From contig NZ_JAKSYH010000263.1 in NCBI RefSeq assembly GCF_022829295.1, forward strand, positions 62,001-126,000: 64,000 nt of DNA. The letters are read 5' to 3'. The stretch comes from Methylobacterium sp. J-088. GTDB lineage: Bacteria > Pseudomonadota > Alphaproteobacteria > Rhizobiales > Beijerinckiaceae. The notes beneath the pieces were generated by a model. It saw only the letters and a list, made by a program, of their open reading frames with translations, was not told where the DNA came from and ran no database searches. Both the position numbers and the translations under genes were made by a program. Of this stretch, positions 1 to 64,000 are shown piece after piece; within the stretch, counting starts at the first letter, position 1, and each line of letters opens with the position of its first letter.

Positions 1-798
1 GCCGAGGCGCAGGGCTGGGCCGGAAGGCAGCCGCAGCGGCTTGACGGCGGCCGGCGCCGGACCGCGCAGGGAAGCGAGCCGGGCCTTAAGTGCGCGGTAG
101 CCCGGCGTGGCCGGATTGTAGCCCTCGAGCACATCGCCGGCCTTCGCACCGGCGTCACCGAGCTTGGTCAGCACGTCGTTCCCCGCCGGCAGGTCGAGAT
201 GCGGCGTGATCAGGCGTGAGATCGCGGCGAGATTGACACGGCCACCCCGGGCGTCGCGCGCGTACAGCACGGCCGCTGCGGACAAGCGCAGATCGGCATC
301 CGCGACCGCTTTCTCGTCCGGTTTCCCAGGCAGGTTCGGGATCGTGTAGGCGCTGGCGTCCAGGCCGTCCTCTCCGGCCGCCGCCAGTCGGGCCGCGACG
401 GCTTTGGCGGCCTCGGTCCACGCGCCGTCGGCGATCCACAGGGGCTTGCCGGCGCGGGCTTCGTAGAACGCGCGGATGGCGTCGCGCTCCTTGGTCGTCA
501 CGCGCAACAGCAACGGCGCCGGATCGGCAAGGCGGGCCGATACGGCCGCGCCCAGGGGATCGGTCGGGGCCACGGGCGCGGCTGCGGCGGGCGCCGGCTC
601 GGCGGCGGGGGCTTCGGGCTTGTAGTCCGGAAGCGCAGCCGGGGCCGCGTTCGGCGGCGGGGTCGGCGAGGGCGACACCGCGACCGGCCCGGCGACGGAG
701 GTGTCGAGCGCCGCCGTATCGGCAGCCAGAGCGGCCGACGCCACCGTTCCGGTCAAGAGGGCGGCCAACGCCATGAGGCTTGAGCGCGGGACGCGCAT
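1..798 (-). CDS. L,D-transpeptidase family protein (YcbB/LdtD-like), N-terminal part
   Basis: The gene reads leftward off the window edge, so only about 266 N-terminal residues are present and the catalytic YkuD domain with its Cys is outside. The start MRVPRSSLMALAALL opens a signal peptide ending near ASAALAA, followed by a Pro/Ala-rich linker of roughly 60 residues. The next part matches the scaffold region of YcbB-type enzymes: a segment FYEARAGKPLW, then DGLDASAYTIP, then a helix with LYARDARGGRVN, then GYNPATPGYRALKARLASL. Family members make 3-3 (L,D) crosslinks in periplasmic peptidoglycan. The assignment rests on this scaffold only. The nearest upstream gene is the sigma-54 activator on the same strand, 243 bp away, so it probably has its own promoter. 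Confidence 0.78.
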   Translation of the reverse strand, partial: MRVPRSSLMALAALLTGTVASAALAADTAALDTSVAGPVAVSPSPTPPPNAAPAALPDYKPEAPAAEPAPAAAAPVAPTDPLGAAVSARLADPAPLLLRVTTKERDAIRAFYEARAGKPLWIADGAWTEAAKAVAARLAAAGEDGLDASAYTIPNLPGKPDEKAVADADLRLSAAAVLYARDARGGRVNLAAISRLITPHLDLPAGNDVLTKLGDAGAKAGDVLEGYNPATPGYRALKARLASLRGPAPAAVKPLRLPSGPALRLG

Positions 799-1041
799 CG
801 TGTTCTCCCGGGGAGCGGCGACAGGACCGCACGCGCAGATTGTGATTATCCGCGCAAGCGTGGCGTTCAGCAACCGCAGTCCATCAAGTCGAAGGCTTGG
901 TTGGAGAGGGCCGACCGATCATTGAGCGATCGGATATTTCTGTTTCGAGAATGTTCGATCCGTATTGCGCAGCTGTGTCGAGATTCCGCTGCGCGCGGAT
1001 GTGGCGTATTCGCCCGGTGTGCTAGCGCACGCGCAATCGGC

Positions 1042-2526
1042 TCAGGCGGCGTCCTCGCTCTTCTCGTCGCCTTCGAGACCGAGGTCCTTCAACTTCCGGT
1101 ACAGGGTCGACCGGCCGATCCCAAGACGACGCGACACCTCAGACATGCGCTGCCGGTAGAATTGCAGCGCATAGCGGATGATCTCGGCCTCCAGCACATC
1201 CATCGGCTTCATCTCGCCGGTCTCCTCGGCGACAAGCGACATGGCGTGCGGATCGCGCACCTCGACCCGAACGATCTCGCGCACGGGCTCCGGGGCATAG
1301 GCGGCCATCTGCGCCTGCATGGGGACGGGTGGGATCCGGACGTCGAACCCCTCAACCTGCGCGGCGATCTGCGGAAATTCGGTCACCGTCAGCTCGTCGC
1401 CGTCGGCCAGCACCACGGCCCGGAACAGCGCATTCTCCAGCTGCCGGACGTTGCCCGGCCAGGGATAGCGGGTCAGGAGCGCCATCGCCTCGGGGGTGAT
1501 CGCCCGTACGCGCTTGCTCTCCTCGGCGGAGAAGCGCGCGCAGAAGGAGCGGACGAGATCCGGGATATCCTCCCGGCGCGCCCGCAGGGGCGGCAGGGTC
1601 ATCGGGAAGACGTTGAGGCGGTAATAGAGATCCTCGCGGAATTTGCCCTGCTTCACCAGATCGAGGAGCGAGCGGTTGGTGGCCGAGACGAGGCGGATAT
1701 CGACCCGGACCGGACGCTTGGCCCCGACCGGATCGACCTCGCCTTCCTGCAGGGCGCGCAGCAGCTTCACCTGCGCGTCGAGGGGCAGTTCGCCGATCTC
1801 GTCGAGGAACAGGGTGCCCCCCGAAGCCTCCACGAACTTGCCGGCATGCTTCTCGGTGGCGCCCGTGAACGCCCCCTTCTCGTGGCCGAACAGGGTCGAT
1901 TCCACGAGGTTCTCGGGGATCGCCCCGCAATTGACGATCACGAACGGCTTGCCGCGCCGGTCGCCCGATCCCTGGATCGCCCGGGCCAGCACCTCCTTGC
2001 CGACGCCGGACTCCCCCTCGATCAGCACCGGGATGTTGGATTTCGCAGCTCGCTCGGCGAGGCGGATGACCCGCTCCATGTCGGGGCTCTTGGAGGCGAG
2101 GTCCTTGAAGGTCAGGACGCCGGAGGCGCGGCGGCGCATGCGGCGCACCTCCTCCTCCAGCGTATCGACTCGCAGCGCGTTCTTGATCGAGACCTGCAAC
2201 CGCTCGGCGCCTGCGGGCTTGACCACGAAATCGACCGCCCCGGCCCGCATGGCCGAGACGACCGCGTCGATTGATCCGTTGGAGGTCTGCACGATGACGG
2301 GAGTCGCAAGTCCGCTCTTGCGCATCTCGGCCAGCACGCCGAGTCCGTCGAGCCCCGGCATGACGAGATCGAGGAGCACCACATCGGCACCCTCGGATTT
2401 GAGCACGATCAGCGCGTCGGCGCCGTTCTCGACCACGCGGGCCTCGAAGCCGAAGCGGCGCACCGCCGCTTCGGCGAGGCGCCGCTGAACCGGATCGTCG
2501 TCCACGATGAGCACGGTGGTGGACAT
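1042..2526 (-). CDS. Sigma-54-dependent response regulator (NtrC family)
   Basis: A 494-aa three-domain activator. The receiver domain (about residues 4-120) has the acidic pocket VDDD near the start, a phosphoacceptor Asp at residue 53 (LLDLVMPG) and a Lys in VVKPAG. The AAA+ domain (about 145-380) carries Walker A GESGVGKE, the sigma-54 contact loop GAFTGA, Walker [12 protein letters not shown] and an arginine-rich sensor region ([11 protein letters not shown]). A Fis-type helix-turn-helix lies at the C-terminus ([18 protein letters not shown]). The open frame extends further upstream, but the ATG before [10 protein letters not shown] is chosen because the receiver fold starts there. No histidine kinase is adjacent, so its signal and targets are unknown. 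It is transcribed divergently from pepF across a 248-bp gap. Confidence 0.9.
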
Positions 2527-2774
2527 GGCGGCTCCCTGACGGGCACGCGGACCGGGCCGGCGACGCGGGAGCGATCCCGGACACCTGCTCCGATTCGGCA
2601 GCTGTTTCGTTTCGAGCCGGAGGGTGAACCACAGACGTAAAGTGCCGCTTAACGACGTTTGCACTGTCCGGCCGGATCGAGGTCGCGCGCCCCGCCAACC
2701 CGCCGCGTTGAACGCGTGGCGGCCCACTCGATATCAGGCTACGGAGCCAACTCCCCGTGAAAGGAACGCACGAC

Positions 2775-4646
2775 ATGATGCCGAGCCCCACCGCGTCGCC
2801 GGTGATCGTCCGTCTGCCCGAAGGCGTGAGCGCCGCGCGCGCCGCCGCGAAGGCGGCCGACCTCGGTGTTCTTCCCGAATGGGACCTGACGGACCTCTAC
2901 GCCGGCCTCGACGACCCGAATTTCTCCGCCGACATGACCCGGGCCGAGGAGGAGTGCCGCCGCTTCTCCGAGACTTATGCCGGGCGAATCGCCGAGATCG
3001 CCGCCGGGCCCGACGCCTCCGTGCGCCTTGCCGAGGCCGTACGGGCCTATGAGGGAATCGAGGACCTGCTCGGAAAGCTGATGTCGTTCGCCGGTCTCGT
3101 CTATTCCGGCGACACGACCGACGAGGCCCGGGCCAAGTTCTACGGTGACACGCGCGAACGCCTGACCAACGCCTCGGCCGACCTGCTGTTCTTCGCCCTC
3201 GAACTGAACCGGGCCGAGGATGCGGTGCTGGACGCCGCGATGGCGCAGGGACCGCTGGCCCATTACGCGCCGTGGATCGAAGACCTGCGCCGGGAGAAGC
3301 CGCACCAGCTCGACGACCGCACCGAGAAGCTCTTCTTGGAGAAGTCGGTCACCGCGAATGCCGCCTGGGACCGGTTGTTCAACGAGACCATCGCGTCGCT
3401 GCGCTTCACCGTGCAGGGCGAGGAGATGCCGCTGGAGCCGACACTCAACAAGCTCCAGGATTCCGACGGCGCGGTCCGCAAGGAGGCTGCCGGCGCGATC
3501 AGTTCGGTGCTGCGCGGGCAGCTCCGGGTGTTCACGCTGATCACCAACACGCTCGCCAAGGACAAGGAGATTTCCGACCGCTGGCGCGGCTTCAAGGACG
3601 TGGCGGAGGCCCGTCACCTCGCCAACCGGGTCGAGCCCGAGGTGGTCGAGGCGCTGGTCGATGCCGTGCGGACGGCCTATCCGCGTCTGTCGCACCGCTA
3701 TTACAAGCTGAAGGCCAAGTGGTTCGGGCAGGAGACGCTGCCCTATTGGGATCGCAACGCACCGCTGCCAAAGGTCGAGCAGCGCACGATCCCCTGGATC
3801 GAAGCGCGCGACACGGTGCTGTCGGCGTACGACGCCTTCTCGCCCGAGATGGCGGGCATCGCCAAGCGCTTCTTCGACGAGCGCTGGATCGATGCGCCGA
3901 CCCGGCCCGGCAAGGCCCCCGGCGCCTTCGCGCACCCGACCGTGCCCTCGGCCCATCCCTATGTGCTGGTCAACTACCAGGGCAAGCCGCGGGACGTGAT
4001 GACGCTCGCCCACGAACTCGGTCACGGCGTCCATCAGGTCCTCGCCGGCCCCAACGGCGCGCTGATGGCGCCCACGCCCCTGACGCTCGCCGAGACCGCG
4101 AGCGTGTTCGGCGAGATGCTGACCTTCCGCAAGCTGCTCGCTGCCACGACCGACACGACCCAGCGCCGGGCCATGCTCGCCGCCAAGGTCGAGGACATGA
4201 TCAACACGGTGGTGCGCCAGATCGCGTTCTACTCGTTCGAGCGGAAGGTGCATCTCGCCCGCGCCAAGGGGGAGCTGACGACCGACCAGATCAACGCCCT
4301 GTGGATGTCGGTGCAGGCGGAATCGCTCGGACCTGCGATCACGCTGGACGCGGGTTATGAGCCGTACTGGGCCTACATCCCGCACTTCATCCACTCGCCG
4401 TTCTACGTCTACGCCTACGCGTTCGGCGACTGCCTCGTGAACTCGCTCTACGGGGTCTATGCGAAGGCCGAGGCTGGCTTTGTCGATCGCTACTTCGCGC
4501 TGCTCGCGGCCGGCGGTTCGAAACCCTACGGCGAGCTGCTCGCGCCATTCGGCCTCGACGCGAAGGATCCAGGCTTCTGGCAGATCGGCCTCGGCATGAT
4601 CGAGGGGATGATCGTGGAGCTGGAAGGGATGGAAGGGCAGGCCTGA
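2775..4646 (+). CDS. pepF: M3-family oligoendopeptidase F
   Basis: A 623-aa cytoplasmic zinc metallopeptidase of family M3 (PepF/M3B subgroup), which cleaves short peptides. The active site HELGH lies at about residues 413-417 within TLAHELGHGVHQ, and the third zinc ligand Glu is expected in the ETASVFGEM helix about 25 residues downstream. The C-terminal part (YIPHFIHSPFYVYAYAFG) is typical of the family. The length agrees with the usual 600 or so residues, and there is no signal peptide. A GTG at 2757 is also in frame, but the ATG at 2775 has an AAAGGA ribosome site about 9 bases upstream and is preferred. Confidence 0.93.
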   Translation: MMPSPTASPVIVRLPEGVSAARAAAKAADLGVLPEWDLTDLYAGLDDPNFSADMTRAEEECRRFSETYAGRIAEIAAGPDASVRLAEAVRAYEGIEDLLGKLMSFAGLVYSGDTTDEARAKFYGDTRERLTNASADLLFFALELNRAEDAVLDAAMAQGPLAHYAPWIEDLRREKPHQLDDRTEKLFLEKSVTANAAWDRLFNETIASLRFTVQGEEMPLEPTLNKLQDSDGAVRKEAAGAISSVLRGQLRVFTLITNTLAKDKEISDRWRGFKDVAEARHLANRVEPEVVEALVDAVRTAYPRLSHRYYKLKAKWFGQETLPYWDRNAPLPKVEQRTIPWIEARDTVLSAYDAFSPEMAGIAKRFFDERWIDAPTRPGKAPGAFAHPTVPSAHPYVLVNYQGKPRDVMTLAHELGHGVHQVLAGPNGALMAPTPLTLAETASVFGEMLTFRKLLAATTDTTQRRAMLAAKVEDMINTVVRQIAFYSFERKVHLARAKGELTTDQINALWMSVQAESLGPAITLDAGYEPYWAYIPHFIHSPFYVYAYAFGDCLVNSLYGVYAKAEAGFVDRYFALLAAGGSKPYGELLAPFGLDAKDPGFWQIGLGMIEGMIVELEGMEGQA

Positions 4647-4669
4647 CAGAACCGCTTCCAGAACGACAT

Positions 4670-4702
4670 CCTGGATGTTATACTCAATGTATAACATCCA
4701 GG
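4670..4702. promoter_or_regulatory. 14-bp palindromic operator of the AbrB/Doc module
   Basis: Arms 4670-4683 and 4689-4702 are perfect reverse complements (CCTGGATGTTATAC and GTATAACATCCAGG) around a 5-base spacer TCAAT. The left arm and spacer contain TATACT (4679-4684), a plausible -10 box. The palindrome ends 8 bases before the antitoxin ATG. Binding here would block the promoter and the ribosome site, the usual autorepression arrangement of type II toxin-antitoxin operons. The palindrome is seen directly; its role is inferred. Confidence 0.75.
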
Positions 4703-4710
4703 GGTTGATG

Positions 4711-4935
4711 ATGAAGCTCGAAGTCAAGCGTGTCGGCAACTCGACCGGACTGATCTTGCCGAAGGAACTCCTGGGCCAGCTTAATCTGACCCAGGGCGAT
4801 TGGCTGTACGTCACAGAGAATGCGGACGGCTCCGTTCGGCTGTCGCCCTACGATCCGGCATTCGAGAAGGGCATGAAAATCGCCGAGAAGGCGATGAAGA
4901 CTTATCGCAATGCCCTGGCGGAACTCGCAAAATGA
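4711..4935 (+). CDS. AbrB/MazE-type antitoxin
   Basis: A 74-aa swapped-hairpin AbrB-like DNA-binding protein. The diagnostic segment VKRVGNSTGLILPKELL occupies residues 4-20. The charged C-terminal helix (KGMKIAEKAMKTYRNALAELAK) is the expected toxin-neutralising tail. The open frame reaches back to 4675, but that would place the start inside the operator palindrome. The ATG at 4711 follows CAGGGG with good spacing and begins MKLEVKRVGNS as in family members; the ATG at 4708 is also possible. The stop overlaps the toxin start (ATGA), so the pair is translationally coupled. It should neutralise the Doc-like toxin and repress its own operon. Confidence 0.85.
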   Translation: MKLEVKRVGNSTGLILPKELLGQLNLTQGDWLYVTENADGSVRLSPYDPAFEKGMKIAEKAMKTYRNALAELAK

Positions 4936-5336
4936 GTTTCGGTCAGGAGATCGAGTGGCTCACGAGCGATCTCGTTCAGGCCATTCACGCTCAGCAGCTC
5001 CGGCTCTTCGGCGGCCCGCCGGGTTTGCGCGACGAGGGCGCTCTCGAGTCCGCGCTCGGGAGACCAAAGAATCGGGTCGCGTATGCCGAAGACGCCGAAA
5101 AAATCGATCTCGCCGAATTGGCCGCTGCATACGCGTTCGGCATCGCCAAGAACCATCCGTTCATCGATGGCAATAAGCGAGCCGCACTTCTGGCGCTCGT
5201 GACGTTTCTCGGGATGAACGACATCGATTTCGTTGCCGATGAAGCGGAAGCAGTGCTGATGATCCGGGGCCTCGCCGCCGGCGAGATCGACGAAGCCGGT
5301 CTCATCCGCTGGATCCGGGACAACTGGCCGGCCTGA
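4932..5336 (+). CDS. doc: Doc (death-on-curing) family toxin, Fic fold
   Basis: A 134-aa protein of the usual Doc length (about 125-135 aa). The Fic motif HPFIDGNKR lies at residues 75-83. Doc proteins of this type phosphorylate EF-Tu and stop translation, as shown for phage P1 Doc. The phage P1 motif is HxFxDANKR, so the Gly in place of Ala is a small change in the anion-binding loop. The upstream part (FGGPPGLRDEGALESALGRP) is also typical of the family. It overlaps the antitoxin by 4 bases. The partner is AbrB-type rather than Phd-type, a combination known in several Doc modules. Confidence 0.88.
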   Translation: MSFGQEIEWLTSDLVQAIHAQQLRLFGGPPGLRDEGALESALGRPKNRVAYAEDAEKIDLAELAAAYAFGIAKNHPFIDGNKRAALLALVTFLGMNDIDFVADEAEAVLMIRGLAAGEIDEAGLIRWIRDNWPA

Positions 5337-5421
5337 GCCCCGCGGCGCAGGGCCCCACGCCCCTGGTGTCCGCCCCGGCGCGGCATATCTGCTTCGTGGC
5401 AGCAGACGAGCAGATCGAGAC

Positions 5422-6783
5422 ATGGCCGAGATCGACCGCGAAGCGAACCGCTTCTCCGCCCGTGCGGGCCGCTATGCCAGCGTCGGTGCCAATGTCGGCG
5501 GCGTCGCCGCCCGGATGGCGATGGCCCGGCTGTTCGGCAAGGAGGGGACCACCAACGCCGCCGCCCTGGCGCAGGCGCTAGGCGGTCTGAAGGGACCGAT
5601 CATGAAGGTCGCGCAGTTGCTGGCCACCGTGCCGGATCTGCTGCCGCCTGAATACGCAGCCGAGTTGCAGAAGCTCCAGGCCGATGCACCGCCCATGGGC
5701 GCGGCGTTCGTCCGACGCCGGATGCAGTCCGAGCTGGGAGCCGGGTGGCAGGACCGCTTCGGCAGCTTCGACCTGAAGCCGGCCGCCGCGGCCTCCCTGG
5801 GCCAGGTTCACCGCGCAACCAGCAAGGGCGGCGAACGGCTTGCCTGCAAACTGCAATACCCGGACATGCAATCGGCGGTCGAGGCCGATCTGAAGCAGCT
5901 CGAGGTCGCGTTCGCGCTCCACCGCCGGATGAATTCCTGGCTCGACACGCGGGAGATCGCGAAGGAGATCGGCGCGCGTGTGCGCGAAGAGCTCGATTAC
6001 GAGCGCGAGGCAAAGCACGCCGCCCTGTACAGCGCCGTACTCAAGGATATTGCGGCGGTACGCGTCCCCGAGGTGTTCCCCGAACTCTCGACCAAGCGCC
6101 TGCTGACGCTCGGATGGCTGGACGGCGACAGGATCCTGGGCTTCGCCGATGAGCCGGTCGAGATCCGCAACCGTATCGCTCAGGCGATGTTCAAGGCGTG
6201 GTGGCACCCGTTCAGCCGCGCTGCGGTGATCCATGGCGACCCGCATCTCGGCAACTACACGGTGTTCTCCGAGGGCGGGGAGGCCGCTGGCATCAACCTG
6301 CTCGATTATGGCTGCGTGCGCATCTTCCACCCGCGATTCGTCGGCGGCGTGGTGAACCTCTACCGGGGGCTGCTGGAGAACGACACGGCGCGCATCGTGC
6401 ACGCCTACGAGGTCTGGGGTTTCAAGGCCCTCGACAAGGAGAAGATCGAGATCCTGAATATCTGGGCTCGGTTCATCTACGGGCCGCTTCTCGAAGACCG
6501 CACCCGCACCGTCGCCGACGGCGTGAAGCCGGGCGAGTACGGCCGACGGCAGGCGTTTGAGGTGCATCAGGCCCTCAAGGAGCGCGGGCCGGTGACTGTC
6601 CCGCAGGAATTCGTCTTCATGGACCGCGCCGCCGTTGGTCTTGGCGCCGTCTTTCTCCATTTGCGGTCGGAGCTCAATTACCACAGGTTGTTTGAGGCGG
6701 AGATCGAGCACTTTTCGCTGGATGAACTCACGCAGCGTCAGAGCCAAGCCCTGGCCGCTGCTGGGCTTCCGGAGCCCGCCTGA
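5422..6783 (+). CDS. ABC1/UbiB-family atypical kinase
   Basis: A 453-aa member of the ABC1 (ADCK/UbiB) family of protein kinase-like ATPases linked to ubiquinone biosynthesis. The features seen are an Ala-rich loop replacing the P-loop (KPAAAASLGQVHRA), the catalytic loop HGDPHLGN and the metal-binding DYG. The N-terminal family motif KxGQ appears as KVAQ (within PIMKVAQLLATVP), with Gly replaced by Ala. No transmembrane segment is evident at the C-terminus, unlike E. coli UbiB, so it resembles the shorter soluble ABC1 proteins. It stands alone, 85 bp after the toxin-antitoxin pair and 121 bp before a cytochrome oxidase subunit gene. A direct role in ubiquinone synthesis is a family inference. 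Confidence 0.85.
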   Translation: MAEIDREANRFSARAGRYASVGANVGGVAARMAMARLFGKEGTTNAAALAQALGGLKGPIMKVAQLLATVPDLLPPEYAAELQKLQADAPPMGAAFVRRRMQSELGAGWQDRFGSFDLKPAAAASLGQVHRATSKGGERLACKLQYPDMQSAVEADLKQLEVAFALHRRMNSWLDTREIAKEIGARVREELDYEREAKHAALYSAVLKDIAAVRVPEVFPELSTKRLLTLGWLDGDRILGFADEPVEIRNRIAQAMFKAWWHPFSRAAVIHGDPHLGNYTVFSEGGEAAGINLLDYGCVRIFHPRFVGGVVNLYRGLLENDTARIVHAYEVWGFKALDKEKIEILNIWARFIYGPLLEDRTRTVADGVKPGEYGRRQAFEVHQALKERGPVTVPQEFVFMDRAAVGLGAVFLHLRSELNYHRLFEAEIEHFSLDELTQRQSQALAAAGLPEPA

Positions 6784-6904
6784 GACGGCCCGCGACCCCT
6801 ATCGGGCGTCGATCAATTGCGTGCGTCCGATTGCGGCAGATAGGCGCTTGCGTTACATCCCACCGTGACCGCAAGAAGTCGCGTCTTAGGGATACGAGCG
6901 CACG

Positions 6905-7198
6905 ATGGCTGAGAGTGAGACGGTGGCCGGACACACCTACAGCCCGGCGATGGACGCAAAGACCCACGAGCAGACCTATCGCGGCTTCGTCCGCTTCGTC
7001 GAGATCGGCAGCGGGGTCGTTATCTGCTGGGTCCTGGCCCTGGCGATCGGCGGCATTCGCGAAGCGTGGCTCCTGGCCATCCTCAGCGTGATCGCGTCCG
7101 GCGCGGCCGGTGCAATCGGTGCGGTGGCCCCGGCCGTCGGATGGCGGGGTCCCCTGGTCGTGGCCGTCCTGCTTCTTCTCTACCTCTTCTTTGCCTGA
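6905..7198 (+). CDS. aa3-type cytochrome c oxidase subunit IV
   Basis: A 97-aa small membrane protein. The segment MDAKTHEQTYRGFVRFVEIG matches the short N-terminal amphipathic motif (xHexTYxgFl) of the bacterial aa3 oxidase subunit IV family. It is followed by two hydrophobic segments (about residues 38-58 and 62-95). In characterised alphaproteobacterial enzymes this single-helix subunit packs against the oxidase core without redox cofactors. This copy is longer than the usual 45-70 aa because of the second hydrophobic segment, and it is not next to cox genes here. The second segment makes the identification less than certain. Confidence 0.72.
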   Translation: MAESETVAGHTYSPAMDAKTHEQTYRGFVRFVEIGSGVVICWVLALAIGGIREAWLLAILSVIASGAAGAIGAVAPAVGWRGPLVVAVLLLLYLFFA

Positions 7199-7268
7199 GC
7201 GTATTCCGGTCGGTCCATTGGACCGGTCTTGCCGTATCGTGACCCGCTCGCGCCCTGCGAAGCGGCTT

Positions 7269-7304
7269 ACTTGTGCACGGCGTGCAATTAGATTGAGCAC
7301 AAGT
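7269..7304. promoter_or_regulatory. Inverted repeat upstream of the pnt operon
   Basis: ACTTGTGC (7269-7276) and GCACAAGT (7297-7304) form 8-bp perfect arms separated by 20 bases. A smaller palindrome TGCAC-GGC-GTGCA overlaps the left arm. The site is about 100 bp upstream of the pntAA start, in a 208-bp gap with no ORF. It could be an operator for the transhydrogenase genes. No regulator is assigned. Confidence 0.4.
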
Positions 7305-7406
7305 TACATTCCCACCGTTTTCATCGCAGACTTGAAGCTTAGCATCTCGTAAAGCCGCGCGGGTTCGCGCATTCGGAATGCCGAGCTTGTTCAGGGGAAT
7401 CCGCGC

Positions 7407-8630
7407 ATGCGTATTGCTGTGCTGTCCGAGACGGACTCCGCGGAACCGCGCGTCGCTGCGGTTCCCGAGACTGTCAAGAAATTCAAGGCGTTGGGCGCCG
7501 ACGTGGTGGTGCAGTCCGGTGCGGGCACGAAGGCCGGCATTCTGGACGACGAATATGAGGCTGCCGGCGCGACGGTCGCGGGAAGCGCCGAAGACGCGGC
7601 GCGGGATGCCGACCTCGTGCTGAAGGTCCGTCGGCCGAGCCCCGAGGAACTACCCCTCTTCAAGCGCGACGCCGCCGTGGTGGCCATCATGGACCCCTAC
7701 GGCAACGAAGATGCCCTCAAAGCGATGGCGGATGCCGGCATCGCGGGCTTCTCGATGGAGCTGATGCCGCGCATCACCCGGGCCCAGGTGATGGACGTGC
7801 TGTCGTCCCAGGCGAACCTCGCAGGCTACCGTGCGGTCGTGGACGGTGCCGCCGAGTATGGCCGCGCCATGCCGATGATGATGACCGCCGCCGGCACCGT
7901 GCCGGCCGCCCGCGTCTTCGTGATGGGCGTCGGCGTCGCGGGGCTCCAGGCCATCGCCACGGCCCGGCGTCTCGGCGCGGTCGTGACCGCGACCGACGTG
8001 CGTCCGGCCACCAAGGAGCAGGTCGAATCGCTCGGCGCCAAGTTCGTCGCCGTCGAGGACGACGAGTTCAAGCAGGCCGAGACCGCGGGCGGCTACGCCA
8101 AGGAGATGTCGGAAGGCTATCGCGCCAAGCAGGCGGAGCTTGTGAAGGTCCACATCGCCAAGCAGGACATCGTGATCACCACCGCGCTGATCCCGGGTCG
8201 CCCGGCGCCGAAGCTCGTCTCCGAGGAGATGGTGGCTTCGATGAAGCCGGGTTCGGTCCTGATCGATCTTGCGGTCGAGCGCGGTGGCAATGTCGCCGGC
8301 GCCAAGCCGGGCGAGATCGTCACCACGGAGCGCGGCGTGAAGATCGTCGGGCATCTCAACGTGCCCGGGCGGCTCGCCGCCACGGCCTCGAGCCTCTACG
8401 CGCGCAATCTCTACGCCTTCGTCGAAACGCTGATCGACAAGGAGTCGAAGGCGCTGAACATCAAGTGGGACGATGAGCTGGTGAAGGCCACGAATCTTAC
8501 CCGCGACGGCGCAGTGGTGCACGCCTCCTTCCAGTCCAAGACCGATGGGCCCGCCTCGGAAGCCGCTTCCGTGGGCCTCGCCAAGTCCGAGGCCGGCAAG
8601 GGTTCCGCCGCCGCCTCGAGCGCGCACTAA
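7407..8630 (+). CDS. pntAA: NAD(P) transhydrogenase subunit alpha 1
   Basis: A 407-aa soluble NAD(H)-binding domain I of proton-translocating transhydrogenase, which couples hydride transfer from NADH to NADP+ to the proton gradient. The N-terminus MRIAVLSETDSAEPRVAAVPETVKKF matches the AlaDH/PNT N-domain. The Rossmann fold follows at about 165-200 (VFVMGVGVAGLQAIATARRLGAVVTATDVR), and the mobile-loop region and ITTALIPGRPAPKLV follow that. The N-terminal part has no membrane segment. In this three-gene form alpha is split into PntAA (domain I) and PntAB (membrane), as in Rhodospirillum. It is first in an operon with gaps of 24 and 4 bp. Confidence 0.95.
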   Translation: MRIAVLSETDSAEPRVAAVPETVKKFKALGADVVVQSGAGTKAGILDDEYEAAGATVAGSAEDAARDADLVLKVRRPSPEELPLFKRDAAVVAIMDPYGNEDALKAMADAGIAGFSMELMPRITRAQVMDVLSSQANLAGYRAVVDGAAEYGRAMPMMMTAAGTVPAARVFVMGVGVAGLQAIATARRLGAVVTATDVRPATKEQVESLGAKFVAVEDDEFKQAETAGGYAKEMSEGYRAKQAELVKVHIAKQDIVITTALIPGRPAPKLVSEEMVASMKPGSVLIDLAVERGGNVAGAKPGEIVTTERGVKIVGHLNVPGRLAATASSLYARNLYAFVETLIDKESKALNIKWDDELVKATNLTRDGAVVHASFQSKTDGPASEAASVGLAKSEAGKGSAAASSAH

Positions 8631-8654
8631 GCTTCCGTCGCGAGGAGTAGCAGA

Positions 8655-9110
8655 ATGGCAACCGTCATCGTCCCTCCCGACCAAGCGGCCGATCAGGCCC
8701 GCGTGCTGGCCGACGCCGCCCGCGCCGCCGCCGCGGTGGCGCAGAACGCCGCCAACCAGGCGCAGTTCATCGCCGACGGCATGGGTCACGGTCTCAGCGC
8801 AGCCACGGGCGGCGCCGTCGATCCCACCGTCTTCCGGCTCGCGATCTTCGTGCTGGCGATCTTCGTCGGCTACTACGTGGTCTGGTCGGTGACCCCGGCC
8901 CTGCACACGCCCCTGATGTCGGTCACCAATGCGATCTCCTCGGTGATCATCGTCGGCGCGATCCTCGCTGTCGGCGTGCCGCTGATCGAGAAGGGAACCG
9001 GGATCGCCCGGTTCTTTGGTTTCATCGGCATCGTGCTTGCCAGCGTGAATATCTTCGGGGGCTTCCTCGTCACGCAGCGCATGCTCAGCATGTACAAGAA
9101 GAAGGGCTGA
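8655..9110 (+). CDS. pntAB: NAD(P) transhydrogenase subunit alpha 2 (membrane part)
   Basis: A 151-aa integral membrane subunit. The first 55 residues are Ala-rich and hydrophilic. They are followed by about three to four hydrophobic segments ([52 protein letters not shown]). The C-terminus [11 protein letters not shown] is characteristic of PntAB. Together with PntB it forms domain II, the proton channel. The Ala-rich leader is longer than in most homologues, which run to about 100-140 aa. Confidence 0.93.
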
Positions 9111-9114
9111 GCTC

Positions 9115-10512
9115 GTGTCAGAGAACATCTCCTCCCTTCTCTATATCGTCTCCGGCGTTCTGTTCATCATGGCGCTGCGGGGGCTCTCGCACCCCACCAC
9201 CTCCCGGCAGGGCAACCTGTACGGCATGGTCGGCATGGGGCTCGCCATCCTCACCACCCTGGTCGGCCATCCGCCGGCCGGGTTCGGCGCCTGGATCCTG
9301 GTGCTGCTCGGCCTCGGAATCGGCGGTGGCGCCGGCGCGGTGATCGCCAAGCGCGTGTCGATGACCGCCATGCCGCAGCTCGTGGCGGCCTTCCACTCGC
9401 TGGTCGGCCTCGCGGCGGTGTTCGTGGCGGCCGGCGCCCTCTACGCACCGCAGGCCTTCGGCATCATCGAGAACGGCCACTACCACAAGCAGTCGCTGTT
9501 CGAGATGGGCCTGGGCGTCGCCATCGGCGCCATCACGTTCACGGGCTCGGTGATCGCCTTCGCGAAGCTCGACGGCCGGATGTCGGGCAAGCCGATCATG
9601 CTGCCGCAGCGCCACCTGATCAACGCGTTGCTGGCCGCCGGCCTCGTGCTGATGCTCGCGCTGTTCATCGGCACCGAGTCGAAGGTCCTGTTCTGGCTGA
9701 TCATCCTCGCCTCGCTGGTGCTGGGCGGCCTGATCATCATACCGATCGGCGGCGCTGACATGCCGGTGGTCGTGTCGATGCTCAACTCCTACTCGGGTTG
9801 GGCGGCGGCCGGCATCGGCTTCACCTTGGGCAATCTCGCGCTGATCATCACCGGCTCGCTGGTCGGCTCCTCGGGCGCGATCCTGTCGTACATCATGTGC
9901 CACGCGATGAACCGGTCGTTCATCTCGGTCATCCTCGGCGGCTTCGGCGGCGACACCGCCGCGGCTGGTCCTGGTCAGGTCGAGACGCGGCCGGTGAAGC
10001 AGGGCTCGGCCGACGATGCGGCCTACATCATGAAGAACGCCGAGCGGGTCATCATCGTCCCGGGCTACGGCATGGCGGTCGCCCAGGCGCAGCATAGCCT
10101 GCGCGAGATGGCCGACATGCTGAAGAAGGAGGGCGTCGATGTGAAGTACGCCATCCACCCGGTGGCGGGCCGCATGCCGGGCCACATGAACGTCCTGCTC
10201 GCCGAGGCGAACGTGCCCTACGACGAGGTGTTCGAGCTGGAGGACATCAACGGTGAGTTCCCGCAGGCGGACGTCGCCTTCGTGATCGGCGCCAACGACG
10301 TCACCAACCCGGCGGCCAAGACCGACAAGGCCTCGCCGATCTACGGCATGCCGATCCTCGACGTGGAGCGGGCCAAGACCGTGCTGTTCATCAAGCGTGG
10401 CATGGGCTCGGGCTATGCGGGCGTCGAGAACGAAGTGTTCTTCCGCGACAACACCATGATGCTGTTCGGGGACGCCAAGAAGGTGGTCGACCAGATCCTC
10501 AAGACCTTCTGA
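9115..10512 (+). CDS. pntB: NAD(P) transhydrogenase subunit beta
   Basis: A 465-aa protein. The N-terminal part (about 1-270) has eight or nine hydrophobic segments. The C-terminal domain III binds NADP(H) (IIVPGYGMAVAQAQHSLREM, HPVAGRMPGHMNVLLAEANVPYD, VIGANDVTNPAAK, IKRGMGSGYAGVENE). Translation starts at GTG 9115, 4 bp after pntAB, so it is coupled. In a methylotroph-like metabolism the enzyme would supply NADPH from formate-derived NADH; that link to the fds genes at 54.8 kb is inference. Confidence 0.95.
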   Translation: MSENISSLLYIVSGVLFIMALRGLSHPTTSRQGNLYGMVGMGLAILTTLVGHPPAGFGAWILVLLGLGIGGGAGAVIAKRVSMTAMPQLVAAFHSLVGLAAVFVAAGALYAPQAFGIIENGHYHKQSLFEMGLGVAIGAITFTGSVIAFAKLDGRMSGKPIMLPQRHLINALLAAGLVLMLALFIGTESKVLFWLIILASLVLGGLIIIPIGGADMPVVVSMLNSYSGWAAAGIGFTLGNLALIITGSLVGSSGAILSYIMCHAMNRSFISVILGGFGGDTAAAGPGQVETRPVKQGSADDAAYIMKNAERVIIVPGYGMAVAQAQHSLREMADMLKKEGVDVKYAIHPVAGRMPGHMNVLLAEANVPYDEVFELEDINGEFPQADVAFVIGANDVTNPAAKTDKASPIYGMPILDVERAKTVLFIKRGMGSGYAGVENEVFFRDNTMMLFGDAKKVVDQILKTF

Positions 10513-10537
10513 CGCATCGGGTCCGGCGAGGGTTATC

Positions 10538-10566
10538 GGGGCGTGCAGCGATGCGCGCCCCGTTTT
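10538..10566 (+). terminator. Terminator of the pnt operon
   Basis: GGGGCG (10538-10543) pairs with CGCCCC (10556-10561), with a short inner pairing in the loop. GTTTT follows. It lies 26 bases after the pntB stop. Confidence 0.65.
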
Positions 10567-10633
10567 CGTTCGCAAGGGCGCTGTTGCGGCAGAAGCAGGG
10601 ATTTTGCGGCGCGGCCGGTGTAGGTTGCCGCCC

Positions 10634-12448
10634 GTGTCATCCGCAGCGCTCATCACCGATCCGCCAGCCTTCCTGGGTGTTTCTGCCTCCGTGACCGGCC
10701 GTCGCTGGCAGGAGCGGTGCGCCAGCACGGCGGTCCAGAACCAGATCGCCAAGATGGTGCAGGCCCATGGGCTGCCGGAGTTGCTGGCCCGCGTCCTCGC
10801 TGGCCGTGGCGTGGGACCGGACGACGCGTCCCGCCATCTTGCCCCGCGCCTGCGCGACCTGATGCCGGACCCCGATACGCTGCTCGATATGGATGCCGCC
10901 GTCCGTCGCCTCGTCCGCGCCGTGCGCCGCGGCGAGACCGTGGCGGTGTTCGGCGATTACGACGTCGATGGCGCCGCGAGCGCCGCCCTGCTGGCCGGCT
11001 ATCTGCGCGGCCTCGGCATCCGGTCGCCGATCCACATCCCCGATCGGATCACCGAAGGGTACGGTCCAAACATCGGCGCGATCACCGCGCTTGCGGCGGA
11101 TGGGGCGACCCTTCTGGTTTGCGTCGATTGCGGGACGAGCGGTCACGCCCCCCTCGAAGAGGCGGAAAAGTCGGGCCTCGACGTCATCGTCCTCGATCAT
11201 CACGCCGCCGCCGAGGTGCTGCCGCCGGCCCGCGCCGTCGTGAACCCGAACCGCCTCGACGATCTGTCGGGTCTCGGCCATCTCTGCGCGGCCGGCGTGG
11301 TGTTCCTGACTTTGGTTGCCCTCAACCGCGCCCTGCGCCGCGACGGGTTTTTCGGGCCGAGCCGGCCCGAGCCGGCCTTGACCGATTCCCTGGACCTTGT
11401 GGCTTTGGCGACCGTGGCCGACGTGGTGCCGCTCACCGGCTTGAACCGGGCGTTCGTGAACCAGGGTTTGACGGTGATGCGCCATCGTGGCCGGATCGGC
11501 CTCGCCGCGCTGCTCGACGCCGCCTCGCTGAGCGAGCCGCCGGAGGCGTGGCATCTCGGCTACGTGCTCGGGCCGCGCATCAATGCCGGCGGACGGATCG
11601 GGGATTCGGGGCTCGGCGCCCGGCTGCTCACCACGGCCAATCCGGAGGAGGCCGCGCGCATCGCGGCCGACCTCGATCATCTGAACCGGGAGCGTCAGGC
11701 CATCGAGGCGCAGGCCGTCATGGAGGCCGAAGCCGAAATGGACCACGCCGTGACGCGCGATCCCGGACGCGCCGTGCTGGTGGCCGCGAGCGCCGCTTGG
11801 CATCCGGGTGTCGTCGGCCTGATCGCGTCGCGGCTGAAGGACCGTTTCAACCGCCCGGCCTTCGCCTTCGCGCTTCGTCCGGACGGCAGCGCCACCGGCT
11901 CCGGCCGCTCGATCCCCGGGGCGGATCTCGGGCTCGCGGTACGGGCCTGCGTGGAAGCCGGGATCGCCACCAAGGGGGGTGGGCACGCGATGGCGGCCGG
12001 CGTCACCGTCCGGGCCGACGCCATCCAGCGCTTCGAGGCGCACCTCGCAACGCTCCTGGGCGCGAGCGTTACCCTAGCGCGCGCGGCCGATGCCCTGCTG
12101 ATCGATGGGAGCCTCAGCGCTGGCGGGGCCACAGCCGAAACGGTACGGCTGCTCCAGAAGGCCGGGCCGTTCGGCCAGGGCGCCCCGGAGCCGATCTTCG
12201 CGCTGGGCCGCCACCGGCTGGTGGACGCGGGCGTCGTGGGATCAAACCACGTCCGCGCCCGACTGCGCAGCCGCGACGGTCAGGTGGTGGGGGCGATCTG
12301 CTTTCGGGCGGCCGAGCGCCCCCTCGGGCTCGCCCTGCTCAACGGCATCGGCCGCGAGATGCACGTGGCCGGCACCCTCTCGTGCGACCGCTGGCGCGGC
12401 GCCGAGCGGGCGCAGCTGCGGATCGTCGATCTCGCTTCGGCCGATTGA
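10634..12448 (+). CDS. recJ: Single-stranded-DNA-specific exonuclease RecJ
   Basis: A 604-aa 5'-3' ssDNA exonuclease of the DHH superfamily, acting in RecF-type recombination and mismatch repair. The DHH motifs are FGDYDVDG (about residue 107) and VLDHHAA (about residue 185). The DHHA1 part includes GSGRSIPGADLG and a GGGHAMAAG motif. An OB-fold is expected at the C-terminus. A TTG at 10604 gives a longer frame, but the GTG at 10634 yields SSAALITDPPAFLGVSASVTGRRW, the usual RecJ N-terminus, so it is chosen. It is the last gene before the REP-rich gap in front of the GTA cluster. Confidence 0.94.
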   Translation: MSSAALITDPPAFLGVSASVTGRRWQERCASTAVQNQIAKMVQAHGLPELLARVLAGRGVGPDDASRHLAPRLRDLMPDPDTLLDMDAAVRRLVRAVRRGETVAVFGDYDVDGAASAALLAGYLRGLGIRSPIHIPDRITEGYGPNIGAITALAADGATLLVCVDCGTSGHAPLEEAEKSGLDVIVLDHHAAAEVLPPARAVVNPNRLDDLSGLGHLCAAGVVFLTLVALNRALRRDGFFGPSRPEPALTDSLDLVALATVADVVPLTGLNRAFVNQGLTVMRHRGRIGLAALLDAASLSEPPEAWHLGYVLGPRINAGGRIGDSGLGARLLTTANPEEAARIAADLDHLNRERQAIEAQAVMEAEAEMDHAVTRDPGRAVLVAASAAWHPGVVGLIASRLKDRFNRPAFAFALRPDGSATGSGRSIPGADLGLAVRACVEAGIATKGGGHAMAAGVTVRADAIQRFEAHLATLLGASVTLARAADALLIDGSLSAGGATAETVRLLQKAGPFGQGAPEPIFALGRHRLVDAGVVGSNHVRARLRSRDGQVVGAICFRAAERPLGLALLNGIGREMHVAGTLSCDRWRGAERAQLRIVDLASAD

Positions 12449-12531
12449 TCCGGCGTTAGAGCCGTGCCCGAGCGCGTTGTACACGGTACACGACACGCGT
12501 CTGCCAACACGGGTGGCAAGCGCGACATGCA

Positions 12532-12673
12532 CCCTCTCCCGTACGGGAGAGGGTTGGGGTGAGGGTTGAGAAGCGTCAGGATCGCGCGCACGTTCAAGGC
12601 GCTGACAGGGTGCGCCTCTTCCGTAAAGTTCTAATCCCTCACCCTTTTCTTCCCCCCCACGGGAGGGGGGACC
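12532..12673. repeat. BIME-like inverted REP pair, copy 1
   Basis: A perfect 22-bp palindrome CCCTCTCCCGTACGGGAGAGGG (12532-12553) is followed by a GGGTGAGGG-type tail (to 12565). After about 65 bp the mirror image appears: a CCCTCACCC tail (12635-12643), then a degenerate palindrome with long C and G runs ending about 12671. The layout equals that at 23.2 kb and 53.0 kb. Confidence 0.85.
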
Positions 12674-12836
12674 CACTCCCTGTTCGGCCAGGAGTTTGGC
12701 ACTGTCGTCTTCCGTGTGGCTCGCCAACGCAAATCTGCTAAGCTCGCGCTCAGCCGAAGGGAAGTTCGGTACCGCGCGAGCGCGTACGTCCACGACCGGC
12801 GGCACGGATGCTGTCAACGCCTCTCCCCGCGCCGGG

Positions 12837-12860
12837 CCCCTCTCCCGTGCGGGAGAGGGG
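12837..12860. repeat. Single REP-type palindrome
   Basis: The stretch CCCCTCTCCCG-TG-CGGGAGAGGGG is a perfect inverted repeat with 11-bp arms. It lacks the GGGTGAGGG tail seen in the paired copies. Confidence 0.85.
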
Positions 12861-13258
12861 GCAGGTTGCACCCCTCAGGCGCGTCGGCGTGCGACTGTCG
12901 TGGACCGTGGCATGCGTCGCAACAAGAGCCTGGAGCGGTGCGCGGTTGCAACGCGATCGGGCACGGCCCTAGGCTGGCCGGAAAACAATACGGCGCGCCT
13001 CCATGGGAAGCGCGCCGAGAGGCGGTTCGTGGTCTCAGGAACGAACTGCATCCTGTATACACGATTTTGTGTGCCCCGCTGTGGCGTCCGCACCACTGTT
13101 GCGGGCGGAGCGCAGCCTGGACCCCGCTTTTTCCCCCATCCACGGGATTATCCGGGCCCGCGGGCCTCCTGCGCGGCGCTGGACCCGATCCGGGCATGGA
13201 CGGGTCGCGCGGGGCCGCGGCCCGTGCATCGTCCGACCTCAACGCAGGACCAGACCGC

Positions 13259-14446
13259 ATGGCAAACCTTCTCGAACGGTTGGCGCGGGTCACCCGCCGC
13301 AATGCCCGCGACATGGCCCCCGCCACCAAGGCTTCCCCGGCCTTCGCGCTCTATGCCGACAATCGGGCTTCTTGGACGCCCCGCGATCCGGCGGCGCTCG
13401 CGCAAGCCGGCTATGCCCGCAACCCCGTGGTCCACCGGGCGGTCCGGCTGGTCGCCGAGAGCGCCGCGAGCCTGCCGCTGATCGCCACCGGACCCGGGGC
13501 CGAACGGGGCGGCGACCTGCTGGCGCTGCTCGCCCGGCCGAACCCGCGGGAGAGCGGCACGCATCTTCTGGAGACCGTCTACGCCGACCTGCTCCTGACC
13601 GGGACCGCTTATGTGGAGGCGGTCGCCCTCGACGGCCGGGTCGCGGCGCTCCAGGCCCTCCGGCCGGGCCGGATGCGGATGCTGCCGGGGCCCGATGGCT
13701 GGCCGGCGGCCTATGTCTACACGGCGGGCGGGCGCAGCCGCCGGTTCGACCTGCCGGCGCCCGGCAGCGCCGAGATCGCCCCGATCCTGGCCCTCAGCCT
13801 GTTCAACCCGGACGACGAGACCGGCGGCCTCGCGCCCATCACGGCGGCGGCGGCCGCCCTCGACATCCACAACGCGGCGAGCGCCTGGAACAAGGCGCTC
13901 CTCGACAACGCCGCTCGGCCCTCCGGGGCGCTGGTCTTCGCGGGTGCGACGCTGTCCGAGCCGCAATTCGACCGGCTGAAGGCGGAACTGGAGGCGAACT
14001 ACCAGGGCGCCGCCAATGCCGGCCGGCCGCTGCTGCTGGAGGGCGGGCTCGACTGGAAGCCGCTCGCTTTGTCGCCCCGGGACATGGATTTCGTGGAGGC
14101 GAAGAACGCGGCGGCCCGGGAGATCGCCCTGGCGTTCGGGGTTCCGCCCCTGCTGCTCGGCCTGCCCGGGGACAACACCCACGCCAACTACGCCGAGGCC
14201 AACCGGGCGCTCTACCGCCAGACCCTGATCCCGCTGGCGAGCCGCACCGCGCAGGCCCTCGCGGTCTGGCTTGAGCCCGCCTTCGGGCCGGTGGACCTGG
14301 AGCCCGACCTCGACCGGATCGAGGCGCTCGCGGCCGAGCGGGAATCCCTGTGGCGCCGGGTCCAGGCCGCGGATTTTCTTTCGGTGTCCGAGAAGCGTGA
14401 GGCGGTGGGTTATCCGCCGGACATGCCGGGAGCGGGGGCGGGCTGA
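13259..14446 (+). CDS. GTA/phage portal protein (HK97 family)
   Basis: A 395-aa portal protein (RcGTA gp3 equivalent), which forms the dodecameric DNA entry ring of the capsid. Typical parts are an N-terminal region YARNPVVHRAVRLVAESAASLPL, the clip/stem region (NPDDETGGLAPITAAAAALDIHNAASAW) and the C-terminal segment MDFVEAKNAAAREIALAFGVPPLLLGLPGDNTHANYAEA. The length is normal for family members (about 390). The frame is open far upstream, but the ATG at 13259 begins MANLLERLARVTR and the upstream part is repeat sequence. It is the first recognisable gene of the cluster; no terminase precedes it. Confidence 0.92.
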   Translation: MANLLERLARVTRRNARDMAPATKASPAFALYADNRASWTPRDPAALAQAGYARNPVVHRAVRLVAESAASLPLIATGPGAERGGDLLALLARPNPRESGTHLLETVYADLLLTGTAYVEAVALDGRVAALQALRPGRMRMLPGPDGWPAAYVYTAGGRSRRFDLPAPGSAEIAPILALSLFNPDDETGGLAPITAAAAALDIHNAASAWNKALLDNAARPSGALVFAGATLSEPQFDRLKAELEANYQGAANAGRPLLLEGGLDWKPLALSPRDMDFVEAKNAAAREIALAFGVPPLLLGLPGDNTHANYAEANRALYRQTLIPLASRTAQALAVWLEPAFGPVDLEPDLDRIEALAAERESLWRRVQAADFLSVSEKREAVGYPPDMPGAGAG

Positions 14447-14534
14447 CGATACGCCCGCCTCTCTCTCCACAGCAAAGGCTACGACGTTCACATATCTCAG
14501 GCCGACATCGCCGCTTGCGGCCAAGCGCGACAGG

Positions 14535-14560
14535 CCCCCGCTCCCGTGCGGGAGAGGGGA
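14535..14560. repeat. REP-type palindrome (imperfect) between portal and protease genes
   Basis: CCCCCGCTCCCG-TG-CGGGAGAGGGGA is an imperfect copy of the family palindrome. Downstream, CCTGAACCGATATGGCC followed by a segment ending GCGAATCCGCAAGC has a close relative at 19.53-19.57 kb, so more than the hairpin is shared between copies. Confidence 0.75.
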
Positions 14561-14686
14561 CCCGCCCTCGACCCTGAACCGATATGGCCAGACCCGATGC
14601 GCGAATCCGCAAGCCCTCAAAGGGGGGCGGGAGGGCGCGTCGCAAAACGGACTGCCCCTCCCGGAACCTACACCCGAGGACCTTCC

Positions 14687-15187
14687 ATGGACGGCCATTT
14701 CACCGGCTATGCCAGCGTCTTCGGCGTGCCCGATCTCGGCCGCGACGTGGTCGTGCCCGGCGCCTTCGCGGCGAGCCTCGCGCGCCAGGGGCCGGCCGGC
14801 GTGCGGCTGCTGTTCCAGCACGATCCCGCCGAGCCGATCGGCCGCTGGCTGTCCCTCCGCGAGGATGCCCACGGCCTGTTCGCGGAAGGGCAGCTCAACC
14901 TTGCCGTGCAGCGCGCCCGGGAGGTCGACGCGCTGCTGCGCGGCGGCGGCCTCGACGGCCTGTCGATCGGCTTTCGCACGCTGCTGGCCCGGCGGGGCGC
15001 GGGCGGCGAGCGCCGGCTGCACCGGGTCGATCTCTGGGAGATCTCCCTGGTGACCTTCCCGCTCCAGCCGCAGGCCCGGGCGAGTCCCGGTGCGGATGCC
15101 CTTGTGGATGCCCTGGCCACGGAGATCCGCGGCCTGGCCCGCCGGATCGCCCCGAAGCCCGCATCGGCATCCCCCCTGCGGCCCTGA
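14687..15187 (+). CDS. HK97-family prohead protease
   Basis: A 166-aa maturation protease (RcGTA gp4 equivalent) of peptidase family U35/S78. It is expected to remove the scaffold-like N-terminus of the capsid protein during assembly. The family start GHFTGYASVFGVPDLGRDVV is present. The catalytic His is expected in LLFQHDPAEPIG (about residue 45) and the Ser in GLDGLSIGFR; LHRVDLWEISLVTFPLQPQA is the hallmark C-terminal strand. The ATG at 14687 follows GAGGA by 6 bases and is preferred over the upstream frame, which crosses repeat sequence. Confidence 0.92.
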   Translation: MDGHFTGYASVFGVPDLGRDVVVPGAFAASLARQGPAGVRLLFQHDPAEPIGRWLSLREDAHGLFAEGQLNLAVQRAREVDALLRGGGLDGLSIGFRTLLARRGAGGERRLHRVDLWEISLVTFPLQPQARASPGADALVDALATEIRGLARRIAPKPASASPLRP

Positions 15188-15213
15188 CTTCACCCCCCAC
15201 CCAGAGGTTCCCG

Positions 15214-16503
15214 ATGCACGCCGATACCCCGCTCGCGCCCGCCTTCGAGATCAAGGCCGCGCTCCCCGATCTGGAGAACAAGGCCGTCCGGCCCGAGGCG
15301 GCCCCGGTCCGCTCCGCCCTCGACGAGCTGTCGGCCGCCTTCGCGGCCTTCAAGGAGACCAACGAGACCCGCATCGGCCGGATCGAGGGCCGCCTCGGGC
15401 CCGACGGGCTCGCCGAGGAGAAGCTCGCCCGGATCGACGCGGCCCTCGATACCGCCCGCACCCGGCTCGACCGGATCCACCTGGAGCAGGCCCGGCCGCC
15501 GCTCGGCCAGCCGGGACCGCGGCAGGATGCCGGCGCGCAGGAGCACAAGGCGGCCTTCGACCTCTACGTCCGGGCCGGCGAGAGCGCGGGCCTCAAGCGC
15601 CTGGAATCCAAGGCCCTCTCGACCGGCTCGGGCCCGGATGGCGGCTACCTCGTGCCCAGCACGATCGAGCGCACCGTGCTGACGCGCATCGGCGAGATCT
15701 CGCCGATCCGCGCCATCGCCAGCGTGCAGCAGATCTCGGGGGCGCAGTACAAGCGCGCCGTCTCGGTCGGCGCCCCCGTGACCGGCTGGGCGGCCGAGAC
15801 CGCCCCGCGCCCGCAGACCGACGCGCCGATGCTCTCCGAGATCGCGTTCCCCGCCATGGAACTCTACGCGATGCCGGCCGCCACCCAGACCCTGCTGGAC
15901 GACGCCGTGGTCGATCTCGACGCGTGGCTCTCGGCCGAGATCGAGACCGCCTTCGCCGAGCAGGAGGGCGCCGCCTTCGTGACCGGCAACGGCGCGAGCC
16001 GCCCGCGGGGTTTCTTGAACTACGACACGGTCGCCAATTCGGCCTGGGTGCCGGGCAAGCTCGGTTTCGTGGCCACGGGCGCGGCCGGGGCCTTCCCGTC
16101 GGGCAACTCGGGGGACGTGCTGTTCGACCTGATCTACGGCCTCAGGGCGGGCTATCGCCAGAATGCCGGCTTCGTGATGAACCGGCGCACCCAGAGCGCG
16201 ATCCGGAAGTTCAAGGATTCCGAAGGCAACTACCTCTGGCAGCCGCCCCTCGCCGCCGGCCGGCCCGCGACCCTGGTCGGTTTCCCGGTGACGGAGGCCG
16301 AGGCGATGCCCGATCTCGCCAAGGACAGCCTGTCGGTCGCCTTCGGCGATTTCCGCCGGGGCTATCTGGTGGTGGACCGCACCGGGATGCGCGTGCTGCG
16401 CGACCCGTATTCCGCCAAGCCCTACGTGCTGTTCTACACCACCAAGCGCGTCGGCGGCGGGGTACAGGATTTCGATGCGATCAAGCTGCTGAAGTTCGGT
16501 TGA
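15214..16503 (+). CDS. HK97-family major capsid protein
   Basis: A 429-aa major capsid protein (RcGTA gp5 equivalent). Residues 1 to about 125 form a charged, coiled-coil-like delta domain (ALDELSAAFAAFKETNETRIGRIEGRL), the part normally cleaved by the protease encoded just upstream. The HK97 fold follows, with STGSGPDGGYLVPSTIERTV, the E-loop region ISGAQYKRAV, DDAVVDLDAWLSAEIETAFAEQEGAAFVTGNG and the C-terminal P-domain ending DFDAIKLLKFG. It is 26 bp downstream of the protease gene. It ends the 5' block of the cluster; the next GTA gene lies 4.3 kb away. Confidence 0.93.
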   Translation: MHADTPLAPAFEIKAALPDLENKAVRPEAAPVRSALDELSAAFAAFKETNETRIGRIEGRLGPDGLAEEKLARIDAALDTARTRLDRIHLEQARPPLGQPGPRQDAGAQEHKAAFDLYVRAGESAGLKRLESKALSTGSGPDGGYLVPSTIERTVLTRIGEISPIRAIASVQQISGAQYKRAVSVGAPVTGWAAETAPRPQTDAPMLSEIAFPAMELYAMPAATQTLLDDAVVDLDAWLSAEIETAFAEQEGAAFVTGNGASRPRGFLNYDTVANSAWVPGKLGFVATGAAGAFPSGNSGDVLFDLIYGLRAGYRQNAGFVMNRRTQSAIRKFKDSEGNYLWQPPLAAGRPATLVGFPVTEAEAMPDLAKDSLSVAFGDFRRGYLVVDRTGMRVLRDPYSAKPYVLFYTTKRVGGGVQDFDAIKLLKFG

Positions 16504-16595
16504 GCGGCTCGAATAAGTACAGGAATCCCTCCCCCGCAGAGGCTACCGCTTCACACATCGTGCGCGCCGAGTCGGCCGCAGGATGGAGCGCAGGT

Positions 16596-16619
16596 CCCCT
16601 CTCCCGCTCGGGAGAGGGA
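16596..16619. repeat. REP-type palindrome after the capsid gene
   Basis: CCCTCTCCCG-CT-CGGGAGAGGG (16597-16618) is the family core. The following tract CCCGTCGCGTTCTCCCATCGACCCC has a close copy at 53.15 kb upstream of ccmH, so the shared unit extends beyond the hairpin. Confidence 0.85.
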
Positions 16620-16751
16620 GCCCGTCGCGTTCTCCCATCGACCCCACTGCCAGACGGAGATGGGTGAACATCGTCGCTCGCAGAGGGGGGAAGGTGGATT
16701 GCATATGGGTCGCGTCGCACGACGGACGCGACCCGCAGCCCGACGACCGCC

Positions 16752-17297
16752 TCAGCGTCCCGAATTGCCGTCGCGCAGGGTGCCGGTCGGCTCCTGCACG
16801 TGGGCCTCGAGGAACCAGAGGTGCTTGTCGACCGCCCGGGAAATCTCCGTGAAGAGATCGGCCGTGTCGGGATCGCCGGCCTCGTCGGTCTCGTCGATGT
16901 TCTCGCGGACCGCGTTGGCGTAGGTGGCGTAGCTGTCGATCAGCGCGGCGATGTGATCGGCGATCGCGTAGATCCCGGTCGGGTAGGCCGGAAGCTTGGT
17001 CCGCTCGGCGACCACCTGGGTCGAGCCGAAGGCCGTGGCGCCGAGCTGGACCGCACGCTCGGCGACGCTGTCGTTGAACTCGTCGATCTCGGTGCGGAAC
17101 CCGTCGAGCATCTCGTGCACGCCGATGAACTGCGGGCCCTTCAGGTTCCAGTGCGCCTGCTTGATCGCCAGCGCGAGGTCGATACCGTCCGCCAGCCGGG
17201 CGTTGAGGGCTTCGACCGAGACCTTCTTGGCGTTCGAGTCGGTGTTGTTGCGGGTCTTGTGCGACCGGGGGGTGTTGCTGGTGCCGGTGTCGGCCAT
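16752..17297 (-). CDS. dps: Dps-family DNA-protection ferritin
   Basis: A 181-aa Dps, which forms 12-mers that bind DNA and oxidise and store iron during stress and starvation. The ferroxidase ligands are visible: His in QAHWNLKG, His and Asp in GVHEMLDGF, and the Asp/Glu pair in FNDSVAERAVQLG. The C-terminal part DLFTEISRAVDKHLWFLEAHVQEPTG is also typical. An N-terminal extension of about 25 residues rich in Lys, Arg, Thr and Asn (SHKTRNNTDSNAKK) could bind DNA, as in other Dps. The ATG at 17297 is chosen over an upstream in-frame ATG at 17351. It lies on the strand opposite to the GTA genes, in the interruption after the capsid gene. Confidence 0.92.
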   Translation of the reverse strand: MADTGTSNTPRSHKTRNNTDSNAKKVSVEALNARLADGIDLALAIKQAHWNLKGPQFIGVHEMLDGFRTEIDEFNDSVAERAVQLGATAFGSTQVVAERTKLPAYPTGIYAIADHIAALIDSYATYANAVRENIDETDEAGDPDTADLFTEISRAVDKHLWFLEAHVQEPTGTLRDGNSGR

Positions 17298-17472
17298 AAT
17301 CGCGCTCCGTGTGGTTGAAAGGTTCGGAAGCGAAAGTGTCGATGCGGCCACAGGTTCCCCGGGCGTGACCGGTCCAGGGAACGCCGGGTGTCTGCCAGCA
17401 CTTGGCGCGCCTGGCCGTCACGGCGCGATCGAGAGTTGCGCTAAGTCCCTGTTCCGGACCGCTAATCGGCAG

Positions 17473-18381
17473 CTAGTTGCGGCGGGTGCGCGCCGTCCAG
17501 ACGGGCCGGTTGCCGCGCGGCAGCGCATCGCTCACCTGCATCTGTGACAGTTCGGCCGCGCGCGCCGAGATCCACCCGGCATGCTCGGCCACCGGGGTCA
17601 CCGCGGTGAAGCCGCCGCAGGCGGTCCGGCGGGTTCCCTGCTGCAGGGCCCCGCTCGACCAGCTCACCACGCCGACGATCCGGTAGCCGCCCGGTCCGCC
17701 GGTAAGGATCGGGCCGCCGGAATCGCCCAGGCACGCGCCGGCTCCCGCCGTCTCGGCCATGCGTCGGCGGTCCGTCACCACGGTCACCCGGTTGGCGACC
17801 TGCAGCGAGCCGATCGAGACGAGATGCGCCAGCCGCAAGGTGCGGGCCGAGCCGCGCCGGTTCTCGGCGACCACGCCGAAGCCCGCGATGTCGACCGGCT
17901 CGCCGGTGGTGATCGAGCTGGCGCCGCGCGGATCGAGCGGGGCGTAATCGGGGCCGAGGGGGCGTTCGAGCTTGAGCAGCGCCAGATCGACGCCGGGCTG
18001 CTCCTCCGGCGTCGTGCCGGGCACGAAATCGGGATGCATCGTCGTGGCGATCACCGACGTGCGGCGCTGGCGGAAGCCCCGGTCGACGCCGATCACCGTG
18101 TAGCCCGCCGGACGCATCACGCAATGGGCGGCGCTGAGGACGAGATCCGGGGCGATCAGCGTGCCGGAGCAGATCTCGCCCTCCGTGCTCTCGATGCGGA
18201 CGACGAAGCTGCGCGCCCCGTTCGGATCGCGGGTGGTCACGCCGTTGATCACCGCGGAGGCGGGTGCGGGGAGCAGTCCGGCCAACGCCCCGAACAGCGC
18301 CGCACCCAGCAGGCCGCCCCCGAAACGCCCGCGTGCAGGATGCCCGCGGAAGCCGGTCTTGCGGATCGGGCGAGGGAACAT
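17473..18381 (-). CDS. Secreted trypsin-like serine protease (S1), copy A
   Basis: A 302-aa chymotrypsin-fold protease. A signal peptide with a long n-region ends near PAPASA, and the mature form starts AVINGVTT. The triad is visible: His in LSAAHCV, Asp in VDLALLKLERPL and Ser in GACLGDSGGPIL. The N-terminal VINGV resembles the activation cleavage IVGG/VINGV of S1 zymogens. It is expected in the periplasm or outside the cell. Like Dps, it lies on the opposite strand to the GTA genes, inside the interruption. A second, shorter S1 protease is 1.6 kb away (20029-20766). Confidence 0.88.
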   Translation of the reverse strand: MFPRPIRKTGFRGHPARGRFGGGLLGAALFGALAGLLPAPASAVINGVTTRDPNGARSFVVRIESTEGEICSGTLIAPDLVLSAAHCVMRPAGYTVIGVDRGFRQRRTSVIATTMHPDFVPGTTPEEQPGVDLALLKLERPLGPDYAPLDPRGASSITTGEPVDIAGFGVVAENRRGSARTLRLAHLVSIGSLQVANRVTVVTDRRRMAETAGAGACLGDSGGPILTGGPGGYRIVGVVSWSSGALQQGTRRTACGGFTAVTPVAEHAGWISARAAELSQMQVSDALPRGNRPVWTARTRRN

Positions 18382-18889
18382 CGGGCACTCCGGGGCGCGG
18401 TCGGCGCGGGTGGCACGCCCCAGACAGGCGGGCGACGAGGCGGAGCCTAGTGCAAGGGAATGTCCTGGCCAAGCTGATGTTCCCTGCGGATCCGATCCAT
18501 CCAGGCCTGCCTCGCCGAGGTTTTTCAGCGGTTTCGCGCGGGGCGGCGTGCCGACGGGCTCGCGTCACATGATGTGTCTGCGACTGGCGCGAGCCCCGCC
18601 CCGGGTCTCGGTTGGCGCATGGAGAGAAGGCGATCCGCCGATTTCCCGGACAGAAGGAGCGGTTTTTGGCAAATGCCATCCGCTTGCGAAACGATACGGT
18701 AGCCCTACCGTGCTATGAACGAGGACACGCGCAACCCGCCTCGGTAAGGGCTGGTGCCATGTTTGACCGAAGGGCACGGCACGCCGCATGCACGTCGAGT
18801 ATCTGCCACACGGGTCTCCCGGGAAGAATATCAGGACGTCTCAGCCATGAGCGATCTGATTGCAGCAGTGGTCCTGGGGATCCGAAACA
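18382..18889. other. 508-bp gap, no gene recognised
   Basis: It must hold the promoter of the protease on the left. A small perfect inverted repeat ACGGTA-GCCC-TACCGT lies at 18696-18711. A 93-codon frame (18612-18893, plus) has no recognisable features and I do not call it. Confidence 0.5.
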
Positions 18890-19117
18890 ATGATCGGCTT
18901 GCTGGTGGTTGCCTTGGCTGGCGCGGTAATGGGGTGGTACTTCCGGGTTGGCTTCGTCATTATTGCCTGTTTAGTATTCCTTGTCGCTGATATTATCCGC
19001 ATTCTTCTGAATTCGAGTTTCCAGTTTGCAGATATTTTGATCCTGCTTGCCTACATGTCCGCTCTGCAGGGTGGCTTCATGCTTGGTGCTTATCTCAAGC
19101 ACAGGCGCCGTGATTAG
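18890..19117 (+). CDS. Small hypothetical membrane protein
   Basis: A 75-aa protein with two or three hydrophobic segments (IGLLVVALAGAVMGWYF, VGFVIIACLVFLVADIIRILL, FADILILLAYMSALQGGFMLGAYL) and a basic C-terminus KHRRRD, so the tail is probably cytoplasmic. Base composition is visibly lower in GC than its surroundings. The ATG at 18890 is preferred to an upstream TTG at 18860. No family is recognised. It is the only plus-strand gene in the interruption between capsid and connector genes. Confidence 0.5.
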   Translation: MIGLLVVALAGAVMGWYFRVGFVIIACLVFLVADIIRILLNSSFQFADILILLAYMSALQGGFMLGAYLKHRRRD

Positions 19118-19354
19118 AGTGCTCTTTGCCGAAGGGGGTGTGGGTTCGACCTGCGAGCGCGCATCGGAGCACAGCCTTGGGCCGTTCCCGATCGTCACGT
19201 GCTGGACCGCGACGAACTCACGCCGGCAGGCACGTCGCGCTTTGCCGCCCATGCCGGTATCCACCGGAGATCTGAGAACATCGTAGCCCGCGCGGGGGCT
19301 GCAACATTCATAGATTTGGGTTGAGCATTGACGTTCGTGACGGAGCGCGACTGG
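19118..19354. other. Gap between the small membrane ORF and the repeat block
   Basis: No supported gene and no clear hairpin is seen here. Together with the repeat at 19355-19462 it makes a non-coding stretch of more than 500 bases up to 19662. Confidence 0.4.
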
Positions 19355-19462
19355 CTCCTTCTCCCGTGCGGGGAGGGATCAGCGGTGGGGGTGGTTCAGG
19401 TTCGAGCGTGACGGTGCCTTCTGCACCACCCCCACCTCCAACTCTTCCCCACAAGGGGAGGA
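19355..19462. repeat. BIME-like inverted REP pair, diverged copy
   Basis: CTTCTCCCGTGCGGGGAGGG (19358-19377) is followed by GGTGGGGGTGG. About 35 bp later the mirror image CCACCCCCACC appears, with TCTTCCCCACAAGGGGAGGA (19443-19462). Beyond it, CCTGAACCGGTATGTCC and GTGAATCCGCAAGCGCG (to about 19577) repeat the flank found at 14.57-14.62 kb. Confidence 0.75.
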
Positions 19463-19662
19463 GCGCGCGTCGCGGCCGGCGATGGGTGTGCATCGTAGCA
19501 CGCAGGCGAGAGGGGACCTGCGCTCGGCCCTGAACCGGTATGTCCGAAACCGATGTGTGAATCCGCAAGCGCGCGGAGGAGGGCTCCGACGCCGCATTCG
19601 GCCACGTCGGCGTCACGGCCGCGCGGGGCTCGCTGCGCAGCCGGGCGCGGCCCGGAGACGGC

Positions 19663-19773
19663 TCAGAGCCACCAGATCACAGTGCCGCGCAGATAGGAGG
19701 CCGCGGCCCAGAGGATAATCGCCGTCATCGAGAGCGTCAGGCCCCAGCCCAGGCGTTGTCGGTGGTTCAACAT
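19663..19773 (-). CDS. Putative 36-aa single-pass membrane protein
   Basis: The frame reads MLNHRQRLGWGLTLSMTAII followed by LWAAASYLRGTVIWWL: a basic start and one hydrophobic helix. The frame could start further upstream (to 19872), but the ATG at 19773 gives a sensible small membrane protein. There is no recognised family and no neighbour support, so this is tentative. Confidence 0.35.
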   Translation of the reverse strand: MLNHRQRLGWGLTLSMTAIILWAAASYLRGTVIWWL

Positions 19774-20028
19774 GCGTCGCGGATACCCCGGGGCTGGCTC
19801 GTCCTCGCGTGCGCAACCGCCCTTGTCGTGCCCGGGAGCGAATCCCGCTTGGGATGGCCGCCCGGTCGACAAAAGACCTCGGCATCGCGCCGACCCGTTA
19901 TTCCCGAGACCTGTCGCGAGACGGAGTCAGGTGTTAACGCGTTCGGTTCAGTAACCGATCCGTATTCGGTCCTGCGGGTCCGTGGGCGATGCAGACTGCG
20001 CAGGGGGCGGGCCGTCCCCAGCGGCGTA

Positions 20029-20766
20029 CTACTCGGTCCAGCGGGCGCGCAGGCCCCATCCGCTGAGCACCTGATCAATCCAGCCGCGTTGCGGCCCGAC
20101 CAGGACGCCCTGGGTGAGGCCGCCGCAGGTGCCTCCGATCCAGGCGGCGAGCGCTCGCACGGCGCCGTCCGGCCCGATGATCGGACCGCCGGAATCGCCC
20201 TGGCAGGCCCCGCCGGCGCTGCCCTTCAGCCAGACCAGGATGCGGCTCGGCCCGTAGGGCTCGATCACCGGTAGATTCAGGCTGCGGTAGGTGCCGGTGG
20301 AGCGCGGATCCCCGGGCCTGGCGGCGCCGTAGCCGCCGAGGGTCAGGTCTTCACCCGCCCGTGGCGGCGCGGTGCTCAAGGTCACCGGTGCGAAGCGCGC
20401 CGGCAGCGGCGTCGCGGTGCGCAGGAGTGCGAGGTCGATGGACCGCCGCCGGGCCTTCGCGGCGCCCGCGTCGTAGCCCGGATGCACCGCCCGCGCCGCC
20501 ACCTCGACCAGCACCGGCGCCCCGGACTCGTCGCGGAAATGCACCCGGTGCTGCACGGCGTCGGCGAGGCAATGGCCGGCGGTAAGCACCGTGTCGGGAG
20601 CGAGCACCACGCCCGTGCAGACGCCGCCCTTCGCGGACAGGACCATCACGGCCCCGCCGGGCGCCGTCTCGGACCCGCCCACGATGGCGCGCACCGGGCC
20701 GCCCGCCAGCGACAGGGCGACCGCGAGGACGGCGATGGCCGCCGGGCGGCACTTCGAGACCAGCAT
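20029..20766 (-). CDS. Secreted trypsin-like serine protease (S1), copy B
   Basis: A 245-aa S1 protease. The signal peptide MLVSKCRPAAIAVLAVALSL ends near GPVRA, giving a mature N-terminus AIVGGSE that fits the classical IVGG zymogen cleavage. The triad is His in LTAGHCLADA, Asp in SIDLALLRTATPL and Ser in GACQGDSGGPII. Cysteines around GGVCTGV/GHC and GACQGD/GGTCGG suggest two disulfides. It is shorter than and clearly diverged from the protease at 17473-18381. It runs divergently from the GTA connector gene with only 27 bp between the two start codons. A TTG at 20781 is an alternative start. Confidence 0.87.
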   Translation of the reverse strand: MLVSKCRPAAIAVLAVALSLAGGPVRAIVGGSETAPGGAVMVLSAKGGVCTGVVLAPDTVLTAGHCLADAVQHRVHFRDESGAPVLVEVAARAVHPGYDAGAAKARRRSIDLALLRTATPLPARFAPVTLSTAPPRAGEDLTLGGYGAARPGDPRSTGTYRSLNLPVIEPYGPSRILVWLKGSAGGACQGDSGGPIIGPDGAVRALAAWIGGTCGGLTQGVLVGPQRGWIDQVLSGWGLRARWTE

Positions 20767-20793
20767 CGGACCACCGCTCAAGAGGGACGCACC

Positions 20794-21354
20794 ATGATCC
20801 CGTTACGCATCGATGCCGCCGCCGTCGAGCCGGTGAGCGTCGCGGAGCTGCGCGCCTACCTGCGCTTCGACTCCGACGACGCAGGCGACGAGGACGCGCT
20901 GCTCCAGGCCCTGATCGTGGCGGTGCGCGCCAGCCTGGAGATCGAGACGCGCCGGATCCTGGTGCCGGGCCGCTACCGGATCGCGCTCGCCGCCTGGCCG
21001 CCGGACGGGCAGGTGCCGCTGCCGCTGAGCCCGCTGGTGTCCGTCCTCCGCGCCGGACTCGCGGGGCCGGAGGAAGTGACCGACCTCGCCGAAGGGCTGG
21101 TGCGCCCCGGGCCCGACCCGATCGAGGCGCCGTGCCTGCTGATCGATCCGGCGGTGCCGGACCCCGCCGGGCGCACGGTCCTGATCGAGGTCGCGGCCGG
21201 GTTCGGCGGCGACGGGCCGCCCCTGCCGGCGCCCCTGCGGCTCGCGATCCTGCGTCTGGCCGCCGCCCGCTACGAGCACCGGGGCGACGAGGCGGACGGC
21301 ATCCGCACCGACGCCGCCGACCTCGCCGCGCCCTTCCGCCGGATGCGCCTGTGA
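20794..21354 (+). CDS. GTA head-tail connector protein (gp6-like)
   Basis: A 186-aa head-tail connector (RcGTA gp6 equivalent, phage gp6-like family), which forms a ring below the portal. Family features are PVSVAELRAYLRFDSDDAGDEDALLQALIVAVRASLEIETRRIL and a C-terminal helix LRLAILRLAAARYEHRGD. It restarts the GTA gene order 4.3 kb after the capsid gene. The stop overlaps the start of the next gene (TGATG). With only 27 bp to the divergent protease gene, a promoter for this block must lie within that protease gene, or the block is read from afar. Confidence 0.87.
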   Translation: MIPLRIDAAAVEPVSVAELRAYLRFDSDDAGDEDALLQALIVAVRASLEIETRRILVPGRYRIALAAWPPDGQVPLPLSPLVSVLRAGLAGPEEVTDLAEGLVRPGPDPIEAPCLLIDPAVPDPAGRTVLIEVAAGFGGDGPPLPAPLRLAILRLAAARYEHRGDEADGIRTDAADLAAPFRRMRL

Positions 21355-21731
21355 TGGCCGGCACCGGAGACCGCCCGATGGCGAGCATGCCCCGTCACCC
21401 GCCGCTCGGCACCCGGCGGCGGCGCTTCGTGCTGGAACGCCCGCTGGAGTCGCCGGACGGGTTCGGCGGCGTGCTGCGCCGCTACGTGGCCGGCCCGGTC
21501 CTGTGGGGCGCCCTGGCGCCCGCCGGAGTGGTCGACCGGCCCGAGGGCGGCCGGACCGACACGCTGTCCGCCTACCGCATCACCCTGCGGGGCCGGGCCG
21601 ACCTCGATCCGACCATGCGGCTCGCCGCCGGCCCCCGCCGCTTCGCGATCCGCGCCGTGACCGAGCCCGACGGGCGGGGCCGCGACTGCATCTGCCACGT
21701 CGAGGAACTGCCGCGGGAGAACCTGTCGTGA
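21354..21731 (+). CDS. GTA head closure / head-tail adaptor protein (gp7-like)
   Basis: A 125-aa protein of the phage head-tail joining family. The core is RRRRFVLERPLESPDGFGGVLRRYVAGPVLWGALAPAG followed by YRITLRGRADLDPTMRLAAGPRRFAIRAVTEPDGRGRDCICHVEE. It sits in the order of RcGTA gp7. Both ends overlap its neighbours (TGATG before, GTGA after), so it is translated as part of a coupled set. Confidence 0.85.
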   Translation: MAGTGDRPMASMPRHPPLGTRRRRFVLERPLESPDGFGGVLRRYVAGPVLWGALAPAGVVDRPEGGRTDTLSAYRITLRGRADLDPTMRLAAGPRRFAIRAVTEPDGRGRDCICHVEELPRENLS

Positions 21732-22144
21732 CCGATCTGAGCCCGCTCCTGGCCTTGCGCGCCGGCCTGATCGCGCGCTTCACCCCGGATGCGGCCCTCG
21801 CGGCGCTGCTGGGCGGCCGTGTCCGGCTCTACGACGAGCCGCCCCGGGGCGTGCTCCCGGTCTACGCCCTGTTCGGCGATTCCGAGATCCAGGACGATTC
21901 CGTCGACGGGGCCGAGCGCCACCGCCACACCCATGAGATCGCGGTGATCGCCCGGCCGGGCTCGGTACGCACCGCGCTCGACGCCGCCGAGCGCATGGCG
22001 GCGCTGCTCGCCGACACGGCGATGCCGCTCGCCGGCTGCCGGCTCGTGACCCTGCGGGTGCGCGCCATCAAGGTCCACCGCGACACCCGGACCGGCGAGG
22101 CGCGGGCGAGCCTCACCGTCGAGGCCCTCACCGAGACCGAGTGA
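21728..22144 (+). CDS. DUF3168 tail terminator / completion protein (gp8-like)
   Basis: A 138-aa protein of the DUF3168 family (RcGTA gp8 equivalent), which caps the tail where it joins the head. Features are LLALRAGLIARFTPDAALAALLGGRVRLYDEPPRGVLPVYALFG, then HRHTHEIAVIARPG and LVTLRVRAIKVHRDTRTGEARASLTVEALTE. GTG start at 21728 overlaps the previous stop. Confidence 0.88.
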   Translation: MTDLSPLLALRAGLIARFTPDAALAALLGGRVRLYDEPPRGVLPVYALFGDSEIQDDSVDGAERHRHTHEIAVIARPGSVRTALDAAERMAALLADTAMPLAGCRLVTLRVRAIKVHRDTRTGEARASLTVEALTETE

Positions 22145-22378
22145 GAGAGGTCCCGTGCAAGCGTCGCGCTCCTTTCCCGGACAGGTGGAGCGAGCGCGGA
22201 ACCTGATCCGGGAGCCAGCACGGAAATCGTCGCGCAGCGCCGCATTGCGGGCGCTTCGCGCCGTCTCGCGCCGGATCCCGGGTCGCATTCCGCTTTCGCT
22301 GCATGCGCCCGGGACAGGGCGCTCGTGGGACCGGCGGGGCGGCCCGCACATCGACCTTATCGAGACAGGAGGAATCCG
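22145..22378. other. 234-bp gap before the major tail gene, with hairpin-forming repeat
   Basis: In a compact, overlapping gene block this gap is unusual. It contains inverted pieces TCCCGGA and TCCGGGA (about 22177-22230) and CCCGGG motifs at about 22277 and 22308, resembling an intergenic palindromic element of a different type from the CCCTCTCCC family. No gene is seen. Confidence 0.4.
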
Positions 22379-22789
22379 ATGGGCGCGCAGAAGGGCAGGG
22401 ACCTGCTGATCCGGGCCGGCGACGGCGCGGGGGGCTTCGTGGCGGTGGCGGGCCTGCGCAGCCGCCAGATCACCCTGAACGCCGAGACCGTGGACGTCAC
22501 CAACGCCGATTCCGCCGGGCGCTGGCGCGAATTGCTCGCCGGGGCCGGGGTGCGCCGGGCCGCGATCGCCGGGTCGGGCGTGTTCCGCGACCAAGCCTCG
22601 GACGCGCGGCTGCGCCTGATCTTCTTCGAAGGGGTCATCGAGACCTTCCAGATCGTGGTGCCGGCCTTCGGGATCCTGGAGGGCCCGTTCCAGATCGCGA
22701 GCCTGGAATACCGCGGCGACCACGCCGGCGAGGTGACCTTCGACATGAGCCTCGATTCGGCGGGCGCGCTCGCCTTCGCGGCGGCCTGA
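22379..22789 (+). CDS. Phage/GTA major tail protein (TP901-1 family, gp9-like)
   Basis: A 136-aa tail tube subunit (RcGTA gp9 equivalent). Features are GRDLLIRAGDGAGGFVAVAGLRSRQITLNAETVDVTNADSAGRWRELLAGAGVRRAAIAGSGVFRD, typical of TP901-1-type tube proteins, and a C-terminal strand with FQIASLEYRGDHAGEVTFDMSLDSAG. A strong CAGGAGG ribosome site precedes the ATG, as expected for an abundant structural protein. Confidence 0.92.
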   Translation: MGAQKGRDLLIRAGDGAGGFVAVAGLRSRQITLNAETVDVTNADSAGRWRELLAGAGVRRAAIAGSGVFRDQASDARLRLIFFEGVIETFQIVVPAFGILEGPFQIASLEYRGDHAGEVTFDMSLDSAGALAFAAA

Positions 22790-22805
22790 GCCCGAGGGGA
22801 GTCCC

Positions 22806-23624
22806 ATGGCGAACCGGATCCGCGGCGCGGTGCCGCTCGACCTCGGCGGACGGCGCTACACCCTCTGCCTCACCCTCGGGGCGCTGGCCGAGCTGGAGGA
22901 TCTGCTCGGGGCCGGCGATCTCACGGGCCTCGCCGCGCGCTTCACGGCCGGCCGGCTCTCGGCCCGCGACCTGATCGCCCTGCTGGGCGTCGCCCTGCGG
23001 GGCGGCGGCCATGACCTCGACGACGCGGCGGTGGCGGGGCTGCCGCTGGCCGGCGGGCTCGATGACGTCACGACGGCCCTCGGGGCGGTGCTCGCCGCCG
23101 CGTTCGGGGAGGCGCCGGGGCCGGCAAACCCGCCTCAGGAGGCCGCCCGATCACCTCGAGACACGGTACACGACAGTGGCGCGCCGGCGCGCCTGGTGGA
23201 CGCGACGGACTCCCTCTCCCGTGCGGGAGACGGCCCGGGTGAGGGACGAGAACCCGCAGACTTGATCGCTCCGTCGACGCGCGTCGCGTGCGCGCCTCCA
23301 TCGGAATCCGCGTATCCCTCACCCTGTCCCTCTCCCGCACGGGAGAGGGGACCCGCGCCTTATTCGGGAGAGACGCCCCTCCCTTCGGCGGAGAGCGCTC
23401 CAGGATCGGAGCCGGATGCCCCGGTCCCGACCCGCCTGCCGAATGCCTTCCCGTGGGACGACGCCATGTCCCTCGGCCTCGGCGTGCTGGGCTGGCGCCC
23501 CGGCGACTTCTGGTCGGCGACCCCACGGGAGTTCGCCGCAGCCCTCGGCCGGCGCGCCCGGTCGGAGGCGCTGAGCCGGGCGGCCTTCGAGGATCTCCTC
23601 GCCGCCTATCCCGACCGGACCTGA
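22806..23624 (+). CDS. GTA gp10-family protein fused in frame to a gp10.1-like tail assembly chaperone through a REP element
   Basis: A 272-aa frame with three parts. Residues 1 to about 112 are the GTA gp10 family (GAVPLDLGGRRYTLCLTLGALAELEDLLGAGDLTGLAARF). Residues from about 208 on are the small tail assembly chaperone (FPWDDAMSLGLGVLGWRPGDFWSATPREFAAAL, gp10.1), normally a separate gene of about 60-70 codons. The roughly 95 residues between are Pro/Ser/Arg-rich and come from a BIME-like repeat (about 23155-23400) that contains no stop in this frame. The ORF is continuous as seen. It may give a fusion, or the chaperone may restart at the ATG 23466 or nearby. Which form exists in the cell cannot be told from the sequence. 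Confidence 0.82.
   Translation: MANRIRGAVPLDLGGRRYTLCLTLGALAELEDLLGAGDLTGLAARFTAGRLSARDLIALLGVALRGGGHDLDDAAVAGLPLAGGLDDVTTALGAVLAAAFGEAPGPANPPQEAARSPRDTVHDSGAPARLVDATDSLSRAGDGPGEGREPADLIAPSTRVACAPPSESAYPSPCPSPARERGPAPYSGETPLPSAESAPGSEPDAPVPTRLPNAFPWDDAMSLGLGVLGWRPGDFWSATPREFAAALGRRARSEALSRAAFEDLLAAYPDRT
23155..23400. repeat. BIME-like inverted REP pair inside the gp10/gp10.1 reading frame
   Basis: The boundary motif ACACGGTACACGAC (23161-23174) is shared with 12.48 kb. CCCTCTCCCGTGCGGGAGA then GGGTGAGGG (23212-23245) is followed about 70 bp later by the mirror image CCCTCACCC and CCCTCTCCCGCACGGGAGAGGGG (23315-23350). The element lies wholly within an open reading frame, unlike the other copies. 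Confidence 0.85.
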
Positions 23625-23638
23625 GACGGGGCTGAAAG

Positions 23639-24211
23639 ATGGCCGACACCCAAGCCGACATGCAGGATTCCGCACGGGCCGAGCGGCTCCAAACCCTCGA
23701 CCGACTGGCCCAGAATTTCGGCCGCAGCCTCGACACGGCGCTGACCCGGGGCGCCGCCTCCGGCCGGAGCCTCGACGGCGTGCTCGGGAGGATCGGCACG
23801 CGGCTCGCCGGCGCGGCGACCCGGGCGGCGGGGGGCGCGATCCAGTCCGGGGTCACCGGCCTCATCAATTCCGTGCTGGGTGCGGGCTCCGAGCCCGGCT
23901 TCGCCCGGGGCGGCGTGTTCCGCGGAGGGCGGGTGCAGCCCTTCGCGGCCGGCGGGGTGGTGGCGGCGCCGACCTATTTCCCTATGGCGGGCGGGACCGG
24001 CCTCATGGGCGAGGCCGGGCCGGAGGCGATCCTGCCGCTGGCTCGCGGCGCGGACGGGCGCCTGGGCGTCGCGGGGGGCGGGGCCTCGGCGCGGCCGGTC
24101 TCCGTGACGGTCAACATCGCCACGCCCGACCCGGCGGCGTTCCGCCGGTCCGAGGCGCAGGTGACCGCAAGCCTCGCCCGAGCGGTGGCGCGCGGCCAGC
24201 GGGCGACGTGA
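23639..24211 (+). CDS. GTA tape measure protein (short, gp11-like)
   Basis: A 190-aa protein. RcGTA-like particles have short tails and a tape measure of about 200 residues, so this length is normal here. The Gly/Ala-rich central part (GRIGTRLAGAATRAAGGAIQSGVTGLINSVLG), FARGGVFRGGRVQPFAAGGVVAAPTYFPMAGG and LMGEAGPEAILPLARGADGRLGV are typical of the C-terminal end of tape measure proteins. It would set the tail length and be ejected at delivery. It follows gp10/10.1 by 14 bp. Confidence 0.88.
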   Translation: MADTQADMQDSARAERLQTLDRLAQNFGRSLDTALTRGAASGRSLDGVLGRIGTRLAGAATRAAGGAIQSGVTGLINSVLGAGSEPGFARGGVFRGGRVQPFAAGGVVAAPTYFPMAGGTGLMGEAGPEAILPLARGADGRLGVAGGGASARPVSVTVNIATPDPAAFRRSEAQVTASLARAVARGQRAT

Positions 24212-24226
24212 GAAGCCGAAGAACCG

Positions 24227-24254
24227 TCCAGCGCCAACCCTCCAGCGCCAACCC
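24227..24254 (+). repeat. 14-bp tandem direct repeat
   Basis: TCCAGCGCCAACCC occurs twice in a row (24227-24240 and 24241-24254) in the short gap between the tape measure and gp12 genes. This looks like slipped-strand duplication. Confidence 0.8.
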
Positions 24255-24265
24255 TCGGGACCGCC

Positions 24266-24907
24266 ATGGCCGACGATTTCCACGAGGTGCTGTTTCCCCT
24301 CGACGTGTCGCTGCGCGCGAGCGGCGGCCCGCAGCGGCTGACCGAGATCGTCACCCTGGCGTCCGGACGGGAGCACCGGAACGGCCGCTGGGCCGATTCC
24401 CGACGCCGCTACGATGCCGGCTTCGGGCTGCGCGGGCTCGACGCGCTCCACGCGGTCCTGGCCTTCTTCGAGGAGCGGCGGGGCCGCCTCTACGGCTTCC
24501 GCTTCCGCGACCGGGTCGATGGCCGCTCCGGACCGCCGGGCCGGGCGATCGGGCCCCTCGACCAGCCGCTCGGCACCGGCGACGGCACCACCGCGCGCTT
24601 CTCGCTGGTGAAGAGCTACGGGACCGGCTTCGCGCCCTATCGCCGCCGGATCGCCAAGCCGGTGGCCGGAAGCGTCCGGGTCGCGGTCTCCGGCCAGGAG
24701 GTCGGGCCCGAGGACTTCGCGTGCGACCCGGCGACCGGCCACGTCACCTTCACGCCCGGCCATGTCCCGGCGTCCGGCGCCGCCGTCACCGCGGGCTTCA
24801 CCTTCGATGTGCCGGTCCGCTTCGACACCGACGAACTCACCATCGACCTCGCGGCCTTCACGGCCGGGGAGATCCCACGGGTGCCGCTCGTCGAGATCGT
24901 GCCCTGA
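24266..24907 (+). CDS. GTA distal tail protein (DUF2460/TIGR02217, gp12-like)
   Basis: A 213-aa protein (RcGTA gp12 equivalent) of the DUF2460 family, the ring at the tail tip. The N-terminus DFHEVLFPLDVSLRASGGPQRLTEIVTLASGREHRNGRWADSRRRYDAGFGLRGLDALHAVLAFFEERRGRLYGFRFRD is highly typical. The second half (GDGTTARFSLVKSYGTGFAPYRRRIAKP, then FDVPVRFDTDELTIDLAAFTAGEIPRVPLVEI) completes the family pattern. Confidence 0.92.
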   Translation: MADDFHEVLFPLDVSLRASGGPQRLTEIVTLASGREHRNGRWADSRRRYDAGFGLRGLDALHAVLAFFEERRGRLYGFRFRDRVDGRSGPPGRAIGPLDQPLGTGDGTTARFSLVKSYGTGFAPYRRRIAKPVAGSVRVAVSGQEVGPEDFACDPATGHVTFTPGHVPASGAAVTAGFTFDVPVRFDTDELTIDLAAFTAGEIPRVPLVEIVP

Positions 24908-24917
24908 AGGAGGATCC

Positions 24918-25793
24918 ATGCGCGACATTCCGAAGGCCTTCGCGACCCATCTCGCGGGGGGCGTGACCACCCTGTGCCGCTGCTGGTCCTTGCGGCGGCG
25001 GGACGGCCTCGCCCTCGGTTTCACCGACCACGACCGCGACCTGACCGTCGCGGGCCTCGTCCACCTTGCCCGAACCGGACTCGACGCCGCCGAGGCCAGC
25101 GCGGTATCCGGTTTCGCGGTCTCGGGGGGTGACGTGGCCGGGGCGCTCAGCAGCCTCGGCCTGACCGAGGCCGACATCGCCGGCGGCCTCTACGACGGCG
25201 CCTCCGTCGAGACCTGGCTGGTCGACTGGGCCGACACCGGGACCCGCCTGCTCCTCGACCTCGCCACGATCGGCGAGGTGCGCCGGGAGGGCGATGCCTT
25301 CGTGGCGGAGCTGCGCGGCCTCGCGCACCGGTTGGATGCGGAGCGTGGCCGGACCTATCGCGCCACCTGCGGGGCCGATCTCGGGGACGGGCGCTGCCAG
25401 GTCGACCTCGCGGCGTGGCGGATCGCCGGCCGCGTCATCGGCATGCCGGAGCCCGCCACGCTCGCGGCGACCCTGGCGGGGGATTTTGCGGATGGCCTGT
25501 TCACCGGCGGCCGTCTCGCCTGGACCGGGGGCGCCAATGCCGGGCTCGCCGCGGATGTGCGCTTGCAGCTCGGCGGCCTGATCGAGCTCTGGACCGTGCC
25601 GCCCCGGCCGGTCGCCGCCGACGATACCTTCACGCTGACCGCAGGCTGCGACAAGCGCCTCGCCACCTGCCGGGACCGCTTCGCCAACGCGGTCAACTTC
25701 CAGGGCTTTCCGCACATGCCCGGCAACGACACGGTGATGCGTGCGGTGCCGGGCTCGGACCCCATCCTCGACGGCGGGAGCCTGTACCGATGA
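24918..25793 (+). CDS. GTA hub protein (DUF2163, gp13-like)
   Basis: A 291-aa protein of the DUF2163 / phage BR0599 family (RcGTA gp13 equivalent), a baseplate hub. Cysteines sit in TYRATCGADLGDGRCQVDL and LTAGCDKRLATCRDRFANAVNFQGFPHMPGND; the family is known for conserved Cys that bind an iron-sulfur cluster in the RcGTA structure (from memory). A strong AAGGAGG ribosome site precedes the ATG at 24918. The stop overlaps the next start (ATGA). Confidence 0.92.
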   Translation: MRDIPKAFATHLAGGVTTLCRCWSLRRRDGLALGFTDHDRDLTVAGLVHLARTGLDAAEASAVSGFAVSGGDVAGALSSLGLTEADIAGGLYDGASVETWLVDWADTGTRLLLDLATIGEVRREGDAFVAELRGLAHRLDAERGRTYRATCGADLGDGRCQVDLAAWRIAGRVIGMPEPATLAATLAGDFADGLFTGGRLAWTGGANAGLAADVRLQLGGLIELWTVPPRPVAADDTFTLTAGCDKRLATCRDRFANAVNFQGFPHMPGNDTVMRAVPGSDPILDGGSLYR

Positions 25794-26332
25794 GCGCGAT
25801 GCGACGGGAGATCGGCGCGGCCGCTTTGGGCGAGGCGCGGCTGTGGCTCGGCACGCCCTACCGGCATCAGGCCTCGTTGCGCGGAATCGGCTGCGACTGT
25901 CTCGGGCTGCTGCGCGGGGTCTGGCGCGGGCTCTACGGCGCCGAGCCCGAGGCGGTGCCGCCCTATTCGGGCACCTGGGCGGAATCGGCGGCCCCCGGCA
26001 CCGACCCGCTGACCGAGGCGGCCCTGCGCCACCTCGTGCCGGTGCCGGGGCCGCTGGCGGAGGCTGCGCCGCGGGCTGGCGACGTGTTGCTCTTCGCCTT
26101 CCGCCGCCACCTGCCGGCCCGCCACTGCGCCATCGCCACCGGTGACGGCGCCATGATCCACGCCCATGACGGCGCGGTCGTCACCGAGGTGGCGCTCACC
26201 GGATGGTGGCGGCGGCACATGACCGGGCTGTTCCGGTTTCCGGAGGGCGGGTCAGACCCAGTTCAGGACGATCCGGCCGCCACGGTCAGCTCGACGCCCA
26301 AGACATCCATGACCTTGCGGACGGTCTCGTAG
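25790..26332 (+). CDS. NlpC/P60 family peptidase (gp14-like)
   Basis: A 180-aa cell-wall peptidase carried at the tail tip (RcGTA gp14 equivalent), expected to open the recipient's peptidoglycan. The catalytic Cys is at about residue 37 in IGCDCLGLLRG and the His in LPARHCAIATGDG; LGTPYRHQASLRG is the usual start. The family normally ends near the segment MTGLFRFPEG. The last 25 or so residues (DPVQDDPAATVSSTPKTSMTL...) are not family-like and read across the antisense antitoxin remnant at 26263-26405, so the C-terminus has probably been extended or replaced by that insertion. Confidence 0.9.
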   Translation: MSAMRREIGAAALGEARLWLGTPYRHQASLRGIGCDCLGLLRGVWRGLYGAEPEAVPPYSGTWAESAAPGTDPLTEAALRHLVPVPGPLAEAAPRAGDVLLFAFRRHLPARHCAIATGDGAMIHAHDGAVVTEVALTGWWRRHMTGLFRFPEGGSDPVQDDPAATVSSTPKTSMTLRTVS

Positions 26333-26405
26333 CGAAGCGTCTCGCCGGGCGTCAGGGCCTCGTAGAGGCTGTCCCGGCCCAGACCCGCCCGACGTTTCAC
26401 CAGGG
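26263..26405 (-). pseudogene. C-terminal remnant of an HTH antitoxin/regulator
   Basis: Read on the minus strand, about 47 codons give GSLVKRRAGLGRDSLYEALT, then PGETLRYETVRKVMDVLGVELTVAAGSS and a stop at 26263. This matches the end of the short helix-turn-helix antidote proteins of HigA-like modules (pattern AReAGLgReSLYkAL..., TVlkVlraLGl.L). The N-terminal half and any toxin are absent; the frame runs into the gp15 start region. It is a scar between two otherwise adjacent GTA genes. Confidence 0.6.
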
Positions 26406-26414
26406 AGCCCTGCC

Positions 26415-29400
26415 ATGGCCACGCTGATCCTGTCCTCGGCCGGGGCGGCGGTGGGCACGGCCCTCGGCGGCCCGATCGGCGCCGTCGTCGGGCGCACCCT
26501 GGGCGCCGTCGCGGGCGCCGGGCTCGACGGCGCGTTGTCCGGCTCCGGGCCGCGTACCCGCTTCGTCGCCGGGCCGCGGCTCGCCGATGTTTCCGGGCTC
26601 ACCTCCACGGAGGGCGATCCGATCCCGCGGGTCTATGGACGCGCCCGGATCGGCGGGAGCCTGATCTGGGCGACGCGCCCGCTCGAAGTCGCCAACACCA
26701 CGGTGCAGCGCGCCGCCACGCCCGCCAAGGGCATGAGCGGGCAGAAGACCGTCACCACGCGCTACACCTACTTCGCCAACCTCGCGGTCGGGCTGTGCGA
26801 GGGGGAGATCGCCTGCATCCGCCGGATCTGGGCGGACGGCCGGGAGATCGATCAGGACGGCCTCACCATCCGGGTCTACACCGGCCGGCCGGACCAGGAG
26901 CCCGACCCGCTGATCGTCGCCAAGGAGGGGGCGGAGACCACGCCCGCCTATCGCGGCCTCGCCTACGTGGTGTTCGAGGGTCTGCCGCTCGCCGATTTCG
27001 GCAACCGCATCCCGCAATTCGCCTTCGAGGTGATCCGCCCCATCAACGGGCTCTATGGCCGGATCCGCGCCGTCGAGATGATCCCCGGCGCCAGCGAGTT
27101 CGGCCTCGACCCGGACCCCGTCACCGTGGATCTCGGCCTCGGCCGGACCGAGGCCGCCAACCGGCACCAGCTCCAGCGCGCCACCGACGTCCTTGCCTCC
27201 CTGGACGCGCTCCAGGCCCTGTGCCCCAACCTGCGGCGGGTCGCCGTGGTGGCGACGTGGTTCGGCACCGATATGCGCGCCGGATCCTGCCGGGTGGTGC
27301 CGAAGGTCGAGGCCCGGCATAAGCAGGCCCTGCCGGCCGATTGGCGCGTCGCCGGGATCACCCGCGCGGATGCCGAGGTGGTCTCGATCCTGCCGGACGG
27401 CAATCCGGCCTATGGCGGGACCCCGAGCGACGACGGCCTGACCCGGCTGGTCGCCGAGCTGGTCCGCCGCGGGTTGGAGGTGCTGCTCTATCCCTTCGTG
27501 ATGATGGACGTGCCACCCGGCAACGGGCTGCCCGATCCGCGCCAGCCTGGCGCGACGCAGCCGCCCTTTCCCTGGCGGGGGCGCATCACCTGCGATCCGG
27601 CGCCCGGCCTCCCGGGGAGTCCGGACGGGACGTCCGGGGCCGACGCGCAGGTCGCGGCCTTCTTCGCCAACGGCTACGACGCGGAGATCCTGCACTACGC
27701 CGACCTTGCGGCCCGGTGGGCCCAAGCCGGCGTGCCGATCGCGGGCTTCGTGATCGGCAGCGAGTATGTCGGACTGACCCGGGTGCGGGGTGCGTCCGGC
27801 TACCCGGCCGTGCAGGCCTTCCGGGCGATCGCGGCGGCCGTGCGCGAGCGCCTCGGCCCCGGCGTCGCCCTGGTCTACGGCGCGGACTGGACCGAGTACG
27901 GCGCCCATGTCCTCGACGGGGGTGCCACGATCCGCTTCCCCCTCGACGACCTGTTCGCCGACCCGAACATCGCGGCGGTCGGGATCGACTGGTACGCTCC
28001 GGTCTCCGACTGGCGCGACATGCCGGACCACGCCGACCTCGCCGCTGCGGGCGACATCTACGACCGCGCCTACCTCAAGGAGCGCGGCGCCTCCGGTGAA
28101 GCCTTCGACTGGTACTACCCTGACGGGGCCGCCCGCGCCGCCCAGGACCGCGTCCCGATCACCGACGGCGCCATCGGCAAGCCCTGGATCTACCGGGTCA
28201 AGGACCTCGTGGCGTGGTGGTCGAACCCGCATGTCGAGCGCGACGGCGGTGTCGAGACCCGGACGACGGCGTGGGTGCCGATGGGAAAGCCGATCTGGCT
28301 CACCGAACTCGGCGTGCCGGCGGTCGACAAGGGCACGAACGGGCCCAACGTCTTCCCCGATCCGAAATCGGTCGAGAACGCCTACCCGCCGGAATCCCGG
28401 GCGCTCCGGGACGAGCTGATCCAGCTCCGCGGCCTTGAGGCGGCGATCGCCCGGTTCGATCCGGGTGTGCCGGGCTTCCGGGAGGCCGACAACCCGGTCT
28501 CGCCGGTCTATGGCGGGCGGATGGTCGATCCGGCCGGAATCTTCATCTGGGCCTGGGATGCGCGGCCCTATCCGGCCTTCCCGACCGTACGCGGGGTCTG
28601 GGCCGATATCGGCAACTGGCGGGTCGGCCACTGGATCACCGGGCGGATCGAGGGCTGCGACCTCGACCTGCTGGTCCTGAGGATCCTGGCCGATTTCGGC
28701 TTCGACGCCCCGGTCTCCGTGGAGGCCGCGGCCTATCTCGACGGCTACGTGCTCGACCGGCCGCTCTCGGCGCGGGGCGCCCTGGAGACCCTGGCCCAGG
28801 TCTACGGGCTCGACGTCTCGGCGGTGGCGGGCCGGTTGCACCTGCGTGGGCCGCGCCGGGACCGGCCGGTGGTGCTGGATGAGGCCGACCTCGTCCGGCT
28901 CTCCGCGGAGAAGCCCGTGCTCCGTCAGGTGCGGGCTGAGGAGAGTGCCCTGCCGCGCTCGGTCGCGCTCGGCCTCACCGAATCCGAGAGCCCGGATTAC
29001 CGCCGCGCCACGGCGGCGGCGGTGCGGCCCGTGGGCGAGCGGCGGCACGAGACCCGGATCGAGGCCGCGATCGTCACCCGGCGCGAGACCGGCGACGGCC
29101 TCGCCGAGGCCATGCTCGACCGGATCATCGCGGCCCGCGACAGCGCGGTCTTCACGCTGAGCCCGCGCCGGGTCGAACTGGAGCCCGGCGACCTCCTTGC
29201 GGTCCCGGCGGACGTGCCCGGCGGTACGGTGCTGCGCAAGATCGACCGGATCGACGACGCCCCCACGGGCCGCCGGGTCGAGGCGAGCGGCGTCCCGCCC
29301 CGGGCCGGGCCGGGGCGGGGCCTGCCGCGCAGCATGGCGCTGACCGGGGTGGCGGCCCCGGCCTTCCCGGGGCCGCCGCTGGCTCTGATCCTCGACCTGC

Positions 29401-30311
29401 CGGTGGACCGCGGCAGCCCCACGATTCTGCAATACCTCGCGGTGGCGGCCGAGCCCTGGCCCGGGGCGGCCGCGATCTGGCGGGCCGAGGGGGCGGGGCC
29501 GCTCGCGCTCCAGGGGCGCGTCGATTATCCCGCCTGCCTGGGCCGGACCCTGTCGGCGCTGCCCGCCGGACCGCTCTGGCGGATCGACCGGCACCGGCAC
29601 CTCGACGTCACCCTGCGGCGGGGCGGGGCGCTCGCATCGATCGGCGAGCACGCGATGCTGGCCGGCGGCAACCTGTTCGCGCTGATCGGCCCGGACGGCG
29701 CCGTGGAACTGCTCGGCGCGGCGCAGGCCGTGCTGACCGGGGCCGACACCTACCGGCTCTCGGGGCTCCTGCGCGGGATCGCGGGCAGCGAGGACGCCGC
29801 CGGCCGGACCGCGCCCGCCGGCAGCCTGATCGTGCGCCTCGACGACGGCGCGGTGGTGCCGCTGGTCGACCGGCTCGACGCGGTCGGCCGCGCGTTCCGC
29901 TATCGGATCGGGCCCGCGGGGCGCGATCCGGGCGACCCGGCCTTCACGGAGCTGACCGCGACCGCCGGGCTCGGCGCCCTGCATCCGCTGCGGCCGGTCC
30001 ATCCGCAGGCGCGCCGCACGCCGCAGGGCGTGCTGCTCTCGTGGATCCGGCGGGGGCGCCGCGACGGCGATGCCTGGGAGCCCGCCGAGATCCCCCTGGA
30101 CGATCCGGAGGCCTACGCGGTGACGCTGTTCGCGGACAGCGGCGCGGCCCTGCGCACGCTCCGGACCGACGCCCAGCAACTCCTCTACGCCGATGAGACG
30201 GCCGATTTCGGCGGCCCGCAGCGGAACCTCGACATGGCCGTCGTGCAGATCGGTGCCGTCGCCGGTTCCGGCCCCGCTTGCCGGGCCCGCATCCCCATCC
30301 GTTCGGCCTGA
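26415..30311 (+). CDS. GTA megatron / host-recognition tail protein (gp15-like)
   Basis: A 1298-aa protein (RcGTA gp15 equivalent), the largest tail-tip protein. The N-terminal 45 residues are Gly/Ala-rich (LILSSAGAAVGTALGGPIGAVVGRTLG), followed by a tail-hub part (DPIPRVYGRARIGGSLIWATRPLEV, YTYFANLAVGLCEGEIACIRRIWADGREID). A TIM-barrel glycoside hydrolase-like domain follows at about 440-720 (FVIGSEYVGLTRVRG, AVGIDWYAPVSDWRDMPDH, PIWLTELGVPAVDKGTNGPNVF). Next come a phage tail domain (about 740-1080) and a beta-rich C-terminus. The length is close to that of the R. capsulatus protein and the frame is intact. An antisense ORF of similar length is a composition artefact. Confidence 0.93.
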   Translation: MATLILSSAGAAVGTALGGPIGAVVGRTLGAVAGAGLDGALSGSGPRTRFVAGPRLADVSGLTSTEGDPIPRVYGRARIGGSLIWATRPLEVANTTVQRAATPAKGMSGQKTVTTRYTYFANLAVGLCEGEIACIRRIWADGREIDQDGLTIRVYTGRPDQEPDPLIVAKEGAETTPAYRGLAYVVFEGLPLADFGNRIPQFAFEVIRPINGLYGRIRAVEMIPGASEFGLDPDPVTVDLGLGRTEAANRHQLQRATDVLASLDALQALCPNLRRVAVVATWFGTDMRAGSCRVVPKVEARHKQALPADWRVAGITRADAEVVSILPDGNPAYGGTPSDDGLTRLVAELVRRGLEVLLYPFVMMDVPPGNGLPDPRQPGATQPPFPWRGRITCDPAPGLPGSPDGTSGADAQVAAFFANGYDAEILHYADLAARWAQAGVPIAGFVIGSEYVGLTRVRGASGYPAVQAFRAIAAAVRERLGPGVALVYGADWTEYGAHVLDGGATIRFPLDDLFADPNIAAVGIDWYAPVSDWRDMPDHADLAAAGDIYDRAYLKERGASGEAFDWYYPDGAARAAQDRVPITDGAIGKPWIYRVKDLVAWWSNPHVERDGGVETRTTAWVPMGKPIWLTELGVPAVDKGTNGPNVFPDPKSVENAYPPESRALRDELIQLRGLEAAIARFDPGVPGFREADNPVSPVYGGRMVDPAGIFIWAWDARPYPAFPTVRGVWADIGNWRVGHWITGRIEGCDLDLLVLRILADFGFDAPVSVEAAAYLDGYVLDRPLSARGALETLAQVYGLDVSAVAGRLHLRGPRRDRPVVLDEADLVRLSAEKPVLRQVRAEESALPRSVALGLTESESPDYRRATAAAVRPVGERRHETRIEAAIVTRRETGDGLAEAMLDRIIAARDSAVFTLSPRRVELEPGDLLAVPADVPGGTVLRKIDRIDDAPTGRRVEASGVPPRAGPGRGLPRSMALTGVAAPAFPGPPLALILDLPVDRGSPTILQYLAVAAEPWPGAAAIWRAEGAGPLALQGRVDYPACLGRTLSALPAGPLWRIDRHRHLDVTLRRGGALASIGEHAMLAGGNLFALIGPDGAVELLGAAQAVLTGADTYRLSGLLRGIAGSEDAAGRTAPAGSLIVRLDDGAVVPLVDRLDAVGRAFRYRIGPAGRDPGDPAFTELTATAGLGALHPLRPVHPQARRTPQGVLLSWIRRGRRDGDAWEPAEIPLDDPEAYAVTLFADSGAALRTLRTDAQQLLYADETADFGGPQRNLDMAVVQIGAVAGSGPACRARIPIRSA

Positions 30312-30326
30312 CCTCCGGGAGCCCCC

Positions 30327-31784
30327 ATGTCCGACGTGACGCCCCATCTCGGCCTGCCGCTGATCGCGGCGAGCCAAGCGCAGAAGCATGTCACCCACAA
30401 CGAGGCGCTCGGCCTCCTCGACGCCGTGATCCAGCTGGCCTGCCTCGACAAGGATCTCTCGGCACCGCCGCCGGGCCCCGCCGAGGGCGACCGCTACCTC
30501 GTGGTGACGTCGAACCCCGGGGGCGCCTGGGCCGGACTTGCGGGCCAGGTGGTGCGCTACGCCGACGGCGTCTGGGCCGGCGCAATCCCGCGGGCCGGCT
30601 GGCTCGCCTTCGTAGTGGACGAGGCCGACCTCTACGTCTTCGACGGCACCGCCTGGACGAGCGTCCGCCGCACGCTCACGGCAGTCCAGAGCGTGAGCCG
30701 CCTCGGGATCAACACGGAGGCGGACAGCGCCAACCGCCTCGCCGTGAAGGCGGACGCGGCGCTCCTGAGCTGGGACGACGTCACCCCGGGCTCCGGCGAC
30801 ATGCGGGTCACTGTCAACAAGAAGGCGGCGGCGCGTGATGCCGGCTTCGTCTTCCAGACCGGCTACTCGGCGCGGGCGCTGTTCGGCACCCTCGGGGGCG
30901 ACGACCTCGTCCTCAAGACCTCCCCGGACGGCGCGGCCTTCACCACGGCGCTCACCGCCTCGGCGGCCACGGGCGTCGTCGCCTTCCCGGCGAGCCCGAC
31001 GGCGCCGACGCCCGCCACCGGCGATGCCTCCACCCAGCTTGCCACCACGGCCTTCGTCGCCGCCCGGGGCCTCGCCTTCCGCAACCGCCTCATCAACGGC
31101 AGTTTCGCGGTCAACCAGCGCAACGCGTCGGGCTCGCAGCTCGCCTACGCGGCGGATGCCTACATCGTGGACCGGTGGAAGGCGGGGGCGAACGGCGTCA
31201 CCCTGTCGTTCGCCGCTTCCGGCAACGGCGACGTGACCGTGACGATCACCGCCGGATCGCTCGTGCAGGTGATCGAGGGCGGCCTCTCCCTGCCGGACGG
31301 CGGTCCCTACGCCCTGTCCTGGCGCGGTACGGCGGCCGGGCGCGTCTATCCCTCCGGCGCCTCCAGCCTGCCCGCCTATGCCGGCGCCGGCACGTCCACC
31401 ACCCTGACGGCTGGATCCAACGCCGTGGTCGAGTTCACGGCGGGCACCGTGAGCCTCGCCCAGCTCGAACCGGGCAGGACGGCCACCGCGTTCGAGCGCC
31501 GGGACGACGAGATGCGCCGCTGTCAGCGCTACTATCAGACCGGAACCCTCATCCTCTTCCGGGCGAACGCCTCCGGGGCATTCGGCGGCGGCGTCGTGCC
31601 CCTGCGCATCGCCGGGATGCGGACCGTTCCGACCGTGGTCGCCGCCAACGACGGCAGCGGCAGCTACACCGGGTCGATCGTGTTCGGTGCGACCAGCCCG
31701 GAGGATCTGCGGTTCTGGTTCGGGGCGGCCGGAACCGCCGGCGACTACTGCCCGGTCGCCTGGACCGCCAGCGCAGAGCTGTGA
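30327..31784 (+). CDS. DUF2793 tail fibre protein
   Basis: A 485-aa protein. Residues 1 to about 110 are DUF2793 (HLGLPLIAASQAQKHVTHNEALGLLDAVIQLACLDKD, then GDRYLV and WLAFVVDEADLYVFDGTAW), the attachment domain of the RcGTA tail fibre encoded by rcc00171 in R. capsulatus. The middle (about 115-250) is a low-complexity shaft. The C-terminal part starts FRNRLINGSFAVNQRNASGSQLAYAADAYIVDRWKAG, common in phage fibres, and is probably the receptor-binding head. It lies 15 bp after gp15, inside the main cluster. Confidence 0.87.
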   Translation: MSDVTPHLGLPLIAASQAQKHVTHNEALGLLDAVIQLACLDKDLSAPPPGPAEGDRYLVVTSNPGGAWAGLAGQVVRYADGVWAGAIPRAGWLAFVVDEADLYVFDGTAWTSVRRTLTAVQSVSRLGINTEADSANRLAVKADAALLSWDDVTPGSGDMRVTVNKKAAARDAGFVFQTGYSARALFGTLGGDDLVLKTSPDGAAFTTALTASAATGVVAFPASPTAPTPATGDASTQLATTAFVAARGLAFRNRLINGSFAVNQRNASGSQLAYAADAYIVDRWKAGANGVTLSFAASGNGDVTVTITAGSLVQVIEGGLSLPDGGPYALSWRGTAAGRVYPSGASSLPAYAGAGTSTTLTAGSNAVVEFTAGTVSLAQLEPGRTATAFERRDDEMRRCQRYYQTGTLILFRANASGAFGGGVVPLRIAGMRTVPTVVAANDGSGSYTGSIVFGATSPEDLRFWFGAAGTAGDYCPVAWTASAEL

Positions 31785-31914
31785 GCCGGTCGGCCGGCGC
31801 GGCGATACCGGCCGGCGACAACGCGCCCTTCTGAGGCCCCGCGGCTCCCACCCAGCCGGCGCACGGCCATCCCCGACGACCTTGCGCGGCCGCTCTTTCC
31901 ATCGTGAGGACACC

Positions 31915-32568
31915 ATGACTGCACCGCTCGTGCGGGCGACCTTCTTCGCCCAAATCCGCGCCGCCGGCCCGTGCGGGCCGCACCTCGCGCAGGCCGAGGT
32001 CGACGGGCTCTGCGCGCTCTTCGACGCCTGGGAGCGGCTGGGCTGGCCGGCGGACCCGCGCCACCTCGCCTACACGCTGGCGACCGCGTGGCACGAGTGC
32101 CGGCTCGACCTGTCGATCCGCGAGGTGGGGCTCGGCCGCGGCCGCGCCTACGGCGCGCCGGTCGACGGCCGGGTCTATTACGGCCGCGGCGCGAGCCAGC
32201 TCACGTGGCTTGCCAACTACCGGACCTTCGGCCGGCTGCTCGGGCTCGACCTCGTGGGCGATCCGGACCTGGCGCTCGTGCCGGCGACGAGCGCGGCGAT
32301 CCTGGTTCTGGGCGCCCGCGACGGCCTGTTCCGGCCCGGCCACACGCTCGCCCGCTACTTCGGGGAGCAGACCGACGATCCGGTGGGCGCGCGCGCCATC
32401 GTCAACGGCGACGGGGCGAAGAATGGCGCGCGGATCGCCGGCTATCACCGGAGCTTCCTCGCCGCCCTGGAAGCCGCGCTTCCGGCCGCCGCGCCGAGCC
32501 CGCATCCGACCGCCTGGTGGCTGCGCCTGCGCGAGGCTGTCCGCCACAACATGCAGAAAGGCGCCTGA
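31915..32568 (+). CDS. Endolysin (chitinase/GH19-like lysozyme)
   Basis: A 217-aa peptidoglycan hydrolase of the GH19/lysozyme-like superfamily. The catalytic Glu is expected in ATAWHECRLDLSIREVGLGRGRAYG and the substrate cleft in VYYGRGASQLTWLANYRTFGRLLG, a typical pattern of phage endolysins. The RcGTA endolysin acts on the producing cell to release particles. No signal peptide is seen, so it needs a holin; the holin gene follows directly, 2 bases after this stop. The ATG at 31915 follows GTGAGGA and is preferred over the upstream open frame. Confidence 0.85.
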   Translation: MTAPLVRATFFAQIRAAGPCGPHLAQAEVDGLCALFDAWERLGWPADPRHLAYTLATAWHECRLDLSIREVGLGRGRAYGAPVDGRVYYGRGASQLTWLANYRTFGRLLGLDLVGDPDLALVPATSAAILVLGARDGLFRPGHTLARYFGEQTDDPVGARAIVNGDGAKNGARIAGYHRSFLAALEAALPAAAPSPHPTAWWLRLREAVRHNMQKGA

Positions 32569-32570
32569 CC

Positions 32571-32980
32571 ATGGGGTTCCTCGCTCTCCTTCCGACCTTG
32601 CTCGGGGCCGTCGGCCCGATCCTGGCCAGGGTGCTGCCCGACGAGGGCCAGCGGCTGCAGGTGCAGCTCGACCTGCAGAAGGCGCTGATCGACCAGCAGG
32701 GCGACCTCAGTCGCGCCATGGCCGAGGTGATGAAGGCCGATGCCGGCTCCGAGAGCCCGCTCGCCCGCAACGCCCGGCCGATCACCGTGCTGTGGGCCCT
32801 GGCGATGATCACCTGGGTCGGCGTGGTCGCGCCGATGCTCGGGCTGCAGGTCGAGGTGGTGACCGCGCTCAAGGCGTGCCGGCGGAGCTGTGGTCGCTGC
32901 TGACCGTGGGGATCGGCGCCTACATGCTGGCCCGCTCGGTCGACAAGATCGTGCCGCAGATGGTCGGGCCGAAGGGGTGA
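32571..32980 (+). pseudogene. GTA holin (3-TM family) with a frameshift
   Basis: The frame starts MGFLALLPTLLGAVGPILARVLPDEGQRLQVQLDLQKALIDQQGD and has the expected helix ITVLWALAMITWVGVVAPML. At 32871-32878 it changes to a wrong frame (ALKACRRSCGRC, stop at 32903). In the other frame the family ending continues (GVPAELWSLLTVGIGAYMLARSVDKIVPQMVGPKG, stop at 32980). Loss of one G in AAGGGCGTG, here AAGGCGTG, explains this exactly. The last membrane segment is lost if the sequence is right; a base-calling error in a G run is the alternative. Confidence 0.85.
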
Positions 32981-33006
32981 ATCTCGAAAGCCGCGGGAGC
33001 GCACCG

Positions 33007-33414
33007 ATGACGGACGAGACTGTGCCGCGGGTGCGGGCTCCGCGGTCGGGGGGCGGCGCGCGGAGGAGCGGGGCCATGGTGGACACGCTGCCCGAATGGA
33101 TCGGGCGCCTGATCGAGCGCGTCGAGGCGACCGGTCGTCAGATGGACGTGCTCGGGGGCAAGCTCGACCGGATGGACGGGAAGCTGGAGGGCGTGGCCTA
33201 CCGGCGGGACATCGAGGCCTTCGTGGCGCGCGACGAGATCGAGCGCCGGATCGACAAGGCGGTGGACGGGGCGAAGCTTGAGGCCGCTCGGGGGCTGGCC
33301 GAGGTGAACGGTCAGGTGCGGACGCTGTACCGGATCGGCTGGGGACTGGCCTCGGCGGCGCTGCTGGCGTTCGGGGGGGTCGTCCTGGCGAAGGTCGGAC
33401 TGACGGGGCACTGA
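33007..33414 (+). CDS. Hypothetical protein with coiled coil and C-terminal membrane helix, last gene of the GTA cluster
   Basis: A 135-aa protein. The N-terminal 25 residues are Arg/Gly-rich. A charged helix follows (EWIGRLIERVEATGRQMDVLGGKLDRMDGKLEG, then FVARDEIERRIDKAVDGAKLEAARGLAEVNG), and one membrane segment lies near the end (IGWGLASAALLAFGGVVLAKVGL). No family is recognised. Similar tail-anchored coiled-coil proteins often accompany holin and endolysin genes, so a lysis helper is possible, but this is context only. It starts 26 bp after the frame-restored end of the holin gene, and a terminator follows at 33540. Confidence 0.7.
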   Translation: MTDETVPRVRAPRSGGGARRSGAMVDTLPEWIGRLIERVEATGRQMDVLGGKLDRMDGKLEGVAYRRDIEAFVARDEIERRIDKAVDGAKLEAARGLAEVNGQVRTLYRIGWGLASAALLAFGGVVLAKVGLTGH

Positions 33415-33539
33415 ACGGATTTGGTGCGGGCGCGTATCGCGCGGGAGGCTCCGGGCCTCCGGTGCCGCCCATCAGGGGTCCGGCTACGGCTTAAGGCGGT
33501 CGCCGGGGCGCCTAGTCTCCGTGAACGCAACCATCTCAG

Positions 33540-33570
33540 CCCCGCCGACCGACGCCGCGCGGGGGTTTTT
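33540..33570 (+). terminator. Terminator after the GTA cluster
   Basis: CCCCGC (33540-33545) pairs with GCGGGG (33559-33564), followed by a T run (33566-33570). It lies 125 bases after the last cluster gene and marks the likely 3' end of the transcript. Confidence 0.6.
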
Positions 33571-33704
33571 GTTCGCGCTCCGGCACCGGCCCCCCCCCGT
33601 GCCGTCGTGAGTTGGATTAAGTCGGATGCGCCAACGTCTAACCCCCCACTGTGCCAAGCTTTGGAATCGCTCGGCATAGGAAGCTGAATTTCGGGAGGCG
33701 TTCT

Positions 33705-34070
33705 GTGCGTTCAGTTGTTTTTGGCGTCGTCATCGCTGCCTTGCTTCCGATCGCGGCGCAGGCTCAGGAGGCCGGTGATGCGGCCGCGGGCGAGAAGGCG
33801 TTCGCCCCCTGCAAGGCGTGCCACAATTTCCAGAAGAACGGTGTAGGTCCCGATCTGAAGGGCGTCGTCGGCCGCAAGGCGGGCACCTACGAAGGTTACA
33901 ACTACTCGGCGGCTCTGAAGAACTCAGGCATCGCCTGGGATGAGACCAACCTGCACGAGTGGTTGAAGAACCCGAAGACCAAGGTGCCGGGCAACAAGAT
34001 GATCTTCCAGGGTTACACGGACGACAAGAAGATCAATGACGTGATCGCCTACCTCAAGACGCAGTCCTGA
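33705..34070 (+). CDS. Class I cytochrome c (c2/c550 type)
   Basis: A 121-aa exported monohaem cytochrome. The signal peptide RSVVFGVVIAALLPIAAQA is cleaved before QEAGDAAAGEKAF. The haem motif CKACH is preceded by GEKAFAP, and the axial Met is in PGNKMIFQGY, both classical for mitochondrial-type cytochrome c2. The C-terminal helix is INDVIAYLKTQ. The GTG at 33705 follows GGGAGG by about 6 bases and gives a normal signal peptide; the upstream ATG at 33651 would add 18 residues. The mature product would need the Ccm system encoded at 48.7-53.7 kb. Confidence 0.92.
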   Translation: MRSVVFGVVIAALLPIAAQAQEAGDAAAGEKAFAPCKACHNFQKNGVGPDLKGVVGRKAGTYEGYNYSAALKNSGIAWDETNLHEWLKNPKTKVPGNKMIFQGYTDDKKINDVIAYLKTQS

Positions 34071-34079
34071 CGGTGAAGC

Positions 34080-34109
34080 CGCCGAGCCGTATCACGTCAC
34101 GGCTCGGCG
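34080..34109 (+). terminator. Hairpin after the cytochrome c gene
   Basis: CGCCGAGCCGT (34080-34090) pairs with ACGGCTCGGCG (34099-34109), an 11-bp perfect stem with an 8-base loop, 9 bases after the stop. There is no T run, so it may act as a transcript-stabilising or Rho-assisted end. It also lies just after the stop of the small gene on the other strand. Confidence 0.55.
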
Positions 34110-34116
34110 CGTTACG

Positions 34117-34203
34117 CTATCGGCCCCGCAGGAAGAAAAACCAGATCAAAAGGAGGACCGGAATCGGAACTCCCAAAAGCCATAGCAGGCTACCAGTCAG
34201 CAT
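34117..34203 (-). CDS. 28-aa small membrane protein
   Basis: The frame reads MLTGSLLWLLGVPIPVLLLI then WFFFLRGR: one hydrophobic helix with an Arg-Gly-Arg end. The start at 34203 has GGAG about 6 bases before it; an in-frame ATG at 34215 would add MESN. Single-helix peptides with this LLWLLGVPIPVLLLIWF pattern occur widely in Rhizobiales (family recollection), which supports a real gene. Function is unknown. Confidence 0.5.
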   Translation of the reverse strand: MLTGSLLWLLGVPIPVLLLIWFFFLRGR

Positions 34204-34358
34204 GTTCGACTCCATGAACTGAACGAGCAACCCCCCGGCTTCGTCCTCTGTTCCGGGACGCTAGACCCCCGCGGCTTGGCCCGCTCCGTCGCGTCGAAAC
34301 GTGAGGCGACGGAACGCGTGGGCTATTCGGACTGGTGCCCTGACGCGGATCGCCCCCG

Positions 34359-35072
34359 TCACCGCTGCGGCATACGCCTGATCGAGCCGATATTTTCCGG
34401 CGAGAGATCCGCTTCGAGACTGGCGTGCGGGTGCGGTGCTGCGGCTTTGGCATCGGGGCGCGCGGCAACCGACGCTGTCTTGTTGGCGATCGATCCGGTG
34501 GTGGCGGGCCCATTACGGCTCGGCCAATCCCCCACCGAGAGGGCCCTGGTGGGCTTCTGGTCGCCGCAGCCGTCGCAGACGGAAACCAACCAGGATTGCC
34601 AGAGGCCGGCGGTCTTCTCCTGGACAGAGTTCGCACGCTCGCGATGCGCAGACGCCAGGGCGACGGTATCGAGATCCGATTGCTGCTGCGGCGCTGCTGC
34701 GGGCAGGCCCGCATCGCGCTGGCCGCCGCGCTCGTCGACCGGACGATCGCGTCCTTCCGGCGTGACGGACGGACGGATCCTCAGGGACAGCGGATCTGGC
34801 GGCGCGGGCTCGGTGGCGCACCCGACGCAGATCTTGGTGGCGATCGCGTCGTCTGAAACCTGTCTCGGCGTCGGGCGCTCGATCGGCGTGACCGATGTCG
34901 GGCTGGCATCACGGCTCGGTGGCTTGGTCTGTCCAACTGCGGTCGTGTTGGCTACTTTTTCTGCCGACAATGCGCCGCCGCCAGTACTCGTTTGATCCGT
35001 CTGCGCCAATGCCGCGCCGATCGGCAGGGTACTGACCAAGGAAGCGACGATCACGGTTCGGATTGCTGTCAT
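34359..35072 (-). CDS. Exported hypothetical protein with paired CxxC motifs
   Basis: A 237-aa protein. The signal peptide MTAIRTVIVASLVSTLPIGA ends near ALAQ. The mature part is rich in Thr, Pro and Ala and looks largely unstructured. It has two Cys pairs: ICVGCATEP and VCDGCGDQK. A central Arg/Asp/Gln-rich part (EGRDRPVDERGGQRD, PQQQSDLDTVALA) has no recognised domain. The ATG at 35072 follows GGAGGA by about 5 bases. Cys pairs in an exported protein could bind metal or form disulfides. No function can be given. Confidence 0.65.
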   Translation of the reverse strand: MTAIRTVIVASLVSTLPIGAALAQTDQTSTGGGALSAEKVANTTAVGQTKPPSRDASPTSVTPIERPTPRQVSDDAIATKICVGCATEPAPPDPLSLRIRPSVTPEGRDRPVDERGGQRDAGLPAAAPQQQSDLDTVALASAHRERANSVQEKTAGLWQSWLVSVCDGCGDQKPTRALSVGDWPSRNGPATTGSIANKTASVAARPDAKAAAPHPHASLEADLSPENIGSIRRMPQR

Positions 35073-35381
35073 GGCATCCTCCATGACAATACAATCGCTC
35101 ACATCGCGCTGGGTTCAATGCCCTGGCTCAGTTCAATAGCCAACAGAGGCATTGTGAAGCTGTCCGGAACGAGGAATGCTGCCTCGGGACCTGTTGGCAC
35201 AGAGCTTTGAGGAGGGGACGCGTGCGGGTGTGAGGCGATCGATCGCGAATCGCTGTCCGTCAGCGTGCCGTTCGCGATGCTGTCGGCAACACGGCGCGAT
35301 GCGCGCCGGATCCGTCATGACGCAGGCAGCCAAGCACCGCCGGGTGCGTCAACCCAGTGTTCTCAGGGTTCTTCGGGGAGG
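35073..35381. other. 309-bp gap between the exported protein gene and the tmRNA terminator
   Basis: No gene is supported. GCGATCGATCGC (about 35237-35248) is a short palindrome. The left end must hold the promoter of the exported protein gene. Confidence 0.4.
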
Positions 35382-35412
35382 AAAAAGCGGGCCCCGGGGC
35401 CGAAGCCCCGGG
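35382..35412 (-). terminator. Terminator of ssrA
   Basis: On the minus strand CCCGGGGC-TTCG-GCCCCGGG (35412 down to 35393) is an 8-bp stem with a UUCG tetraloop. A T run lies at 35386-35382. It is a classical intrinsic terminator. Confidence 0.85.
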
Positions 35413-35752
35413 TTCTGTTGCTAGGCGTGCCCACGCCCCGGAAGATTACGCCGCGAGGCGCATCTCCATGCCGACGTTGTCGTTGGCATTTAGAGTTTTG
35501 GTCAGGTGCCTGGAACGGGGGTTGCCCGCGCCAAACCGGTCGAGTCCTTACCGAAAGTCGCATCTTACCCTGCCGAAGCAGGACAGAACTCGCGATCCCT
35601 TTACCGCCCAGTCGAACCTGTTTCACCCCCACGAGAAGCACCCTGGCAGCGCACCGTCCGCAACGTCGGACGCTCGCTCTGATCCCCGTACGGTATTCGG
35701 GGGCAGGATGCTTCTGGTGGAGGCGCCGGGTACCGCCCCCGGGTCCTGAAGC
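35413..35752 (-). ncRNA. ssrA: Two-piece (circularly permuted) tmRNA
   Basis: Read on the minus strand, the acceptor piece comes first. Its T-arm stem CCGGG/CCCGG encloses a 7-base loop (35742-35726), followed by CGCCUCC-A-CCA ending at 35715. An 84-base intervening segment follows (35714-35631). The coding piece then starts GGGGGUGAAACAGGUUCGAC at 35630. GGGGGUG pairs with CGCCUCC over all 7 positions and includes the G3-U70 wobble that alanyl-tRNA synthetase recognises. The tag frame (35487-35446) encodes ANDNVGMEMRLAA and a UAA stop. The permuted layout is characteristic of Alphaproteobacteria. Outer ends are approximate. Confidence 0.93.
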
Positions 35753-36049
35753 GTTATTATGAACCGGTCATCAACCTCACGACGATCTTACTCCGGAAGC
35801 GGATCCGCGGTCCAGCAGCAAATTGTGCCCTGCGTCGGACACGGGGCCGCGGACCTCCCCCCGGAAGCAGGGGGACTTCGCGGAGCACGCTGCGGGGGAA
35901 CCGGGCGCAGACTCAGCCGTAGTGCCGGCACGATGCCGTCCGCCCGCCGATATCCCATCCTGCACCTACCCGACGACGCGCCCGCCGCGGGACGTCAACA
36001 GCCCCGTATTCAGGGCACATTCAGTGCCCCCGGCCCACATCTCCTACCA
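35753..36049. other. Gap between ssrA and the PepSY gene
   Basis: This 297-bp stretch must hold the ssrA promoter (reading left) and the promoter of the PepSY-feuP genes. GGGCAC-ATTCA-GTGCCC (36013-36029) is a perfect 6-bp inverted repeat 20 bases before the PepSY ATG and may be an operator. It uses the same ATTCA spacer as the palindrome upstream of fds at 54603. Confidence 0.45.
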
Positions 36050-36421
36050 ATGCGCTACGCCATCGCCCTCGTTGCTATCGGCCTGACTGCCGCGGCCCTT
36101 GCCGCGGGCGGCCTCGGCTCCATGGCCGATGACGGGCCGGCCCCGCAGACGGGCGCGGTTTCCGGCCAGGCGCCGCTTCGGATCGAGACCTGCCTGTCGC
36201 CGGCCGACATGCGCGAGGAGGTCGGCGAGCGCCGGGTGATCCCCCCCGTGGCGGCGATCCGCGCGGCCCGGTCGGTGATTCCGCGGGCCGAGATCCAGCG
36301 TGCGAGCCTCTGCCGACACGAGGACACCCTCGTCTACATGCTGACCGCCTTGCGCCGGGACGGTCATTTCGTGCACGTCATCGTGGACGCGCGCACCGGC
36401 AGTGTGGCTGGGCAATATTGA
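36050..36421 (+). CDS. Exported PepSY-domain protein upstream of a two-component regulator
   Basis: A 123-aa protein. The signal peptide MRYAIALVAIGLTAAALAAG is followed by a short linker and a PepSY-like region (CLSPADMREEVGERRVIPPVAAIRAARSVIPRAEIQRASLCRHEDTLVYMLTALRRDGHFVHVIVDARTGSV). Small periplasmic PepSY proteins commonly precede sensor kinase genes and modulate them; FeuN in Rhizobiaceae plays that kind of role next to feuP/feuQ, though homology to FeuN is not shown here. It is 35 bp upstream of the regulator gene and probably in the same operon. Confidence 0.8.
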   Translation: MRYAIALVAIGLTAAALAAGGLGSMADDGPAPQTGAVSGQAPLRIETCLSPADMREEVGERRVIPPVAAIRAARSVIPRAEIQRASLCRHEDTLVYMLTALRRDGHFVHVIVDARTGSVAGQY

Positions 36422-36456
36422 GCGGGCGCCGCGATCGTTTCGGAGGGGAGTGAACC

Positions 36457-37134
36457 GTGCGTCTGCTCGTCGTGGAGGATGACAAGGACATCAACCGGCA
36501 GGTGGTCGCCGCCCTGGAGGAGGCCGGCTACGTCGCCGACAAGGCCTATGACGGCGAGGAGGGCGGCTATCTCGGCGAGAGCGAGCCCTACGACGCCATC
36601 ATCCTCGACATGGGCCTGCCGAAGGCGGACGGCGTCACGGTGCTGCAGAAGTGGCGCCGGGCCGGTGTGAAGACGCCGGTGATCATCCTCACCGCCCGGG
36701 ACCGCTGGTCCGACAAGGTCGATGGCTTCGATGCCGGCGCGGACGATTACGTCACCAAGCCCTTCCACATGGAAGAGCTGATGGCCCGGGTCCGCGCGCT
36801 CCTGCGCCGCGCCGCCGGCCACGCCTCCAGCCAGATCGCCTGCGGGCCGGTCACCCTCGATACGCGCTCCGGCAAGGTCTTCGTCGACGGCGCGCAGGTG
36901 AAGCTGACGAGCCACGAATACCGGCTGCTCTCCTACCTGATGCACCATACCGGCCGGGTCGTGTCCCGGGCCGAGCTCACCGAGCACCTCTACGACCAGG
37001 ATTTCGACCGGGATTCCAACACCATCGAGGTGTTCGTCGGGCGCCTGCGCAAGAAGCTCGCCGTGGACCTGATCCAGACGGTGCGCGGCCTCGGCTACCT
37101 CGTGGATCCCAACCAGCCGCCGGCGCGGGTTTGA
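36457..37134 (+). CDS. feuP: OmpR-family response regulator, FeuP-like
   Basis: A 225-aa regulator. Receiver domain: acidic pocket VVEDDKD, phosphoacceptor Asp51 (IILDMGLPKADG), Thr in ILTARDRWSDKV, Lys in VTKPFHMEE. Winged-helix domain: LDTRSGKVFVDGAQVKLTSHEYRLLSYLMHH, EHLYDQDFDRDSNTIEVFVGRLRKK, TVRGLGYLV. The wording DRWSDKV, AAGHASS and EHLYDQDFDRDSNTIEVFVGR is close to FeuP of Rhizobiaceae, which with FeuQ controls cyclic glucan export genes. The expected kinase gene does not follow; a kinase of the right type is at 47123, separated by a carbohydrate island. Confidence 0.88.
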   Translation: MRLLVVEDDKDINRQVVAALEEAGYVADKAYDGEEGGYLGESEPYDAIILDMGLPKADGVTVLQKWRRAGVKTPVIILTARDRWSDKVDGFDAGADDYVTKPFHMEELMARVRALLRRAAGHASSQIACGPVTLDTRSGKVFVDGAQVKLTSHEYRLLSYLMHHTGRVVSRAELTEHLYDQDFDRDSNTIEVFVGRLRKKLAVDLIQTVRGLGYLVDPNQPPARV

Positions 37135-37231
37135 GCGGGGCGGCACCCCATCCGGGCGCCGATGCTGTGTCGCCGGGACCTGCCGGGAGATCTGGCTGCT
37201 CGGCACCGTGCGGCACGGCAACGGCGCTCGC

Positions 37232-38131
37232 TCAAGGCGGAAACGTCTGACCATCGTCGCGGCCGGGGGCGGCGTACATGCCGGTGCTCCGGAACTCGGT
37301 CGGGCTGATCCCGTAGGTGCGCCGGAAGACCTTGGCGAAATAGTTGGGATCGGGATACCCGCACCCGCTGGAGACGGCCTTGATGCTGAGCTGCCCGTTG
37401 GCCAGCAGGCGGACCGCCAGGTCCATCCGTTGCCGAACCACGAACTCGGCCGGTGCGACACCCTTGGTGCGGATGAACAGGCGGCTGAAATGCGACCGGC
37501 TCACGCCGGCAATTGCCGCCAGCGTCTCGATATCCAGCGCGCCGCCCGGATGCGCGCGGATGAACGCGATGGTGCGATCGATGGTCTCGTTCCCTGTCGC
37601 GGCGTCGGTCCGCTCCTCGCGGGCCATCACGTCGTCGTAGATCAGCATGATCGCCTGATAGGCCAAGCTGGACGCTTGTCCCGCACCGGACAGGGGCACC
37701 CGCAGCGACGAGCAGACGGCCGCGAGGGCATCCAATGTCTCGGTCCGTAGGCGGAAGACCGGCCCGGCGACGCGCTGGATCGCCCGGTTGAGCCGCAGGG
37801 CTTCCCGGCCGGTGATCGCGATCCAGAAGAACGACCACTCCTCGCCCGGCTCGAGCCAGTAGCGGTGGGCATGCGGGATCGAGACCAGCATGGTCTGCCC
37901 GGCCTCGGGTCGCCACAGGCGCCGCTCGTATTGCAGGCGCCCCCGGCCCGCCACGGTGTGCTGCAGGACGGAGAACGGCGTTTGTCCGCGCTTCAGCCCG
38001 TCCCAATCGTAGGCGCCCGGCTGCGCCCGCTCGTGCCCGGCGCTCGTCGGCATGACGTGGAAGCCGCCATGCCGACGCGGGAACGAGATGGTTCTGCGGA
38101 AGGGCCCCGCCTGGTCCAGCGCATCGAGCAT
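37232..38131 (-). CDS. AraC-family transcriptional regulator of the carbohydrate island
   Basis: About 299 aa from the ATG at 38131. A GTG at 38167 is also in frame (311 aa), and neither has a clear ribosome site. The N-terminal cupin-like part contains LQHTVAGRGRLQYERRLWRPEAGQTMLVSIPHAHRYWLEPGEEWSFFWIAITG, typical of sugar-responsive AraC proteins such as those of the MelR/RhaS type. The C-terminal double HTH is ALDIETLAAIAGVSRSHFSRLFIRTKGVAP, then SIKAVSSGCGYPDPNYFAKVFRRTYGISPTEFR. It is divergent from the GH4 and ABC genes and most likely controls them in response to the imported sugar. Confidence 0.88.
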   Translation of the reverse strand: MLDALDQAGPFRRTISFPRRHGGFHVMPTSAGHERAQPGAYDWDGLKRGQTPFSVLQHTVAGRGRLQYERRLWRPEAGQTMLVSIPHAHRYWLEPGEEWSFFWIAITGREALRLNRAIQRVAGPVFRLRTETLDALAAVCSSLRVPLSGAGQASSLAYQAIMLIYDDVMAREERTDAATGNETIDRTIAFIRAHPGGALDIETLAAIAGVSRSHFSRLFIRTKGVAPAEFVVRQRMDLAVRLLANGQLSIKAVSSGCGYPDPNYFAKVFRRTYGISPTEFRSTGMYAAPGRDDGQTFPP

Positions 38132-38254
38132 AAAATTACCCGCGAAGGTTCCAATTTCCTCTTTCACGGCCCGGGCGCCGGGCGTAGCGTTACCTCACAG
38201 CAACAAGAAGATTTCTGTGCACGGTCCATGTGTTTCGGGCCGTGGGAGGGCACG

Positions 38255-39748
38255 ATGGCCAGCTTCAAGATTGCGATCATTGGCGCGGGGAGCGTCGGTT
38301 TTACGCGAACATTGGTGCGGGATATTCTGTGCGTTCCTGAATTGCACGATATCGAGGTCGCGCTCACTGATATCAACGAGCGTAATCTTGGGATGATCTC
38401 GGAGATCCTGAACCGGATGATCTCCGCCAACGGGCTGCCGACCAAGGTCTCGGCCACGATGGATCGGCGCGAGGCGCTGGCCGGTGCCCGGTACGTGATC
38501 AACTGTACCCGGATCGGCGGTCTGGAGGCTTTCGCGGACGATATCGGGATCCCGCTCCGCTACGGCATCGACCAGTGCGTCGGCGATACGATCTGCGCCG
38601 GCGGCATCCTGTACGGGCAGCGCTCGATCGCGGCACTCCTCGATTTCTGCAAGGATATCCGCGCGGTCGCCGAGCCGGGTGCGCGCCTGCTGAACTACGC
38701 CAACCCGATGGCGATGAACACCTGGGCGGCGATCGACCACGGCGGGGTCGACACGATCGGCCTGTGCCACGGCATCCAGCACGGCTGGAAGCAGATCGCC
38801 GAAGTCCTCGGCGCCGAGGATCCGAACGCGATCGAATACGTCTGCACCGGGATCAATCATCAGACTTGGTACGTCGACATCCGCTGGAACGGCCGGCGCG
38901 TGTCGGCCGAGGAACTGCTGGCCGGTTATGAGCGGCACCCCGTCATCTCCAAGCAGGAGAAGGTCCGGATCGACGTCCTGCGCCGCTTCGGCGTCTACTC
39001 GACCGAGTCCAACGGCCACCTGTCCGAGTACCTGCCCTGGTACCGCAAGCGCCCCGACGAGATCGAGCGCTGGATCGACCTGTCGGACTGGATCCACGGC
39101 GAGACCGGGGGCTACCTGCGGGTCTGCACCGAGGGCCGGAACTGGTTCGAGCAGGAATTTCCGCAATACCTCGCCAGTTCCAGCCGGCTCATCGACCCGG
39201 CCCGCAGGACCGTCGAGCACGCCAGCTACATCATCGAGGCGCTGGAGACCGGCCGGGTCTATCGCGGCCACTTCAACGTCAAGAACAACGGCCTGATCAC
39301 GAATCTACCCGCGGACGCGATCGTCGAGAGCACCGGCTTCGTCGATCGGTTCGGCCTCAACATGGTCGCCGGCCTCACCCTGTCGGATGCCTGCGCGGCC
39401 CCCTGCATCGCGTCGATCAACGTGCAGCGGATGTCGGTCAAGGCCGCGGTGACCGGGGATCTCGATCTGCTGAAGCAGGCCGTCCTCAACGATCCGCTGG
39501 TGGGCGCGGTCTGCACGCCGGACGAGGTCTGGCAGATGGTCGACGAGATGGTCGTCGCCCAGGCCGCGTGGCTGCCGCAATACGCCGGGGCGATCGAGGG
39601 CGCGAAAAGGCGGCTGGCGAACGCGACGGTGCCCCGCCGGGACTGGGCCGGGGCCGCGCGGCTCCCGGTGCGGTCGGTCGAAGAGATTCGGACGGCGCAG
39701 CGCACCGGCAACGAGACCGTCGCGCCGGACGAGCAGATCGTCGCCTGA
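38255..39748 (+). CDS. GH4 alpha-glucosidase/alpha-galactosidase
   Basis: A 497-aa NAD+- and Mn2+-dependent glycosidase of family GH4, acting by oxidation and elimination at C3. The Rossmann start is IAIIGAGSVGFTRTLVRDIL. Metal-site residues expected from characterised GH4 enzymes are Cys171 (LCHGIQH) and His202 (GINHQTW). NCTRIGG and LNYANPMAMNTWA are also typical. The wording favours the MelA/AglA branch acting on alpha-galactosides or alpha-glucosides. It is cytoplasmic. The ATG at 38255 follows GGGAGGG; the upstream open frame has no domain. It is first in the transporter operon. Confidence 0.93.
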   Translation: MASFKIAIIGAGSVGFTRTLVRDILCVPELHDIEVALTDINERNLGMISEILNRMISANGLPTKVSATMDRREALAGARYVINCTRIGGLEAFADDIGIPLRYGIDQCVGDTICAGGILYGQRSIAALLDFCKDIRAVAEPGARLLNYANPMAMNTWAAIDHGGVDTIGLCHGIQHGWKQIAEVLGAEDPNAIEYVCTGINHQTWYVDIRWNGRRVSAEELLAGYERHPVISKQEKVRIDVLRRFGVYSTESNGHLSEYLPWYRKRPDEIERWIDLSDWIHGETGGYLRVCTEGRNWFEQEFPQYLASSSRLIDPARRTVEHASYIIEALETGRVYRGHFNVKNNGLITNLPADAIVESTGFVDRFGLNMVAGLTLSDACAAPCIASINVQRMSVKAAVTGDLDLLKQAVLNDPLVGAVCTPDEVWQMVDEMVVAQAAWLPQYAGAIEGAKRRLANATVPRRDWAGAARLPVRSVEEIRTAQRTGNETVAPDEQIVA

Positions 39749-39821
39749 GACAACGGCCGGGCGACGCGTTCGCCCGGCCGTCAACGACAAAAAACAAGAC
39801 ACATCGAGGGGGAGGAATACG

Positions 39822-41078
39822 ATGGCGATCTTCAGGCGCCAGCTGCTGGCGATGGCAGCTCTGTTTCCGCTGCTGGCTGCGGGACCCGCACGCGCGGAGC
39901 CGACGACGCTCACCTATTGGGTCGCGTGGGACCCGCTCCAGGCCGAGGCGAAGGCGGCGCAGGCGGCCATCGCGGAATTCGAGACCGCCAATCCCGACAT
40001 CAAGGTCAAGACGCAGGTCATCGCCTACGACGCCCTGCACGATAAGCTGGTGACGGCGCTCGCGGGCGGCGATGCCCCCGACATCGCCTGGGGCCTCAGC
40101 GAGTGGTTCGGCGAGTTCAACAAGATGGGCGTGCTGGCCGATCTCAGCGCCCACGCCAAGGCCTGGCCCGACCTCGGCGCGCTGTATCCCAACGTCGTCC
40201 GGAACCTGACGATCGACGGCAAGCTGCGGGCGCTGCCCAATTATCTCGGCCTGCGCGCGCTGCTCTATCATGCCGACATGCTGAAGGCGGCGGGCATCGA
40301 GGCGCCGCCCAAGACCTGGGACGAGCTGGTTCAGACCTCCGCCGCCATCCAGGCCAAGACCGGCAAGCCGGGCTTCGGCATCGTCGGCAAGGGGGCCCGC
40401 GCACCGCAGGAATTCATCACTTGCCTCGGCCAGAACGGCGTCGAGATCGCGAAGCGGATGCCGGACGGCAAATACCGCAACACCTGGGCCGAGGCGCCCG
40501 AGGAGCTCGAACGGGCGACCGGGGTGTTGGCGCTGTACGGGCGGCTGCTCTCCGAGAAGGCGATCCCGCCGCAATCGGCCAATTGGGGTTGGGAGGACGA
40601 GGACACCAACTTCGCCCTCGGTCAGTACGCCATGGTGATGAACGGCTCTTGGATGAAGGGCCGCATCGATCAGCATCCGGTGACGATGCGGGATGTCGCT
40701 GTGGCGCCGCCGCCGGCCGGTCGGACGGCCGCGACCTTCTTCGAGATTGCGCCGCTCTACCTTTTCAACGGCAAGCACGTCGATGCCACTTGGAAGCTCG
40801 CCACCTTCCTGCTGAGCCGAGACGTGCAGGCGAAGGTGTTCCCGGATCGCTCGCCGCGCTCCGACGTGACGGGTGACCCGGTCTGGGGCAAGCCGTTCAC
40901 GGACCTGGTGCCGGTCGGCATCGCCTTCCCGCCGATCGTTCTGGGCTCGATCCCCCGCGACATGGAGACCGCCCTCGGGCGCGTGCTCCTCAAGGGCGAA
41001 AAGCCGGCCGCCGTCGCGGCCTGGCTCGCGCAAGCCATCAACAAGAGCCTGAAACGCTCCGGACAACTCTCGGAATAA
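39822..41078 (+). CDS. Sugar ABC transporter substrate-binding protein (CUT1)
   Basis: A 418-aa periplasmic binding protein of the extracellular solute-binding family 1. The signal peptide MAIFRRQLLAMAALFPLL ends near PARA. Typical parts are LTYWVAWDPLQAEAKAAQAAIAEFETANPDIKVKTQVIAYDALHDKLVTALAGGDAPDIAWGLSEW and ALPNYLGLRALLYHADMLKAAGIEAPPKTWDEL. It sits between the GH4 gene and two permease genes, so its ligand is probably the oligosaccharide or glycoside cleaved by GH4. The exact ligand cannot be read from sequence. Confidence 0.92.
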   Translation: MAIFRRQLLAMAALFPLLAAGPARAEPTTLTYWVAWDPLQAEAKAAQAAIAEFETANPDIKVKTQVIAYDALHDKLVTALAGGDAPDIAWGLSEWFGEFNKMGVLADLSAHAKAWPDLGALYPNVVRNLTIDGKLRALPNYLGLRALLYHADMLKAAGIEAPPKTWDELVQTSAAIQAKTGKPGFGIVGKGARAPQEFITCLGQNGVEIAKRMPDGKYRNTWAEAPEELERATGVLALYGRLLSEKAIPPQSANWGWEDEDTNFALGQYAMVMNGSWMKGRIDQHPVTMRDVAVAPPPAGRTAATFFEIAPLYLFNGKHVDATWKLATFLLSRDVQAKVFPDRSPRSDVTGDPVWGKPFTDLVPVGIAFPPIVLGSIPRDMETALGRVLLKGEKPAAVAAWLAQAINKSLKRSGQLSE

Positions 41079-41123
41079 CCGCCGCACTCGGCTTTCGGGA
41101 TCCAGGCGCGGGGAGGCGCGGGC

Positions 41124-42083
41124 GTGACAACCATGGATATGGCAACCGGATCGATCGCGTCCCGGCCGCAGGCCGGCATCGGACGCGCTGCCCGACGCGT
41201 CCTCTGGCCGTCGGCGCGAGTCCGGGCCGCCTGCGCCTTCCTCGCCCCGGTCGCGGTGCTGGTCGCGGCCCTCATCGCCGTCCCGCTGGCCGGCGTGCTG
41301 TGGCAGAGCCTGCACCATGCCAGCCTGATCGATGCCGCGGTCGGCGGCTTCGCGGGCCTCGACAATTTCCGGATGGTGCTCGACGACGAGCACTTCGTTC
41401 CGGCGCTGACGCATACGCTGGTCTGGACCGTCCTGTCGGTGGCTGGGGAATATGCCTGCGGGCTCGCCACGGCCCTGGCGCTGGCCCAGCCGTTCCGGGG
41501 GCGTGCCCTGGTGCGCGGCCTCATCATCCTGCCCTGGGTGATTCCGATCGCCATCGCGGGCGTGAACTGGGCGTGGCTGCTCAATCCCGATTACGGGGTT
41601 CTGAATGCCTGGCTGGTCCGTATGGGCGTCCTGGCCGCGCCCTTTGACTGGCTCGGGCGCAGCGAGACGGCCCTGATCACGGTCACCCTGGTCAATGTCT
41701 GGCGCAGCTTCCCGTTCTACACGATCAGCCTGCTGGCGGCGCTGACCTCGATCCCGGACGACCTGTACGAGGCGGCGGCGCTGGATGGCGCGGGAATCGT
41801 CCGGCGCTTCTTCGTCATCACGCTGCCGCACCTCCGGCCGGTGTCGCTGACCCTGATCGTCATCCACATCATCTGGACCGCGATCAACTTCGACTTCATC
41901 TGGGTGATGACCCAGGGCGGCCCGCTCGACGCTACGGAAACGCTGCCGATCCTGATCTACCGCTACGCCATGCAGGAGTTCGACGTCGGCCTCGCCTGCG
42001 CCCTGGCCACCCTGTCGATGGCCGCGATGGCGATGCTCTTCCTCGTGCAGGCCCTCCTCGTTCGGGCGCGGGAGGCCCGCTGA
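41124..42083 (+). CDS. Sugar ABC transporter permease (MalF/UgpA type)
   Basis: A 319-aa permease with a long N-terminal segment ([30 protein letters not shown]) and about six membrane helices. The EAA loop that contacts the ATPase is present ([33 protein letters not shown]). The start is GTG at 41124. It forms the channel with the permease encoded directly after it. Confidence 0.92.
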
Positions 42084-42085
42084 TC

Positions 42086-42931
42086 ATGGTGGTCTCCGCG
42101 CGTCACCGGACCCTGTCCGCGCTCACCACCGGCTTCGTGCTCGTGTTCTTCGTGGCGTTCTGCGTCTTCCCGTTCCTCTGGATGCTCGACACGGCGTTCA
42201 AGCCGGCCGCCGAGGTGTTCAGCACGGCACCGACACTCTGGATCGCGAGCCCGACCTTCAGCAACTTCCGCGCGGTCGTGCTGGAGAGCCCGTTCCTCAT
42301 CTATTTCGGCAACAGCCTGATCGTTGCCGGAGTCTCGACGATCCTGACCGTCAGCCTCTCGGTCTTCGCCAGCTACGCGATGAGCCGCTGGTCCTACCTG
42401 TCGGTGACGCAGATCGTCACCGGGGGGCTGATCGTCTCGCAGATGATCCCCGGCGTCCTGCTGCTGATCCCGCTCTACGTCCTGATCCGCAACATGGGGC
42501 TGCTCAGCACCTACGCGGCGCTCGTCATCGTCTACTGCACCTTCATGGTGCCGCTCGCCAGCTTCATGCTGAAGGGCTTCTTCGACGCGGTCCCGCGCGA
42601 GCTGGAGGAGGCGGCGGCGATGGACGGGTGCTCGCGCCTGGGCTTCATCCTGCGCATCCTCCTGCCGGTGACGCTCCCGGGCCTGATGGCGACCGCCGTC
42701 TTCGCCTTCATCGCCGCCTGGAACGAGTTCATGTTCGGCTACGTGCTGATCAACGACGATGCCCGCCGGACGCTGACGCCGGGCATCATGCTCTTCAAGG
42801 GATCGCACCAGACGGATTGGGGCTCGCTGACGGCCGCCTCCGTACTGGCCGCGGTGCCGGTGGCGCTCGGCTTCGTCTACGTGCAGCGGTTCCTGATCAC
42901 CGGTCTCACCGCCGGCGCGGTGAAGGGCTGA
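42086..42931 (+). CDS. Sugar ABC transporter permease (MalG/UgpE type)
   Basis: A 281-aa permease, 2 bases after the previous stop. About six helices begin with [27 protein letters not shown]. The EAA loop is [35 protein letters not shown], followed by [14 protein letters not shown]. The size and C-terminal pattern are standard for CUT1 systems. Confidence 0.92.
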
Positions 42932-42975
42932 TCCGGCGTGAATCAAGAAAACAACGTCAAAGGGTTCGGTGTTCG

Positions 42976-43995
42976 ATGACGTCCATCCGCTTGCGGCAGG
43001 TCTCGAAGACGTTCGGCGACAAGACGGTGATTCCGCCCCTCGATCTGGAGATCGCGGGCGGTGAGTTCGTCGTCTTCGTCGGCCCCTCGGGCTGTGGGAA
43101 GTCGACCCTGCTGCGCCTGATCGCCGGCCTGGAGGAGATCTCGGGCGGCACGATCGAGATCGACGGGCGGGATGTGAGCCAGGCCCCGCCGGCCGAGCGC
43201 GGCCTTGCCATGGTGTTCCAGTCCTACGCCCTCTACCCGCACATGAGCGTCGCGGAGAATATCGGCTTCCCGCTGAAGATGGCCGGCGTGCCGAAGGCGG
43301 CGATCGCCGGGAAGGTCGCGGAGGCGGCGAACCGGCTCAACCTGACCGAGCTTCTCGAACGCCGTCCGAGCCAGCTGTCGGGCGGCCAGCGTCAGCGCGT
43401 GGCCATCGGTCGGGCCATCGTCCGCGCGCCGAAGGCGTTCCTGTTCGACGAACCGCTCTCGAACCTCGACGCCGCCCTGCGGGCCGGCATGCGGATCGAG
43501 ATCGCCGAGCTGCACCGGCAGCTCGGCACCACGATGATCTACGTCACGCACGATCAGGTCGAGGCGATGACCATGGCCGACACGATCGTGGTGCTCAACA
43601 AGGGCCGCATCGAGCAGATCGGCTCGCCCCTGGAGATCTACAACACGCCGGCCAACCTGTTCGTCGCGCAGTTCATCGGCTCGCCGACGATGAATATCCT
43701 GCGCGGCCCGGCGGCGGACGCGCTGGGCGCCCCGGTCATCGGGATCCGGCCGGAACATCTCGCGATCGTGCCCGCGGCCGGCAACGGCACGGACGACGGG
43801 CTGCCCGGCATCGCCGCTCTCTCGGAGCACCTCGGATCCGACACGTTTGTCCATGTGCGGCTGAACGAAGGCGCGACCGTGAATGCCCGCGTGACCGGCG
43901 AGTTCCGGATCGACCGCGGTGCCCCGGTGGTGGTCGTCCCCGAGCGGGCGCATCTGCACCGCTTCACCGCGAACGGCGAAGCCCTGCGCATCTGA
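42976..43995 (+). CDS. Sugar ABC transporter ATP-binding protein (MalK/UgpC type)
   Basis: A 339-aa ATPase. Walker A is GPSGCGKST (about 36-44), the Q-loop [13 protein letters not shown], the signature [15 protein letters not shown], Walker [13 protein letters not shown] and the switch His VTHDQVEA. The C-terminal regulatory part (about 240-339; [14 protein letters not shown]) is the TOBE/MalK-type domain. The ATG at 42976 opens [14 protein letters not shown]. It completes the transporter; a terminator follows. Confidence 0.93.
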
Positions 43996-44013
43996 TCATC
44001 AAAGCCTCTCATG

Positions 44014-44037
44014 GAGCGCCCGCGACCGGGCGCTTTC
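44014..44037 (+). terminator. Terminator of the sugar ABC operon
   Basis: AGCGCCCG (44015-44022) pairs with CGGGCGCT (44027-44034) around a CGAC tetraloop, followed by TTCCCC. It lies 20 bases after the ATPase stop. Confidence 0.6.
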
Positions 44038-44219
44038 CCCCCGGCACGCGACGGTGCTGCGGGCGTCCCATGGGCGGCTTCCAGATCTGATCGACGACAC
44101 GCGGTCCTGACAACCGGCCCACCGAAAGGTGCGGCCGGCAAAGCCGTTTGTCGTCGGCGGAAGAGCCATGCCCGTGAAGCGGCATGGCAGGGGCGACCCC
44201 CCATCACCCGGAGGTCCAC

Positions 44220-46874
44220 ATGTCGGATATCACCACGCACGCGCAGACGAGCGACGCGTCAGACAATACCGTGAAGGCCGATTTTGGGAACAAAGCAAGA
44301 ACGGGAGCCTTCCGTGGCGGGGCCAGCGGCTTCCTCTACGGTCTCGGCGACGACGGCGTTCCGACGCAGGCCCTGATCAACGGGGCGCACATCACCAACG
44401 CCTCGCAGAAGGCCCCGTACGGGACCCAACACCCGTCGGGCGATGTCCTGGAAGTCGAGACGAGCTTCTTCGCCGGTTACGGCAAGGATATGTGCATCTA
44501 CATTCAGGACTATTATCCGGACTGGGCCTACAACGGGGGCGTGCGCCCCGGCGATACCCGGACCTACAATCTGAAGGACGGGACATTCACGGAGACGGCG
44601 AACGGAGTCTGGGACTATCTCGAAGTCATCGAGTTCGTGACCGAGGCGGTCGCCACGCAGTCGGCTCATCCCGAGCGCTACGTCTTCGTTCCGTTCAACG
44701 AGCCGGACGGCGGGAATTGGTACGCGAACTGGTCCAAGATCAAGCAGCAGTTCCTGGACGACTGGAAGGCGGCCTACGACAAGATCCAGGCCGTCTGGGC
44801 TCGCCACGGACTTGGCCACGCGCGGATCGGCGGCCCTGCCCACACGCAGTGGCGCAAGGACCAGTCGACCGATTTGCTGACCTTCGCGCGCGACAACAAG
44901 TGTCTTCCGGATGTCTTCATCTGGCACGAGTTGGGCGTCGACAATCTGAGGACCTATCCGATTCACTATCAGGAATATCGCGCTGTCGAGATTTCGCTCG
45001 GCATTTCGCCGATCGCGATCAACATCACCGAATACGGCATGCTGCTGGACATGAGCGTTCCGGGCCAGTTGATCCAGTGGATGTCCTTGTTCGAGCAGAC
45101 GAAGATCGATGCTCAGGCCGCCTACTGGAACTATGCCGGCAATCTGTCCGACAACACCGCGCGGCCAGCCGGAGCCAACGGCGGTTGGTGGATGTTCAAG
45201 TGGTACGGCGATCTCGACGGCAGCGAGACCGTTCAGATGACGACGCCGTCGACCAAGACGGCCGACAGGCTCCGGGCGATCGGTGCCATCGACACGGACA
45301 ACCGGCGGGCCACGATCCTGTGGGGCGGCCGGGATGGCGATGTCGCGCTGGCTGTCACGGGGCTGGATACGGCCCTGTTCGGAACCAGCGTGGACATCGA
45401 GGTCAGGCAGGTCGTGCATTGTGGCACGGAAGGACTTTCGGAAACCCCGCGGGTCATCCAGGCCGCGCGGAAGATCGACATCGCGAGCGGCGGTTTCAAC
45501 CTCACCGTTCCGGGCTGTGATCTGTATTCCGGCTACCAGATCCTGATCACGCCGGCCCAACTGCGTGATGTGATTCAGTCGTTTGCCTCACAGACGTGGC
45601 TCATCTCGGCCGAAGCGGAGAATCTTCAGATCTCGAACGCCAAGGTCTTCACACATAGCCCAACCGCGTCCAACGTCTGGCAGTTCCTGGCGTCCGGCGG
45701 CCGCGATGTCGGTCAATTCAACGATCCCGGATCGCGGCTGGATTGGAAGGTCACTGTTCCGAAGGATGGATCGTATCGCCTTCAGGTGATCGGATCGACA
45801 CCCGGAGCGCCCGGGCGGCATGCCCTGTTCGTGGATGGAAAAGATCAGGGGATCATTCAATACGCGGCGGATCTTGCTTTGACGAGCACGGATCGGTGGA
45901 ATTACCGGGGCAGTGCCGAGCGGTCCGTCACGCTGACATCCGGTGAGCATACGCTGTCCATCCGGGCGAGTTCCGATGGGGTCTCGAAGCTGCCCGGATC
46001 CGACATAACCTTGGACAAGCTGTTCCTAAAATATGTCGGTGATGGTGAGATCACCGAGTACCAGTCGACCACCTTCAGGTTGCGTGGCGGATCGAAACTC
46101 GACTGGGGGACGGATGACACGGGCTACGCGGTGCTGGTGGATCAAGGGGCGGCCCACTTCTACGTGACGGCGATCGAGCGCGGCTACTACGATGTGGGGC
46201 TCGCGTGGTCCTCGTCCGGCCCGGCGGCGATCATGCTGTCCCTGAACGGGCGTGATCTGCCAATTCCCTCGGTCGACAAGGCCGGCCGCTGGCAGAGCGG
46301 GCTGACCGTTCATCTCGCGGAGGGGATCAACGAGATCGTTCTCACGTTATCCACCGAGGTGCGCGTTCAAACGCTCACGACCAAGAGAAACTCCGGAGCG
46401 GATGCGAACGCCTATCGGGTCTCAGCCGGAACGGCACAGGTCATGGGCTCCGCGAAGTTCGCGGCCATAGATCCGTCCGCGGGCTCGAATGTATCCGGCA
46501 GCGGCTACGTGACCGGTCTCGGCGGCGGGTCGGCCAATGCACTCCAGATCAGTCGGCCCGCTTCGATCGGATCAGGAGATTACGATGTCACGATCGTGTA
46601 TGCGAATGCTCAGGTTGCCGGCAAACATGAATACAACCCCCAGGTGGTGGATCTGAAGGTTTCCATCTCTGAAGCCGGTGATCTCGTCGGATCGACGCGC
46701 TTGAGGTACACGTATAGCTGGATCAGCTTCTGGCAGAAAACCCTGCCGGTCACGCTGAAGACGAACGACATGCCCGTGACGATTTTCAGCTCTGGCGATG
46801 TCGGGCCGTACATCGATGCGGTCATTTTTGCTCCCGTGCAGCCAACGCGGTCTTTCACGTCTCCGATCGTGTGA
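44220..46874 (+). CDS. Multimodular glycoside hydrolase-like protein (clan GH-A barrel plus CBM6/35-like modules)
   Basis: An 884-aa protein. Residues from about 35 to 370 look like a clan GH-A TIM barrel: YVFVPFNEPDGGNWY holds the expected acid/base Glu161 after Asn, and AINITEYGML the expected nucleophile Glu271. A small beta domain follows (to about 445). Three beta-sandwich modules then appear: about 455-600 (starting LISAEAENLQISNAK, typical of CBM6/35), about 605-720 and about 725-880 (ending DMPVTIFSSGDVGPYIDAVIFAP). The exact GH family is not recognised; GH39/GH79 relatives are candidates. No signal peptide is seen. GC content is visibly lower than in neighbouring genes, suggesting transfer. 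GGAGG precedes the ATG. Confidence 0.75.
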   Translation: MSDITTHAQTSDASDNTVKADFGNKARTGAFRGGASGFLYGLGDDGVPTQALINGAHITNASQKAPYGTQHPSGDVLEVETSFFAGYGKDMCIYIQDYYPDWAYNGGVRPGDTRTYNLKDGTFTETANGVWDYLEVIEFVTEAVATQSAHPERYVFVPFNEPDGGNWYANWSKIKQQFLDDWKAAYDKIQAVWARHGLGHARIGGPAHTQWRKDQSTDLLTFARDNKCLPDVFIWHELGVDNLRTYPIHYQEYRAVEISLGISPIAINITEYGMLLDMSVPGQLIQWMSLFEQTKIDAQAAYWNYAGNLSDNTARPAGANGGWWMFKWYGDLDGSETVQMTTPSTKTADRLRAIGAIDTDNRRATILWGGRDGDVALAVTGLDTALFGTSVDIEVRQVVHCGTEGLSETPRVIQAARKIDIASGGFNLTVPGCDLYSGYQILITPAQLRDVIQSFASQTWLISAEAENLQISNAKVFTHSPTASNVWQFLASGGRDVGQFNDPGSRLDWKVTVPKDGSYRLQVIGSTPGAPGRHALFVDGKDQGIIQYAADLALTSTDRWNYRGSAERSVTLTSGEHTLSIRASSDGVSKLPGSDITLDKLFLKYVGDGEITEYQSTTFRLRGGSKLDWGTDDTGYAVLVDQGAAHFYVTAIERGYYDVGLAWSSSGPAAIMLSLNGRDLPIPSVDKAGRWQSGLTVHLAEGINEIVLTLSTEVRVQTLTTKRNSGADANAYRVSAGTAQVMGSAKFAAIDPSAGSNVSGSGYVTGLGGGSANALQISRPASIGSGDYDVTIVYANAQVAGKHEYNPQVVDLKVSISEAGDLVGSTRLRYTYSWISFWQKTLPVTLKTNDMPVTIFSSGDVGPYIDAVIFAPVQPTRSFTSPIV

Positions 46875-46880
46875 GGTGAT

Positions 46881-46904
46881 GGCGCCGTCACTCTGCACGG
46901 CGCC
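46881..46904 (+). terminator. Hairpin after the glycoside hydrolase gene
   Basis: GGCGCCGT (46881-46888) pairs with ACGGCGCC (46897-46904), an 8-bp stem with an 8-base loop, 6 bases after the stop. No T run follows. Confidence 0.45.
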
Positions 46905-47122
46905 CATGGCGCGTCGGACTTTCTGAAGGAGGTTTCGACGCGCCGCCTTCCGTGACGAAGGCTCATCGCGTGGGCCGGCTCTCTCAGAATGGAGGAGCCG
47001 GTTCGCCCCGAGCGGCCAGCATGCATTCTTGACCCGGACGAAGCGGCGCTGCAGATCGGGGCGGCGGCAGGCCGGGCCGCCAGGGGCCGTACTGAGGGAC
47101 CGGGTCGCGTGGTGACCGCGTC

Positions 47123-48541
47123 GTGATTGACCTGATCGGCCTCTTCTCCCTGCGCCGCCGCTCCATCGCTGTGCGGCTCGCCGTATCGGCCTTCCTGTCG
47201 AGTTCCGCGATCCTGCTGATCGCCGCCTGGATCCTGACCACGCTCTACCGCGAGAACACCGAGCGCGCCTTCGACAGTCGTCTGCTCGTCTTCACCAACA
47301 ACCTCGCCACCGATCTCGTCTCGCCGAACGATCCCGAGAGCCGGACCTTCTCGCTGGGCGATCCGCGCTTCGATCTGCCCCTGTCGGGCTGGTACTGGCA
47401 GGTCGGCAAACCCGACGCGAAGCCCCGGGACGTGCGCACCTCCCGCTCACTGGTCGGTGTGCCGCTGCCGCCCGCCACCGATTCCGAGGGCAAGGTCGGG
47501 GTCGGGCAGATCCGCCAGGGCTACGGCCGGGCGCAGGACGGGCGCCTGCTGCGCATCATGGAGCGTGACGTCGATCTCGGCGAGGAGGGCCGCTACACGG
47601 TCCGGGTCGCCGGGCCGGCGGACGAGATCGTCAACGACGTCGACCGCTTCCGCAATTCGCTTACGATCACGTTCGGCCTGCTCGGCCTATCGTTGGCGCT
47701 CACCACCCTGCTGCAGATCCGGTTCGGCCTCGCGCCCTTGAAGAAGATGCGCGCGGCGCTGGGGGCGGTCCGCCGGGGCGAGGCCGACCGGATCACCGGG
47801 ACCTATCCGCGCGACATCGCCCCGCTCACCGGCGAGGTGAACCTGCTGATCGAGACCAACCGCGAGATCCTGGAGCGCGCCCGCACGCAGGTCGGCAACC
47901 TCGCCCACGCCCTCAAGACGCCGCTCTCGATCATCGTCAACGAGGTCGGCGCCTCGGACGCACCGGAGGAACTGGCCCAGAAGATCCGCGAGCAGGCGGC
48001 GGTGATGCGCGATCAGGTGAACTATCATCTCGACCGGGCCCGGGCCGCCGCGCTTGCCGGCACGCTCGGCACGTCGACGGAGGTCGAGCCGGCGCTGGCC
48101 GGCCTCGTGCGCACCTTCGGCAAGATCTACCGCGACAAGGACATCGCCTACGACGTCCATGTCCCCCCGGGTTTGCGCTTCCGGGGAGAGCGGCAGGACT
48201 TCGAGGAGATGGTCGGCAACCTCGTCGACAACGCGTCGAAATGGGCCCATGCCCGGGTGGCGATCCGGGCCGAGGCGGTGACCAAGGCCGATTATCCCCA
48301 CCTCGTCGTCGCCATCGAGGATGACGGCCCCGGCCTTCCGCCGGAGGCGCGCCAAGCCGTGCTCGGCCGGGGGCGGCGGCTCGACGAATCGAAGCCAGGC
48401 TCCGGTCTCGGCCTGTCCATCGTGGCGGATCTCGCCACGCTCTATCGGGGTCGCTTCACGCTGGAGGAGGCGGCGCTCGGCGGCCTGAGAGCGGTGCTGG
48501 AGGTGCCGGGCGATGCGCCCGTGGGTGCGGCGACGCATTGA
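47123..48541 (+). CDS. feuQ: Sensor histidine kinase, FeuQ/PhoQ-like
   Basis: A 472-aa membrane kinase. There is one membrane segment near residues 15-40 (VRLAVSAFLSSSAILLIAAWILTTLY), a periplasmic sensor part to about 165, and a second helix (SLTITFGLLGLSLALTTLLQI). The phosphoacceptor His262 is in NLAHALKTPLSIIVNEV. The ATPase has an N-box LVDNASKWAHARV, DDGPGLPPEARQ and GSGLGLSIVADLA. The AHALKTPL wording is typical of the PhoQ/FeuQ group. No regulator gene is adjacent; the FeuP-like regulator without a kinase lies 10 kb upstream, so the two are probably a separated pair. GTG start, with no obvious promoter of its own seen in the 248-bp gap. Confidence 0.85.
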   Translation: MIDLIGLFSLRRRSIAVRLAVSAFLSSSAILLIAAWILTTLYRENTERAFDSRLLVFTNNLATDLVSPNDPESRTFSLGDPRFDLPLSGWYWQVGKPDAKPRDVRTSRSLVGVPLPPATDSEGKVGVGQIRQGYGRAQDGRLLRIMERDVDLGEEGRYTVRVAGPADEIVNDVDRFRNSLTITFGLLGLSLALTTLLQIRFGLAPLKKMRAALGAVRRGEADRITGTYPRDIAPLTGEVNLLIETNREILERARTQVGNLAHALKTPLSIIVNEVGASDAPEELAQKIREQAAVMRDQVNYHLDRARAAALAGTLGTSTEVEPALAGLVRTFGKIYRDKDIAYDVHVPPGLRFRGERQDFEEMVGNLVDNASKWAHARVAIRAEAVTKADYPHLVVAIEDDGPGLPPEARQAVLGRGRRLDESKPGSGLGLSIVADLATLYRGRFTLEEAALGGLRAVLEVPGDAPVGAATH

Positions 48542-48739
48542 CGCGATCCGGGGCGCCGGATCGTGTTTCGCGGTCCGGTGCAAGTCTTCGCGCTGGCGTG
48601 TGATTTCTCTTCGCTCTTGTCTTCGCGCGGCACTTGCGTGACACCGTGCCGCCGCCGGGGGGCGTCGTGGCGTTCCGCCGCCGGCTCCACATGGTGTGGA
48701 GAGACGTACGGGCCGGTTCGGCCCGCTGGCGAAGGTTCG

Positions 48740-50230
48740 ATGACGGCGATCTGGTTCATCCTGGCGGCCATGACTGCAGCTGCCGTTCTCGGCCTGCTCT
48801 GGCCGCTGTCGCGGCGTGCCGTCGTGCCGACCGGCGAGGCGGGCGGCACCGCGATCGCCACCGAGACCGCCTTCTACGAGGACCAGATCGCCGAAATCGC
48901 GCGTGATCAGGAGCGCGGCCTGATCGCCCCGGAGGAGGCCGAATCCGCCAGGGCGGAAGCGGGCCGGCGCCTGCTTCGGGCAAGCCGCGAGGTCAGGCTG
49001 GAGGCCGAGGACGCCGGCATCGTCGAGGCCGCGCGCCCGGCCGAGCCGCGCTTGCGCCGGCGTCGGGCCGCTTCGGCCTTCGCGGTTTCCACCATTCCGC
49101 TGGTGGCGCTGATCGCCTACGGCCTCTACGGCTCGCCGGAACTACCGGCCCAGACCGAAGCCGACCGGCAGGCGACCCGCGGCGGCACGGATGAATTGAT
49201 GAAGGCCGTTGGGCAGATCGAGGCGCGGCTCGCCCGTGACCCGAATGACGCCCGTGGTTGGGCCGTGCTCGCTCCGGTCTACATGCGCACCGGCCGTTTC
49301 GACGATGCCGCCCGCGCCTACGGCAACATCGCCCGGCTGAAGGGCGAGACCGCCGACCTCCTCGCCGATCAGGCCGAAGCCCTGACGGCAGCCGGCGACG
49401 GCACCGTCACCCCCGAAGCCAAAGTGCTGTTCGAGAAGGCGCAGGCCAAGGATCCGAACGCGCCGAAACCCCGGTTCTTTCTCGCCCGTGCCGCCGAGCA
49501 GGCGGGCGACACCGATGGGGCGATCCGCCAGCTCGCCGCCCTCGAAACCGCCAGCGCGCCGGATGCGCCCTGGCTCGGGATCGTCCGGCAGAGCCTGGCG
49601 CGCCTCAAGGGTGAGCCTGCGCCGCCGCCCGCGGTGCCGCAGGCGGCCCCGAAGGTCCCGGCCGAGCAGCAGGCCGCGATCCGCGGCATGGTCGATGGGC
49701 TCGATGCTCGGCTGCAGGCTGGCAGCGGCACACCGGACGAGTGGCTGCGGCTGGTTCGGTCCCGGGCCGTGTTGGGCGAGCACGATCAGGCGACCGCGGC
49801 CCTGGCTCGTGCCCGGACAGCGCTCGCCGGCGATCCACAGGGTTTAGCGCAGGTCGAGCAGGGCGCTCGTGCCATCGGTCTGGCGCCGGAGGGCGGGTCG
49901 ACGCGTCCGACCGAGCCGGCCCCAGCCGGACCGGCGGCCCGGGCCGAAACCGAGGCCGCGATGGCGGCCGTGCGCGCCATGCCGCAAGCGGAGCGCGACG
50001 CTGCCATTCGCGGGATGGTCGAGGGGCTCGACCGGCGCCTCGCCGCCCGGGGCGGTACGCCGGACGAGTGGATGCGCCTCGTGCGCTCCTACAGCGCGCT
50101 CGGCGAGCGCGAGCAGGCGGTCAGGGCCTTGGATCGCGCCCGGATGGCGCTCGCCGCCAACGGCGATGCGGTGACGCGGCTCGACGGACTCGCCCGGGAA
50201 CTCGACCTGCCTCCGAAGACCAACCCTTGA
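48740..50230 (+). CDS. ccmI: Cytochrome c maturation protein CcmI (CycH)
   Basis: A 496-aa membrane protein that holds apocytochrome c for haem ligation. Two membrane segments are seen: MTAIWFILAAMTAAAVLGLLWPL and AFAVSTIPLVALIAYGLYGSPELP. The cytoplasmic loop between them has FYEDQIAEIARDQERGLIAPEEAESARAEAGRRLL, the family hallmark. A long periplasmic TPR-like domain follows (RPVYMRTGRF-type repeats). It has two similar segments, AAIRGMVDGLDARLQAGSGTPDEWLRLVRS and AAIRGMVEGLDRRLAARGGTPDEWMRLVRS, an internal duplication. The ATG at 48740 is preferred to the longer frame. First of the ccmIEFH set. Confidence 0.92.
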   Translation: MTAIWFILAAMTAAAVLGLLWPLSRRAVVPTGEAGGTAIATETAFYEDQIAEIARDQERGLIAPEEAESARAEAGRRLLRASREVRLEAEDAGIVEAARPAEPRLRRRRAASAFAVSTIPLVALIAYGLYGSPELPAQTEADRQATRGGTDELMKAVGQIEARLARDPNDARGWAVLAPVYMRTGRFDDAARAYGNIARLKGETADLLADQAEALTAAGDGTVTPEAKVLFEKAQAKDPNAPKPRFFLARAAEQAGDTDGAIRQLAALETASAPDAPWLGIVRQSLARLKGEPAPPPAVPQAAPKVPAEQQAAIRGMVDGLDARLQAGSGTPDEWLRLVRSRAVLGEHDQATAALARARTALAGDPQGLAQVEQGARAIGLAPEGGSTRPTEPAPAGPAARAETEAAMAAVRAMPQAERDAAIRGMVEGLDRRLAARGGTPDEWMRLVRSYSALGEREQAVRALDRARMALAANGDAVTRLDGLARELDLPPKTNP

Positions 50231-50384
50231 GCGTGACAGTCGCGCGGCGTCGGCCGTACGACAATCGGTCCCGATGCCCGCCCTTGACCGGCGCTCTCCT
50301 GAGGCCGACACCCTGAGGAGCTAGAATGAGAACGGTTCGGGTCTGGGCGGGCGACCGTCCACCGGACTGCGGGGTGGAAGTATC

Positions 50385-50897
50385 GTGACGCGTAAGAGCC
50401 GCCGCCTGATCCTGATTGCCGCCTGCGGCAGCGTGCTAGCGCTCGCCGTGGGGCTGATCCTGTTCGCCATGAGCGGCTCGATCGTGTTCTTCCGTTCTCC
50501 TACCGATATCGCACTTCAGAGCATTGCACCGGGCACCCGACTGCGCCTCGGCGGCCTCGTGAAGGACGGTTCGCTCAAGCGCGGACCGGATCAGACGGTC
50601 GACTTCGCCGTGACCGACACGAACGCCACCGTCGACGTCCAGTACAAGGGGTTGCTGCCGGACCTGTTCCGCGAGGGGCAGGGCGTGGTCGCCGAGGGCG
50701 TCCTCGAGCCGGGCGGCCAGTTCCGCGCCGATACCGTACTCGCCAAGCACGACGAATCCTACATGCCCCGCGAGGTGGCCGACGCGCTGAAGGCGCAGGG
50801 GCGTTGGCAGGAGGGCGGCCCGAACAAGGTGGCTCCCGCCGTCAAGCCATCCGCCGCAGCGGCGGATTCGACCCTCGGCCCCCGCAGCGAGCGGTGA
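50385..50897 (+). CDS. ccmE: Cytochrome c haem chaperone CcmE
   Basis: A 170-aa haem chaperone with one N-terminal membrane anchor ([23 protein letters not shown]). The covalent haem-binding His122 is in [11 protein letters not shown] (family consensus LAKHDENYMP). The OB-fold shows as [26 protein letters not shown] and [18 protein letters not shown]. The start is GTG at 50385. The C-terminal tail after Pro126 is long and Ala/Lys-rich. It is 10 bp upstream of ccmF. Confidence 0.95.
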
Positions 50898-50907
50898 GAG
50901 AACCTGC

Positions 50908-52908
50908 ATGATCGTCGAGACCGGCCATTTCGCGCTCGCGCTCGCCCTGGCGATCTCCCTCGTCCAGATGGTGATGCCGATCTGGGCTGCCCGCTCGGGC
51001 GACCCGGCACTCCGCCAGATCGCCTCGCAGGCGGCGCTCGGCGCCTTCGCCTGCATCCTCTTCGCCTTCGCGGCGCTCACCTACGCGCACGTCACCTCGG
51101 ACTTCTCGGTCCAGAACGTCGTCGAGAACTCGCACACGCAGAAGCCGCTGATCTACAAGATCTCCGGCGTCTGGGGGAACCACGAGGGCTCAATGCTCCT
51201 GTGGGTGCTGATCCTCACCCTGTTCGGCGCCTGCGTGGCGGCGGCGAAGAACTCCGTGCCGCCGCGGCTGCGAGCCAACACGCTCGGCGTGCAGGGATTG
51301 ATCACCTTCGTGTTCGTGTTGTTCATCATCACGACCTCGAACCCGTTCAGCCGCGTCATCCCGGCGCCGCTGGAGGGCAACGATCTCAACCCGCTGCTGC
51401 AGGATGTCGGCTTGGCGATCCACCCGCCGCTCCTCTATATCGGCTATGTCGGCTTCTCGATCAGCTTCGCCTTCGCGGTCGCCGCGCTGATCGACGGCCG
51501 GATCGACGCCGTCTGGGCCCGCGCCGTGCGGCCCTGGACGCTCACCGCCTGGAGCTTCCTGACGCTGGGCATCGCGATGGGCTCCTACTGGGCCTATTAC
51601 GAACTCGGCTGGGGCGGCTGGTGGTTCTGGGATCCCGTCGAGAACGCTTCCTTGATGCCGTGGATCGCCGGCACGGCGCTGCTGCACTCCACCGTGGTGA
51701 TGGAGAAGCGCGACGCCCTGAAGGTCTGGACGGTGTTGCTCGCGATCCTGACCTTCTCGCTCTCGCTGATCGGCACGTTCCTCGTTCGCTCGGGCGTGAT
51801 CACCTCGGTCCATTCCTTCGCCACCGACCCGACCCGCGGCGTCTTCATCCTGGCGATCCTGATTCTGTTCATCGGCGGCTCGTTGACGCTGTTCGCATGG
51901 CGGGCGCCGCTGCTCCGGCAGGGCGGGCTGTTCGCGCCGATCTCGCGCGAGGGGTCCCTCGTCCTCAACAACCTGTTCCTGGTCGCGGGCTGCGCCACGG
52001 TGCTCGTCGGCACCCTGTATCCGCTGCTCCTCGAGATGCTGACCGGCGAGAAGATCACGGTCGGGCCGCCCTTCTTCAATGCGACCTTCGTGCCGCTGGC
52101 GATTCCGCTCCTGCTGATCGTGCCCGCCGGGCAGGCTTTGGCCTGGAAGCGCGGCGACGTGCTCGCTGCTGCGCAGCGCCTGTTCGCCGCTTTGGCCCTG
52201 GCCCTGGTGGTCGGTTTCGGGGTGCTCGCCCTGACCTGGGGCGGCCCGGTGATGGCCCCGGTGGGGATCGGCCTTGGCGTCTATCTGCTGATCGGCTCGG
52301 CGCTGGAGATCGTCTCCCGCGCCCGGGGTTACGGATCGAGCCGTGCCCGCTCGCTCGGCCAGATCGGGCGCCGCGCCATCGGTCTGCCGCGCTCGGCCTG
52401 GGGCACGGCGCTGGCCCATGCCGGCGTCGGCGTGGTGGTGTTGGGCATCGCCGCGCAGGGATGGGCCGCGGAGGGGCTGGCCACCCTCAAGCCCGGCCAA
52501 AGTCTGACGACGGGGCCTTACACGGCGACCCTGGAGAGCGTCGCGCCCCGCAAGGGGCCGAACTACGAGGAGGCCGCCGCCTATCTCACGATCCGGACCC
52601 GCGCCGGCGACGAGGTCGGGCAGGTTGAGACCGGCAAGCGCTTCTACCCGAGCCGCAAGATGGCGGTCACGGAATCCGGCCTGCTGACGATCGGGGTGAG
52701 CCAAGTCTACGCGAGCCTCGGCGAAATCGGCCAGGACGGCAGCGTCGGCCTGCGGCTGTACTACAAGCCGCTGGTGCTGCTGATCTGGCTCGGCGCCGTG
52801 GTGATGGCGGCGGGCGGTGGGCTCTCGCTCACGGACCGCCGGATGCGCGTGGGTGCCCCCGCCAAGGCGAAGGCACGGCCGATACCCAACGCGGTGCCGG
52901 CCGAGTGA
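50908..52908 (+). CDS. ccmF: Cytochrome c haem lyase CcmF
   Basis: A 666-aa integral membrane haem lyase component. The WWD haem-handling motif is [65 protein letters not shown] is another signature, with conserved periplasmic His. It has about 14-15 hydrophobic segments and a periplasmic beta part before the last helix ([32 protein letters not shown]). It works with CcmI and CcmH to attach haem to apocytochromes such as the one at 33.7 kb. Confidence 0.96.
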
Positions 52909-53006
52909 GGACGGAGATGAAGGCCCCCGCGGATCTCCCTCCCCCCTCTCAGCTGCCGGATTGCCATTTCGGCTCCGGCGATTTCGCTTCCGGATCGGGC
53001 GCGGGG

Positions 53007-53146
53007 CCCCACTCCCGAGCGGGAGAGGGACCGGGTGAGGGGCGAGAACCTTCAGAAAATGGCTCGACCTACCGACACTTCGGTGCCGTGCTCGATCCTG
53101 AGATTTCTCGTCCCCCACCCCAGCCCTCTCCCGCGCGGGAGAGGAA
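53007..53146. repeat. BIME-like inverted REP pair between ccmF and ccmH
   Basis: CACTCCCGAGCGGGAGAGGGAC then GGGTGAGGGG (53010-53042). About 65 bp later come CCCCCACCCC and CCCTCTCCCGCGCGGGAGAGG (53112-53144). The flank CCCGTCGCGTTCCCTCATCGACCCC matches that at 16.62 kb. The pair separates two genes of one pathway that are normally almost adjacent. Confidence 0.85.
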
Positions 53147-53186
53147 GCCCGTCGCGTTCCCTCATCGACCCCAGCGTCGAAAGGAG

Positions 53187-53681
53187 ATGCGCGAACTTCG
53201 TCCTGCAAAGGTAGGAGGGGGAGCACGCGTCCGTGTCGGCGCCGCGCTCATGCTCCTCGCCATGCTCACCGCCCCCGCACTGGCGGTCCAGCCTGACGAA
53301 GTCCTGAAAGATCCGGTGCTGGAGCATCGTGCGCGCGAGATCTCGGCCGAGCTGCGCTGCCTCGTCTGCCAGAACCAGTCGATCGACGATTCCGATGCGC
53401 CGCTCGCCAAGGATTTGCGTCTGATCGTGCGCGAGCGCCTGCAGAAGGGCGACAGCGACAAGTCGGTGCTCGACTACGTCGTGGCACGCTACGGCGAGTT
53501 CGTGCTGCTGCGCCCGGTCTTCGCCCTGCACACCCTGCTGTTGTGGCTGACGCCTGTCCTTGCCGTGCTGCTTGGCGGGTTCGGCATCTGGCGCCTCGCG
53601 CGCCGCCGCGTGCCGGCGACCGCTCGAAGCTTGTCCGCCGCCGAGGAGGCGGAGGTCGCCGCGCTCCTGAGACGGGAGTAA
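53187..53681 (+). CDS. ccmH: Cytochrome c maturation protein CcmH (CycL)
   Basis: A 164-aa thiol-disulfide component that presents reduced apocytochrome to CcmF. The motif [11 protein letters not shown] is followed by [44 protein letters not shown], all diagnostic. A C-terminal membrane helix lies at about 115-140 ([25 protein letters not shown]). The signal-like segment [14 protein letters not shown] precedes VQPDEVL. The ATG at 53187 has AAGGAG near it but lies in repeat-derived sequence. The ATG at 53250 gives a short signal peptide and is an alternative. No ccmG gene is next to it. Confidence 0.92.
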
Positions 53682-53777
53682 GATCCGGACTGTCGCGATT
53701 CGCTCGTCCGAGTCGGCACGAGTCTTGGATCGAGCATCGCGGGCCGCGTGTTCGGCGGCGTGCCCGGGGGCAGGACG

Positions 53778-54434
53778 ATGACGGTCGCTACGCTCACCAT
53801 CTCAAGCCGCAACTATTCCTCGTGGTCCCTGCGGGGCTGGCTGATCTGCCGGATGTCGGGTCTCGATTTCGAGACGGAGGTCCTGTCCGGCGCCGATGCC
53901 GGCAGCCGGGCCGAACTGCTCCACCTGTCGCCCTCGTTCCTCGTACCGCGTCTGCGCCACGGCGACGTTGTGGTCTGGGACACGCTCGCCATCGCGGAAT
54001 ATCTCGCCGAGACGTTCCCGGAGGCCGGCTTCCTGCCGGGCAACATCGCGGAGCGCGCCCATTGCCGCTCGATCGCCGGCGAGATGCATTCCGGTTTCGT
54101 AAATCTGCGCTCGGCGCTGCCGATGAACCTCCGCGCCTTCCACCCCGCCTTCCGCGTGTTCAACGGCGCGAAGGCCGATATCGAGCGCATCGTCACGATT
54201 TTCGACGATTGCTTGGACCGCTATGACGGGCCCTTCCTGTTCGGGGCCAAGCCCTGCCTCGCCGACGCCCTGTACGCGCCCGTCTGCACCCGCTTCCGAA
54301 CCTACGATGTCGCTCTCCCGCCCCGCGCCGCCCTGTATCGCGATACGATCCTGCACTGGCCGCTGATGGTGGAGTGGGCCGAGGCCGCCGCCGACGAGCC
54401 GGACGAGATCGAAGAACTTGAAATGGAGTTCTGA
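53778..54434 (+). CDS. Glutathione S-transferase family protein
   Basis: A 218-aa GST. The thioredoxin-like N-domain opens with LTISSRNYSSWSLRGWLICRMSGLDFETEVL, the usual start of this bacterial subgroup, with the probable catalytic Ser in SSWS. The glutathione-binding strand is SPSFLVPRLRHGDVVVWDTLAIAEYLAETFP. The helical C-domain includes FGAKPCLADALYAPVCTRFRTYDV. Substrate unknown. The ATG at 53778 is chosen over an upstream ATG (53748) because the fold starts there. Confidence 0.9.
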   Translation: MTVATLTISSRNYSSWSLRGWLICRMSGLDFETEVLSGADAGSRAELLHLSPSFLVPRLRHGDVVVWDTLAIAEYLAETFPEAGFLPGNIAERAHCRSIAGEMHSGFVNLRSALPMNLRAFHPAFRVFNGAKADIERIVTIFDDCLDRYDGPFLFGAKPCLADALYAPVCTRFRTYDVALPPRAALYRDTILHWPLMVEWAEAAADEPDEIEELEMEF

Positions 54435-54822
54435 TCCGCTGGGGCGGCGAAAGGGGCGGTTCCGGCCGGGTTGCCATGTGGCGATTCCGCGGCGGCACAA
54501 TTGACGACGGTCCTCCACGGAGCTGCTTGACCGCGCGCACAAGGACGCAAGGGCCGCTTGCACGCGCGCTTACGCCACGCCAGAGTTGCAATTTTTTGCA
54601 TAGCACCAATTCATGGTGCGACACACACGCGAACGATTTGCTCTCTGCCGGTTTTAGAAAGCTGTTTTTTGACAGCTGTTTAACATGTCACCCCGTTTTC
54701 CGCGCGAAGCGGGTGACAGCGCGACAGACATCCTTTGTTGCGCGACCGGACTGCGCGATTGATGCGAACCGGCATTTCTGTTCCTCTTCGCATTAGAACA
54801 GGAACAGACTGGGCTGGAAACC
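54435..54822. promoter_or_regulatory. 388-bp AT-richer control region of the fds operon
   Basis: No ORF is supported here. The stretch from 54590 to 54800 is clearly AT-richer than its surroundings. It holds three inverted repeats: GCACCA-ATTCA-TGGTGC (54603-54619), AGCTGT-N6-ACAGCT (54660-54677) and GTCACCC-N17-GGGTGAC (54687-54717). Such stacked palindromes upstream of a formate dehydrogenase operon suggest binding of a dimeric regulator, possibly the LysR protein at 62.1 kb. The binding itself is inference. Confidence 0.55.
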
Positions 54823-55296
54823 ATGGCGCGTCACGAGCCCTGGAGCGCCGAGCGCGCCACCGGGATCATCGCTGAGCACACCCATCTCGAAGGGGCCACG
54901 CTGCCGATCCTGCACGCGTTGCAGGAGACTTTCGGCTACGTGGATACCGGCGCCGTGCCGCTGATCGCGGACGCGCTGAACCTGTCGCGTGCCGAGGTGC
55001 ATGGCTGCATCACCTTCTATCACGACTTCCGTGCTCATCCGGCCGGCCGTCATGAGGTGAAGCTGTGCCGGGCCGAGGCCTGCCAGGCCATGGGCTCCGA
55101 CACGCTCCATCGGGAAATCCTCGGCCGCCTCGGCTGCGGCTGGCACGAGACCACCGCCGACGGCAACGCCACGGTCGAGCCGGTCTATTGCCTTGGCCTC
55201 TGTGCCAACGGCCCAGCCGCCCTCATCGACGGTGAGCCGCTCGCCCATCTGACTGCCGACGCCCTTGAAGCCGCTTTGACGGAGGTGCGCCAGTGA
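54823..55296 (+). CDS. fdsG: NAD-dependent formate dehydrogenase gamma subunit
   Basis: A 157-aa NuoE-like [2Fe-2S] subunit. The thioredoxin-like cluster ligands are seen as CRAEACQAMG and CLGLCANGPA (C-x4-C and C-x3-C). The helical N-part is ILHALQETFGYVDTGAVPLIADALNLSRAEVHGCITFYHDF. It passes electrons with FdsB. It is first in fdsGBAD, and the stop overlaps the next start by 4 bases. In M. extorquens this type of soluble enzyme is FDH2; the gene order C-B-A-D there equals G-B-A-D here. Confidence 0.93.
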   Translation: MARHEPWSAERATGIIAEHTHLEGATLPILHALQETFGYVDTGAVPLIADALNLSRAEVHGCITFYHDFRAHPAGRHEVKLCRAEACQAMGSDTLHREILGRLGCGWHETTADGNATVEPVYCLGLCANGPAALIDGEPLAHLTADALEAALTEVRQ

Positions 55297-56852
55297 GCGT
55301 TACGCTCTACGTTCCCCGCGACGCCGTCGCTTTGGGCCTCGGCGCCAACAAGGTTGCCCGCGCGCTGTTTGCCGGCGCCGAGCGCCGGGGCCTCGACGTG
55401 ACTATCGTCCGCACCGGATCCCGCGGTCTGGCATGGCTGGAGCCGATGGTGGAAGTCGGCACGTCCGAGGGGCGTATCGCTTACGGCCCGGTCAAGCTCG
55501 CCGATGTCGAGGCGCTGTTGGATGCCGGCCTGACCACGGGCGGCGACCATGCCCTGCGCCTCGGCGACCCCGAAAAGATCCCGTTCCTCGCCCGGCAGCA
55601 GCGCCTGACCTTCCACCGCTGCGGCGTGATCGATCCGGTTTCCGTCGACGATTACCGGGCCCATGGCGGCTATCGCGGCCTCGAGGCGGCCCTGAAGCTC
55701 GATGCCGAGGGCGTCGTGGCGGCGGTGCGCGACTCCGGCCTGCGCGGCCGGGGCGGTGCCGGCTTCCCGGCCGGCATCAAGTGGAACACCGTGATGCTCG
55801 CCCAGGCGGACCAGAAGTATGTGGTCTGCAACGCCGACGAGGGTGATTCCGGCACGTTTGCCGACAGGATGATGATGGAGGGCGATCCCTTCAACCTCAT
55901 CGAGGGCATGACGATCGCGGGCGTCGCGACGGGCGCCACCCGCGGCTACATCTACCTGCGCTCGGAGTATCCGCAGGCCTTCGCCACCCTCAAGGAAGCG
56001 ATCGCCAACGGCATCCAGGCCGGGGTGCTCGGCGACGACGTCCTCGGCTCGGGCAAGAGCTTCCACTTGGACGTCCGCCTCGGGGCCGGCGCCTATATCT
56101 GCGGCGAGGAAACCTCGCTGCTGGAGAGCCTGGAGGGCAAGCGCGGCATCGTGCGGGCCAAGCCGCCGATCCCGGCGCTGAAGGGCTTCCTCGGCAAGCC
56201 GACGCTGGTCAACAACGTCATGACCTTCACGGCGGTGCCGTGGATCCTGGACAACGGCGCCAAGGCCTACGCTGATTACGGCATGGGCCGCTCGCTCGGC
56301 ACCTTACCGATCCAGCTCGCCGGCAACATCAAGCATGGCGGCCTGATCGAGATGGCCTTCGGCATCACCCTGCGGCAGGTCATCGAGGATTTCGGCGGCG
56401 GTACCCGCTCTGGGCGGCCGGTCCGGGCCGTCCAGGTCGGCGGGCCGCTCGGGGCCTACTTCCCCGATCATCTCCTCGACACGCCGCTGGATTACGAGGC
56501 GATGGCGGCCCAGAAGGGCCTCGTCGGCCATGGCGGCATCGTGGTGTTCGACGACACAGTCGACATGGCCGCCCAGGCCCGTTTCGCCTTCGAGTTCTGC
56601 GCCACCGAATCCTGCGGCAAGTGCACCCCCTGCCGCGTCGGCGCGACCCGCGGCGTCGAGACCATGGACAAGGTGATCGCCGGCATCCGGCCGGAGGCAA
56701 ACCTCACCCTGATCGCGGATCTCTGCGAAGTCATGACCGATGGGTCGCTCTGCGCCATGGGCGGGCTCACGCCGATGCCCGTCATGAGCGCGATCACCCA
56801 TTTCCCCGAGGATTTCACCCGTGCGGGCTCGCTGCCCGTCGCGGCTGAGTGA
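55293..56852 (+). CDS. fdsB: NAD-dependent formate dehydrogenase beta subunit
   Basis: A 519-aa NuoF-like diaphorase subunit with an N-terminal NuoE-type thioredoxin extension (about 1-120). The FMN/NADH site is GLRGRGGAGFPAGIKWNTV, followed by CNADEGDSGTFADRMMMEGDP. ICGEETSLLESLEGKRGIVRAKPP and the [4Fe-4S] ligands CGKCTPCRVGATRG are also present. It transfers electrons from the alpha subunit to NAD+. GTG start overlapping fdsG. Confidence 0.95.
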   Translation: MSVTLYVPRDAVALGLGANKVARALFAGAERRGLDVTIVRTGSRGLAWLEPMVEVGTSEGRIAYGPVKLADVEALLDAGLTTGGDHALRLGDPEKIPFLARQQRLTFHRCGVIDPVSVDDYRAHGGYRGLEAALKLDAEGVVAAVRDSGLRGRGGAGFPAGIKWNTVMLAQADQKYVVCNADEGDSGTFADRMMMEGDPFNLIEGMTIAGVATGATRGYIYLRSEYPQAFATLKEAIANGIQAGVLGDDVLGSGKSFHLDVRLGAGAYICGEETSLLESLEGKRGIVRAKPPIPALKGFLGKPTLVNNVMTFTAVPWILDNGAKAYADYGMGRSLGTLPIQLAGNIKHGGLIEMAFGITLRQVIEDFGGGTRSGRPVRAVQVGGPLGAYFPDHLLDTPLDYEAMAAQKGLVGHGGIVVFDDTVDMAAQARFAFEFCATESCGKCTPCRVGATRGVETMDKVIAGIRPEANLTLIADLCEVMTDGSLCAMGGLTPMPVMSAITHFPEDFTRAGSLPVAAE

Positions 56853-56862
56853 GGAGGCTTCC

Positions 56863-59736
56863 ATGGCCCTCATCAAAGAGATCGACTACGGCACGCCGAT
56901 CCGCGTCAGTGCGCAGACGGTGACGCTGACCATCGACGGCATGTCGGTGACCGTACCGGCCGGCACCTCGGTGATGGCGGCGGCGATGCATGCCGGCACG
57001 CAGATCCCAAAACTCTGCGCCACCGACTCGCTGGAGCCGTTCGGCTCCTGTCGCCTCTGCCTCGTGGAGATCGAGGGGCGGCGCGGCACGCCCGCCTCCT
57101 GTACGACCCCGGCCGAGAACGGCATGGTGGTGCACACCCAGAACGAGAAGCTCGCCAAGCTCCGCAAGGGCGTGATGGAGCTCTACATCTCCGATCACCC
57201 GCTGACCTGCCTGACCTGCGCGGCCAACGGCGATTGCGAATTGCAGGATATGGCCGGCGTCGTCGGCCTGCGCGACGTGCGCTACGGCTACGAGGGCGAC
57301 AACCACGTCGCGCCGACCGCCGAGAAGTACCTGCCGAAGGACGAGTCGAACCCGTACTTCACCTACGACCCGTCGAAGTGCATCGTCTGCAACCGCTGCG
57401 TCCGGGCCTGCGAGGAGGTGCAGGGCACCTTCGCGCTGACCATCGCGGGCCGCGGCTTCGACAGCCGCGTGGCGGCCGGCCCGACCAACTTCTTCGAATC
57501 CGAGTGCGTATCCTGCGGAGCCTGCGTGCAGGCCTGCCCGACCGCGACCCTGCAGGAAAAGACGATCCACGCGTTCGGCCAGCCCGAGCACGCCGAGGTG
57601 ACGACCTGCGCCTATTGCGGCGTCGGCTGCTCGTTCAAGGCCGAGATGCAGGGCGAGCGCGTCGTCCGCATGGTCCCCTTCAAGGGCGGCAAAGCCAACG
57701 AGGGCCATAGCTGCGTCAAGGGCCGCTTCGCCTACGGGTACGCCACCCATAAGGACCGCATCACCAAGCCGATGATCCGCGAGAAGATCACGGATCCGTG
57801 GCGCGAGGTCTCCTGGGAAGAAGCCATCGACCGGGCCGCGAGCGAGTTCAAGCGGATCCAGGCCAAGTACGGAAAAGACTCGGTCGGCGGCATCACCTCG
57901 TCGCGCTGTACCAACGAGGAGGCCTACCTCGTCCAGAAGCTGGTGCGCGCCGCCTTCGGCAACAACAACGTCGATACCTGCGCTCGCGTCTGCCACTCGC
58001 CGACCGGCTACGGCCTGATGTCGACGCTCGGCACCTCGGCCGGTACGCAGGACTTCAAATCGGTCGAGAATTCCGACGTGATCCTGGTGATCGGCGCCAA
58101 CCCGACCGACGGCCATCCGGTGTTCGGCTCGCGGATGAAGAAGCGCCTGCGCCAGGGCGCCAAACTGATCGTCGCCGATCCGCGCAAGATCGACCTCGTG
58201 AAGTCGCCCCACATCAAGGCCGACTATCACCTGCCGCTGAAGCCCGGCTCCAACGTCGCCTTCATCAACTCGCTGGCGCACGTGATCGTCACCGAGGGGC
58301 TGATCGACGAGGCCTATGTCCGCGAGCGCTGCGACCTGCCCGAGTTCGAGTCCTGGGCGCGGTTCATCGCCGAGGAGCGGCACTCCCCGGAGGCGCAGCA
58401 GCAGTTCACCGGTCTCGACCCGGCGGAAGTCCGCGGCGCGGCCCGGCTCTACGCCAAGGGCGGCGCGGCCGGCATCTACTATGGGCTGGGCGTCACCGAG
58501 CACAGCCAGGGCTCGACCATGGTGATGGGCATGGCCAACATCGCCATGGCCACCGGCAACATCGGCAAGCTCGGCGCCGGCGTGAACCCGCTGCGCGGCC
58601 AGAACAACGTGCAGGGCTCCTGCGACATGGGCTCGTTCCCGCACGAGCTGACCGGCTACCGTCACGTCTCGGACGATGCCACCCGCGAGAGCTTTGAGGC
58701 GCTCTGGGGCGCCAAACTCGACAGCGCGCCGGGCCTGCGCATCACCAACATGCTGGACGAAGCCGTCGATGGCGCGTTCAAGGGGATGTACATCCAGGGC
58801 GAGGACATCGCGCAGTCCGATCCCGACACGCACCACGTGACAGCGGGCCTGATGGCGATGGAGTGCATCGTCATCCAGGACCTGTTCCTGAACGAGACCG
58901 CGAAATACGCCCACGTGTTCCTGCCGGGCGCCTCGTTCCTGGAGAAGGACGGCACCTTCACCAATGCCGAGCGCCGCATCTCCCGCGTGCGCAAGGTCAT
59001 GGCCCCGATGGGCGGCTACGGCGACTGGGAGGGCACGGTGCTGCTCTCCAACGCGCTGGGCTACAAGATGGAATACAACCACCCGTCCGAGATCATGGAC
59101 GAGATCGCCGGCCTGACACCGAGCTTCACCGGCGTGTCCTACGCCAAGCTCGACGAGCTGGGTTCGGTGCAGTGGCCCTGCAACGAGAAGGCACCGCTCG
59201 GCACGCCGATGATGCACGTGGACCGGTTCGTCCGCGGCAAGGGCCGGTTCATGATCACCGAGTTCGTGGCCACCGAGGAGCGGACGGGGGCGAAGTTCCC
59301 GCTGATCCTGACCACGGGCCGGATCCTGTCCCAGTACAATGTCGGCGCGCAGACCCGGCGCACCGAGAACTCGCGCTGGCACGAGGAGGACGTGCTGGAG
59401 ATCCACCCGTTCGACGCGGAGCTGCGCGGCATCGTGGAGGGCGATCTGGTCTCTCTGGAGAGCCGCTCGGGCGACATCGCTCTCAAGGCCAAGGTCTCGG
59501 AGCGGATGCAGCCGGGTGTGGTCTACACCACGTTCCACCACGCCAAGACCGGCGCCAACGTCATCACCACCGATTACTCGGATTGGGCCACCAACTGCCC
59601 CGAGTACAAGGTGACGGCAGTGCAGGTCCGGCGGACCAACCGGCCCTCCGACTGGCAGGCTAAGTTCTACGAGGAGGATTTCTCGTTGACGCGCATCGCC
59701 AATTCTCAAGACACTGCTCTCGACGCGGCGGAGTGA
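56863..59736 (+). CDS. fdsA: NAD-dependent formate dehydrogenase alpha subunit (molybdo-bis-PGD)
   Basis: A 957-aa catalytic subunit. The N-terminal [2Fe-2S] domain has CATDSLEPFGSCRLC; His/Cys cluster ligands follow (HPLTCLTCAANGDC), and two [4Fe-4S] ferredoxin motifs (CIVCNRCVRAC and CVSCGACVQAC). The catalytic domain starts CAYCGVGCSF with another [4Fe-4S] site. The active-site Cys377 with His378 is in CARVCHSPTGYG, so this is a Cys rather than a selenocysteine enzyme. Whether it takes Mo or W cannot be read from the sequence; the closest described enzymes of this architecture are Mo-dependent. The ATG at 56863 has GAGGAGG upstream. Confidence 0.96.
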   Translation: MALIKEIDYGTPIRVSAQTVTLTIDGMSVTVPAGTSVMAAAMHAGTQIPKLCATDSLEPFGSCRLCLVEIEGRRGTPASCTTPAENGMVVHTQNEKLAKLRKGVMELYISDHPLTCLTCAANGDCELQDMAGVVGLRDVRYGYEGDNHVAPTAEKYLPKDESNPYFTYDPSKCIVCNRCVRACEEVQGTFALTIAGRGFDSRVAAGPTNFFESECVSCGACVQACPTATLQEKTIHAFGQPEHAEVTTCAYCGVGCSFKAEMQGERVVRMVPFKGGKANEGHSCVKGRFAYGYATHKDRITKPMIREKITDPWREVSWEEAIDRAASEFKRIQAKYGKDSVGGITSSRCTNEEAYLVQKLVRAAFGNNNVDTCARVCHSPTGYGLMSTLGTSAGTQDFKSVENSDVILVIGANPTDGHPVFGSRMKKRLRQGAKLIVADPRKIDLVKSPHIKADYHLPLKPGSNVAFINSLAHVIVTEGLIDEAYVRERCDLPEFESWARFIAEERHSPEAQQQFTGLDPAEVRGAARLYAKGGAAGIYYGLGVTEHSQGSTMVMGMANIAMATGNIGKLGAGVNPLRGQNNVQGSCDMGSFPHELTGYRHVSDDATRESFEALWGAKLDSAPGLRITNMLDEAVDGAFKGMYIQGEDIAQSDPDTHHVTAGLMAMECIVIQDLFLNETAKYAHVFLPGASFLEKDGTFTNAERRISRVRKVMAPMGGYGDWEGTVLLSNALGYKMEYNHPSEIMDEIAGLTPSFTGVSYAKLDELGSVQWPCNEKAPLGTPMMHVDRFVRGKGRFMITEFVATEERTGAKFPLILTTGRILSQYNVGAQTRRTENSRWHEEDVLEIHPFDAELRGIVEGDLVSLESRSGDIALKAKVSERMQPGVVYTTFHHAKTGANVITTDYSDWATNCPEYKVTAVQVRRTNRPSDWQAKFYEEDFSLTRIANSQDTALDAAE

Positions 59737-59740
59737 GGCG

Positions 59741-60034
59741 ATGAGCGCAGTCCGCCAGGAAGACAAGCTCCTCCGCATGGCCAACCAGATCGCCACCTTC
59801 TTCCGGTCCTACCCGGAAGAGGAGGCGGTGGCTGGCATCCACAAGCACATCGTGGCGTTCTGGACGCCCAAGATGGTCTCGAAACTCGAAGCGGCCCTGC
59901 CGGAGATGGGCGATCGGGCCGACACCCTGGTGCAGCGGGCCATGCGCGGCGCCGAGCCCCAGGCCGAGAGCCCGATCCGCGCAGCGACCCGCGATCCGCA
60001 GAAGCTCGGCGAGGGTGCCAGCGACGCCGGCTGA
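59741..60034 (+). CDS. fdsD: NAD-dependent formate dehydrogenase delta subunit
   Basis: A 97-aa protein of the FdsD family. The core KLLRMANQIATFFRSYPEEEAVAGIHKHIVAFWTPKMVSKLEAA is diagnostic. In R. capsulatus FdsD is required for assembly of the active complex. It starts 4 bases after fdsA. The sulfurtransferase-type gene fdsC, which sits between A and D in several fds operons, is absent here and must be elsewhere. Confidence 0.93.
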   Translation: MSAVRQEDKLLRMANQIATFFRSYPEEEAVAGIHKHIVAFWTPKMVSKLEAALPEMGDRADTLVQRAMRGAEPQAESPIRAATRDPQKLGEGASDAG

Positions 60035-60077
60035 CCCGTTCGAACGCGCTCGATACGCTTTTCCCATTCGCAGCATC

Positions 60078-60106
60078 GTCAGGGCCCGGATCTTCCGGGC
60101 CCTGAC
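60078..60106 (+). terminator. Terminator of the fds operon
   Basis: GTCAGGGCCCGGA (60078-60090) pairs over 13 bp with TCCGGGCCCTGAC (60094-60106) around a TCT loop. It lies 43 bases after fdsD. The T run is weak (TCGTTCTG), but the stem is very strong. Confidence 0.6.
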
Positions 60107-60349
60107 TCGTTCTGATGTCCTGATGCATGCCGGGCGCATCGGGCTCATACCCACACAGGATCAGAGTGCGGGATTGCAGTTGCCTTCAACGCGAAGGGCG
60201 GCACTGGGACTGCGATCCCGATGACCATCACCGACGAGTGTTCGCTTACAGATTGCGCAGATACGGGTTAAATCTGTCTACTCAGCAAGCATTACGCTGG
60301 CGCCCTGTACACAGATCGCGCATCCTGCGGCACCGAGCGGTCCACCAAA
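60107..60349. other. Non-coding stretch before the OFA transporter gene
   Basis: With the terminator it makes a 315-bp gap after fdsD. It is moderately AT-richer around 60260-60290 (GGGTTAAATCTGTCTACTCAGC) and presumably holds the transporter promoter. No gene is seen. Confidence 0.4.
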
Positions 60350-62035
60350 ATGACCGCCGTGGAGGAGTCGGTCATGGGTGCTGGAGTGGCGGGCGCGGTC
60401 GCGCCCGGCGGTATGCCAAATCTGTTGTCCCGCGAGCGGATCGTGGCCAGGCCGGGGTTCAACCGGTGGCTGGTCCCGCCGGCGGCCCTGGCGATTCACC
60501 TGTGTATCGGCATGGCCTACGGCCTGTCGGTGTTCTGGCTGCCGCTGACCCGTGCGCTCTCGGTCGGCAAGCCGGGCCCCGCCGCCTGCGCCGATATGGG
60601 CGTGATGACGGCTCTGTTCACCACCACCTGCGACTGGCGCATCAGCGACCTCGTCACGGTCTTCTCGATCGGCATCGTGATGCTCGGCCTCTCGGCGGCC
60701 CTGTTCGGCGGCTGGCTGGAGCGAGCGGGCCCGCGCAAGGCCGGCATCGCGGCGGCTTTGTGCTGGGGCGGCGGCTTCCTGATCGGCGCGCTCGGCGTCT
60801 ACATTCACCAGCTCTGGCTGGTCTGGCTCGGAATAGGCCTGATCGGCGGCATTGGGCTCGGCCTCGGCTACATCTCGCCGGTCTCGACGCTCATCAAGTG
60901 GTTCCCCGACCGGCGCGGCATGGCCACCGGCATGGCGATCATGGGCTTCGGCGGCGGTGCGATGATCGGGTCGCCCCTGGCCGACACCCTGATCAAGAGC
61001 TTCCGGACCGCGGATTCGGCCGGCGTCTGGCAGACGCTGGCGGTGATGGGGATCGGCTACATCCTGTTCATGCTGGGCGGCGCCTTCGGCTATCGCGTGC
61101 CGCCGGCCGGTTGGCGCCCGGACGGCTGGACGGCGCCGGCTGCCAAGAACGCGATGATCGCCTCCGGCCATGTCCATCTTCGGGACGCCCACAAGACCTT
61201 CCAGTTCTGGATGATCTGGCTCGTCCTGTTCCTCAACGTGTCGGCCGGGATCGGCGTGCTGGCGCTGGCGTCGCCGATGCTCCAGGAGATCTTCGGCGGT
61301 GAGTTGATCGGTCTGCCGGGCACCGGCTTCTCGGCCCTCGACGCCGGCCAGAAGGCGCAGGTCGCCGCGATCGCGGCCGGCTTCGTCGGCCTGCTCTCCC
61401 TGTTCAACATCCTGGGCCGGTTCTTCTGGGCCTCGATGTCGGACCGGATCGGCCGCAAGGTCACCTACGCGATCTTCTTCGCGCTGGGCGGCGTCCTCTA
61501 CGCGGCGGCGCCCTGGGCGGCCGGCATCGGCTCGCAGGCCCTGTTTGTCGCCATCTTCTGCGTGATTCTGTCCATGTATGGCGGCGGCTTCGCGACCGTG
61601 CCGGCCTACCTTGCCGACGTGTTCGGTACGCAGTTCGTGGGCGCCATTCATGGGCGCCTGCTCACGGCGTGGTCGATGGCGGGCATCGTCGGGCCATTCG
61701 TCATCACCAAGATCCGCGAAGCTCAGGCCGCGGCCGGCGTCCAGGGGGCCGATCTCTATGGCCGGACCATGTACGTGCTGGCGAGCTTCCTGGCGGTCGG
61801 GTTCCTGTGCAACCTGCTTGTCCGCCCGCTGGCCCAACGCTGGTTCATGTCCGATTCGGAGCGGGCCACCCTCGACGTCAAGGCCGGTGCCACGGCCACC
61901 GGACCGTCGGGTTCCTTCGGCATCGGCCGCGGCGGGTTCAGCCCCGGTGCGGCCGTGGCCTGGGCGATTGTCGGCATCCCGATCGTCTGGGGCATCGGCA
62001 TCACCCTGTCGAAGGCCTTCATCCTGTTCCGGTGA
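60350..62035 (+). CDS. OFA-family MFS transporter (oxalate/formate antiporter type)
   Basis: A 561-aa 12-helix major facilitator. The family start is FNRWLVPPAALAIHLCIGMAYGLSVFWLPL. The central part LGLGYISPVSTLIKWFPDRRGMATGMAIMGFGGGAMIGSPL is diagnostic of oxalate:formate antiporter relatives. The loop after helix 8 has FWASMSDRIGRKVTYAIFF. At 561 aa it is longer than OxlT (about 420) because of an N-terminal leader and extended loops, as in other proteobacterial OFA proteins. The position after fds suggests it moves formate or oxalate; the substrate is not proven. Confidence 0.87.
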   Translation: MTAVEESVMGAGVAGAVAPGGMPNLLSRERIVARPGFNRWLVPPAALAIHLCIGMAYGLSVFWLPLTRALSVGKPGPAACADMGVMTALFTTTCDWRISDLVTVFSIGIVMLGLSAALFGGWLERAGPRKAGIAAALCWGGGFLIGALGVYIHQLWLVWLGIGLIGGIGLGLGYISPVSTLIKWFPDRRGMATGMAIMGFGGGAMIGSPLADTLIKSFRTADSAGVWQTLAVMGIGYILFMLGGAFGYRVPPAGWRPDGWTAPAAKNAMIASGHVHLRDAHKTFQFWMIWLVLFLNVSAGIGVLALASPMLQEIFGGELIGLPGTGFSALDAGQKAQVAAIAAGFVGLLSLFNILGRFFWASMSDRIGRKVTYAIFFALGGVLYAAAPWAAGIGSQALFVAIFCVILSMYGGGFATVPAYLADVFGTQFVGAIHGRLLTAWSMAGIVGPFVITKIREAQAAAGVQGADLYGRTMYVLASFLAVGFLCNLLVRPLAQRWFMSDSERATLDVKAGATATGPSGSFGIGRGGFSPGAAVAWAIVGIPIVWGIGITLSKAFILFR

Positions 62036-62114
62036 GCGACCGCCGCACGTGGTTGTGGGTGTCGTCCTGGGTCGCTAGGCTCCCGGCGACTTGCGGTGCC
62101 GGGATCCCTGCGTG

Positions 62115-63032
62115 GTGATCGACAAGCTGGACTTCCTGCTCGCGCTCGCCCGCGAGCAGCATTTCGGACACGCCGCCGAGGCCTGCGGGGTGACCCAGCA
62201 GACCCTCTCGGCCGGCGTGAAACAGTTGGAGAACCGCTTCGGCGTGCAACTCGTGCTGCGCGGCTCGCGCTTCCAGGGCTTCACCCCCGAAGGGGAGCGG
62301 GTGCTGGAATGGGCGCGGCGGATCGTGGCCGATGCCCGCGCGATGCACGAGGAGGTCACCGGCCTGCGCCGGGGCCTGACCGGGCATCTGCGCATCGCGT
62401 CGATCCCCACCGCCCTGCCGATGATCGCGCATCTCACCACACCCTACCGGGAGCGGCACCCGGACGTGCGGCTGACGGTCGAGTCGGCGACCTCGACCGA
62501 CATCTTCTCGCTGATCGAGAATCTAGAGGCGGATGCCGGACTGACCTATCTCGACAACGAACCCCTCGGGCGGGTGATCTCCGTCCCGCTCTACCGGGAG
62601 CGCTACCGTCTCGTGACGGCGATCGGCGGTCCCTTCGACCAGCGGGCGAGCGTCACCTGGGCCGAGACCGGCAGCCTGCCGCTCTGCTTGCTCACCCCCA
62701 ACATGCAAAACCGGCGGATCATCGACCAGCAGATCCGGGAATCGGGGGCCGATCCGGCCGCGACCCTGGAGTCGAACTCGATGATCGTCTTGCTGACCCA
62801 TGTGCGCACGCTGCGCTGGGCCTCGATCATGCCGGAGATCCTGGTGGATGCTCTCGGACCTATCGAGGGCGTACGGGCCATCCCGATCACCGCACCGGAT
62901 CTGGTGCACACGATCGGCCTCGTCGCCCCGCGCCGCGAGCCGTCCACCCCGATGGTCACCGCCCTCGTTGCCATCGCCCGGTCGCTCGCCCGCACGCTCG
63001 ATCCGGGGGTATCGGACGCGTCATCCGCCTGA
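62115..63032 (+). CDS. LysR-family regulator, FdsR-like
   Basis: A 305-aa LysR-type protein. The HTH is LDFLLALAREQHFGHAAEACGVTQQTLSAGVKQLENRFGVQLV and RGSRFQGFTPEGERVLEWARRI. The effector domain starts LTGHLRIASIPTALPMIAHLTTPYRERHPDVRL. The HTH wording AREQHFGHAAEACGVTQQTLS is the same as in formate dehydrogenase regulators such as FdsR. Its place beside fds and the OFA transporter supports control of formate oxidation, probably through the palindromes at 54.6-54.7 kb. GTG at 62115 or the GTG one codon upstream is the likely start. Confidence 0.85.
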   Translation: MIDKLDFLLALAREQHFGHAAEACGVTQQTLSAGVKQLENRFGVQLVLRGSRFQGFTPEGERVLEWARRIVADARAMHEEVTGLRRGLTGHLRIASIPTALPMIAHLTTPYRERHPDVRLTVESATSTDIFSLIENLEADAGLTYLDNEPLGRVISVPLYRERYRLVTAIGGPFDQRASVTWAETGSLPLCLLTPNMQNRRIIDQQIRESGADPAATLESNSMIVLLTHVRTLRWASIMPEILVDALGPIEGVRAIPITAPDLVHTIGLVAPRREPSTPMVTALVAIARSLARTLDPGVSDASSA

Positions 63033-63073
63033 TCGCTGGACGCGTCGTGGGCATCGTTACGACAGGGCCGACG

Positions 63074-63103
63074 AAAAAAGCCGCCCCGTCTCCCGAGCGG
63101 CTT
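63074..63103 (-). terminator. Terminator of rpmG
   Basis: On the minus strand AAGCCGC (63103-63097) pairs with GCGGCTT (63084-63078), followed by a T run (63079-63074). It lies 30 bases after the rpmG stop. On the plus strand it is 41 bases after the LysR stop and may serve both. Confidence 0.8.
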
Positions 63104-63132
63104 CATAACAACCGGGGCTGGTGCCCGTCGGC

Positions 63133-63300
63133 TTACTTGATCTTGGTTTCCTTGAACTCGACGTGCTTGCGCGCGACCGGGTCGTACTTGCGCATCGACA
63201 GCTTCTCGGTCTGCGTCCGGGAGTTCTTCTTCGTGACGTAGAAGTAGCCCGTGTCGGCGGTCGACATGAGCTTGATCTTGACGGTGACGGCCTTGGCCAT
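63133..63300 (-). CDS. rpmG: 50S ribosomal protein L33
   Basis: A 55-aa protein: [20 protein letters not shown] followed by [20 protein letters not shown] and a Lys-rich end [10 protein letters not shown]. The length and sequence are normal for L33. It lacks the paired Cys of zinc-binding forms, as usual in Alphaproteobacteria. It is monocistronic, with its own terminator. Confidence 0.97.
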
Positions 63301-63406
63301 GGCGCGGCGCTCCTGCAGGGTGCGGCATTCCGCGTGAGCGAAACGCAAATGGCCGGGAGGACCCGGCCGAATACGGGCGGGTGAATGCCCGATCGCGCCG
63401 TTCAGG

Positions 63407-64000
63407 TCAAGAGTGGACGCGCCGACGCTCCGTCACGGCGAGGGCGCCTGCAAAGGCCAGGAACAGGGCCAGCAGCGCCAGCGCGAAGCCGTGCGGCGGT
63501 ATGAGGTCGAGCCCGCCGCCGATCACCGGCGGCCCCAACATCAGCCCGACATTGTACAGCACCACGAAGGCCGCGTTGGCGCCGGCGAGATCGTTTGCCG
63601 GCGTGCGGTCACCCAGCATGGCGAGCCCGACCGTGTAGAGCGTGCCGGCGATGCCGCCCCAGACCAGGAGCAGCAGGCCGAACGCCACGGGGTTCCCGGC
63701 CGTCAACGGGATGAGCGCCGAGCCGGCGGCGCCCGCGAGACCTGCGCCGAGCAGCACCGCACCGCGGTTGAACCGGTCGGCGAGCCAACCGAACGGAATC
63801 TGGAACACCACATTGCCGAGCGCGATCAGGCTGACGAGCCCGGCCGCGCCTTGTGCGTCATAGCCGATGCGCAGGCCGTAGAGGGGCAGGATCGCGAAGA
63901 TACCGGTCTCGACCGCTCCGTACGCGAGGGCAGCCGCGAGCGCGCCGGGGGCGAGGCGCAGGTAGCTGAAGATGCTCCGGCCCGAACCTGGCTCGATCGT
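63407..64000 (-). CDS. MFS transporter, C-terminal part
   Basis: The frame runs off the right edge, leaving about 197 C-terminal residues. The part has hydrophobic segments such as [25 protein letters not shown] and [25 protein letters not shown] motif-A-like loop [16 protein letters not shown] lies between helices. The C-terminus ends [20 protein letters not shown]. The pattern is that of small sugar/drug-efflux type MFS proteins. The substrate is unknown. Confidence 0.85.

Follow-up and report, generated by a model that had tools for sequence, protein, structure and literature searches.

A REP-like repeat within an open reading frame that joins two GTA tail-assembly chaperone domains in Methylobacterium

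The open frame and the repeat within it

The stretch of DNA analysed here, referred to as the window, comprises 64,000 nucleotides (positions 62001-126000 of contig C223) from the 6.4-Mb draft genome of Methylobacterium sp. J-088. It carries an RcGTA-like head-tail cluster in the order portal, protease, capsid, connector, head completion, tail completion, major tail protein and fused ORF, followed by a tail part with genes for the tape measure protein, DUF2460, hub, NlpC/P60 and GTA_TIM. The fused ORF (22806-23624, plus strand) consists of 272 codons and contains two domains in a single frame: the gp10 domain (Phage_TAC_11, PF11836; 22821-23108, amino acids 6-101, E 1.1e-23) and the gp10.1 domain (Phage_TAC_6, PF09550; 23448-23618, amino acids 215-271, E 4.3e-18), both on the plus strand. 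It is preceded on the same strand by the gene for the major tail protein gp9 (22325-22789, PF06199 match) and followed by that for the short tape measure protein gp11 (23639-24211), which scores 160.8/220 bits with the RcGTA_tape model and is below the cut-off.

An earlier note on this DNA had described one open frame of 272 codons in which gp10 and gp10.1 are fused in frame around an inverted pair of REP-type sequences, and this description is confirmed. Its figure of 95 residues for the part encoded by the element does not hold, as the two domains are 113 residues apart (amino acids 102-214).

Open frames were also seen for the remaining head-tail genes that gave matches in the window. No match to the PF03237 terminase was found on the window's contig, and the three matches in the genome are located on contigs C260 and C270. 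The nearest recognised gene 5' of the portal gene is recJ (region 10604-14446). The genes for the capsid and the head-tail connector are separated by a region of about 4 kb (16543-20781), which contains one ferritin-like and two trypsin-like genes on the minus strand; such genes are unusual within a GTA cluster. The opening GTG of the prohead protease ORF (14546) is overlapped by a lone REP palindrome (14537-14558), and the true start of the protease may therefore be in or after the repeat.

The REP pair in the fused ORF has its first arm at 23212-23246, made up of the palindrome CCCTCTCCCGTGCGGGAGACGG plus GGGTGAGGG, and its second, inverted arm at 23315-23349, where the palindrome starts 116 nt beyond the start of the first. 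Each arm is 35 nt, the two are 91% complementary and 68 nt lie between them. The 22-nt palindrome occurs eight times in the window at three mismatches or fewer, compared with 0.03 occurrences expected, and at 138 sites in the genome at one mismatch or less, compared with none for the control. Among the sites listed there are nine pairs with a spacing of 111-117 nt, six of them with exactly 116 nt, and further pairs with 72, 131, 137 and 187 nt. This is a short palindrome in many copies, often arranged as inverted pairs, as is characteristic of REP and BIME sequences. No RAYT transposase (Y1_Tnp, PF01797) was matched in the draft genome, and a RAYT-driven element was rejected on this ground; the arms read GGGTGAGGG and contain no GTAG tag; because of these two absences the element is classed as REP-like only. 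A second REP pair, also with a spacing of 116 nt, is found at 53008-53145 near the start of the ORF 52905-53681, which could be a further in-frame case.

Alignment with two relatives that have the genes unfused (L003 and L015) shows that the inserted sequence extends beyond the REP pair. The earlier note was right about the pair itself but not about the extent, since the insert covers about 265 nt (23138-23402, ends set by eye to within a few nucleotides), while the net difference in length to both relatives is 271 nt. The left part of the insert (23144-23201, plus strand) is matched over part of its length by 13 further genomic sites, of which 11 are close to the end of a contig, and the right flank (23383-23403) has two further matches. 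At three other places (L241, L242 and L249) both flanks are matched with REP sequence between them, and the insert is consequently regarded as a composite repeat that is larger than the REP pair. In L244, L246 and L247 the left part resembles sequence just 5' of the start of a transposase-like gene, again close to the ends of contigs, and a link between the composite repeat and an insertion sequence is therefore possible.

The insert can encode about 88 residues. At least one of the six frames is open in all 29 repeat clusters listed (the window copy included, and three places seen twice), and an open frame through the repeat is by itself unsurprising. That more than chance is involved is argued from the frame being kept in five species, as described below. 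A chance open frame was rejected as the whole explanation, even though the repeat is often open in some frame.

The junction of gp10 and gp10.1 in relatives

The junction was compared in 169 loci, consisting of 89 genomes of the genus with a PF09550 match (111 were searched) and 80 gp9-based matches listed, which are partly from the same organisms as the genus set. Both domains were located in all of these loci except L083. Of the 89 genomes of the genus, 82 have gp10.1 in frame -1 relative to gp10, five have the two fused and two have them offset. The offset loci (L006 and L009) have a frame break within gp10 and keep the junction; the break is 5' of an intact slip site and stem, and reflects either decay or an assembly error. 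When identical junctions are removed 143 loci are left, with 133 in the -1 register, six in register 0 and four in the remaining register. The register-0 loci are the five fused ones together with L089, which has separate ORFs. Fusion as the usual state in the genus was considered and rejected in view of the 82 loci in the -1 register, and many of the long open-frame values represent overlapping frames.

The clade of the window has 26 members (support 1.0), of which 21 are unfused. All 21 have AAACCCT at the junction, and in the 19 with an unbroken gp10 it reads A AAC CCU in the X XXY YYZ phase of a slip heptamer. The heptamer is situated one codon 5' of the gp10 stop, or five codons in L002 and L023. 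Over the 133 unique loci in the -1 register, the gp10 tails (4,947 nt) contain 54 cases of AAACCC in slip phase and the gp10 domains (40,227 nt) contain none, while three occurrences are in other phases.

The heptamer is followed after 5 nt by a stem, mostly of 10-13 bp and in some members with mismatches, and this distance is at the near end of the 5-9 nt at which stimulatory structures are placed. RNAalifold recovers the stem unaided from a plain MAFFT alignment of 19 junctions. The cells of the stem are paired in 92.6% of cases, and a shift of one side by 1-3 columns lowers this to 31-47%. Covariation is 0.436 compared with 0.155 in shuffled alignments, a value reached by none of 500 shuffles. 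These shuffles ignore relatedness; in addition, misalignment of the 3' arms in L003, L015 and L020 biases the result against the structure. A weaker measure is the count of doubly changed pairs (six compared with 4.5 when shuffled, reached in 43 of 500). In folding tests with single-base shuffles 14 of the 19 junctions have z scores of -2.9 or lower and five fold weakly, with only -1.7 to -0.5. In a test of the stem arms L002 and L023 give p 0.15, and the low pair counts of L010 and L014 are an artefact of anchoring on a later AAACCC, the stem following the true heptamer in both. With its heptamer in phase and its conserved structure, the junction of this clade looks like that of a -1 frameshift pair.

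Start codons at the junction give a more mixed picture. Among the 21 unfused clade members, 14 (with L003 and L015 among them) lack an ATG, GTG or TTG for gp10.1, and the other seven have an in-frame GTG. The earlier note's term "normally separate" genes is thus correct in that the two are unfused in relatives, but it passes over the -1 register in 82 of 89 genomes and these 14 startless cases. An internal methionine as the start of gp10.1 was ruled out for the clade, because the residue concerned is leucine in 25 of 26 members. The motif FPWDD 5' of the gp10.1 domain is likewise kept in 25 of 26 members with only synonymous changes, the exception being one change from Asp to Glu.

For the 54 slip-bearing loci as a whole, 25 are without ATG, GTG or TTG at the junction and 19 have a start that overlaps the gp10 stop. 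Such an overlapping start is present in 56 of the 133 unique -1 loci, and 16 have an ATG; ATG is found at the junction in most Rhodobacterales loci and in five Afipia/Bradyrhizobiaceae-like loci. Neither AAACCC nor a start is present in 26 of the 133 (for example L030, L039 and L041), where other slip sequences such as GGACCCT may be in use. Outside the clade only six of 40 heptamer loci reach a z score of -2, including those of Microvirga (L057), Aurantimonas (L107) and Aureimonas (L086). The apparent frameshift signal is not the whole story for the order.

The fused genes of five species

Fusion is common to five species (L001, L004, L007, L016 and L025). In the earlier note it was suggested that relatives with the same fusion and no element would speak against a role of the element, and no such relative was found: all five same-ORF cases among the 89 genus genomes have the element or a remnant of it, and the only same-ORF case among the 79 gp9-based matches listed with both domains located is L031, which to judge from its length is the same contig as L007. 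Assembly error is ruled out by the fact that five genomes are fused with different linkers.

The alignment to L003 and L015, relatives that lack the element, also identifies the target that the earlier note had asked for. The insert interrupts the locus at the stop codon of gp10, with the slip site and its 5-nt spacer on one side and the stem on the other. The remnant of the slip heptamer in the window reads AAACCCG (23126-23132, plus strand) where the 21 unfused clade members have AAACCCT, and it is retained in four of the five fused species and lost in L016. The TAG stop of L003 and L015 is replaced by CAG (23136-23138, plus strand), and CAG is found at this position in all five fused genes. 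On the far side of the insert the sequence GGATCGGAGCC...GGTCC (23403-23432, plus strand, limits by eye) is probably the displaced remnant of the ancestral frameshift stem-loop, judging from the L015 alignment and from folding; the matching stretch folds differently in several other fused species. Only L025 aligns to both unfused relatives with a single insert block (148 nt plus a 6-nt gap). For L001, L004, L007 and L016 the pairwise alignment to at least one unfused relative scatters the insert over several blocks, and its ends have therefore been set by eye except in L025.

Since the length of the insert (265 nt by eye, 271 nt net) is 1 modulo 3, the -1 register becomes a single frame. The RNA 3' of the window's slip remnant has a z score of +0.70 and folds no better than dinucleotide-preserving shuffles, compared with -3.1 to -7.5 for five of six relatives and -1.7 for L003 in the same test. 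The window consequently lacks the make-up of a -1 frameshift pair, with both domains in the same frame, AAACCCG as the slip site and the stem displaced by about 265 nt. A ribosome that entered the -1 frame at the old slip site would end at a TGA within the REP (23240-23242, plus strand).

The linkers of the five fused genes are 219, 327, 336, 336 and 504 nt, all multiples of three. They have no stops in frame 0 compared with 12 in the other two forward frames, and five stop-free linkers have a simulated chance probability of 0.01-0.05. Three length changes are confined to single species (168 nt more in L007, 9 nt less in L016 and one REP arm fewer in L025), and three changes by multiples of three contribute an extra factor of 1/27 if independence is assumed. 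The additional 168 nt of L007 contain a different inverted repeat, CTCCTCCCC...GGGGAGG, which is also in frame, so the tether seems to be tolerant of repeated insertions.

The two end domains are under purifying selection. In the fused species dN/dS is 0.06-0.23 for gp10 and 0.14-0.34 for gp10.1, similar to the 0.08-0.34 and 0.13-0.35 in five unfused relatives. Substitutions in the linker are distributed almost evenly over the codon positions (28/26/28 between the window and L004) and other linker pairs have no steady excess at the third position, suggesting that the frame of the linker is kept and its residues are not. The AlphaFold model of the fusion (mean pLDDT 69.6, pTM 0.54) scores well for the gp10 domain and the first half of gp10.1, with pLDDT 44-65 for residues 251-272. 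The linker is modelled without secondary structure at pLDDT 41-59, and as only two alignment rows cover it this is weak evidence for disorder; the tether is probably disordered.

A tree based on GTA DNA places the five fused loci and the unfused L003 in one group (0.978; 96), and on these data monophyly of the five is not rejected (AU p 0.164). Trees from rpoB, gyrB and parE contradict a fused clade: a node with support 97 omits L016 and a node with 93 joins two fused with two unfused species. The attempt to use the species tree as proof of a single insertion thus failed. The simplest account, though not a proven one, is a single insertion that recombination afterwards moved or removed.

Origin of the fusion and its relation to known systems

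The ORF is probably a constitutive fusion of two GTA tail-assembly chaperones in which a REP-like insertion has replaced programmed -1 frameshifting. In the ancestor a single start would have given a short gp10 and, by a -1 frameshift at A AAC CCU, a long gp10-gp10.1 protein, the shift being aided by a stem-loop 5 nt downstream, much as for the lambda proteins G and GT. The composite REP-like repeat, about 265 nt long, would then have separated the slip site from the stem by inserting at the stop of gp10, which would have been changed to CAG. Translation in the zero frame would now join gp10 to gp10.1 by way of a tether of about 113 residues that the repeat encodes, with selection maintaining the open frame and both end domains rather than the sequence of the tether. 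This proposal builds on the anatomy of the locus, the -1 register and covarying stem of the relatives, the shared fusion and the conservation of the frame, all of which are established at the level of sequence. Frameshifting presumably takes place in the relatives, and the fusion protein is presumably made and functional; the short form may now be dispensable or made in another way. The GTG codons at some junctions and the stems missing from others reduce our confidence in the constitutive fusion.

These GTG codons are of importance for the view that relatives use termination-reinitiation, with the conserved stem acting as a terminator or processing hairpin, in which case no frameshift has been lost. 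It gains from the starts that overlap the gp10 stop in 56 of the 133 unique loci, from the ATG present in 16 and from the GTG in seven of the 21 unfused clade members. We consider it unlikely, because 25 of the 54 slip-bearing loci and 14 of the 21 clade members have no start at the junction, the clade's stem begins 5 nt past the heptamer, and of the 56 occurrences of AAACCC in gp10 tails 54 have the slip phase. Another view is that two proteins persist in the fused species, either because gp10.1 is made from an internal start (GTG or TTG) within the linker, as the earlier note had suggested, or because the fusion is cleaved in a tether that is predicted to be disordered. GTG or TTG codons do occur in each of the five linkers, and in two cases a pair of species has one at the same position (TTG 183 nt 5' of the gp10.1 domain in L001 and L007, GTG 90 nt 5' of it in L016 and L025). 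No start is found at a position common to all five, the nearest candidate in the window is the TTG at 183 nt, and translation from within the linker would not require all of the sequence 5' of the start to stay open; the internal start is left unsupported, and the persistence of two proteins is rather improbable.

The remnant heptamer raises the question of whether recoding has been inverted, such that the zero frame gives the long fusion and residual -1 slippage at AAACCCG gives a short gp10 with 38 extra residues, ending at the TGA in the REP (23240-23242). AAACCCG is retained in four of the five fused species, and in those four the -1 frame stops in the insert, within the REP in L001 and L004 and elsewhere in L007 and L025. 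Against this, the slip site is lost in L016, no stem is found at the right distance from the remnant (z +0.70 in the window) and no 10-bp arm has more than eight of ten pairs in the four fused loci tested, which makes inverted recoding quite doubtful. Slippage normally affects a minority of ribosomes, and the ratio of short to long form would therefore be turned over if it did occur. In its wider form, that the repeat made a programmed frameshift into a constitutive fusion and may have overturned recoding, with readthrough giving the long form and slippage the short one, the idea is a tentative possibility of low probability. That the fusion is instead a neutral relic of a GTA in decay could be suspected from the linker, which evolves without codon-position bias, from the 22 of 111 genus genomes with no PF09550 match and from the window's contig, which has no PF03237 terminase match. 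Such decay is quite unlikely, given dN/dS values of 0.06-0.34 over both domains in all five fused species, within the range of five unfused relatives, linkers that are all stop-free multiples of three, and open frames in the other matched head-tail genes of the window.

Phage lambda needs both the short and the long form of its tail chaperone, and a ratio of short to long set by frameshifting is widely conserved in long-tailed phages. The unfused relatives resemble the G/GT arrangement in having two frames in the -1 register just before the tape measure gene with a slip heptamer near the end of the first, and in the window's clade there is also the stem 5 nt downstream. The difference is that this is a GTA, and that the signal in the window's species is broken and replaced by a permanent fusion. 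If the constitutive fusion is correct, there are five species with an apparent signal that has been split and a long form made in the zero frame, beside sister species that keep the signal, and the need for the short:long ratio can be tested directly for that reason. It would also be an instance of non-coding repeat sequence that came to serve as a tether within a protein. A frameshift in the GTA, if true, would mean that gp10.1 is wrongly bounded in such genomes, and if recoding has been overturned the fused species would show that a working GTA does not depend on the customary short:long ratio of its tail chaperones.

Frameshifted tail chaperones are known from phages (PMC4276943, with a -2 shift, PMC3556154, PMC8601537, PMC4882933 and PMC12846349), among them phages of Rhodobacter capsulatus. 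A +1 shift has been proposed for a different gene, a hydrolase in a Wolbachia element (PMC10299305). In RcGTA, g10 (PF11836) is described as tail chaperone 1 and g10.5 as tail chaperone 2 (PMC11409702), and the main text of that paper does not contain the word 'frameshift'. The present locus is similar to RcGTA in having a PF11836 gene together with a second tail chaperone; it differs in that in most of the Rhodobacterales loci compared gp10.1 starts with a separate ATG at the end of gp10 or close to it, whereas the window has one ORF.

In-frame REPs inside genes have been described in several species (PMC3733652), and the earlier note's comparison with the Rickettsia palindromic elements is fair as an analogy but not beyond that. 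The likeness to both is a repeat that lies inside a gene and keeps the frame. What differs here is that an apparent recoding site has been split and two frames joined, rather than one protein lengthened, and that the insert encodes about 88 residues compared with the 20-30 residues given in PMC3733652 for dimers and grouped repeats and 43-82 for clusters. While in-frame REPs and frameshifted phage tail chaperones are thus already known, the open-access literature searched yielded no report of frameshifting in GTA gp10/gp10.1 or of a repeat replacing a frameshift, and hence none of either step for a GTA.

The only phage record matched by the ORF is L264 (MW091529.1), which has AAACCCTTGA at the end of gp10, at the corresponding junction. 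In its annotation gp10.1 begins only past FPWDEA and is probably too short.
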